Below, piece after piece: positions 1-35,000 of a DNA stretch of 35,000 nt (the stretch's first letter is position 1; every line of letters starts with the position of its first letter). This stretch comes from Kamptonema formosum PCC 10802. GTDB lineage: Bacteria; Cyanobacteriota; Cyanobacteriia; Cyanobacteriales; Oscillatoriaceae. Location: positions 2,045,339-2,080,338 of the forward strand of contig NZ_KB235948.1 of NCBI RefSeq assembly GCF_000332335.1. Reading direction: 5' to 3'. The notes beneath the pieces are model-generated. The model saw only the letters and a program-made list of their open reading frames with translations, did no database searches and was not told the DNA's origin. The position numbers and the translations under genes are program-made.

Positions 1-1485
1 GATCCACGATTGCCGGAATATCTGCCGGTGGTGCAACAGATGTCGGTTCATCCGGAGTTGCGGTAGTATCCACCGGCACCTCAACTGCCGGTTGATCCAC
101 GATTGCGGGAATGTCCACCGGCACCACAACTGCCGGTTGATCCACAATGGCGGGAATGTCTGCCGGTGGTGCGACAGATGCCGGTTGATCCACAATTCCC
201 GGAATCTCTGCCGGCACCTCAACTGCCGGTTGATCCACAATTGCCGGAATGTCTGCCGGCACTTCAACTGCCGGTTGATCCACAATTGCCGGAATATCTG
301 CCGGTGGTGCAACAGATGCCGGTTGATCCACAATTGCCGGAATGTCTGCCGGTGGTGCGACAGATGCCGGTTGATCCACGATTGCCGGAATATCTGCCGG
401 TGGTGCGACAGTTGCCGGTTGATCCACAATGGCGGGAATCTCTGCCGGTGGTGCGACAGATGCCGGTTGATCCACAATTGCCGGAATCTCTGCCGGTGGT
501 GCGACAGATGCCGATTCATCCGGAGTTGCCGGAATGTCCACCGGCACCACAACCACAGGAGAATCCGGGGTTGCGGGAATGTCTGCCGGCACTTCAACTG
601 CCGGTTGATCCACGATTGCCGGAATATCTGCCGGTGGTGCAACAGATGCCGGTTGATCCACAATTGCCGGAATGTCTGCCGGTGGTGCGACAGATGCCGG
701 TTGATCCACAATGGCGGGAATGTCTGCCGGTGGTGCAACAGTTGCCGGTTGATCCACAATGGCGGGAATGTCTGCCGGTGGTGCGACAGATGCCGGTTGA
801 TCCACAATGGCGGGAATGTCTGCCGGTGGTGCGACAGATGCCGGTTGATCCACAATTGCCGGAATCTCTGCCGGTGGTGCGACAGATGCCGATTCATCCG
901 GAGTTGCCGGAATGTCCACCGGCACCACAACCACAGGAGAATCCGGGGTTGCGGGAATGTCTGCCGGCACTTCAACCACAGGAGAATCCGGGGTTGCGGG
1001 AATGTCTGCCGGTGGTGCAACAGATGCCGGTTCAACAACAGTTGCCGGAATGTCCACCGGCACCACAACCACAGGAGAATCCGGGGAAACAGTAGTGTCA
1101 GCGGCGACAACTGCCGGTTGATCCACAATTGCCGGAATATCTGCCGGCACTTCAACTGCCGGTTGATCCACAATTGCCGGAATGTCTGCCGGTGGTGCAA
1201 CAGATGCCGGTTCATCCGGAGTTGCCGGAATGTCCACCGGCACTTCAACCACAGGAGAATCCGGGGTTGCGGGAATGTCTGCCGGTGGTGCAACAGATGC
1301 CGGTTCATCCGGGGTTGCGGGAATGTCCACCGGCACCACAACCACAGGAGAATCCGGGGTTGCGGGAATGTCCACCGGCACTTCAACCACAGGAGAATCT
1401 GGGGTTGCGGGAATGTCCACCGGCACCACAACCACAGGAGAATCCGGGGAAACAGTAGTGTCAGCGGCGACAACTGCCGGTTCAC
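1..1485 (-). repeat. Coding tandem repeat, 45/48-bp units, about 30 copies
   Basis: Units of 45 or 48 bp (15 or 16 codons on the minus strand) follow each other almost without interruption. At least three variants are interspersed: PADIPAIVDQPASVAP, PVDIPATPDSPVVVV and PADIPAIVDQPAVEV-like. Copies of one variant are nearly identical at DNA level, which points to recent expansion or gene conversion. Because every unit length is a multiple of three, several other frames are also open along the array; these are shadows. Confidence 0.9.
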
Positions 1486-3193
1486 TCATATCCGGCAATG
1501 ACTCACTACTATCAGCCCCAGGCTCACTGATATCCCTCACCGGCTCTACTGGATCAGCCGGCAGCGCGGATTCAACAGGCGTTTCTAACTCAGCAACCGA
1601 CTGGTTTCCCAAAATTTCTACAGGAGTTTCCAAATCATCAATCGGTGCTGATTCAACAATTTCAAAGGGAATTTCTAAATCATCAATTGGCTCGCCGGCA
1701 ATCCCCGCACCAGCATCAAACCCTTGCAATATCTCATCATAAGGTTGAATATAAGATAGCAGCGCCTGACCGATATCTGTCCCGCGCCAATCCTTAGTCG
1801 GGTCAATCACTGCATCCAGGAGTTGTGCTGTCCCGATTGCCCCCCGCACCTGGAAAATTATATCATTATAATCGCGATCTGTCCATTTATCAACCCGCAT
1901 ATCTTCGATGACAAACGCAGTGCCGGTGCCGTTAATATCGGCCATTTGCCCTAGATTGAACCCATCCCCAGGATTAGCCGTGGCCATCGAAAACAGAGGA
2001 CGCTTCGACCCGCCAATCGCCGGATTGTCAAACACCTGCTGCACCGTTGCATTGGGAACCAGCATAACGCCAAATACATCCCCCGGCGTCATGGCAAATG
2101 TCTTCACGCCGGAATATTCCCCAAAGTTCCAGTTGGCATCTCCCAAAACTCCACTGAACCGCGCCCCCTCGGTGGGGTCAGAAATCACGATATGGCCCTG
2201 TTCCGAATTGCTTAAGGCGCGACGGGCGACTTCTTTAATAAACTCCTGAGATCCTGGTGAGTATTCTTCCATGCCGGTGAGGCTGAAAACTGCCAGTTGG
2301 CCCTGATAAAAGCCGCCGTCAAACAGGTAATCAATGCCAATCTCTCCCGTTTCGCAAACGGTGAATGTTCCTGAATCAAACGGATTTACGAATGCAGGCG
2401 GTTGGGAGGCGGCGGTAGAAGTCGTCAGCTGGTTTGACGCCGCACCAGTTTTGGGTTCTGCGCCAGCAGCTCCTTGGGGGTTCTGCGCACTGTTTGCCGT
2501 TAAGCTTTGGGTGCTGCTGTCGCTGCTATTTGAGGAAATCGGCTGAGAATTTACGGGTTCGGTATCGGGAGTTTCAGCCGGTTCAGTCGCGATTTGTGGA
2601 ATAGCCGAATTGGCAGGATCGTTTTGGGGTGCCGGTGCGGATATTGCCACCGGCTCAAAACCGGCTAAACTTTGATTGCTGTTACTGGCACTGCCTTCAT
2701 CTGGCAAAATCGGCTGAGAATCGCCACTCAGCGCATCGGGAGTGGGAGCCGGTTCATTAGCAGTTTCTGGAAGAGGCGAATTGGTAAGCTCGTTTTGGGG
2801 TGCCGGTGAGTTCAGCTGATCGGAGATCATACCCGTCAGCGGGTCAACTGAGCTTGAAGTCTCGCCGGTTTTACCCGCATCCCCCACCGTCACAGTCAGA
2901 ATGTAATCCGTATCGCCGCCGGTTGAGACAACCTGGATCTGATAGTCTCCCGCCGCTAGGCTGTCAAAGCTAATCGCTTCAGGAAACATTCCCAGGGCTT
3001 TTCCACTGTAGAACACCGTGCCGGTGCTGTCTAGCAACTGCACCTCAGTATCAGCAACTGTGCCGTCGAGGGTGAGGCTAAAACTGCCGGGAGTGCTGAG
3101 GTTGAATTGATAGAGATCCTCTAGATCCCCAGTACCAACAAAACCTGTATGTGTTTGGCTGCCACTTAAAAGGTCAAGATTGATATCAGACAT
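1..3193 (-). CDS. DUF4114 surface/secreted protein with long tandem repeat tail (C-terminus beyond window)
   Basis: Reading the minus strand from the ATG at 3193 gives an open frame of about 1,064 codons that leaves the window with no stop. Residues 1-105 resemble a pre-peptidase C-terminal (PPC) beta-sandwich. Residues 105-275 are a Ser/Pro/Ala/Asn linker. A DUF4114 domain follows, with its typical end around residues 419-450 (DINGTGTAF, then DRDYNDIIFQV). From about residue 570 to the window edge the chain is a 15-16-residue repeat of the type PADIPAIVDQPASVAP, or PVDIPATPDSPVVVV. No N-terminal signal peptide is seen, which fits type I secretion. DUF4114 is known from exported cyanobacterial proteins; the exact role is unknown. 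It is divergent from the NB-ARC gene. The total length and C-terminus cannot be judged here. Confidence 0.85.
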   Translation of the reverse strand, partial: MSDINLDLLSGSQTHTGFVGTGDLEDLYQFNLSTPGSFSLTLDGTVADTEVQLLDSTGTVFYSGKALGMFPEAISFDSLAAGDYQIQVVSTGGDTDYILTVTVGDAGKTGETSSSVDPLTGMISDQLNSPAPQNELTNSPLPETANEPAPTPDALSGDSQPILPDEGSASNSNQSLAGFEPVAISAPAPQNDPANSAIPQIATEPAETPDTEPVNSQPISSNSSDSSTQSLTANSAQNPQGAAGAEPKTGAASNQLTTSTAASQPPAFVNPFDSGTFTVCETGEIGIDYLFDGGFYQGQLAVFSLTGMEEYSPGSQEFIKEVARRALSNSEQGHIVISDPTEGARFSGVLGDANWNFGEYSGVKTFAMTPGDVFGVMLVPNATVQQVFDNPAIGGSKRPLFSMATANPGDGFNLGQMADINGTGTAFVIEDMRVDKWTDRDYNDIIFQVRGAIGTAQLLDAVIDPTKDWRGTDIGQALLSYIQPYDEILQGFDAGAGIAGEPIDDLEIPFEIVESAPIDDLETPVEILGNQSVAELETPVESALPADPVEPVRDISEPGADSSESLPDMSEPAVVAADTTVSPDSPVVVVPVDIPATPDSPVVEVPVDIPATPDSPVVVVPVDIPATPDEPASVAPPADIPATPDSPVVEVPVDIPATPDEPASVAPPADIPAIVDQPAVEVPADIPAIVDQPAVVAADTTVSPDSPVVVVPVDIPATVVEPASVAPPADIPATPDSPVVEVPADIPATPDSPVVVVPVDIPATPDESASVAPPAEIPAIVDQPASVAPPADIPAIVDQPASVAPPADIPAIVDQPATVAPPADIPAIVDQPASVAPPADIPAIVDQPASVAPPADIPAIVDQPAVEVPADIPATPDSPVVVVPVDIPATPDESASVAPPAEIPAIVDQPASVAPPAEIPAIVDQPATVAPPADIPAIVDQPASVAPPADIPAIVDQPASVAPPADIPAIVDQPAVEVPADIPAIVDQPAVEVPAEIPGIVDQPASVAPPADIPAIVDQPAVVVPVDIPAIVDQPAVEVPVDTTATPDEPTSVAPPADIPAIVD

Positions 3194-3649
3194 ATACACC
3201 CTTTCGCTTTGAGCTTACAAGTGGGGGCTAGTGGACACAGCCGGTGGGCCGTTTGCAGTAGGGCATTAGCCCCCGTTTGCAGTAGGGCGTCGGCCCCACC
3301 GGCGGGCTAATGGCTAGAGCTGCGGAGTTCATTCACCTGAGCTATTCGCATGTGACTATCTTAATCAGGGTGAGCGGCGCTGTCAAGGGGTGCGCGAAAA
3401 AATTTTTTTTCTGTCCCTCACAAGACTGCGGGAGAGGGCCGGCGGGACAGCGCCGCGCCACGGGGGGGCGGCCACGGGGGGCCTACCGGGGCTCCCGTCA
3501 GGAGACTGCTGGCAAATCCGTGAGCGGTTAGGGGGGGTTTTCGGGGTTGGGGCCAGTTTCAACCTCACTCTGGTGACAGGGGCCCGCCCGACTCGCTCGA
3601 TATGAGATAGAATAGTCGGAAGAGATAGCATAAGAATGAGCGCCCGCCT
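3194..3649. other. Intergenic region between divergent genes, with short repeats
   Basis: This gap must hold the start signals for both the DUF4114 gene and the NB-ARC gene. Around 3248-3300 there are two copies of a GTTTGCAGTAGGGC unit ending in AGCCC or GGCCCC. In reverse complement these belong to the same family as the GGGCTAAAGCCCAACTAC repeats found at 15.8, 25.8 and 26.4 kb. The rest is GC-rich, with G runs near 3460-3540, and I see no convincing gene. An A/T-rich TAGAAT just upstream of the NB-ARC start (near 3609) could be a -10 element, but no clear -35 accompanies it. Confidence 0.5.
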
Positions 3650-5008
3650 GTGATTCCCCGAGAATTCCTGAAAGATGTCGCGACTGAACGCGGCGTGACC
3701 AATACCGAACTGGAGGCTCTGTTCCTGGCTATGGAGGGCCAGCAGACAGAGGCCATTGCCAGCCAGCTCAACATTAGTGCGGATGCCGTCCGCAAGCGAT
3801 TGAGCGAGGTTTACCATAAATTTCAAATCCCTGGAAAGGGGCCGGTGAAGCTGAGCCAACTGCAGCAGATCCTAGTGACGCGCTACCAGCAAGATGCAGA
3901 GATGCGACATCTGGCGTCCCCACAGAAAGGTGCCGGTGCCTCCGCTGCTCTGGGCCATGCCGGCAGCTCCGACACCCTGCCGCGCCAGGACTGGAGCGAA
4001 GTGCCGGAGGTGACAGTTTTTTACGGACGCACCGCAGAACTGGCCACCCTGGAGCAGTGGATCGTCAGGGATGGCTGTCGCTTGGTGGGGCTGCAGGGTC
4101 TGCCAGGGGTTGGCAAAACAGCTCTGGCCGTCCAGTTGGCCCACAGCATTGATGAGCAGTTCGAGTGTGTCCTCTGGGGCTCCCTGGAGAGCGCCCCACG
4201 CCCTCAAGAGCTTCTCACCGATCTGCTGCAATTCCTGGCCGGCACGGAGAAAGCCCCTTGGCCGGAAAGCGTGAATGAAGGGATCTCACTGCTGATTTCC
4301 GAGTTTCGGAACCGCCGGTGTTTGCTGGTGCTCGATAGTGTGGAGGCGATCCTGCGCAGCGGCGACCGGTTTGGCCGCTATCAGGAAGGATATGAAGAGT
4401 ACGGGGCCATCTTCAGACGGCTCGGACAAGAACACCATCAAAGCTGCTTGCTACTGATTTCCCAAGAAAAACTCAGAGAAATTGCCCAGCTGCAAAGTCC
4501 AGCCGGCCTGATTCGGTCACTGCCACTAGACGGGCTGAAACCAGAGGAAGCAAAGGGTATCTTGCTAGCCAAAGGTTTGACTGGAGAGCGGCAGTGGTTA
4601 GAGCTGATTCGCAACTATCGGGGCAATCCCCTCGCCTTAAAGCTTGTGGCTGCCACGATCGAAGAAGTTTTTAATAAAGATGTGGGTGAGTTTGTTAAAT
4701 TGGGAACTCTGGTACTCAGCCCGGATTATCGCGAACTTCTAGACGCTCAAGTCCAGCGCTTGTCCAATCTAGAAAAAGAAGTGCTGCGCTTTCTGGCTGG
4801 AGAAGACAAACCCGTCTCTTTCCAGAAATTGCGCACAAATCTGCCGGCGGTCGCCGCCTCCGACTTAATAGAAGCCCTGGACTCTTTGGGCGGCTGGCGC
4901 TCGCTGATGGAAAAAGCCCACAATCAAGAGACAGGTCAAACCCTTTTCGCACTCCAGCCGGTCGTGCGGAAATACCTGCTCAAATATGCCTTGCCAAATA
5001 AGAATTGA
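3650..5008 (+). CDS. NB-ARC (STAND-class) ATPase with N-terminal HTH domain
   Basis: The 452-residue protein starts with GTG. Residues 1-80 look like the helix-turn-helix domain found at the N-terminus of vWA-MoxR-associated proteins (AIASQLNISADAVRKRLSEV at 35-54). The NB-ARC ATPase follows: Walker A GLPGVGKT at 150-157, Walker B LLVLDSVE at 225-232, a sensor-like LLLISQEK at 267-274, and the GxP motif GNPLAL at 325-330. The C-terminal 75 residues resemble a winged helix. STAND ATPases are signal-dependent switches that usually carry a WD40 or TPR sensor at the C-terminus. None is present here, so the sensor or effector may act in trans. The kinase gene follows 111 bp downstream on the same strand. 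Family assignment is firm; the biological role is open. Confidence 0.85.
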   Translation: MIPREFLKDVATERGVTNTELEALFLAMEGQQTEAIASQLNISADAVRKRLSEVYHKFQIPGKGPVKLSQLQQILVTRYQQDAEMRHLASPQKGAGASAALGHAGSSDTLPRQDWSEVPEVTVFYGRTAELATLEQWIVRDGCRLVGLQGLPGVGKTALAVQLAHSIDEQFECVLWGSLESAPRPQELLTDLLQFLAGTEKAPWPESVNEGISLLISEFRNRRCLLVLDSVEAILRSGDRFGRYQEGYEEYGAIFRRLGQEHHQSCLLLISQEKLREIAQLQSPAGLIRSLPLDGLKPEEAKGILLAKGLTGERQWLELIRNYRGNPLALKLVAATIEEVFNKDVGEFVKLGTLVLSPDYRELLDAQVQRLSNLEKEVLRFLAGEDKPVSFQKLRTNLPAVAASDLIEALDSLGGWRSLMEKAHNQETGQTLFALQPVVRKYLLKYALPNKN

Positions 5009-5018
5009 TATCTCCAAT

Positions 5019-5055
5019 CTAGAAACCCGGTTTCTTAAAGAAACCGGGTTTCTAG
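5019..5055. repeat. Perfect palindromic repeat (AGAAACCCGGTTTCT family), possible terminator
   Basis: Two 18-base arms, beginning CTAGAAACCCGG and ending CCGGGTTTCTAG, pair perfectly around a single A at 5037. Each arm contains AGAAACCCGGTTTCT, a motif that recurs at 14.2, 17.8, 28.15-28.46 and 29.6-29.75 kb. It lies directly after the NB-ARC stop codon and could stop or slow transcription before the kinase gene, but there is no T-run. Confidence 0.8.
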
Positions 5056-5119
5056 CCCCTTTTAGGCCCCCGCCGTTTCATCCCCCCGCATAACACCTTA
5101 ATTACCAGCCGAGACTTAT

Positions 5120-6835
5120 GTGATCTACTGCATTAACCCTGACTGCAAACAGCGTGAAAACCCTGAAAATCTGGAGTGCTGTCAAACCTGCGGCACTTCA
5201 CTGCTCATCCATGAGCGATACCGGCTCCTCAAACCGCTGCGTCCGCTAGACCCGCGAACGTATACCGATATCTTTGAAGTCGATGATGGGGGAACCCGGA
5301 AAGTAATGAAGGTCTTGAAAGACAGCAGATCCCAACTCGTCGAGGGGTTTGAGCGAGAAGCCTTAACCCTGGAGTTGCTGGATCATCCGGGCATTCCCAA
5401 AGTAGACCTCGACGGATACTTCACGTTTACCCCCAGCAACAGCACCCGGGAACTGCACTGCTTGGTGATGGAGAAAATTGAGGGGCAGAACTTGGAGCAG
5501 TGGTTAGCCAAAGAAGGCCCTATTCCCTCTCAATCTCTAGCCCTAAATTGGCTGAGGCAATTGATAGAGATTCTAGAGCAGGTGCATAAAAGCGGTTTTT
5601 TCCACCGAGATATTAAACCCTCTAACATTATACTGAAACCCGACGGACAGCTGGTACTGATTGATTTTGGCAGCGTCAGGGAAATGACACACACTTACCT
5701 GGCGAAACTGAAGGGTGGGCTGAATCTTACAGCAATTATATCAGGGGGCTACACGCCACAGGAGCAAGTCGATGGCAGAGCACTCCCCCAATCTGACTTC
5801 TACGCCCTGGGGCGCACCTTTGTCCATTTGCTCACCGGCAAACACCCCAGTGAGTTTCTCTCCAACTCTGCCGGTCAGTTAATTTGGCAATACAGAGCGC
5901 CGCAGATATCAAAGCCGCTGGCTGATTTTATAGACGATATGATGGCGATATTGCCGGAAGAACGGCCCAAAACTACAGCAGAAATTTTGCGAGATTTGAC
6001 GCCAAAAAGACTGCAGGTAAAAAGCGTGCAGCGCTTCTTAAGCTCTCGCAAGTTTAAATTTCTAGCGGTCGGGTTTCTCAGCATGGGAATCGCCAGTGCA
6101 GTTTCTTATTGGCTGTCACTGCCATTGCAGGCTGAGGCTATCGCTGCGCAGGGGCGAAAAAATATTATGGATGGGAATTTGAACAGGGCTCGCAAAGAGT
6201 TGGAACAGGCGCTGTCTATCAATCCGAAGGATGCAGTATCTCGCAGTGATTTGGGATTAGTTTGCAAAATGCAGCAAGAATTTGAGTGCGCCCTTGCCCA
6301 GTACCAGCAGGCACTCAAATTGGCGTCCGATGAGGTAATTCGCGCCACTATTCACTACAACCTGGGATTCCTGCATGAAGATCGCAGAGAATTTGATGCC
6401 GCCCTCAAGGAATATCAAATAGCCATGCAGGAACAGGGGGAAATAGGTGTCAATGCGACTAATAATTTCGCCCGGCTGCAAATATTGCATGAGTTCAACT
6501 ATTCCTTGGCAATTGACTCGCTATTGAAAGTATTAGATCGGACTGAAAGCCCCAGATTGAGAGTGACGCTCTACAAAAATCTCGGCTGGGCGCTCTTGCA
6601 GCAAGGTGACTGCCGCTCGGCGGAGAAATACCTGCGAGAGGCGATCCGCCTGGACAAGGAGAATAGGGCAGCTCCCCACTGCCTGCTGGCTAAGGTACTG
6701 CAAGACAGTGATAAAATGCTGGCACCGGCATCCTGGAAAAAGTGCCGCGACTCTGACTCGGAAAATCTGCCCGAAGTGGAAATTTGGCAGCTTGACGCCC
6801 GCCGGTACTTAAACGCTCAAGTAAAAAAACGATGA
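5120..6835 (+). CDS. Zinc-ribbon Ser/Thr protein kinase with membrane segment and TPR domain
   Basis: The 571-residue protein starts at a GTG. An ATG two bases upstream is immediately followed by TGA, so GTG decides the frame. Residues 4-24 form a four-cysteine zinc ribbon (CxxxxC, CxxC). The Hanks-type kinase domain spans about 32-295: ATP lysine in VMKVLK (K64), conserved Glu in the FEREAL helix, catalytic loop HRDIKPSNI (162-170, D164) and IDFG (181-184). The catalytic residues are intact, although the glycine loop is poor. A hydrophobic segment near 313-336 would anchor it in the membrane, and TPR repeats fill 340-540, probably on the far side. It overlaps the next gene by four bases (ATGA), so the two are probably translationally coupled. 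Substrates are unknown. Confidence 0.9.
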   Translation: MIYCINPDCKQRENPENLECCQTCGTSLLIHERYRLLKPLRPLDPRTYTDIFEVDDGGTRKVMKVLKDSRSQLVEGFEREALTLELLDHPGIPKVDLDGYFTFTPSNSTRELHCLVMEKIEGQNLEQWLAKEGPIPSQSLALNWLRQLIEILEQVHKSGFFHRDIKPSNIILKPDGQLVLIDFGSVREMTHTYLAKLKGGLNLTAIISGGYTPQEQVDGRALPQSDFYALGRTFVHLLTGKHPSEFLSNSAGQLIWQYRAPQISKPLADFIDDMMAILPEERPKTTAEILRDLTPKRLQVKSVQRFLSSRKFKFLAVGFLSMGIASAVSYWLSLPLQAEAIAAQGRKNIMDGNLNRARKELEQALSINPKDAVSRSDLGLVCKMQQEFECALAQYQQALKLASDEVIRATIHYNLGFLHEDRREFDAALKEYQIAMQEQGEIGVNATNNFARLQILHEFNYSLAIDSLLKVLDRTESPRLRVTLYKNLGWALLQQGDCRSAEKYLREAIRLDKENRAAPHCLLAKVLQDSDKMLAPASWKKCRDSDSENLPEVEIWQLDARRYLNAQVKKR

Positions 6836-7857
6836 AACACACAGGTCTAATTTTAGTTTTAACCCTGCCGCTCATTGGTGTGAGTGGGGGGGGTGCCCAT
6901 CAGGGGGCGAGCGCAGTCACCCAGCTTGTTACGCAGGCGGGAGGGGCGATGGATGCCGGTGGCAATTTCCTGCTAGCGAAGTCAGTCTGCCCCCCAAAAC
7001 AGCCTTGTATCCAAGACGGTCGCGGTGGGTCCACCGGCATCAATATCATCAGTCCGTGCGGAGGATCGATACTCAAGGTTAGCGAACTAAAGCTGTCTTG
7101 GTCTGCTGTCCCAGGTGCCAAAAGTTACAGCGTGCGGGTGGAGCGCTCAAAGCAGCCTCTTTGGGAGAAAATCGTAGAAAACCGCACTGAAATCCCTTTC
7201 CCCGCTGGCGAACTTACCCTTGAGCCAGACAAGGATTATGAACTGATTGTCGAGAGTGATAACAGAAAATCGGGGAGTGTGAGATTCCGGATGCTCGCTG
7301 AAGACAAAGCTCAGCAGGTGCGAGCTGAGGCTAGTGAAATTGCGGCTAATACCAAGCTATCTGCTGATGATAAAGCTATAAAATTAGCTGAGGTTTACAG
7401 GGAAAACGAGCTGTTCACCGAGGCAATTGAGACGCTTGCCGGTGCGGTCAAAAATGGCAGCCGGTCTGTGCCGGTGCACCTGATGCTTGGAGAATTATAT
7501 TTAAAGGTAAAACTGCCGGGTTTGGCTGAGGCTCCTTACCAGCAAGCCCTGACTCTGGCGACCAGCGATACCGAGGCGCAAGCGAAAGCGCAAGTTGGGC
7601 TGGGGCGGGCGAGTGTGGCGCTCCAGAATTGGGAGCGAGCTATTAGTTCGCTGCAAGCAGCATACGCGATTTATGAAAGGTTAAAGAAGCCAGATGCTCC
7701 CCAAGTCGCGCAGTTATTGGGAGAGGTGTATGAGCGGAGCGGAAATCGGGATGAGGCAATTGTCTGGTATCAGAAAGCCAAGGCTGGGTATGAGGCTTTG
7801 GGGGACAAACTGCGCCAGGAAAATGTAGAGGAAATGCTGAGAAATTTAAGCCGGTGA
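6832..7857 (+). CDS. Exported TPR protein (Fn3-like domain plus TPRs), operon partner of the kinase
   Basis: The 341-residue protein begins within the stop codon of the kinase gene (ATGA overlap). A hydrophobic N-terminus (MKHTGLILVLTLPLIGVSG) looks like a signal peptide. Residues about 60-160 contain a Cys-bearing stretch and a beta-rich Fn3-like module (LSWSAVPGAKSYSVRVE). From about 165 onward there are TPR helices (AIETLAGAVKNG, AEAPYQQALTLA, RDEAIVWYQKAKAGYE). The coupling with a kinase whose TPR region lies beyond a membrane segment suggests that the two proteins interact in the periplasm; this is inference. No enzyme motif is seen. Confidence 0.8.
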   Translation: MKHTGLILVLTLPLIGVSGGGAHQGASAVTQLVTQAGGAMDAGGNFLLAKSVCPPKQPCIQDGRGGSTGINIISPCGGSILKVSELKLSWSAVPGAKSYSVRVERSKQPLWEKIVENRTEIPFPAGELTLEPDKDYELIVESDNRKSGSVRFRMLAEDKAQQVRAEASEIAANTKLSADDKAIKLAEVYRENELFTEAIETLAGAVKNGSRSVPVHLMLGELYLKVKLPGLAEAPYQQALTLATSDTEAQAKAQVGLGRASVALQNWERAISSLQAAYAIYERLKKPDAPQVAQLLGEVYERSGNRDEAIVWYQKAKAGYEALGDKLRQENVEEMLRNLSR

Positions 7858-8463
7858 TATTCCCTCGTTCCCCTCTGATAACTGAATGTTAGTTTCCTGG
7901 CGATTGGAAAGAAGCTGTTGGCGAATCGGTGAGGGGTTAGACCTACAGCTAGTTCCTCCGCGATTAGCTAGGTTCCTGGCGATTGGAAATCGCGGCTATA
8001 CAGACGAAGCCCGCCTACCCTGCGCGGCGTGCGCCAACGCGGGCTAAGAGTATAGCGAGACTCTCACAATCTGCGCGGTTTTTTTCGAGGAAAGGGGGGG
8101 AATTAGGTTCGCAGAAAGCTCCCCTCCCCTTTAACGGGGAGGGGTTGGGGGTGGGGTAAACCCCCCTATCAATTCGCCAACAGTCTCTTGTAAATCGCGG
8201 CTATACAAACGAAGTCCGCCTACCCTGCGCGGCGTGCGCCAACGCGGACTATCGCTTCCAGCCTGAGGCTGGGAACGAGAAACACCCGCCCTTTTGTTGA
8301 AGGGTGCAGTAGGAAACAAGGGTTAATAATTTCTTTAGCCCGCGTAGGCGGGCTTTGTCTGTATAGCCGCGAATTCCATTCGCCAGGTAGCTGTAAAGCC
8401 GCGAATTCCATTCGCCAGGTAGCTATCTGTAAAGCCGCGAATTCCATTCGCCCGGGCTCTCCC
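7858..8463. repeat. Non-coding gap filled with dispersed palindromic repeats
   Basis: The 600 bases between two convergent genes contain no credible gene. Copies of the unit CTGGCGATTGGAAATCGCGG + CTATACAGACGAAGCCCGCC lie at about 7976-8046, and a partial copy is at 7898. A forward copy at 8192-8251 faces an inverted copy at 8335-8390. The latter is followed by direct repeats of GCGAATTCCATTCGCCAGGT near 8370-8450. At 8120-8160 there is a CTCCCC...GGGGAG hairpin element, and at 8262-8281 an AGCCTGAGGCTGGGAACGAG element. The same families recur at 17.8, 24.6, 25.4-25.7 and 32.3 kb. Confidence 0.75.
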
Positions 8464-10902
8464 TCACAGCCAGTTTCCTGCCAAAATGAAAGCCGCCCAG
8501 TAATAAGGATGTCTGTAAGGATCGTCGTCATCCACGTCACGCAAGAATTTTACCTGCGCTTTTTGAAGTGCTTCCGCCTTACTCGCACCTTGCTTTAACT
8601 GGTCGTAAAACTCACCCATGAATTCAGGTGTGAAGGCATCGCTAACCTTCCACAGACTGGCCACTGTACTGCGCGTATAAGCTTTTAAGGCAACTCCAGC
8701 AATCCCCAAAGCAGCCTGCTTGTCTCCCTGGGCGGTTTCGCAAGCACTGAGAACCAGCAACTCAATCGGTTTGCGGCTACTTTGTGACCGGCTGCGGAGC
8801 AATCTATCTATTTCTCTCACTTTTATCTGGGTTTTCCAAGCGTAAATAAATGTGTCTTCGGGGTCAGAGCTGAACTGACCATGAGTGGCCAAGTGAACGA
8901 CGGGAAAAGGTGTGGCGTTGATTTTCTCCTTTAATGCGTCTTGAGTAAACTCCTGATTCAGAAGCTCTTGACTCGGGAGAATTTTTTTGATATCATAGAG
9001 TTCCTCCCTGACATAAGGTAAAGCCTGCAACTCAGAAAGAAAGCCCTCTTTTTCGCTCACACCGGCAAGCAGGACATTCAACTGTGCCGGTGGCAGCGGT
9101 TTGGGATCTGGCAGTTGCGATCCCGGACTGACCGCAATGCTATATTTCTGCACCAGATATTGGTTCCCGTCGTGGAGTACAGCCATCGGAATGCCCTGCA
9201 AGGTAGTGTCCAGCACAAATACCAATGTCCCGCTTTCTGGCAAGTCGTGTTCCGCACTCCGAATTAGCCAGTCATAGAGCTTTTGCGCGAGAGGCACAAT
9301 TGATTCCGGGTTCTCCTTGTTTGACAGCCTACCCTGCAGCTGATAGACAGTATCTGTAAACTCTATTTGAGAGACAGCAGCAGTGTAGCGGTGCAATTTT
9401 CCTGACTGGGGCAGCTTGAAAATAACTTCGAGCCGGTCTGACAAAAGGACAGGATAAATAATGGCTGCCGGTGGCTTCTCTGCCCTGTCAATGGGAACGA
9501 GATTTGGCAAATCGCACTGTAAATAATTCTCGATTTGTGCCAGCTGTAGGGTTCCAGTGACTTCCCGAGCTGTTTCAAGATTCTTTGAATTCGCACTCGC
9601 TCGATCGCTCAGGAGTAATTTCAGGTAATCTTTATAGATCCTTCCCACATCTTCTCGAACAGAGAGCTCACCATTTGGGTTGATCTGAAGTAAATCTTTG
9701 CGAACAAACTCCAGGTTTTTGACTGCTGCGCCGTAAGCCTGTATTGCGCCGTCAATATTTCCTTGTTTTTGCAAAATGAACCCTAACTGCGACTGCCACT
9801 GATAAGAAATCTCCGGTGCTTGAATCCCTTGGGCTACTACTACAGCTTTTTCGGTAAAGTTTTGAGCGCCATAAAAATCGTTGGCTCGCTCATAGAAACC
9901 GCCAAGACTGCCGAGAGCATAAGCCTCCCCTCGTTTGTTTTGCAAAAATCTTGCCTGTTGCAGCGCCTCTTCCGCATATTGAATAGCTAGGTCATTCCTT
10001 TTCATGCGGCTGAGACTTTCGGCAAAGTTCAGCTTGGCGGAAATTGCTGGCTGGGTTAGGGGAAGATTGGCAATGGCTGGCTGGTTTTGCAGCAAATCAT
10101 CCAGCTGGGATTGGATTTCCGCCTGCCAGTCGCCCGTGTTATTATTCAATTCCAGCAACAAACTAAGCCGGTTTAGTTTCGCCTGGATTTGCGTGAGTCG
10201 ATCGTCAGACAGATTGGCCGCCTGTAAATAGCAATCCAAAGCTTCTTCAGCCTTCTCTTTCGCCTCCTTTCCGGCAAAGCTTGGAAGGTTTCGTTTCAGG
10301 GTATAAAAAACTCGTTTTGTGTTGCCCAAACTGAGCTGCGCCGCACTGGTGCCGGCGGGAGAATTTAAAGCTCGGGCTATCTCCAGGCTTTGTTTTAAAG
10401 CCCCCTCAGACTTTTCTAGCTTGCCAATCACTCGCAGCACATCTCCCAGAGTCCGCAATCCAAGAGCGCTGATCGCAGCATTCGGCTGTTCTGGAATAGT
10501 TTGCTCACCCTCAGATGACGGCTCACAAATCTGGCTGTTCGCGCCGATACCCAAAGCCGGCAGCAATCTCTTGCAGGCGTGCCGGTATTGCCCCAAAGCT
10601 TGCAAAGCCAGACTCTGATTAATCAGACTCCCAGCCACACCCTCCTGATTGCCTATCCGCTCGTAAACCTCCATCGCTTCCTGCCAAATACTCAACGCTT
10701 CCTTAGGTTGTCCCATATTTAATTTATCGTGACCTCGTTGAGTCAGACATGGCGCAGCTGTTGACAAGTCATTTCCAGAACATTGCTCGCTGCTCAGCGC
10801 GCCATGCCCCCAGCTGAGCAACAGCGATATGCCGATTCCCAAAATCACATATTTCAGAAAAAATTGCACCCTGGTCAAAAATTCTAACCATTTTCTTCCC
10901 AT
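8464..10902 (-). CDS. Exported TPR-CHAT domain protein (caspase-like peptidase fold)
   Basis: The 812-residue protein has an N-terminal hydrophobic signal or anchor (about 15-35). TPR repeats fill residues about 55-400, with an ordered run of QAIxxY/EEAL-type helices. The CHAT domain fills the last 280 residues. The presumed catalytic dyad is intact: His in HLATHGQF (about H674) and Cys in LSACETAQG (about C721). CHAT proteins are clan CD peptidase relatives, and some (TPR-CHAT/Craspase) are real proteases. It is encoded 46 bp downstream of the haemagglutinin-like gene on the same strand. That pairing is often seen in cyanobacteria and suggests processing or control of the exoprotein outside the cytoplasm; the role is inference. 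Confidence 0.9.
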   Translation of the reverse strand: MGRKWLEFLTRVQFFLKYVILGIGISLLLSWGHGALSSEQCSGNDLSTAAPCLTQRGHDKLNMGQPKEALSIWQEAMEVYERIGNQEGVAGSLINQSLALQALGQYRHACKRLLPALGIGANSQICEPSSEGEQTIPEQPNAAISALGLRTLGDVLRVIGKLEKSEGALKQSLEIARALNSPAGTSAAQLSLGNTKRVFYTLKRNLPSFAGKEAKEKAEEALDCYLQAANLSDDRLTQIQAKLNRLSLLLELNNNTGDWQAEIQSQLDDLLQNQPAIANLPLTQPAISAKLNFAESLSRMKRNDLAIQYAEEALQQARFLQNKRGEAYALGSLGGFYERANDFYGAQNFTEKAVVVAQGIQAPEISYQWQSQLGFILQKQGNIDGAIQAYGAAVKNLEFVRKDLLQINPNGELSVREDVGRIYKDYLKLLLSDRASANSKNLETAREVTGTLQLAQIENYLQCDLPNLVPIDRAEKPPAAIIYPVLLSDRLEVIFKLPQSGKLHRYTAAVSQIEFTDTVYQLQGRLSNKENPESIVPLAQKLYDWLIRSAEHDLPESGTLVFVLDTTLQGIPMAVLHDGNQYLVQKYSIAVSPGSQLPDPKPLPPAQLNVLLAGVSEKEGFLSELQALPYVREELYDIKKILPSQELLNQEFTQDALKEKINATPFPVVHLATHGQFSSDPEDTFIYAWKTQIKVREIDRLLRSRSQSSRKPIELLVLSACETAQGDKQAALGIAGVALKAYTRSTVASLWKVSDAFTPEFMGEFYDQLKQGASKAEALQKAQVKFLRDVDDDDPYRHPYYWAAFILAGNWL

Positions 10903-10948
10903 CTTTTTTCTCTTCCTTGGCGCTCAGGCGCGTCTTGGCGGTTCACGA

Positions 10949-13900
10949 TCATTCTCCCATACAACCCACCGGCATCACCGAAGGACTGGAGAGCGTAACT
11001 TTAGGAGCGTTTACCACAAGTTCCACCTCACCTTTCGCATTCATTACCCACCCTTGAGCTTCCACAAGCTCACCGGCACGGCGCGCCGGCGGCGCAGAAA
11101 CAGGGGGGAAATCCTCTGGCTCACCGGCAACAGGAGCAGACGGATCTGCCCAACCGGCATTGCTGCTGAGTGGCTCCCTAGGGCTGGGCGGTTTGCCACC
11201 GCGCCCCGTAATAACCAAGTTACTCCTCTTGGGGTTTCCTGTCAAGCAGCGCCGGTCAATCAGCCCCGCCACATCCACAAAATTATCCGGCAAAGACAGT
11301 ATCCCTTTAGTCGGGTCAACCTCTGGCGTTTTAATATCGACTGTCCCGTCAAATTGAGGGCCAAGTTGAGACGTTGCGGTAATGTCACTAGCCAGCGGGG
11401 AGGCGTCTCGGCTAACCTCTTTTCCCAAAATTCCTTGCAGGAAGATTCCTTGGGTGGAGATATTCACCTGTCCACCGGCACTCGCAACAGAATTTGCGGT
11501 GATGTCGCTATTTTCCAGAGCTGCTAATGTGCCGGTATTGATGCTGATATTGCCGCCGGTGGCGGTGCCGGTGGCATTGGTGGTTAAGCTGCTGTTGTGG
11601 CGCAGCTGGAGAGCGCCGGTTTGTAAGCTAATATTACCGCGATTGCCGGCTGCAGCTGTCGCCGCAATAGTTCCGCCGGCAAGCCGTATAAAATTCGCTC
11701 GCACTTCCAAGTTGCCGGCATCCCCCCTGCTTGTGCCGCTCACAGTGATTTCCGCCCCCTTGCCGACAGTCAGTAGCCCCGTTTCAATGCGCACATCTCC
11801 TGCAGCGCCGGCACCTAAAGTATTCCCAAACAAACCGCTTTTCACCTCCCCATCTGCAGAAGTTCCCTCCAGTTGCACTGACTCGGAAGCGCGGACAGTG
11901 AGATTTCCTCCTTTCCCCCTGCTATAATTCCCTGTTCCCACTCCTGTGCGCGAGCCACCCAGGACAGTCATCTGGCGGGTATTAACCGTCAAAGACCCCG
12001 CATTTCCCGGACCGAAAGTGTCCGCTGAAATTGCCGCGCCATCCCGGAGAGTCAGCCGAGGGGTGTTAATTGTCAAATCTCCCGCATTTTTGCTGCCCAA
12101 AGTAGCCGTAGCTAACCCACCTCTACCCACTAACTCCACAGACTCAGACGCATTCACCGTCAGGTTCCCACCCAGACCGGCACCTAAAGTAGATGTTGTA
12201 GCTCCCGCCCCATTCTGGATTATTAACCGGGGAGTGTTTATGGTCAAGTTGCCGGCATCTCCGGAACCAATGGCGCTAGCCGCAGCCAAGCCGGTGAACT
12301 TCGTAAATTCAGTTCCCGATGCCAGAATAGCTCTGATGGTTTCTTCTGTGACAGTGAATGGCTCTGACAATATGCCAGTCAGTTCCACGGATTGGGAGGC
12401 GTTTACGGTCAAATCTCCTCCCTTTCCAGATCCTACAGTAGCTGTTGACATGCCGGCACGAATGCCTCGCACGAGCAACCGGGGAGTGGTAACGGTCAAG
12501 TTTCCCGCACTGCCGGCACCGGAAGTTTGCGACACCACAGAAGCGCGATCAGTCACTTCTACAGACTCCGAGGCGTTTAATGTTATATTACCTCCCTGAC
12601 CGCTGCTGGTAGTGGAAGCGGCGATTGTCGGTCCCTCCATAAAAACTCGTGCGGCATCAATTGATAAGTCCCCGGCATTTCCCTCAGCGATAGTGCCAGA
12701 GAATATCCCTCCTCTACGGATTAGCCTTAACTCTCCCGTGACAATTTTTAAGTCGCCAGCCGCGCCAGTATTCAAAGCGCCAGTAGCTAGGAACCCATTG
12801 TAAGTTTCCAGCAACTCCCTGGCGTTTACTGTCAGATTGCCGCCGCCACCGGCTCCCAGCGTGGCGGCTACAACCCCCGCTTTATCTCGCACAGTTAACC
12901 GTCCAGCATTCACTGTGACACTGCCTCCGTCGCCGCTACCAAAGGTAAAACTTCCTAAACCATTGAGAACTTCAGGCAATGCTATTGACACCTCATTTGC
13001 GGGGTCAAATCTGCTTGAACTCGTGCCGGTGCCCTGGATTTCCACCGCACCGGCAGCATCCACCGCCAGATTCCCGCCGGCACCGCTGCCGGCAGTAAAA
13101 GAGGCAGCTATCATCCCATTTCGGACTGACAGGGAGCCAGTCTTTATTGTAACATCCCCAGCGGCTCCCGTGCCAAAGGTGCCGGTGAGCAAGCCGTTGG
13201 GAAAGTCTGACGGTTTCAGCGCTCCAATCGCAAACTTTAACCCTAATACTGCCACGGATAAATCTTCACCACTTCCAATCATTTCTACTGATTCGGAGGC
13301 GCTGACGCTCACATTCCCTCCCGATTGGGAACCCAAAGTAAACGAGGCAATGCGCGAACCTCCTGCAATCGTCACCCGTCTGCCTATCACTTGAATGTCG
13401 CCACCCCTTTCGCCACTGGCATCGACGGAAGCTTGTCCTGACAGTTGGATATCCCCAAATTCTGTGGCTAAGTCTTGATTGCTCAGGGCTATTTTTCCGC
13501 TGCCAACAGTCATTAGCAAGGAGCCATTCGCAACAGATGCCAGCTCAATTCTTCCTGCCGGTGCGGTGAGGGTGCCGCCCTCAATTGCGATGTCACCGCC
13601 GGCGAGGGCTAAGGTTTGTGCCGGTGGCACAGCCAGATTTGATCCCTGTACGCGAATCGGGTTAGCAGCTTTTCCCCATTGCAAACCTGCCGGCACACTT
13701 ACTGTCAGCAGGGGCGCGGTTTGAGAGGGTGTGGCGCTGTAGGTGCTGCCATCGGCAAATTTGATTGCAGAAGCAGAACTTCCCAGAAATGAGCCGCCGA
13801 TATCCAGTTTGGCATTGGGGCCAAAAATAATCCCGCTGGGATTGAGTAGAAATAGGTTAGCGGTGCCGTTGGTTCGGATTGAGCCATCAATGTTGGATAT

Positions 13901-14191
13901 GGAGCCTCCTGTAACGCGGGTGATGATATTTTGAATGTCTGGGGAGTTGTTAAAGAACGCTCGCGTGCCGGTGGGGACAGAAAATTCCTTAAAGCTGTGG
14001 AAGAGATTGCCTCCCGCACGGGTGCCGGCGGTAATTTCCAGGGTTTCGCCAGAGGGAGTCACGGCGGAATTGACCGGCAGGGTAGCATCGGGCACAATTT
14101 GAGCGAATGCCGGCGGGTAGGGAATGCCGCTGGTCCCAGCAAGGGCTAGGAAAAGGGTAAAGTTTTTCAGTTTTTTGGGCAGATTGTTCAT
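10949..14191 (-). CDS. Filamentous-haemagglutinin-like two-partner secretion exoprotein (TpsA)
   Basis: The 1,080-residue protein has a clear signal peptide ending in AFAQ (about residue 31). The TPS secretion domain follows at about 35-190, with the hallmark stretches NLFHSFKEF, NIITRVTGG, and NLFLLNPSGIIFG. The middle (200-960) is a beta-helix of short repeats of the type GGNLTVNASESVEL, with TxRLxxRxGAxI units. The C-terminal 120 residues have the usual cyanobacterial end: RRC, ITGRGG, a proline stretch, and EAQGWVMNAKGEVELV. TpsA proteins are exported by an outer-membrane TpsB pore and act as adhesins or secreted factors. No TpsB gene is present in the window. It sits between the RTX gene (60 bp upstream) and the CHAT gene (46 bp downstream), all on the same strand. 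Confidence 0.93.
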   Translation of the reverse strand: MNNLPKKLKNFTLFLALAGTSGIPYPPAFAQIVPDATLPVNSAVTPSGETLEITAGTRAGGNLFHSFKEFSVPTGTRAFFNNSPDIQNIITRVTGGSISNIDGSIRTNGTANLFLLNPSGIIFGPNAKLDIGGSFLGSSASAIKFADGSTYSATPSQTAPLLTVSVPAGLQWGKAANPIRVQGSNLAVPPAQTLALAGGDIAIEGGTLTAPAGRIELASVANGSLLMTVGSGKIALSNQDLATEFGDIQLSGQASVDASGERGGDIQVIGRRVTIAGGSRIASFTLGSQSGGNVSVSASESVEMIGSGEDLSVAVLGLKFAIGALKPSDFPNGLLTGTFGTGAAGDVTIKTGSLSVRNGMIAASFTAGSGAGGNLAVDAAGAVEIQGTGTSSSRFDPANEVSIALPEVLNGLGSFTFGSGDGGSVTVNAGRLTVRDKAGVVAATLGAGGGGNLTVNARELLETYNGFLATGALNTGAAGDLKIVTGELRLIRRGGIFSGTIAEGNAGDLSIDAARVFMEGPTIAASTTSSGQGGNITLNASESVEVTDRASVVSQTSGAGSAGNLTVTTPRLLVRGIRAGMSTATVGSGKGGDLTVNASQSVELTGILSEPFTVTEETIRAILASGTEFTKFTGLAAASAIGSGDAGNLTINTPRLIIQNGAGATTSTLGAGLGGNLTVNASESVELVGRGGLATATLGSKNAGDLTINTPRLTLRDGAAISADTFGPGNAGSLTVNTRQMTVLGGSRTGVGTGNYSRGKGGNLTVRASESVQLEGTSADGEVKSGLFGNTLGAGAAGDVRIETGLLTVGKGAEITVSGTSRGDAGNLEVRANFIRLAGGTIAATAAAGNRGNISLQTGALQLRHNSSLTTNATGTATGGNISINTGTLAALENSDITANSVASAGGQVNISTQGIFLQGILGKEVSRDASPLASDITATSQLGPQFDGTVDIKTPEVDPTKGILSLPDNFVDVAGLIDRRCLTGNPKRSNLVITGRGGKPPSPREPLSSNAGWADPSAPVAGEPEDFPPVSAPPARRAGELVEAQGWVMNAKGEVELVVNAPKVTLSSPSVMPVGCMGE

Positions 14192-14213
14192 TTTTCAGAT
14201 ACACCTCTGTGTC

Positions 14214-14241
14214 AGAAACCGGGTTGCTTCGGTTTCTTTTT
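14214..14241. repeat. Hairpin of the GAAACCGGGTTTC family
   Basis: The sequence AGAAACCGGGTTGCTTCGGTTTCT folds into a short hairpin followed by a T-run when read on the plus strand. It lies in the 59-base gap between the RTX stop and the TpsA start. Both of those genes are on the minus strand, so the T-run faces the wrong way for a terminator of the RTX gene. I read it as a dispersed repeat copy. Confidence 0.55.
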
Positions 14242-14250
14242 TGCGTTCTC

Positions 14251-15192
14251 TCAAAACGAGATAAAATGACCGCTGATATCGGCTGCAGTTGCGTTCAGCA
14301 CCGCCCCCAGCGAATTCCCATTCAGCTTGATGTCTGTGCCTTCAATGATACCATCTCCATTGGGGTCTATATCTTGATAGCGGACGTAGCCGCTGACAAT
14401 CGCTTGCATTTCTTGGACATTAGCGCTAACCTCCCCGATAAAATATTGCTGGATTATCCCAGAGAAAGGCGTTTGTAAATTAGGGTAGGACTTGAAATAA
14501 TCCAGCAATTGCGAACTGATGGACTCGGCATCAGAGTCTGATAGCTTTAACTTTTTCAGCTGTTCCTTCAGCTCGTCCCGCACAGACAATGTGAAAGGTT
14601 CCAAGGTGATATTAGCCTCTGACAGTCCTCCTGTCAAGCCGATGCGGTCGCTCACTTTATCAAAGTCGATAATGATATCTGTCTCGTTTGATTTGGCTGC
14701 AGCCGCATCCGCTCTCAGGACAAATATATCGCTATCTGAACCTCCTGTCAAGACATCTTTCCCCAAATCGCCAATCAGGGTGTCGTTTCCCTGTCCGCCA
14801 ATTAGCAAGTCATCATCTCGACCGCCGCGCAAGAAGTCATTTCCAGTGCCCCCATCGACTAAATCTTTACCTTTGTTGCCGTTGATGGTATCATCACCGC
14901 TGTCGCCATAAATCCGGTCGTCATCTTGTCCCCCTTGAAGGAAGTCAGTCCCTTCTCCGCCGAACAAAACATCCTTTCCTGCATTGCCGTTAACGAGCTC
15001 ACTATCCGACGCTCCTCTTACGGTGTCGTTTCCATCGAGGGCGCGGAGCCCACCTGCATAGCCGGCCAGAAGTCCAGGAGTTAATTGAACATCGTCTGGA
15101 AGAGAAGGGTTGAAGTTTAAGTCAAAAAAGTTTGGGTTAGCAAAAGGATTGCTGTTGGGGTCGAGCGGAGGGCCAAATAAAGTTGTCGTCAT
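14251..15192 (-). CDS. RTX (haemolysin-type calcium-binding) repeat protein
   Basis: I place the start at the ATG at 15192 (MTTTLFGPPLDPN), which gives 313 residues, with AGGGGA upstream. The frame is open back to 15342, but the extra 50 codons come from a dispersed repeat (CCTGGCTCTAGCTCCTGC, also at 25449) and are probably not coding. Residues about 50-160 carry at least eight GGxGxDxLxGG nonapeptides that bind calcium in a beta-roll (GGQDDDRIYG, GGTGNDFLRG, GGQGNDTLIG). The last 150 residues are a non-repeat domain with an EF-hand-like DIDPNGDGIIEGTD. There is no signal peptide, as expected for type I secretion. It is the first gene of the minus-strand group with TpsA and CHAT. Confidence 0.85.
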   Translation of the reverse strand: MTTTLFGPPLDPNSNPFANPNFFDLNFNPSLPDDVQLTPGLLAGYAGGLRALDGNDTVRGASDSELVNGNAGKDVLFGGEGTDFLQGGQDDDRIYGDSGDDTINGNKGKDLVDGGTGNDFLRGGRDDDLLIGGQGNDTLIGDLGKDVLTGGSDSDIFVLRADAAAAKSNETDIIIDFDKVSDRIGLTGGLSEANITLEPFTLSVRDELKEQLKKLKLSDSDAESISSQLLDYFKSYPNLQTPFSGIIQQYFIGEVSANVQEMQAIVSGYVRYQDIDPNGDGIIEGTDIKLNGNSLGAVLNATAADISGHFISF

Positions 15193-15585
15193 GGTTGAAG
15201 AATCCCCTACAAACTCTGTAAAATATGTCAGGGCATCTGCGCCGGTGGCCGTCTGCGTGGGGGCAGGCACGGGGGCAGTCCCCCTGGGGGGCCTGAACCT
15301 ACAGGTCCTGGCTCTAGCTCCTGCGACAAACGAAGTTTTCAACCGCCGGAAAACCGTGGGACCAATCGGGGCGGCGGGTCAATTTTCTATCTGCAGACTA
15401 TTCTAGTTTAATGACTGGCACGGAGCGCTAAATTTAACAAAATTTTACACAGCCACTTGTGCCGGCGCGTCAGGGAGGAGAAAGCCGGTTGCAGGCACTC
15501 CAACTTAAAATTATCTTATAAGTAGGGTGAGAATCGTGCGAGAGTGCGGCACCCTCAATCTTTGAATTCCTGTCAAGGAGCTAAA
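15193..15585. promoter_or_regulatory. Divergent intergenic region; candidate promoter for the zinc-ribbon gene
   Basis: On the plus strand TTGCAG (15489-15494) and TATCTT (15512-15517) are spaced by 17 bases, upstream of the small zinc-ribbon gene. This is a moderate match to a sigma-70-type promoter. A repeat copy (CTGGCTCTAGCTCCTGC) occupies about 15307-15335. No gene is seen in the gap. Confidence 0.35.
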
Positions 15586-15786
15586 ATGTCAGAACCTCCT
15601 ATCCTGTCGGACTCGGAATTGCGCGAGTGGCTTTTGGGACTAGAAGAAGCCAACCGCAACAATATATTTTGCCACTGCCGCCGGTGCGGTGCCGAGTGGG
15701 TGGACTCTTCCTTCCAGGCTGTTTGTGCCGGCTGCGGCAGTTCCGATGTGGAGCGCATCTCGTGCTGGCAGTTCCCAGATGACTGA
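15586..15786 (+). CDS. Small zinc-ribbon protein
   Basis: The ATG at 15586 is preceded at good distance by AAGGAG, so it is preferred over an in-frame GTG at 15544. The 66-residue product has an acidic N-terminal helix (about 8-22) and a cysteine-rich core: C29, C31 and C34, then C47 and C50 (CAGCG), and C60. This fits a zinc ribbon. I do not recognise a named family. It could be a small zinc-binding regulator or part of a complex. It stands alone between the RTX gene (divergent) and the pseudokinase. Confidence 0.7.
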   Translation: MSEPPILSDSELREWLLGLEEANRNNIFCHCRRCGAEWVDSSFQAVCAGCGSSDVERISCWQFPDD

Positions 15787-15838
15787 TATAATGTTCGCTA
15801 GCATGTTTCTTGTAGGGTCAAGCCGGCGGCACCGGGTA

Positions 15839-15990
15839 GGGCTAAAGCCCAACTACGAACTTTTGGGCTAAAGCCCAACTACGAACTTTTGGGCTAAAGC
15901 CCAACTACGAACTTTTGGGCTAAAGCCCAACTACGAACTTTTGGGCTAAAGCCCAACTGCGAACCTTTGGGCTAAAGTCCAACTACAAAC
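15839..15990. repeat. Six tandem 26-bp units of GGGCTAAAGCCCAACTACGA
   Basis: Units begin at 15839, 15865, 15891, 15917, 15943 and 15969 with exact 26-bp spacing. Each contains the palindrome GGGCTAAAGCCC and a spacer AACTACGAACTTTT; the sixth is diverged (AAAGTCC, ACAAAC). The same unit, often as GGGCATTAGCCC, occurs at about 25836-25912 and 26388-26466, and inverted near 3250. From 16060 to 16110 a CGCCCCA-type low-complexity run precedes the pseudokinase gene. No gene is seen between 15787 and 16154. Confidence 0.9.
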
Positions 15991-16154
15991 GGCCCACCGG
16001 CATGTCCAGCCCTCGTCCTCTTCCTTCTTGGCGTCTCTTCACGGGGGCGGTTCATTATAAAGCCCCACGCCCACGCCCCACGCCCCACGCCCAATCCCCC
16101 ATTTCCCGTTTCCGGAGGTTAAACTATCTATCATAAAACCTACCGGCTGCCTTT

Positions 16155-17744
16155 ATGAGCCTGTGCGTCAACCCCAACTGCCCAAAACCGGAAAATCCTG
16201 ACACTATCCAATTTTGTCAAAGCTGCGGCTCTGAGTTGCTGCTGGCAAAGCGCTATCGGGTGACTCGTTTGCTGAGCCCTAAAGGTAACTTTGGCAAAAT
16301 TTATGAGGTCAGCGACACCGGCACGCCCAAACTTCTCAAAGTTCTCACGAGCGATCGCCCGCAAGCTGTAGAATTATTTCAGCAAGAAGCGCAAGCCCTA
16401 AGACAGCTCAACCATCCAGGGATTCCCAAAGCAGATGGCAACTTTATCTTCTTTGCCCGCAACAGCAAAATGCCGGTGCAATGTCTGGCGATGGAACAAA
16501 TCCAAGGGATAGATTTGGCGGACTATCAGAAACAGCGAAAAAATCGCCCCCCCGACCAAAAGTTAGCGGTGGAATGGCTGTCCCAGCTAGCGGGGATTTT
16601 GCAGGCGGCACACCAGCAGAACCTTTACCACTGGAATATCAAAGCCACCAAGATTGTCCTCAAGCCAGACGGTCAGCTAGTGCTGACTGATTTTAGTGCG
16701 GTCTGGCAAGTCGCGGCAACCGCCGTGGTTGGCAGTAACAAAGCTGGGTTTTACACTGCCGGCTACACGCCACCAGAACAGCAGAAAGGCTCTCCCGTGC
16801 CGCAATCAGATTTCTACGCCTTGGGGCGCACTTTTGTTTATCTGCTCACCGGCAAGCAGCCCACTGACCCCGCCATATACAATTCTAGCACAGATCAGTT
16901 GCAGTGGCGCAATTTCGCCCCCAATATTTTGCCGGCGCTGGCAGATTTGATCGATAAACTGATGGCTCCCTCCGTTAAAGATCGCCCAGCAAGCGCCGGC
17001 GTGATATTGCGGGAGCTGGCACAAATTGAACAAACTCTCAATTCCAGCCAGACTGTTCCTGCACCGGCGCAACCGCAAGTTCCTGTGCCGGCGCAACCGC
17101 CAGTTCCTGTGCCGGCGCAACCGCTACCCGCTTTTCAAATCCCGTCAATACCGTCTCCCGCATCCTGGGGAATCTCTCCAGGAGAATGGGGCTTTTGGTG
17201 GCAGTGGGTTCTGGCGACTGTGCTGGGAAATCTTGCCGGTTGGCCTTCCGGTCTGGTGGTGGCGCTCGTCCTGTCTCTCCGTGCCGGCAACACCTGGGCT
17301 TATGCCGCTTTATTTGGTTTGCCAGGGATTGGCGTGGGAATTATGCAGTGGGCGATCTTGCGGCAAATCGTCAAGAAAGCCGGCTGGTGGGTGCTAATAA
17401 ATTTTGCCGGCAGTGCCGTATTCGGCGCGCTGTTCGCTGTCGGGAATCTTGACCTGTCGGGTGCCGGTGACTGGGCGAAGTTCGGTGCCCTCATGGGAGT
17501 TTGTGTTGGAATCGCCCAGTGGTTAGTTTTGCGGCAAATCGCTGGCAGTGCTGGCTGGTGGGTGTTGCTGAGTGTCGCCCTCAATACTGCCGGTTTAGCT
17601 GTTTTGGGTGCCGGTCTGACTGGCTTGAGAAATATTGTACTGGCTGTGACGCTAACTGTAGTGATGGCTGCTATCTTTGCAGCGGTTACGGGATGGATGC
17701 TGGTTTGGCTGTTGCGCCGGTCTGTTGCAGAGGCGGTAAAGTGA
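16155..17744 (+). CDS. Zinc-ribbon Ser/Thr kinase-like protein, predicted pseudokinase, with polytopic membrane tail
   Basis: The 529-residue protein has the same architecture at the front as the kinase at 5120: a four-Cys zinc ribbon (C4, C9, C21, C24) and a kinase fold (about 33-290). The ATP lysine region LLKVL is kept. The catalytic loop, however, reads YHWNIKATKI (158-167) instead of HRDIKPSNI, so the catalytic Asp is Asn161 and the metal-binding Asn is Lys166. The DFG motif reads DFS (179-181). Phosphotransfer is therefore unlikely. A Pro/Ala/Gln/Val repeat (PVPAQP) links to a C-terminal domain of about five or six membrane helices containing two copies of a QW(A/L)xLRQI motif. It could be a membrane scaffold or a regulator of an active kinase; that role is inference. 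Confidence 0.88.
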   Translation: MSLCVNPNCPKPENPDTIQFCQSCGSELLLAKRYRVTRLLSPKGNFGKIYEVSDTGTPKLLKVLTSDRPQAVELFQQEAQALRQLNHPGIPKADGNFIFFARNSKMPVQCLAMEQIQGIDLADYQKQRKNRPPDQKLAVEWLSQLAGILQAAHQQNLYHWNIKATKIVLKPDGQLVLTDFSAVWQVAATAVVGSNKAGFYTAGYTPPEQQKGSPVPQSDFYALGRTFVYLLTGKQPTDPAIYNSSTDQLQWRNFAPNILPALADLIDKLMAPSVKDRPASAGVILRELAQIEQTLNSSQTVPAPAQPQVPVPAQPPVPVPAQPLPAFQIPSIPSPASWGISPGEWGFWWQWVLATVLGNLAGWPSGLVVALVLSLRAGNTWAYAALFGLPGIGVGIMQWAILRQIVKKAGWWVLINFAGSAVFGALFAVGNLDLSGAGDWAKFGALMGVCVGIAQWLVLRQIAGSAGWWVLLSVALNTAGLAVLGAGLTGLRNIVLAVTLTVVMAAIFAAVTGWMLVWLLRRSVAEAVK

Positions 17745-17812
17745 TATAGCGGTTCTGAGTTGGATGAGCGTGTTTGCCCAGAAACCCGGTTTCGTAGGGG
17801 CGGGTCCCCGTG

Positions 17813-18018
17813 CCACTGGTGTCAACTTAAGCTGTGTTCCGTAGTCTCCCGGCGGTTGAAACCGCAGCTATACAGACAAAACCCGCTTCGGCTTGGGTTT
17901 TAAAATTCCCGCTCTTTTCTTAAGTCCGCGTTGGGCGAAGCCCTTCCCGAAGGGTAGGCGGACTTCGTTTGTGTAGCCGCGATTTCCAATCGCCAGGAGC
18001 TTAAGTTGACACTAATGG
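17813..18018. mobile_element. MITE-like element with 21-bp terminal inverted repeats
   Basis: The ends CCACTGGTGTCAACTTAAGCT... and its counterpart at 17998-18018 match in 19 of 21 positions as inverted repeats, including a perfect 15-bp core GTGTCAACTTAAGCT. Inside are two inverted copies of the CGATTGGAAATCGCGGCTA + ACAAACGAAG repeat family. The length is about 206 bp and there is no coding capacity, so it fits a non-autonomous element or a composite of palindromic repeats. Just upstream, at 17780, is a GAAACCCGGTTTC copy, and TATAGCGGTT adjoins the kinase stop. Confidence 0.6.
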
Positions 18019-18112
18019 TTCCCGTGCCCGCCCTCTTTCGGGTTTCTCAGTCCCTCACTAATATGAGAAAGGCTATAAGGTGCGATCTCCCAACAGAAAA
18101 CGCACCCCACAA

Positions 18113-20716
18113 TTAAAACAGCAACAGCAAGGGCAGAATTTTCCCCAGCGGATTCAGCACATCTCCCAACGTGTCTGAAACACTCGCCAACCCAGATTTC
18201 CCCACTACAATCACATCATTTGGGCGAAGCGTGGGATTCGTTTTATCATTAATCCCTTCCTGAAAATCCACCTCCACACCCCGCTTTGAAACCGTCCCGT
18301 TCGGATTCAACCGTATCAGTTCCACCTTCCCTTTCCGCGCTCGATTGTTAAACCCACCGGCAGCCAGCAGCGCCTGATTCAAAGGCGTATTTGGCGGAAC
18401 CTCCACAGAGCCCGGCTTCACCACCTCCCCCACAACATTCACCGTCATCTTATCCGGCGAAAAACTAGCCGCAGCGAGCTGGGGCGCTTCCTCTGGATTG
18501 AGCGCCGTAGCCGTAGGAATAACAATCGTATCTCCCTCTTGCAATATCGCATCTTGCCGCAAATCCCCCGCTTGCAAAAGCTCCCACAAATTGACATTAA
18601 ACGTCTGTTCCGAACCCTCCCTCGTAAGCCGGCGCACCCGAATCTGGCGGATATCAGCTGACTGCGTAATCCCACCTGCTACTTGCAGCGCCCGCGTCAC
18701 AGTCGGCAAATCTCCATCCTTCTCCGCTTTTACCACATGAGTGCCCGGACGAGCCACTTCCCCAATCACCGCAACATTCAGCGGCTGACTCTTATCCGCC
18801 GCAAAATTAGCCGCCGCTAATTGAGAGGATTCCGCCAAATTCACGCCCGAAACCGTGGGAATTATAATCGTATCTCCCGACTGCAATATCGTATCCTGCT
18901 GCAAATCGCCCTCTCGCAACAGCCGCCACAAATCCAAGGCAATAATTTGCTCCCCACCGGCTTGCGTCGAGCGGCGTATCGCTACCCGGCGCAAATCCGC
19001 CGAAGGCGTCACACCCCCCGCAGCTTGCAGCGCTCGCGTCACCGTCGGGCGCTCCCCCATATCGCTCGGCTTTACTGCATAAGAACCCGGTTTAGAAACC
19101 TCCCCAACCACCGCAATATTTACCGGCTCTGTTTTAGGAGCCGCAAAGCTAGCCGATGCTAATCTCGACGCTTCTGCTAAATTCGGAGCCGGTGCAGTCG
19201 GGATAAAAATACTGTCCCCATCCTGCAAAGTCAAATCTTGACGCACATCGCCCCCCTGCAACAGCGCCCACAAATCCACCCCAATTATCTGCTCCGCACC
19301 GCTTCTTTGGGGGCGGCGCACCCGCACTTGACGCAAATACGCCGCTTGCGTAATTCCCCCAGCGGTTTGAATCGCCTGCGTTATCGTTGGGAATTGAAGC
19401 CCGCCTTTGCCATCGGGCGTGCCGGTGAGGGTAATGCTGTAAGAACCGGGACGGTTTATCTCTCCTGAAATTGCCACTTTCAGGGGGCGAGGCGCGACCA
19501 GAGTTAGGGTGCTAATCGGAGTTCGGATGAAGCGGGTATATCTCTGAGAGACAACAGCCGCCGCCTGTTCCAAAGTCATTCCCTGCACTGAGACTTTGCC
19601 AATTAAAGGCAAATTCAGCGAGCCGTTGACAAGTATTTGGTATTCCCCACTGTATTCCGACACATTTACAATATCTAGGCGGACGCGATCTCCCGCTCCT
19701 AAAGTGTACTCTCCCTGCTGGGCTTCAATTGCAGAAATAGTTGGCTGCAGTGCCGGTTGGGGCGGCGGAACTGAGATGGCTGCCATTCCCCCTGTAACCG
19801 ATGCGGCGGGTGCCGGCGGTTGCGGTTTGCTAGGCATAGATTGCGGTTTGCTGGCAACTGCAGGAGGCGTCAGCGCCGGCATTTGTCCAGTGATAACCAA
19901 AGCTTGATAGACAAATGCCGCCACCTCAGCCCGAGTCGCCTCCCGACTGGGATTGAGAGCCCGAACATTGGGGTAATTCACCACCATGCGGTTTTCTAAT
20001 GCAGCAGCAATGCTGTTGCGAGCGTATTCAGGTACGCTCGCTGCGTCTTCAAAATAAGTATTTAAACTCGACGAGCTGACTTTGGCCGGTTTCAGGTTCA
20101 ATCCCCCCACTAAAGCCACCAGCGCTTCCGTGCGGGAGATATTTTGGTCGGGATTGAAGAGGTTTTTAGAGTTTCCGCCCATAAATCCCATTTGATAGGC
20201 GGTTTGAATGGCGGTGTGAGCCGGGTGACTCACCGGCACGTCCGCGAACTGAACTGCAGGGCGAATGGGAGATTTCTGAAAAGCTTTTTGTATTATAGCA
20301 GCAAATTGAGCGCGTGTCAAGGGCGCGTCCGGGCGAAAAGTGCCGTCGGAAAATGCCGGCATAACCCCCCGCGCCACGAGGGGTTCGATGAAACTTTGCG
20401 CCCAGTACCCGCGCAAGTCAGCAAGCGGCTGTGGGGAAGCTTGCGCCAGTTTTTGCGCCAGTTTTTGCGCTAGTTTTTGCGCCAGTTTTTGCGCTACTTG
20501 TTTCGCCTTTGAGGCTGCCGGTGGGGCTGCCGGTGGGGCTGCCGGTGGGGCGACTGACTCTATCGGCAATTCCGAGTCGGTACCGGCAATCACCACATAG
20601 CTACTAGCCTCCAGTTCGGATTGGGGGAGTGGCAAATTTGAAACAGCGCCGGCGCTGAGGGTATTGTACTGAATGAGCGCAGCGGTCGTGCAAATCGCAA
20701 CAGTCGGCAGACGCAT
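18113..20716 (-). CDS. SLH-domain polysaccharide export protein (Wza-like, multiple SLBB domains)
   Basis: The 867-residue protein starts with a hydrophobic N-terminus. It continues with APP repeats and a QKLA tandem repeat (73-92). Three S-layer-homology repeats follow at about 98-145, 155-205 and 220-272, with motifs such as FSDGTFRPDAPLTRAQFAA and ISRTEALVALV. A Pro-rich linker leads to the polysaccharide export domain (about 335-425, YTLGAGDRVRLDIV, with a short GxVxVQGMTLEQA beta-grasp). Three SLBB domains, each with the line VxGEVxxPGxxxV, and a fourth shorter one extend to about 840. The protein should form an outer-membrane/periplasmic channel for exopolysaccharide, with the SLH part holding it to the cell wall. 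No glycosyltransferase genes are adjacent. Confidence 0.9.
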   Translation of the reverse strand: MRLPTVAICTTAALIQYNTLSAGAVSNLPLPQSELEASSYVVIAGTDSELPIESVAPPAAPPAAPPAASKAKQVAQKLAQKLAQKLAQKLAQASPQPLADLRGYWAQSFIEPLVARGVMPAFSDGTFRPDAPLTRAQFAAIIQKAFQKSPIRPAVQFADVPVSHPAHTAIQTAYQMGFMGGNSKNLFNPDQNISRTEALVALVGGLNLKPAKVSSSSLNTYFEDAASVPEYARNSIAAALENRMVVNYPNVRALNPSREATRAEVAAFVYQALVITGQMPALTPPAVASKPQSMPSKPQPPAPAASVTGGMAAISVPPPQPALQPTISAIEAQQGEYTLGAGDRVRLDIVNVSEYSGEYQILVNGSLNLPLIGKVSVQGMTLEQAAAVVSQRYTRFIRTPISTLTLVAPRPLKVAISGEINRPGSYSITLTGTPDGKGGLQFPTITQAIQTAGGITQAAYLRQVRVRRPQRSGAEQIIGVDLWALLQGGDVRQDLTLQDGDSIFIPTAPAPNLAEASRLASASFAAPKTEPVNIAVVGEVSKPGSYAVKPSDMGERPTVTRALQAAGGVTPSADLRRVAIRRSTQAGGEQIIALDLWRLLREGDLQQDTILQSGDTIIIPTVSGVNLAESSQLAAANFAADKSQPLNVAVIGEVARPGTHVVKAEKDGDLPTVTRALQVAGGITQSADIRQIRVRRLTREGSEQTFNVNLWELLQAGDLRQDAILQEGDTIVIPTATALNPEEAPQLAAASFSPDKMTVNVVGEVVKPGSVEVPPNTPLNQALLAAGGFNNRARKGKVELIRLNPNGTVSKRGVEVDFQEGINDKTNPTLRPNDVIVVGKSGLASVSDTLGDVLNPLGKILPLLLLF

Positions 20717-20969
20717 AAAAGTAGCCTTGCTGTTATAGGGAGTTAAATCTCAGTGCGAAAAGTCACCCGACTCCACTCTTGGAGTGGACATGTCGAGCCA
20801 AGCGAGCTGTTATTACACAGGTGCTCTCCACTGATACCCAAACCCCCGCCGGCAATCAGGACATGTTTCCCCGTGTGGCCGATATTTCAGGCTTGCCCCG
20901 CCCTTACCAGTCCAAAAGTAGCGGAAAGCTGATAGCCTAAAAGGCAAAGAGAGTTCTGGACATCGCAGA
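20717..20969. promoter_or_regulatory. Divergent intergenic region with a hairpin
   Basis: The region separates the divergent export and ABC genes. TCCACTC (20772-20778) pairs with GAGTGGA (20782-20788) around a three-base loop. No clear -35/-10 pair is seen for either gene. Confidence 0.35.
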
Positions 20970-22751
20970 TTGAAAACGCGCTCTAGTTACTGGCAGCTGC
21001 TGCCCTACATCCGCCCCCAGTGGCCAACCGTCGCTCAGGCGCTGGCGTGCACTCTGGCGTTTACCGTGTTTTGGCCAATTCTGGCGTGGCTGGCCGGTCG
21101 CATGGCCAATTTTGTCGGCAACGGCGATGTGGCTGCGATCGCCCAGCTGAGCGGCTTGACGGCTATGATTTTCCTGATCCGGGGCACGGTGCAGTATGGC
21201 CAAGACGCCCTGATGGCTAAAGCGGCTTTGAAAATTGCCTTAGATTTGCGCAAACAAGTCTACGCGCACTTGCAGCAACTCAGCCTCAGCTACTTTGTCA
21301 CCGCCAAAACCGGCGACTTGTCCTACCGGCTCACCGAAGATATCGACCGCATTGGGGAAGTCATTAATAAACTCTTCCACCAGTTCGTTCCCTGCGTGTT
21401 GCAGCTGATTGTTGTTGTCGGCTACATGATCTGGCTCAACTGGCAGCTGACGCTCGGCACGATTGTCGTTGCCCCACTGATGGCGGTGTTAATTGGCTGG
21501 TTCGGGGAGCGACTGCTGGCTGTCTCCCGCCGCGCTCAAACTCGCATGTCCAATTTATCCTCTCTGCTCACTGAAATGTTCGGCGGGATTCGCCTCGTGC
21601 AAGCTTTTGCCGCTGAAGAGTACGCCCTTGACCGCTTTACTAAGGAAGCCGAACATAACCGGCAGGCGAAATATCTGGCGGAGCGAGTGAGGGCGCTGCA
21701 ATTTGTGGTGGTTGGCTTTCTGGAAGCTGTGAGCGTGCTGCTGCTGTTTTTCCTGGGAGGCTGGCAAATTTCCCGAGGCAATTTGACGGGTGCCGGTTTT
21801 ATCAGCTATGTGGCAGCAGTGGCGATGCTGATTGACCCGATTTCCCTCACCACCAGCAACTACAGCGATTTCAAACAAGGCGAGGCGTCTTGCGATCGCA
21901 TCTTTGAACTTCTAGCCATCGCGCCGGCAGTCGTGGAAAAGCCAGACGCGATCGCTCTCCCTCCTGTCACCGGCAAGGTGGAATATCGCAACGTCACCTT
22001 TGCCTACGATACCCCAGAACCCGCAGGACAGGCGTCTCGCCTGTCCAATCCCCAACAATCCCCCAATCCCGGCACCCCAGTCCTGCAAAACCTAAGCTTG
22101 CTGGCGCGTCCCGGGGAAGCGATCGCTCTGGTTGGCCCTTCGGGTGCCGGCAAAACCACACTGGTGAATTTGCTCCCCCGTTTTTATGACCCCCAAGCCG
22201 GTGAGATTCTCATCGATGGCGTTAATATCCGAGATGTGACTCTGGGCAGTTTGCGCCGGCAGATTGGCATTGTCCCCCAGGATGTCACCCTATTTTCTGG
22301 CACCATTGCCCAAAATATCGCTTTCGGTCAGGCGCGGTTCGATATCAAAGCGGTGGGGGCGGCGGCTGAAATTGCTAACGCCGACCAGTTTATCACAGAG
22401 CTGAGCGATGGCTATCACACCTGGGTGGGAGAGCGCGGCGTTAATTTGTCGGGAGGTCAGCGCCAGCGGATTGCGATCGCCCGCGCGGTGCTGCTCAACC
22501 CCCGGATTCTGATTCTGGATGAGGCGACTTCTGCGCTGGATTCGGAATCGGAAACTTTGGTGCGGGAAGCTCTGGAGCGGGTGATGCGCGACCGCACGGT
22601 GTTTATTATCGCCCACCGGCTCGCTACGGTGCGCCGCGCCGACCGCATTTTAGTTGTGGAGGGGGGGCGCGTTGTCGAAGAAGGCACCCATGAGGAACTC
22701 TTGGAGCGTGCCGGTCGCTATGCCGGTTTCTACGCCCAGCAGTTCAGTTAG
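20970..22751 (+). CDS. ABC exporter, fused membrane and ATPase domains (MsbA/lipid A type)
   Basis: The 593-residue protein starts with TTG; the N-terminal membrane helix begins within 30 residues, so a later start is unlikely. Residues 20-300 form the six-helix exporter membrane domain. The nucleotide-binding domain follows, with Walker A GPSGAGKT (389-396), Q-loop, signature LSGGQ (493-497), Walker B ILILDE (513-518) and the switch histidine in IIAHR. All key residues are present. Such half-transporters dimerise and export lipids, glycolipids or peptides. The neighbour is a polysaccharide export protein in the divergent direction, so an envelope substrate is plausible but not shown. Residues about 350-370 are an extra loop created by an inserted palindrome (see the repeat at 22026). 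Confidence 0.92.
   Translation: MKTRSSYWQLLPYIRPQWPTVAQALACTLAFTVFWPILAWLAGRMANFVGNGDVAAIAQLSGLTAMIFLIRGTVQYGQDALMAKAALKIALDLRKQVYAHLQQLSLSYFVTAKTGDLSYRLTEDIDRIGEVINKLFHQFVPCVLQLIVVVGYMIWLNWQLTLGTIVVAPLMAVLIGWFGERLLAVSRRAQTRMSNLSSLLTEMFGGIRLVQAFAAEEYALDRFTKEAEHNRQAKYLAERVRALQFVVVGFLEAVSVLLLFFLGGWQISRGNLTGAGFISYVAAVAMLIDPISLTTSNYSDFKQGEASCDRIFELLAIAPAVVEKPDAIALPPVTGKVEYRNVTFAYDTPEPAGQASRLSNPQQSPNPGTPVLQNLSLLARPGEAIALVGPSGAGKTTLVNLLPRFYDPQAGEILIDGVNIRDVTLGSLRRQIGIVPQDVTLFSGTIAQNIAFGQARFDIKAVGAAAEIANADQFITELSDGYHTWVGERGVNLSGGQRQRIAIARAVLLNPRILILDEATSALDSESETLVREALERVMRDRTVFIIAHRLATVRRADRILVVEGGRVVEEGTHEELLERAGRYAGFYAQQFS
22026..22046. repeat. Palindromic repeat inside the ABC transporter coding sequence
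   Basis: GGACAGGCG and CGCCTGTCC are a perfect 9-bp inverted pair around TCT. The element lies in frame and encodes GQASRLSN-like residues in the A-strand loop of the ATPase domain, before the Walker A motif. It belongs to a short GGCAGGCGTCTCGCC repeat type that is common between genes in cyanobacteria. Confidence 0.75.
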
Positions 22752-23027
22752 GTTTTGGGCATTGGGCATCACGCAAAAGGGCATCATCGCACTGCTGTTA
22801 AGCTGTTACGCTTTTAATATGCTTATTTTAGAAAGGGGCAGATCCTCCAGAGCCGCGTTCCCATGAGGAGCCTGGTAACGCGGAATAGAGATGGATAGCA
22901 AAAATTAAATGCGCAAAAGCTTAATCTTCTTTATAAGACAATCCCGATGCCCCATGCCCTATGCCCCATGCCCAATCCACGCATCCAAAATCCACGCATC
23001 CAAAATCCACGCATCCCCACGCCCAAC
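22752..23027. repeat. Gap with low-complexity repeats (15-bp unit x3)
   Basis: TCCACGCATCCAAAA units start at 22976, 22991 and 23006. They are preceded by CCCATGCCC-type repeats at about 22950-22975. No gene is seen. Confidence 0.7.
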
Positions 23028-23459
23028 CTATAGCTTTTCCAAATACTTGAGCAGATCGGCCATTTCTTGCGGGTTGGGCTGGAACTGGGGCATGGGGGGG
23101 GTTTCGCCACTGGTGACTTGATGGATGAGGCTAATTCGGGATTTGTGCTGGGAGATGCTCTCCAGGCTTGGCCCAACTCGCCCGTGCCCTTCCACGCCGT
23201 GACAGCCGGCGCAGTTCATTTGAAAGATGGCGTATCCTTGCACCGGATCGCCGGTGAGGGATAAAACGCTTTTGATATAAGGGTCGGATATCTGAAACTG
23301 GTAGACGCCGGCAAGTACCAGCAGCATGGCCAGAAAAGCTGCCAGCGCCACTAAGGCCAACTGCAGGAGCAGATTTTGCTGTTCGGGTTTGGCCAGTTGG
23401 TTGTCCAAAACGTCTCTAGTTAAAGAAAGATGAACAAAAAGTTTTTCGATTATTAACAT
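23028..23459 (-). CDS. cytM: Membrane-anchored c-type cytochrome, cytochrome cM-like
   Basis: The 143-residue frame has one hydrophobic segment at about 30-53 and a single haem site CAGCH (83-87). The likely axial Met is in PPMPQF (M123). The C-terminal PQEMADLLKYL helix is typical of class I cytochromes. The pattern of anchor plus haem domain, with VGPSL and KSRISLI, matches cytochrome cM as I remember it; a generic cytochrome c6 lacks the anchor. The true start is uncertain: the ATG at 23459 gives a longer N-terminus, while a TTG at 23408 (LDNQLAKPE) would give 126 residues. It is divergent from petG. Cytochrome cM is thought to modulate electron flow under stress. Confidence 0.82.
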   Translation of the reverse strand: MLIIEKLFVHLSLTRDVLDNQLAKPEQQNLLLQLALVALAAFLAMLLVLAGVYQFQISDPYIKSVLSLTGDPVQGYAIFQMNCAGCHGVEGHGRVGPSLESISQHKSRISLIHQVTSGETPPMPQFQPNPQEMADLLKYLEKL

Positions 23460-23651
23460 AGCTTAAAAGTGCCAGGTCGTGTGGGCAAAGCGCCGGTCTG
23501 GAGGTTGGGGTGGCCCGGAAGCCCCCCCGGTGGGGGTGCGGCTGTTCATCCCTGGAGATGTGGGAGGCTCTTTTTTATGACTCCAGAGCTAGTAGTATGA
23601 GAAATGGGAAAAAAACCTTAACTTATTGCGCGAGACACAAGGAGTCATAAA

Positions 23652-23765
23652 ATGGTAGAGCCTCTGCTTTCAGGGATTGTGCTGGGTCTGGTTTTCGTCA
23701 CCCTGGCGGGCCTGTTTTTTGCTGCGTACCAGCAGTACCGGCGCGGCAATCAGCTCGGTCTGTAG
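23652..23765 (+). CDS. petG: Cytochrome b6f complex subunit 5 (PetG)
   Basis: A 37-residue single-helix protein, [15 protein letters not shown]..., ending [12 protein letters not shown], with length and sequence typical of PetG. AGGAG at 23639-23643 lies a suitable distance before the ATG. PetG is a small thylakoid membrane subunit needed for assembly or stability of the cytochrome b6f complex. It is divergent from the cytochrome cM-like gene and converges on rsmD. Confidence 0.95.
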
Positions 23766-23813
23766 TTAGGGTTTAGGGGTTAGGGCTTAGGGGTTAGGGT
23801 TTAGGGGTTGGGG
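23766..23813. repeat. Telomere-like tandem repeat TTAGGG(T/C)TTAGGGG
   Basis: Three 14-bp units begin one base after the petG stop codon and are followed by TTGGGG. Further low-complexity CCAATCCC and CCAAAATCC runs occupy about 23835-23905. No gene is present before rsmD. Confidence 0.8.
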
Positions 23814-23907
23814 AAAAGCCAATGCCCCCAGTCCCGCCGCCACCCCCAATCCCCCACCCCCAATCCCCAATCCAAAATCCTTGCATCCAAAATCCAAAAT
23901 CCCCCCC

Positions 23908-24453
23908 TTAGCTGGCAAGCCGGTAGAAGGTTAAGGCTGTGTTGCCGTAGACTTTCTGCCGGCACGTTTCTAGGGGGGGAATGGTTTCGGGGACCTGCCG
24001 GTCCCGACTGTGTTCGGCGGCGAGTTCGCCTTCGGGTGCGAGGAGTTGGCCCCCGGCAATCGCTTCTAGCACCGGCTCGTAGAGGTTGCTGGCGTAGGGC
24101 GGGTCGAAGTAAATTAGGTCAAATTGCTCACCGGCAAGGGGTTTCAGTCGCCCGACGACATCCCCCCGCACGACTTGGAATGTTTGCTCGGGGGTGGCGA
24201 CGCGCTGCCAGTTCTGCCGGATGATGGCGCAGGCGGCTCCAGATTGCTCGATTCCCACAACGGCTGCAGCGCCGCGACACAGGGCTTCTGCGCCCATCGC
24301 ACCGGTGCCGGCGCACAAGTCCAGCCACCGGCAGCCGGCGATTTTCCCCTGCCAAATATTGAATACCGCCTCTCGCACCCGCGCCGGTGTGGGGCGGGTG
24401 TCCAAACCGGGTAAGGTTTTCAGCTGCCGGTTGCCGTAGATTCTCAGGCTCAT
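23908..24453 (-). CDS. rsmD: 16S rRNA (guanine(966)-N(2))-methyltransferase RsmD
   Basis: The 181-residue protein has the RsmD N-terminus (MSLRIYGNRQLKTLPG, then TRPTPARVREAVFNIW). The SAM-binding motif is LDLCAGTGAMG (44-54) and the amino-methyltransferase signature is DPPY (117-120). Length and order are normal for the family. The enzyme methylates a guanine in the small-subunit rRNA in the cytoplasm. It lies downstream of hisH on the same strand with a 218-base gap. Confidence 0.95.
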   Translation of the reverse strand: MSLRIYGNRQLKTLPGLDTRPTPARVREAVFNIWQGKIAGCRWLDLCAGTGAMGAEALCRGAAAVVGIEQSGAACAIIRQNWQRVATPEQTFQVVRGDVVGRLKPLAGEQFDLIYFDPPYASNLYEPVLEAIAGGQLLAPEGELAAEHSRDRQVPETIPPLETCRQKVYGNTALTFYRLAS

Positions 24454-24582
24454 GGAGGAATGGGGGTGAAAGTTTTTAACTTTCGGCCTACTTTACGTTC
24501 CGTTACATTCTAATGCTCGTCTGAGAAGCCGCAAAGAATCTTCAAAATTTCTGAGCACTGTGTGCCGGCGGGTGCCGGAAGA

Positions 24583-24623
24583 ACCCCACCCCCCAACCCC
24601 CTCCCCGCCGGCGGGGAGGGGGA
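24583..24623. repeat. GC-rich palindrome between hisH and rsmD
   Basis: CCCCCTCCCCGCC and GGCGGGGAGGGGG (24597-24622) form a perfect 13-bp inverted pair without a loop, preceded by ACCCCACCCCCCAACCC. An inverted relative is at 8120-8160. It could attenuate read-through from hisH. Confidence 0.7.
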
Positions 24624-24671
24624 GCAATCAAGGCGTAGGACCGGCCTCCCGCCTGTCCCCAAAAGGTATAA

Positions 24672-25310
24672 TCAACCGGCCAAAACCGGCATGCGGACTC
24701 GGTTGACGAAGTTGGCCAGGATTTGCAGGCCGGTGGTGGAGGATTTTTCTGGGTGGAACTGGACGGCCATCAGGTTGTCGCGGGCGATGGCAGCGGTTAC
24801 GGTTTGGCTGCCGTGGGTGACAGTGGCGGCGCGAACTTCGGGGTTAATCGGGTCTACGTAGTAGGAATGGACGAAATACACCCAGGGAGTTGGGGGTAAA
24901 TCCCCCCACAGGGGGATGTCGGGCTGGGTGAAGTCCAGCCGGTTCCATCCCATGTGGGGAATGGTGAGTCCGGGTTCGGGTTTGAACCGGCGCACCGCAC
25001 CGGCAATCACGCCCAAACCCGGTTCGCTGCCTTCTTCGCTGCTGTCAAAGAGGATTTGCAAGCCGAGGCAGATGCCGAGAAAGGGTTTCCCGGATGCGAT
25101 CGCTTCTTTGACGGGTTCGATTAAGTTGCGCTCGCGCAGGTGTTGCATTGCGGGGTCAAAGGCTCCCACTCCCGGCAAAACTACGGCATCCGCCTGGTGG
25201 ATTTCCGCCGGCACGTCTGTTATTTTTGGCGTCGCACCGGCATTCTCCAATCCTTTGCAGACGGAGTGCAGGTTGCCCATATCGTAATCTACTATTGCGA
25301 TGGTTGGCAC
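24672..25310 (-). CDS. hisH: Imidazole glycerol phosphate synthase glutaminase subunit HisH
   Basis: The 212-residue class I glutamine amidotransferase has the HisH start (IAIVDYDMGNLHSV). Its catalytic triad is complete: Cys81 in GICLGLQ, and His186 and Glu188 in QFHPEKS. It releases ammonia from glutamine for HisF in histidine synthesis and acts in the cytoplasm. The gene is complete; hisF is not in the window. The neighbours rsmD and petG form an arrangement also found in other cyanobacteria. Confidence 0.96.
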   Translation of the reverse strand: MPTIAIVDYDMGNLHSVCKGLENAGATPKITDVPAEIHQADAVVLPGVGAFDPAMQHLRERNLIEPVKEAIASGKPFLGICLGLQILFDSSEEGSEPGLGVIAGAVRRFKPEPGLTIPHMGWNRLDFTQPDIPLWGDLPPTPWVYFVHSYYVDPINPEVRAATVTHGSQTVTAAIARDNLMAVQFHPEKSSTTGLQILANFVNRVRMPVLAG

Positions 25311-25715
25311 TGGTTTGCTCTCTCTCCCTTGAAGTTTTTGCTATTTTGTTTTATTATTACATATGGGGGGTTGCATATTCCTCGTTCCCAGCCTCAGGCT
25401 GGGAAGGCTCGCCGGGAGGCTCCGCCTCCTCCCACCGTATTGCTAGGTTCCTGGCTCTAGTTCCTGCGGCAAACGAAGCGTGCCGGTGGGCTAAGAGGAG
25501 AGGGGAACTGTCAAAACATGCGCGTTTTAAAATTGTTTTTGTTCTGGCTGGGTTGCTAGGTTCCGGGCGATTGGAAATCGCGGCTATACAAACGAAGCCC
25601 GCCTTCGCGGGCTAATACAAGAGCGATACTCTCAAAAATTGCGCGGATTTTTCCTCGTTTTACTCGTTCCCAGCCTCAGGCTGGGAACGCCTATTTGGAG
25701 GCTCTGCCTCCCTCT
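25311..25715. repeat. Repeat-filled non-coding stretch upstream of hisH
   Basis: Copies of CTCGTTCCCAGCCTCAGGCT (hairpin AGCCT-AGGCT) lie at about 25380 and 25664. Each is followed by a GGAGGCT(C/T)(C/T)GCCTCC palindrome. A CCTGGCTCTAGTTCCTGC copy is at 25449, and a CGATTGGAAATCGCGG copy with AAGCCCGCC is at about 25565-25613. I see no credible gene. Confidence 0.7.
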
Positions 25716-25841
25716 ATGGAATTTCTTGAGCGATATCCCACCGGCAAGGAGTATAAACTCAATGAATTCGCCTATAATATTATCATGGAGTTGGCGGCTT
25801 GTAAAGCACCGGTTGCCAGCTTGGCGCACCGGTGGGGCTAA
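25716..25841 (+). CDS. Possible 41-residue ORF or gene remnant
   Basis: The ATG at 25716 opens a 41-codon frame (MEFLERYPTGKEYKLNEF... to SLAHRWG) ending at TAA 25841. The residue composition looks protein-like, unlike the neighbouring repeats, and the local sequence is more A/T-rich. There is no good ribosome binding site and the stop lies inside a GGGCTAAAGCCC repeat. It may be the front of a lost gene or chance. Confidence 0.2.
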   Translation: MEFLERYPTGKEYKLNEFAYNIIMELAACKAPVASLAHRWG

Positions 25842-25912
25842 AGCCCAACTACAAACGGTAGGGCATTAGCCCAACTAGAAACGGTGGGGCATTAGCCCAA
25901 CTAGAAACGGTT
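25836..25912. repeat. Three units of GGGC(T/A)(A/T)(A/T)AGCCCAACTA
   Basis: Units at about 25836, 25861 and 25887 have the palindrome GGGCTAAAGCCC or GGGCATTAGCCC, followed by AACTA(C/G)AAACGGT. Same family as at 15.84 kb. Downstream, at about 26043-26086, is a short GTGCCGGTGGG repeat. Confidence 0.85.
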
Positions 25913-26124
25913 TTTTGGAGGGGGAAAGGCACGGGAGACGGGTTTTGTCTGATCAGTTGCGGTTTCAATTGCCGGTGTTTGTTAATTAAGGGAGTGGTGG
26001 GTTGGAAAAGGCTCGGTTGGGGATTGCGGGGAGGGGTTTGGGTGCCGGTGGGAGTGCCGGTGGGGTGCCGGTGGGGCGGTTGCTGGATTCCTAGTTGGGT
26101 GACAAAAGGCGTTTGTACCCAAGG

Positions 26125-26361
26125 ATGGAGTTCGGAGCTCGAACGATGGACCTCGGAGCTCGACTGATGGACCTCGGAGCTCGACTGATGGACCTCGGAG
26201 CTCGACTGATGGACCTCGGAGCTCGACTGATGGACCTCGGAGCTCGAACGATGGACCTCGGAGCTCGAACGATGGAGCTCAGAGCTCGAACGATGGAGCT
26301 CAGAGCTCGAATGATGGAGCTCAGAGCTCGAATGATGGAGCTCAGAGATCGAACATTGAAC
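26125..26361. repeat. 21-bp minisatellite, 11 units, containing GAGCTC
   Basis: Eleven head-to-tail 21-bp units vary on the theme GGAGCTCGACTGATGGACCTC. As 21 is divisible by three, frames on both strands are open: one plus frame reads a heptapeptide such as MDLGARL or MELRARM, and one minus frame reads RAPRSIS. A 100-codon plus frame (26095-26397) starts with TTG and has no ribosome binding site. I therefore list the DNA as a repeat and not as a gene. Confidence 0.85.
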
Positions 26362-26387
26362 TTCACCGGCACGATTGGCGCACGGGT

Positions 26388-26466
26388 GGGGCATTAGCCC
26401 AACTACGAACCGGTGGGGCATTAGCCCAACTACGAACCGGTAGGGCATTAGCCCAACTACAAACCT
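26388..26466. repeat. Three units of GGGCATTAGCCCAACTACGA
   Basis: Units follow at 26-28-bp spacing, each with the palindrome GGGCATTAGCCC and separated by ACCGGT. It is another cluster of the family seen at 15.84 and 25.84 kb. The 257 bases between this array and the first CRISPR-like repeat (26467-26723) hold no convincing gene and could include a leader. Confidence 0.85.
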
Positions 26467-26845
26467 GTGTGCCGGCATGGTTGACCGACTGGCACGCGCC
26501 TTGGGCCAGCAGGCTGCCGGCATTTTTTGTTTCGGCTGTTCTTCTGCGAGGGGGCCGGCAAAATCGTGAAAAGCTGATTCTGTCGCAGATCCCCTCGCTC
26601 TCGCTCCTGAAGCGGGTTTCAGCGATTTCGGAGGGGGCTGGAGCGAGTTTTGTTAGTACAAACTCAGCCCCCCCCGCAAACCGCCTCTAGACAGCCGGTG
26701 CTGTAAGGGTGTAAGATGGAGGGGTCGCTTCCCTTCGGGGAAGTGGAATTAATTGAAACATCGTACAGATTTTACTCGACGTTAAGCTTTTTGTGTCGCT
26801 TCCCTTCGGGGGAGTGGAATTAATGGAAAGATTTCACCACCAAAG

Positions 26846-27316
26846 GTGTTTACTAGATTGGCTGACGAAATTGTTGAGAGAATAGGTATGGAAGCCGGAC
26901 AACCTAAAGCTAGAGCAATTGTAGTTTATGGAGTACAACATACTGTATGGACTAAAGATAGACCAGGACATCGGTGGATAGGGGAAACTGTTCAGGTTAG
27001 GTTTAACTATATTACTGTTCAAGGCGTAAAACGATTTGGAGCTGAGATGCTTCTACCCACAGCTGTAATATTAACAGGATTTCATCCCCTAGGTCTAGTA
27101 GGCAACCAGTATCTTGGGGCAGTCAAAAAAGATGAAAATAGAGAATTTAAAATTTATACATGCAATCCCAAACCAGATGTGCCAGCTCTCTATTATTCAT
27201 CTGAGCGCACAAAATCTGTTGTCCTCTTTGATTTAAGTATGACAGAAGGAGAAATGTTAGAATGGTTGTATCCAAATGAGAGCAATCCGGAACCACCAAA
27301 GCTACCCAGAATATAA
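26846..27316 (+). CDS. Uncharacterised protein between CRISPR-like repeats 2 and 3
   Basis: The 156-codon frame starts with GTG, 15 bases after repeat 2. There is no Shine-Dalgarno sequence, and the frame is open back through the repeat to a stop at 26783. The original 5' end may therefore have been lost when it was joined to the repeat. The product is soluble and mixed alpha/beta (VYGVQHTVWTKDRPG, VQVRFNYITVQGV, KIYTCNPKPDVPALYYS), with a Pro-rich end. I do not recognise a family. The gene is visibly richer in A/T than the surrounding chromosome, especially at 27120-27180, which suggests transfer. No attC-like sequence follows it. Confidence 0.6.
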   Translation: MFTRLADEIVERIGMEAGQPKARAIVVYGVQHTVWTKDRPGHRWIGETVQVRFNYITVQGVKRFGAEMLLPTAVILTGFHPLGLVGNQYLGAVKKDENREFKIYTCNPKPDVPALYYSSERTKSVVLFDLSMTEGEMLEWLYPNESNPEPPKLPRI

Positions 27317-27480
27317 ACTACTGTTGGTTACTGATATAGGTTCAATACCCATCGCTGGCGCAGTGCTGAGTCGCTTCCCTTCGGGGGAGTGGAATTAATG
27401 GAAACACTGCGAGACAGGGTTTCAATTCTGTCAGCTGCTCGACAGTCGCTTCCTTTCGGGGAAGTAGAATTAATAGAAAC

Positions 27481-27580
27481 CGAACGTGTGGCATTCCCAG
27501 TTCCATTTGAGTTTTGGGGTTACGGTGCCTTGTTTGAGTTCAGTGTGTCGCGTTGGTTGCCCCTTAACAGGGCGTTAGCA
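27481..27580 (+). other. Truncated integron attC site of the Vibrio (VCR) type
   Basis: The sequence right after CRISPR-like repeat 4 resembles the V. cholerae integron repeat as I remember it, in the same order and spacing. It has AACGTGTGGCATTCCCAGT (VCR: AACGCGTGGCGTTTCCAGT), then CCATTTGAG, then TTGTTTGAGTTCAGTGT, then GCGTTG, GCCCCTTA and GGGCGTTA. The core GTTAGCA is at 27574-27580, and the GNAT gene begins 14 bases later, as in a cassette. About 24 bp of the left arm, including the inverse core, is missing and is replaced by the CRISPR-like repeat. The alignment is from memory and should be confirmed by a search. Confidence 0.7.
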
Positions 27581-27593
27581 GTTGGGAAAAAAC

Positions 27594-28118
27594 ATGAACA
27601 TTAGAGAATCAATAATTTCTGATTTAGGCGCTATTCATGCCTCGCACAAGAACGCATTTGGTGAGCCCGAAGGCCCTATTGTTGCTCAACTTGCTTGTGA
27701 CATATTGAAAGATGAATCAGCGCAGCCATTGCTCTCGCTGGTTGTAGAACAACAAGATGAAATTGTAGGTCACGTTATTTTCAGTTCATTGAAAATCGAA
27801 GGGGTTGAACACCTATCTGTCTATATCCTTGCGCCCCTAGCTGTGTCTAAAAACTTTCAACGACAGGGCTTAGGGACTCAACTCATCACTCATGGCTTAA
27901 ATATCCTAAAATCGCAGGGAGTTGATGCAGTCTTTGTATATGGATCCCCAAGTTATTACGGACGTATAGGGTTCAAATTAGGCCATTCTATTGCCGCCCC
28001 ATACGAACTTGAGTATCCAGAAGCGTGGATGGCATTGGAGTTAAAGCAGGGCTGTTTATTAAAGGTTCAAGGTTTAGCGAAGTGTTGTGACTCATTAATG
28101 TCGCCAGAATATTGGTAA
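27594..28118 (+). CDS. GNAT-family N-acetyltransferase (integron-cassette gene)
   Basis: I choose the ATG at 27594 (MNIRESIISDLGAIHASHK); an in-frame TTG lies four codons upstream. The 174-residue protein has the GNAT fold. A beta-strand LSLVVEQQDEIVGHVIFS is followed by LAPLAVSKNFQRQGLGTQLI, which carries the acetyl-CoA loop (QRQGLG). Then comes FVYGSPSYYGRIGF, typical of the YhbS-like group (COG3153). The enzyme transfers an acetyl group from acetyl-CoA to an unknown small molecule or protein. The gene sits directly behind a VCR-type attC remnant, and its stop is two bases before CRISPR-like repeat 5. Acetyltransferases are frequent integron cassettes, so transfer from a gammaproteobacterial integron is likely. 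Confidence 0.9.
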   Translation: MNIRESIISDLGAIHASHKNAFGEPEGPIVAQLACDILKDESAQPLLSLVVEQQDEIVGHVIFSSLKIEGVEHLSVYILAPLAVSKNFQRQGLGTQLITHGLNILKSQGVDAVFVYGSPSYYGRIGFKLGHSIAAPYELEYPEAWMALELKQGCLLKVQGLAKCCDSLMSPEYW

Positions 28119-28151
28119 AAGTCGCTTCTCTTGGGGGAAGTGGAATTAATG

Positions 28152-28460
28152 GAAACCCGGTTTCTTGCCCCCCGCCGAACCCCAGAAACCGGGTTTCTGC
28201 GACAGCATTGGCATCTAACCCGAAATCTTGATTGAGAAACCCGGTTTCTTGCCCCCCGCCGAACCCCAGAAACCGGGTTTCTGCGACAGCATTGGCATCT
28301 AACCCGAAATCTTGATTGAGAAACCCGGTTTCTTGCCCCCCGCCGAACCCCAGAAACCGGGTTTCTGCGACAGCATTGGCATCTAACCCGAAATCTTGAT
28401 TCAGAAACCCGGTTTCTCTATCCTCGCCCGAAGCCAGAAAGAAACCCGGTTTCTTTATGC
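28152..28460. repeat. 84-bp tandem repeat, three units and a partial fourth
   Basis: Units begin at 28152, 28236, 28320 and 28404 with exact 84-bp spacing. Each has GAAACCCGGTTTCTTG, a C-rich stretch, AGAAACCGGGTTTCTGCG and CATCTAACCCGAAATC. The first unit shares its GAAAC with the end of the last CRISPR-like repeat. A minus frame is open through the array (28-residue period) but is only a consequence of the unit length. Confidence 0.9.
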
Positions 28461-28539
28461 CACACCCCATCCCTTACTTGTGCGAATCATTTAGACGCGC
28501 TACTATTATTAACCGAAAATCTCAAAAAAAAGAACCACT

Positions 28540-29592
28540 GTGATAGAAAAGAAAAACTTTTTTTTGCGCAACGTGTGGTATTATGCCCTACCGGCTGGCT
28601 ACCTCAAACCAGGAACGATGGTGGCAAAAACCTTTCTCGGCGAACCCATACTCTTAGCCCGCAGTGGCAGCGGCGAAGTATTTGCCCTGCGCGATATCTG
28701 CCCGCATCGGGGCATCCCACTCAGTTGTGGGCGCTTCGATGGAAACGAAGTCGAATGCTGTTACCACGGTTGGCGCTTTGACACTAGCGGGCGCTGCACG
28801 GCTATTCCCTCCCTCGTGGAAGGGCAAACGCTGGACTTCAGTCGCTTGCGCGTCATGCAATATCCCGTTCGCGAAGTTCAGGGAAATATTTGGATTTACA
28901 TGGCAGAAGGCAATTCAGCCCAAACCGAACCGCCCGCAATGGAAATCCCAACGGTTCCGTATTTTAAAGATAAACCCTATCAGTTGGTAGAGGTGATGCG
29001 GTTTCCGTGCTTTCTGGATCATGCTGTCGTGGGTTTGATGGACCCGGCGCATTCGCCTTTCGTACATCGCGCTTGGTGGTGGCGTTCCGGTGGGAAATAT
29101 TTTGAGGAAGTCAAGCAGTTTGTCCCCTCGCCATACGGGTTTACAATGCAGCGGCAAAAGCTGGAAAATATGGGTTACGGTTATTGGCTGATTGGCGGGG
29201 TGCCCGAAGTAGAAATATCGTTTCGCCTGCCCGGAGTTCGCATCGAAACGATTACGACAAGCGCCCACGCAATTTGCAATTTGACGGCGGTGACGCCGAT
29301 TTCGGAAACGGAAACAGAAGTCACGTTTCTAGGTTATTGGACAGTGCCGTGGATAACAGCGCTCGCGCCTTTCTTACAGCCGTTCGCGCGAGCTTTTCTC
29401 AATCAAGATCGCGAGGTTGTCATCAAGCAGCAGCTGGGTTTGCAATACAATCCCACTTTGATGTTAATCGACGATGCCGACGTGCAAGCTCGCTGGTATT
29501 ATCAGTTGAAGGCGGAATTTGCCCGCGCTGCGGCGGAGGGGCGCTCTTTTGTAAATCCGGTGAAAGAACGGGTGCTGCGCTGGCGTGCTTGA
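28540..29592 (+). CDS. Rieske [2Fe-2S] ring-hydroxylating oxygenase, large subunit type
   Basis: The 350-residue protein starts with GTG. The Rieske domain has CPH (54-56) and CCYHGW (73-78), giving the Cys/His/Cys/His ligands of the 2Fe-2S cluster. The catalytic domain has DPAHSPFVH (168-176), with two histidines expected to bind mononuclear iron. Size and order match the pheophorbide a/vanillate-type oxygenases. These need a reductase, which is not encoded nearby. The substrate cannot be read from the sequence; pigments, aromatics or lipids are possible. It is flanked on both sides by direct copies of an 84-bp repeat, so its presence here may be recent. Confidence 0.9.
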   Translation: MIEKKNFFLRNVWYYALPAGYLKPGTMVAKTFLGEPILLARSGSGEVFALRDICPHRGIPLSCGRFDGNEVECCYHGWRFDTSGRCTAIPSLVEGQTLDFSRLRVMQYPVREVQGNIWIYMAEGNSAQTEPPAMEIPTVPYFKDKPYQLVEVMRFPCFLDHAVVGLMDPAHSPFVHRAWWWRSGGKYFEEVKQFVPSPYGFTMQRQKLENMGYGYWLIGGVPEVEISFRLPGVRIETITTSAHAICNLTAVTPISETETEVTFLGYWTVPWITALAPFLQPFARAFLNQDREVVIKQQLGLQYNPTLMLIDDADVQARWYYQLKAEFARAAAEGRSFVNPVKERVLRWRA

Positions 29593-29600
29593 CGAATCCA

Positions 29601-29745
29601 GAAACCCGGTTTCTTTCCCCCCGCCGAAAGCTAGAAACCCCAGAAACCGGCTTTCTGAGACAGCCTTGGCATCTAACCCGAAATCCTGATTCAGAAACCC
29701 GGTTTCTTGCCCCCCGCCGAAAGCTAGAAACCGGGTTTCTGAGAT
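29601..29745. repeat. 84-bp-family repeat, second cluster
   Basis: The cluster starts with GAAACCCGGTTTCTTTCC, a C-rich stretch and AGCTAGAAACC, then GCATCTAACCCGAAATC and a second GAAACCCGGTTTCTTG. It is in the same orientation as the cluster at 28152-28460, on the other side of the Rieske gene. Confidence 0.85.
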
Positions 29746-29832
29746 AGCCTCGGCGAAAGTGTGGCAGTCGCCGCTACTTGCGATCGCAGATTGCAGATTG
29801 AGCCGGTCGGAGTCATCTGCAATCTCCTCTGG

Positions 29833-29870
29833 CACCCGGCACCGGCACCGGCACCGGCACCGGCACCCGG
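29833..29870. repeat. CACCGG hexanucleotide run
   Basis: Five to six direct CACCGG units between two CACCCGG copies. No gene is seen in 29746-30155. Confidence 0.8.
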
Positions 29871-29885
29871 CGCGATCTCAGGGGC

Positions 29886-29914
29886 TTGACATCAGGCAAA
29901 GGAAGTGATATAAT
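29886..29914 (+). promoter_or_regulatory. Consensus sigma-70-type promoter
   Basis: TTGACA (29886-29891) and TATAAT (29909-29914) both match the consensus exactly and are spaced by 17 bases. Transcription would begin near 29921, leaving a leader of about 235 bases before the pyroglutamyl-peptidase-like gene. Confidence 0.7.
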
Positions 29915-29963
29915 ATTTTGCAAATTTTAACAAGGCACTGATTGCCAGGGATTTCCCGGCAGA

Positions 29964-30022
29964 AGGGGCGGGTTTATCCAACCTATCTGCGGGTGGCAAA
30001 GGATATCTGTAAACCCGCCCCT
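29964..30022. repeat. Inverted repeat in the leader (AGGGGCGGGTTTA)
   Basis: AGGGGCGGGTTTA at 29964-29976 pairs exactly with TAAACCCGCCCCT at 30010-30022. It could fold in the transcript from the promoter at 29886. A relative, TAAACCCGCCCCT, is at 34833-34845, so it is also a dispersed repeat. Confidence 0.7.
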
Positions 30023-30155
30023 ACTTTCAGCCAGCCGGCAATCACCCAAAGCAAACCCTCCAACAAACACCGGCATTCCCCACAAACCCAGGTAACAGCA
30101 GTCTACCATAAAAAAGAGGGATGCTCCCGATTAACAACTAGCCATTAACAAACCC

Positions 30156-30668
30156 ATGACTAGAAAAATCCTGCTCACATCCTTTGACACCTGGCTCCCC
30201 CACCACAAGTCTAACTCATCAGACGATTTATTAGAAAAAATCTCCCAACACCACTTTCCCGGGGATTCCCTGACATTCTTGCGGAAGCTGCCGGTGGATT
30301 TCCAGCTAGCCCCAAATCGCGTTCTCGCCCAAATCAACGCCCTGAAACCTGACGCTATCATCTGCTGCGGCATGGCGGAATCGCGAGAGAAATTAACCGT
30401 AGAGTCCCGCGCCAAGAATGGATACGAGGTGATTAAAGCTGCAGCTGACATTGAAGGTTTAGTGGAGAACTTAGCCGCAACAGAGATCAGCCACGAAGCA
30501 GGCAAATTCGTCTGTGAGGGGCTGTACTATTCAGTTCTCAAGCACCTGCGCGACCGGCAGCTGCCCAGCCGGTGCGTCTTTGTCCACGTCCCCCGCCTAA
30601 ACGGGAAAAATTCTCAGCAGTTGGAAGCCGACTTCTTATCAATTCTACACAGAATGAAACGCTTGTAG
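30156..30668 (+). CDS. Pyroglutamyl-peptidase I-like protein (peptidase family C15)
   Basis: The 170-residue protein has the C15 pattern: start ILLTSFDTW (usual LLTGFEPF), LPVDF, AIICCGMAESREKLTVESRA, SHEAGKFVCEGLYYSVL and VFVHVP. The presumed catalytic Glu (in TVESRA), Cys (FVCE) and His (VHVP) are present. It is shorter than typical bacterial Pcp (about 200-215 residues), so it is a divergent or small form. The family removes N-terminal pyroglutamate from peptides in the cytoplasm. It follows the consensus promoter by about 240 bases. Activity is likely but not certain because the first motif is altered. Confidence 0.85.
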   Translation: MTRKILLTSFDTWLPHHKSNSSDDLLEKISQHHFPGDSLTFLRKLPVDFQLAPNRVLAQINALKPDAIICCGMAESREKLTVESRAKNGYEVIKAAADIEGLVENLAATEISHEAGKFVCEGLYYSVLKHLRDRQLPSRCVFVHVPRLNGKNSQQLEADFLSILHRMKRL

Positions 30669-30869
30669 GGGAAAGCGGAGAGTGCCGGGCCGGCTTATGT
30701 TACAAATGTTATACTGCCGAGAGGGAGTCGCAGCCAATGCCGTTACAATGAGGGGATACCGCTAACCGCCACGGCCAGTTGAGGAACGGCGCAGCGCAGG
30801 AATGGAAGAGTGCCGGTGAGATTTAGCGGTTAACTTACTCCTATAGTTGAAAAAGTCGGACGGCTAAAA

Positions 30870-32303
30870 GTGCGATTTCATACATACGACCCAGGGGATT
30901 TCTACGATGAGCTGTTTTTGGCCAAGGGCCAACCCAGGCCAGAAGCGATACCCTTGATAGAAAAAATCAATTCCCTCGGTGAGGGGGAACTCAAGCAGCG
31001 GCAGCAGGCGGCACAAATCGCCCTGTTTAAGCTAGGCGTGACCTTCAGCGTTTACGGCGACAGTCAGGGGACGGAGAGAATCTTTCCCTTTGACATTATT
31101 CCCCGCATCGTGTCTGCCGGCGAGTGGGCGTGGCTCGATCGAGGGCTAAAGCAGCGCATTCACGCGCTGAACCTGTTTATAGCAGACATCTACGACCAGC
31201 AGAAAATTCTCGACGACGGCGCAGTGCCCAGAGAGCTGATCTACTCGGCGAAGGGCTTTCTCAAACCCTGCGTCGGGTTGAAGCCGCCGGGTGGGATTTG
31301 GTGTCACATCACCGGCACCGATTTGGTGCGCGACAGAGATGGCCAGTGGTACGTCCTGGAAGACAACCTCCGCTGTCCCTCCGGCGTGTCCTACGTGCTG
31401 GAGAACCGGCGGGTGATGAAAAGCAGCTTCCCGCAGGTGTTTAGCACAATGGAGATTCAGCCGGTGCACGAATACCCCAGCCACCTGCTGGAAACCTTGC
31501 TGAATCTGGCACCGGCAAATTTAGCCGACCCCACCGTCGTCGTTCTCACCCCAGGCATTTACAACTCCGCCTATTTCGAGCACTCCTTCCTCGCCCAGCA
31601 GATGGGAGCAGAGCTAGTGGAGGGGCGAGATTTAGTCGTGGCGGACGGATACTTGCAGATGCGCACCACCAAAGGGCTCAAGCGAGTGGATGTGGTTTAC
31701 CGGCGCATCGATGACGACTTCATCGACCCAAAAGTCTTCCGCCCGGACTCCCAGCTGGGGATTCCCGGCATCATGGAAGTCTATCGAGCCGGTCGTGTCG
31801 CTATTGCCAACGCCCTCGGCACAGGAGTGGCAGATGATAAAGTCATCTACGCCTATGTGCCTGAGATGATTCGCTACTATCTCGGCGAAGACCCAATTTT
31901 GCTCAACGTCCCCACTTATCTGTGCTGGGAGCCAAAGCAGCAGGATCACGTTTTGGCGAATCTCGACAAATTGGTGGTGAAAGCCGCCAATGAATCCGGC
32001 GGCTACGGGATGCTCGTCGGACCCCACGCCACCCCCGAACAGCGGCAAGAATTTGCCCAGCGGATTCAAGCCAGCCCCCGCAACTACATCGCCCAACCCA
32101 CCCTTTGCCTGTCGCGGGTTCCCACCATTGTAGACGACCATTTTGAAGGCTGCCATGTAGACTTGCGCCCTTATATTCTCTATGGTAAAGATATCTGCGT
32201 CAATCCAGGCGGCTTAACCCGCGTGGCGCTGAAAAAAGGCTCTTTGGTGGTTAATTCCTCTCAAGGCGGAGGCAGCAAGGACACTTGGGTACTCACTCAA
32301 TAA
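30870..32303 (+). CDS. Circularly permuted ATP-grasp protein (DUF404/DUF407)
   Basis: The 477-residue protein starts with GTG ([16 protein letters not shown]). Family motifs are present: [62 protein letters not shown], and the C-terminal [14 protein letters not shown]. These fit the circularly permuted ATP-grasp family, which makes acid-amine bonds using ATP. The product is not established. The alpha-E gene follows on the same strand, separated by a repeat. In many bacteria the pair comes with a transglutaminase-like gene; none is seen here. Confidence 0.92.
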
Positions 32304-32329
32304 ATATCAGGTTCCCACGCTCTAACATT

Positions 32330-32427
32330 CTCGTTCCCAGCCGGAGCCTGGGAATGCTCTTACGAGGCTCTTCTTCGTGTTTTCAGAGGAAAGAGGCAGA
32401 GCCTCTGGGTATGCGTTCCCAGGCAGA
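32330..32427. repeat. TCGTTCCCAG repeat element between paired genes
   Basis: TCGTTCCCAGCC...GGGAATGC, an AGGCTC/GAGCCT pair, and GCGTTCCCAGG form a palindromic element of the family at 8.27, 25.38 and 25.66 kb. It has been placed inside the ATP-grasp/alpha-E gene pair. Confidence 0.7.
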
Positions 32428-32468
32428 TCCAGGGAGCGCGGGGATTGCTCATTACCTATTACCAAATT

Positions 32469-33419
32469 ATGCTCAGTCGCGTTGCTAATTCAATTTACTG
32501 GCTCAACCGCTATGTGGAGCGAGCCGAGAATATTGCCCGCTTTATTGATGCCAATCTGAATCTGATCCTGGACTCGCCCACCGGCGTCGCCCAGCAGTGG
32601 GAGCCGTTGCTCGTAGTAACAGGCGATCTGCCGGGGTTTAAAGAGCGCTACGGTCAAGCCACGGCAGAAAATGCGATTCAGTTCCTGACCTTTGACAGCA
32701 AATATCCCAACTCAATTCTGTCGTGCTTGCAGATGGCGCGGGAAAACGCTCGCTCGATCCGAGAGATTATTTCTTCGGAAATGTGGGAGCAAGTGAATGC
32801 TTTTTATCTGATGGTGAAAGAGGCTGACCCGGCACAGTCTTTAGCGGGGCTGCACGAATTCTTCACGCAGGTGAAACTGGCGAGCCACTTGTTTGCCGGC
32901 ATCATGGATGCTACAATGACTCACAATGAGGGCTGGCATTTCGGTCAGGTGGGGCGTCTTTTGGAGCGTGCGGACAAAACCAGCCGCATCCTGGATGTGA
33001 AGTATTATATCCTGCTGCCGTCGGTGAAAGATGTGGGCACGACGCTGGATGAGATTCAGTGGATGGCTTTGCTCAGATCCGCCAGCGCCTACGAGATGTA
33101 TCGCAAGTGCCAGCACCGTATTACGCCCACCGGCGTGGCGGAGTTTCTGATTTTGGATCGGGAGTTTCCCCGCGCGATTCGATTTTGCGTGTCAAGGGCG
33201 GAACACTCGCTCCACCAAATTACGGGGACGCCTCCAGGAACCTGGAGAGATTCTGTGGAAAGGGCTTTAGGTCGCTTGCGTTCGGAGCTGGATTATTTGA
33301 CCCTTGACGAAATCATTCAAAGGGGGCTGCATGAATTCCTTGATGACTTTCAGCTCCAGCTGAATGGGGTAGGGAACGAGATTTTTAAGACGTTCTTTGC
33401 TTTGGAGCCGGTGCGGTAA
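32469..33419 (+). CDS. Alpha-E domain protein (DUF403)
   Basis: I choose the ATG at 32469 (MLSRVANSIYWLNRYVERAE), the typical family start; the frame is open for eight further codons upstream. The 316-residue all-helical protein has the family's N-terminal SIYWLNRYVERAENIARF and a later LLERADKTSRILDVKYY. The molecular role is unknown. It nearly always accompanies the circularly permuted ATP-grasp protein, as here, and they are presumed to act together. Confidence 0.92.
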   Translation: MLSRVANSIYWLNRYVERAENIARFIDANLNLILDSPTGVAQQWEPLLVVTGDLPGFKERYGQATAENAIQFLTFDSKYPNSILSCLQMARENARSIREIISSEMWEQVNAFYLMVKEADPAQSLAGLHEFFTQVKLASHLFAGIMDATMTHNEGWHFGQVGRLLERADKTSRILDVKYYILLPSVKDVGTTLDEIQWMALLRSASAYEMYRKCQHRITPTGVAEFLILDREFPRAIRFCVSRAEHSLHQITGTPPGTWRDSVERALGRLRSELDYLTLDEIIQRGLHEFLDDFQLQLNGVGNEIFKTFFALEPVR

Positions 33420-33420
33420 T

Positions 33421-33482
33421 TTTAGATTTTGGATTGGGGATTTGGGATTCTAATCTGCCGTCCAAAATCTAAAATCCAAAAT
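33421..33482. terminator. Inverted repeat after the alpha-E gene
   Basis: TTTTAGATTTTGGA pairs with TCCAAAATCTAAAA across a loop of about 30 bases. The arms are made of the common GATTTTGGATT unit, so it may be both a repeat and a transcript end. Confidence 0.45.
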
Positions 33483-33484
33483 AG

Positions 33485-33600
33485 ATATAGCAGCAGTCAT
33501 ATTGGTTAGGCCCGGCGAACGCCGTACCTACGTCGAAACCTCCTAGGATAGGCGTTTCTTTCCGACGAGCGTGTCCGAACCTAAGTGAATACTGCTATAT
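33485..33600. mobile_element. MITE-like element touching the era stop codon
   Basis: The left end ATATAGCAGCAGTCATATTGG and the right end, read inverted as ATATAGCAGTATTCACTTAGG, match in the outer nine bases and partly beyond. The length is about 116 bp. A TATAGC end is common in non-autonomous relatives of IS630/mariner elements; that family link is inference. The right end overlaps the TAA of era. Confidence 0.5.
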
Positions 33601-34535
33601 TATTCCTCCTCCACCCGGTAGCCCAATTCTGCCAAGCGAAGGCGGGATTGCCGCCATTTGGGTCGCACTTTGATGAAGAGTTCCAGATAGACTTTGCCGG
33701 CGATTAATTTTTGCATTTGCTCGCGGGCTGCGGTGCCAATCTGCTTGAGCATGCTGCCGGCTTTGCCAATGATAATGCCTTTTTGGGAGTCGCGCTCAAC
33801 GCAGATGGTGGCTAAAACGCGAGTAATGGCCGGTGTTTCTTCTACTTGGTCAATGGTGACGGCTACGGAGTGGGGGACTTCTTCGCGGGTGAGCAGGAGA
33901 ATTTGCTCGCGAATCAGTTCGCCCATGATGAACCGTTCGGGTTGGTCGGTGACTAAATCGGGGGGATAGTAGTAGGGTCCGGGTTCGAGCCGGTCAGTCA
34001 GCAATGTTTGCAGGGTGTCAAGTCCGGTGCCGGTGAGGGCGGAGAATTTTACGGCTGTCCAGTTGTGGGGGGCGGCGAGTTCGCGATAGCTGAGATCGAG
34101 GCGCTGGGAATCGGAGGGTTGCTGGTCGATTTTGTTCAGTCCGAGGATGACGGGCGTTTCGACTTCGCTGAGGAGGTCGGCAATGTAGCGATCTCCCCCG
34201 CCGGCGGGTGCGGAAGCGTCGGCGACAAACAGCACCACATCGACGGATTGGATGGCAATTTGGGCGTTTTGTACGAGGATTTTTCCCAGCTGGTGGTGGG
34301 GTTTGTGGATGCCGGGGGTATCGACGAAAATCAGCTGGGCGTCGGGGGTGGTGAGGATACCGCGCAGCCGGTTGCGGGTGGTTTGGGCGACGGGCGAGGT
34401 GATGGCAATTTTTTGCCCTACGAGTTGGTTCATCAGGGTGGATTTCCCGACGTTGGGGCGTCCGATGATGCCAATAAAGCCGGATTTGAAGCCCGCCGGT
34501 GCGGGGGGGATGAGGGGTAAGTCTGAGGTGTTCAG
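33600..34535 (-). CDS. era: GTPase Era
   Basis: The protein has G1 GRPNVGKS, G3 DTPG, G4 NKID, and the C-terminal KH domain with VERDSQKGIIIGKAGSMLKQIG and LFIKVRPKWR. Era binds 16S rRNA and helps ribosome assembly. The start is unclear. The only ATG in frame before G1 is at 34814, giving 404 residues, about 90 too many, with an upstream part full of repeats. A strong AGGAGG (34545-34550) is followed at 9 bases by CTG (34535) and at 6 bases by ATC (34538). Either would give about 311-312 residues, the normal length. I therefore use 34535. A non-standard start codon or a sequence error is possible. Confidence 0.88.
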   Translation of the reverse strand: MNTSDLPLIPPAPAGFKSGFIGIIGRPNVGKSTLMNQLVGQKIAITSPVAQTTRNRLRGILTTPDAQLIFVDTPGIHKPHHQLGKILVQNAQIAIQSVDVVLFVADASAPAGGGDRYIADLLSEVETPVILGLNKIDQQPSDSQRLDLSYRELAAPHNWTAVKFSALTGTGLDTLQTLLTDRLEPGPYYYPPDLVTDQPERFIMGELIREQILLLTREEVPHSVAVTIDQVEETPAITRVLATICVERDSQKGIIIGKAGSMLKQIGTAAREQMQKLIAGKVYLELFIKVRPKWRQSRLRLAELGYRVEEE

Positions 34536-34550
34536 GATCTGTGTCCTCCT

Positions 34551-34903
34551 TTGAGTCTCTGGTTTAATTGTAGGGGAAGTTGCGGTAATCGGAGGGGGGG
34601 TTGCCGGTGCCGGTGGGAACTTTTGAATCCGGGCTGGTCTAGAGACGCGACGAGCGCATTCTACAATAATTAGCCCGCGCGGGCGAGCGAAAGTCTGCCC
34701 TTGCGTGAGGAATGCGCTCGCCAGGAAACTCGCAAAAGTGATATCATGTCCGCTGGCATTGGTGTTGTATCCATAGCTTTGTACGGGCGGGTTCAGCCAA
34801 GATATTTCTGGCACAGAGCAGAATATGAATAAACCCGCCCCTCCTCAGCACACAAACGGTGCTGCCGGATAGGATATGACACGCTCCCGCACTCACTAAC
34901 CTT
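34551..34903. other. Gap with short inverted repeats upstream of era
   Basis: CGAGCGCATTC (34651-34661) pairs with GAATGCGCTCG (34710-34720), with AGCCCGCGCGGGC between. A TAAACCCGCCCCT copy lies at 34833-34845, and a G-rich GGTTGCCGGTGCCGG run is near 34600. No gene is seen. Confidence 0.5.
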
Positions 34904-35000
34904 TTATCGAGCAATCCCCAGATTTTTCAGGACAATCAAAATAACTTGGATCGCCAAAGCAACCTGGACAAACGTCAGGACTACAGCGGTCAGGTTCAGA
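34904..35000 (-). CDS. C-terminal end of an unidentified membrane protein
   Basis: The minus strand reads LNLTAVVLTFVQVALAI... VILIVLKNLGIAR, then TAA at 34904-34906. It is a single hydrophobic helix with a short basic end. The frame enters from the right window edge. Too little is present to name a family. Confidence 0.55.
   Translation of the reverse strand, partial: LNLTAVVLTFVQVALAIQVILIVLKNLGIAR

Follow-up and report, generated by a model that had tools for sequence, protein, structure and literature searches.

Two oversized inserts of foreign composition, possibly captured mobile DNA, in a cyanobacterial CRISPR array

The array, its leader, and related type III-B loci

The window considered here is a stretch of 35,000 nt (G000:C3:2045339-2080338) from a cyanobacterial genome of 8.59 Mb in nine contigs. 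Within it lie five copies of a repeat of the form GTCGCTTCCCTTCGGGGGAGTGGAATTAATGGAAAC, R1 to R5, which enclose two short spacers and two far longer segments termed insert 1 and insert 2 (Table 1). Herein, the repeat length is constant at 36 nt, and the segments between the repeats measure, in order, 35, 539, 39, and 640 nt, which gives two normal start-to-start intervals of 71 and 75 nt and two oversized ones of 575 and 676 nt. Each segment starts directly 3' of a repeat and stops directly 5' of the next GTCGC, the sole blemish at these edges being the last base of R2 (G for C). The two normal spacers have no match in plasmids—the only set searched with them, the 39-nt spacer with the query 27407-27445.

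Table 1. Features of the array locus, in window coordinates
Feature	Position	Strand	Basis
CRISPR leader, ~155 nt; no counterpart in the sister genome	26569..26723	+	leader-end alignment by eye
Promoter-like site TAGACA-18-TAAGAT, leader end	26688..26717	+	promoter scan
CRISPR repeat R1	26724..26759	+	repeat pattern search, alignment
Spacer, normal length, 35 nt	26760..26794	+	no plasmid match
CRISPR repeat R2, last base G for C	26795..26830	+	repeat alignment
Insert 1, 539 nt, 40% GC; 3' part of a gene and 53 nt past its stop	26831..27369	+	relatives search
CRISPR repeat R3	27370..27405	+	repeat alignment
Spacer, normal length, 39 nt	27406..27444	+	no plasmid match
CRISPR repeat R4, diverged	27445..27480	+	repeat alignment
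Insert 2, 640 nt, 44% GC; one integron cassette unit lacking the left arm of its attC	27481..28120	+	nhmmer, covariance model, geometry
Truncated VCR-type attC, ends in core GTTAGCA; lacks first 26 bases including R''	27483..27580	+	blastn, nhmmer, covariance model
GNAT N-acetyltransferase gene, intact frame, 174 aa	27594..28118	+	Pfam GNAT models
CRISPR repeat R5, diverged; continues into AGAAACCCGGTTTCT-type repeats	28121..28156	+	repeat alignment

Judged by its repeats and leader, the five-repeat locus is a CRISPR array of the type III-B repeat family because the leader end is common to related arrays and those arrays adjoin type III-B genes. Hence, the CRISPR-type repeats of which the earlier note had spoken are borne out. 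At up to three mismatches, the window's repeat is found in 10 of 388 genomes of the order, its own included, and in genome G019, arrays of the same family flank a group of Cas10b, Cmr3, Cmr4, Cmr6, and Csx1-type genes to the left and right, which constitute a III-B system. The leader end (TAGACA...TAAGATGGAGGG) recurs in diverged form 5' of arrays with similar repeats in other genomes of the order; this comparison comprises seven other leaders from six genomes, aligned by eye and without statistics, and the two leaders of G019 fit worse. A resemblance of the window leader to that of a related array in the same genome (local similarity score 30, reached by 2 of 2000 simple shuffles) is suggestive only.

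The genome's own III-B locus lies about 240 kb from the window array. It contains Cas10b, Cmr3, a Cmr4/Csm3-like frame, Cmr6, and Csx1 and adjoins an array whose repeat has its last 14 bases, GAATTAATGGAAAC, in common with that of the window. The view that the genome contains no III-B effector, which arose from a query with the Cas10b of G019, was rejected, as a different Cas10b and Cmr genes are located near 1.82 Mb. No cas1 gene occurs within the window, and three cas1 loci exceed the cut-off elsewhere in the genome. One of them, beside the III-B array, matches the profiles only from position ~91-97 and is devoid of ~90 N-terminal positions; of the other two, one is a Cas1d next to Cas10d (type I-D) and one a fusion of Cas4 and Cas1.

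Further repetitive DNA environs the array. A 21-nt tandem repeat (ACCTCGGAGCTCGAACGATGG) occupies 26129-26338, 5' of the leader. Part of it has 12 loose matches on the minus strand of the genome's own III-B locus (L054, ~8900-9400), where repeat-coded residues sit on the N-terminal side of the truncated cas1. On the other flank, AGAAACCCGGTTTCT inverted-repeat units, partly 84 nt apart, follow R5 (28152-28457) and reappear at 29600-29744, 3' of a Rieske-domain gene (28540-29592). Units similar to the AGAAACCCGGTTTCT type are also located at the end of the contig from a sister genome described below. The Rfam search of 26400-28500 returned one match only, under the gathering score, on the repeats adjoining the array.

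The two inserts

For the DNA following R4, the earlier note had proposed the remnant of a VCR-type attC site that lacks its left part, and blastn, nhmmer, and a covariance model all support this assignment. The best blastn match of insert 2 in plasmids is a Shewanella integron plasmid (66 bases, 80.6%, E 8e-6), where the match ends 21 bases 5' of aac(6')-IIa, a gene of a cassette array with qacEdelta1 and sul1 after it. With 27482-27600 as query, 76 plasmid records were obtained at E ≤10, including 39 from Vibrio, 18 from Pseudomonas, and 6 from Shewanella; some of the 76 look like chance matches, for example, one in Enterococcus polA. In six integron stretches from Vibrio, Shewanella, Photobacterium, and Pseudomonas, nhmmer found 88 matches to 27482-27593 at E ≤1 (84 of them at E <0.1), and 85 of the 88 alignments begin at query base 2-4, that is, at 27483-27485. 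The integron matches are preceded by 26 bases (TAACAAA... in most sites) that are missing from the window, as can be appreciated from 30 matches printed with 45 upstream bases and 84 printed as whole sites.

A VCR-type covariance model built from 26 of these 84 sites, with the window excluded, matches 27465-27580 with 40.9 bits (E 2.2e-8), so that the covariance check put forward with the attC claim also came out in its favor. At default filters, this is the sole match in the window up to E 5; with the filters off, the next best in 26400-28600 reaches 7.8 bits (E 0.31). Left of 27483 lies repeat DNA, on which most of the model's left arm aligns with mismatches or gaps, and the attC is therefore truncated. 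Its R' core and inner helix are present. The textbook R' core reads GTTRRRY, and the core GTTAGCA of the window shows one departure from RRRY. The R'' box and the left arm that pairs with the right arm are absent, with repeat DNA in their place. Because R'' and the left arm are gone, the attC cannot be called a working site, and the term integron cassette is valid for the origin of insert 2, not for a functioning site.

The attC remnant is followed by the GNAT gene (PF00583, 3e-10). Its existence and its stop 2 bases 5' of R5 are as the earlier note had it, and the spacing is corrected from 14 to 13 bases between the 7-base core (27574-27580) and the ATG, which lies 20 bases after the G of GTTA. 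Similar distances are found in cassette arrays: 34 of 51 annotated gene ends in Vibrio and Shewanella arrays are at most 20 bases from the next site (in 15 of the 34, the stop codon is the TAA of TAAC), and 26 of 46 gene starts in two Vibrio arrays stand 19-40 bases from the core G. The remaining distances are large, some since a site was outside the set used. Insert 2 accordingly sets in at approximately base 27 of one attC and ends close to where the next would begin, and the cassette geometry agrees with the earlier proposal of a segment reaching from inside one attC to the beginning of another. By this geometry, it reads as one cassette unit minus about 24-26 nt of the attC arm. A circular cassette that was opened and trimmed in the attC arm would fit, as would a fragment cut at two neighboring sites. 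Both ends fall in the same attC arm; for a random fragment, this is estimated to happen with a chance of ~8% (~1 in 13), and the in-phase ends are therefore suggestive only.

Insertion by an integron integrase is the least probable of the explanations considered. Insert 2 is a cassette by sequence, as this route would demand. IntI, however, leaves the gene first and the whole attC after it, within a split target, whereas here a cut attC lies 5' of the gene, and the repeats on either side are complete; integrase insertion is thus contradicted by the joints. Moreover, no integron integrase of the genome exceeds the TIGR02249 cut-off, the one weak match scoring 24.1 bits (cut-off 265), and weak matches occur in all 14 control genomes too. 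Searches for intI and further attC sites, which the earlier note had named as a check, thus yielded neither: the covariance search, made for VCR-type sites only, detected no second one in the 8.59-Mb genome at E ≤10 (150 of 1572 first-look candidates scored). With no integrase over the cut-off and no second VCR-type site, the judgment of the earlier note stands: insert 2 is not an ordinary spacer, nor is it a normal integron insertion. Across the phylum, a VCR-type site at E ≤0.001 was found in 1 of 386 sampled genomes, namely this one, and in 0 of the 385 others, under stricter filters and with nine candidates per genome scored for the 21 that are listed.

A comparison of the GNAT gene with Vibrio or Shewanella-type integrons was a further check named in the earlier note. 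Across the six integron stretches, its protein has weak matches (the best with E 4e-5 and 31% over 68 aa), and the best relative found is encoded on a Pseudanabaena galeata plasmid (48%, aligned residues 1-174), where none of the 12 annotated features nearby is an integrase. In total, 97 plasmid records match the protein, all with <60% identity. Relatives are present in 35 of 60 genomes including its own, the strongest beyond the window's gene being 41-44% identical; the second, distant relative in the same genome has 43%. A tree of the window's protein and 17 hand-picked relatives gives no clear donor.

Insert 1 (26831-27369), on which this finding of the earlier note is silent, is oversized in the same way as insert 2. 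Its ORF is listed from a GTG at 26846-27316, and the frame is open from the first base of the insert. Relatives occur in 6 of 60 genomes including its own, the other five in open frames of 659-918 aa, and in both genomic relatives printed, the match is near the C-terminal end. Among plasmids, the protein matches four records, all cyanobacterial; in the three examined, the match is likewise near the gene end, and the gene is large in two of them. The relative from Synechocystis sp. B12 is annotated with 212 aa; hence, a short form exists. In an Anabaena plasmid member of 884 aa, residues 39-765 match PHROG 34895; insert 1 lacks this region, and in phages it has neither a protein nor a DNA match. 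It is therefore improbable that insert 1 contains a complete gene, a point against a purpose-built cassette system and in favor of the capture of fragments. A relative of insert 1 is carried by plasmid pCYAN10605.01, which also bears a III-B CRISPR locus with Cas10, Cmr3, Cmr4, a further RAMP gene, cas1, cas2, and an array of 45 regularly spaced repeats, unlike the window's in sequence, with 44 intervals of 70-84 nt.

Both inserts are oriented in the leader direction. The promoter-like site at the leader end is the only sigma-70-like call in 26500-28600, which is weak evidence as shuffles average 2.7 calls; comparable hexamers stand at the same place in several related leaders. No terminator-like site was called in 26500-28600. 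Given the promoter-like leader end and the lack of a terminator-like call, transcription into the GNAT gene is possible, and the leader promoter may drive its reading. The GNAT frame is intact despite the divergence of R4 and R5. Neither the promoter-like site nor the intact frame proves present use.

Interval lengths, the sister locus, and the origin of the inserts

The other arrays read in the genome comprise 440 intervals of 67-85 nt, 422 of them in two large arrays and 18 in the III-B array (L054), the latter including the same spacers repeated on either side of gaps. Arrays with the window's repeat in other genomes add 55 intervals, listed or fetched, of 68-93 nt. Outside the window array, the room for a spacer is thus ~31-57 nt, and segments of 539 and 640 nt are beyond the usual spacer length. 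Among the arrays read, oversized slots are particular to the window array. Two sets of candidates were discarded. Apparent gaps of 567-899 nt, seen in the arrays of four other genomes, involve chance matches of a loose 14-nt pattern, as the full repeats printed reveal, and gaps in L073 obtained with the same pattern were left out of the counts. All six longer intervals in the genome's own arrays cross runs of N and were rejected as oversized slots. These arrays (L054 5256-7039, L071, L053) are broken by 100-N gaps, and in L054, spacer starts recur on either side of the gaps, which looks like assembly duplication.

The runs of N inside other CRISPR arrays of this genome raise the thought of an assembly artefact at the repeats of the window, which we consider very unlikely. 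There is no N in 25800-30000, and two inserts of different origins stand between copies of the same repeat, so that a contaminant would have to share this repeat.

By composition, both inserts are foreign, with 40% and 44% GC vs 54%; in 640-nt windows moved in steps of 100, <46% GC is reached only for starts 26601-27601. A near source was found for neither of them. The search covered plasmids for insert 2 (as DNA and as GNAT protein), genome contigs (close-relative method) and viral contigs for the GNAT protein, and plasmids, phages, and viral contigs for insert 1. Relatives of the inserts exist only at the attC or protein level; with no protospacer source molecule found, no protospacer motif is readable.

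In the sister genome of the same genus (G002), the neighborhood is common to both (92.5% identity over 24628-25475). The sister locus (L022 9940-10140) consists of two repeats around a different spacer of 34 nt, without a leader and without inserts; the right flank is comparable only in part as the contig ends ~630 bases beyond. Since the leader end is common to other arrays, its absence in G002 is most simply read as a loss. For the inserts, the foreign composition favors a gain in the window genome, with a single sister compared. A sister without the leader and with another spacer means that the locus rearranges or turns over.

Capture of mobile-DNA pieces as oversized spacers by Cas1-type integration is ranked first, with what we judge to be an even chance, because all joints are at repeat edges, the repeats are whole, and normal spacers lie between. 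All four insert joints coincide with repeat edges, a complete repeat stands on each side, and the other slots hold the 35- and 39-nt spacers. Capture is also favored by the shared leader end, the foreign composition, the attC identity and its uniqueness, the plasmid relatives of insert 1, the insert-free sister locus, the three cas1 loci, and the Sulfolobus precedent discussed below. Herein, a III-B-family array with a leader would have taken in several hundred bases of foreign DNA at two separate slots. Insert 1 would stem from the 3' part of a gene whose family occurs both on plasmids and in chromosomes of cyanobacteria, and insert 2 from a Vibrio/Shewanella-type cassette opened in the attC left arm, either as a circle or within an array of cassettes. 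The joining would be the work of an adaptation machine—one of the three genomic cas1 loci or one since lost—acting on untrimmed DNA. Against capture stand the normally narrow length of spacers, the lack of a source molecule among the searches made, the N-terminally truncated cas1 at the array with the most similar repeat, and the position of both ends of insert 2 in the same attC arm, as estimated above for a random fragment.

Second in rank, and unlikely in our estimate, is the healing of a double-strand break, perhaps one made during spacer integration, with foreign fragments that possibly replaced several repeat-spacer units. That the locus rearranges is seen from the sister, which has lost its leader. 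In length, insert 1 comes close to seven units and a spacer, although unit lengths are too variable to tell. For Sulfolobus, it has been suggested that structural changes may accompany Cas1-facilitated cleavage and repair, and an 899-bp fragment there is noted to equal 13 repeats and 14 spacers in approximate size (PMC4390879). Repair, however, would be expected to leave joints anywhere, whereas four of four coincide with a repeat edge, the final base of R2 being the only one that may have changed.

Ranked third, and likewise improbable, is homologous recombination, in which repeat-gene-repeat units formed elsewhere, in another array or on a III-B plasmid, would have entered via the repeats. 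Plasmid pCYAN10605.01 combines a relative of insert 1 with a III-B locus, but its repeat differs, and all its 44 intervals are of normal length. No other copy of the window's repeat is present in the genome at up to three mismatches (30-base pattern), and the first joining event would merely be displaced. Capture as oversized spacers is retained as the leading explanation, with break repair and repeat recombination as serious competitors.

Comparison with known systems

An integron cassette is present here in a genome in which no integron was found, and the locus suggests that CRISPR arrays may occasionally acquire whole genes. Two oversized, repeat-flanked inserts in a single array, one of them with an intact gene whose integron origin is recognizable, make whole-gene capture by the adaptation machinery directly testable. 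A bolder proposal is that the array works like an integron, with untrimmed, gene-sized mobile DNA occasionally inserted at repeats by the adaptation machinery, read through from the leader promoter, and kept where the genes, such as this GNAT, are useful. This we hold to be quite unlikely; if true, CRISPR arrays would constitute a second, integrase-free route of gene capture.

With the cassettes of Vibrio and Shewanella, insert 2 has in common the attC from base 27 to the core GTTA, a gene that begins 20 bases from the core G, and a stop where the next attC could start. It differs from these integrons by the missing R'' and left arm, the lack of an integrase over the cut-off and of a second VCR-type site, and the CRISPR repeats on its flanks. 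The array, in turn, resembles cyanobacterial type III-B (Cmr) arrays in its 36-nt repeat ending in GGAATTAATGGAAAC, its leader end, and its 35- and 39-nt spacers. Unlike them, it has five repeats only, no cas1 in the window, and two oversized slots.

A literature search for long spacers, which covered few subscription papers and is weak in this respect, found no papers on them. Spacer length is narrowly held, and ruler mechanisms have been proposed; an 899-bp fragment that partly matches a conjugative plasmid of the pNOB8-like kind is described from CRISPR locus F of Sulfolobus solfataricus, where it lies between two repeats (PMC4390879). Locus F and the window array both carry a long piece of mobile DNA between two CRISPR repeats. 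The former is archaeal and leaderless and has one insert, whereas the window array has two inserts, a leader, normal spacers, and a cassette with an intact gene. In light of this 899-bp precedent, the window array is to be seen as a rare variant and not as a new category.
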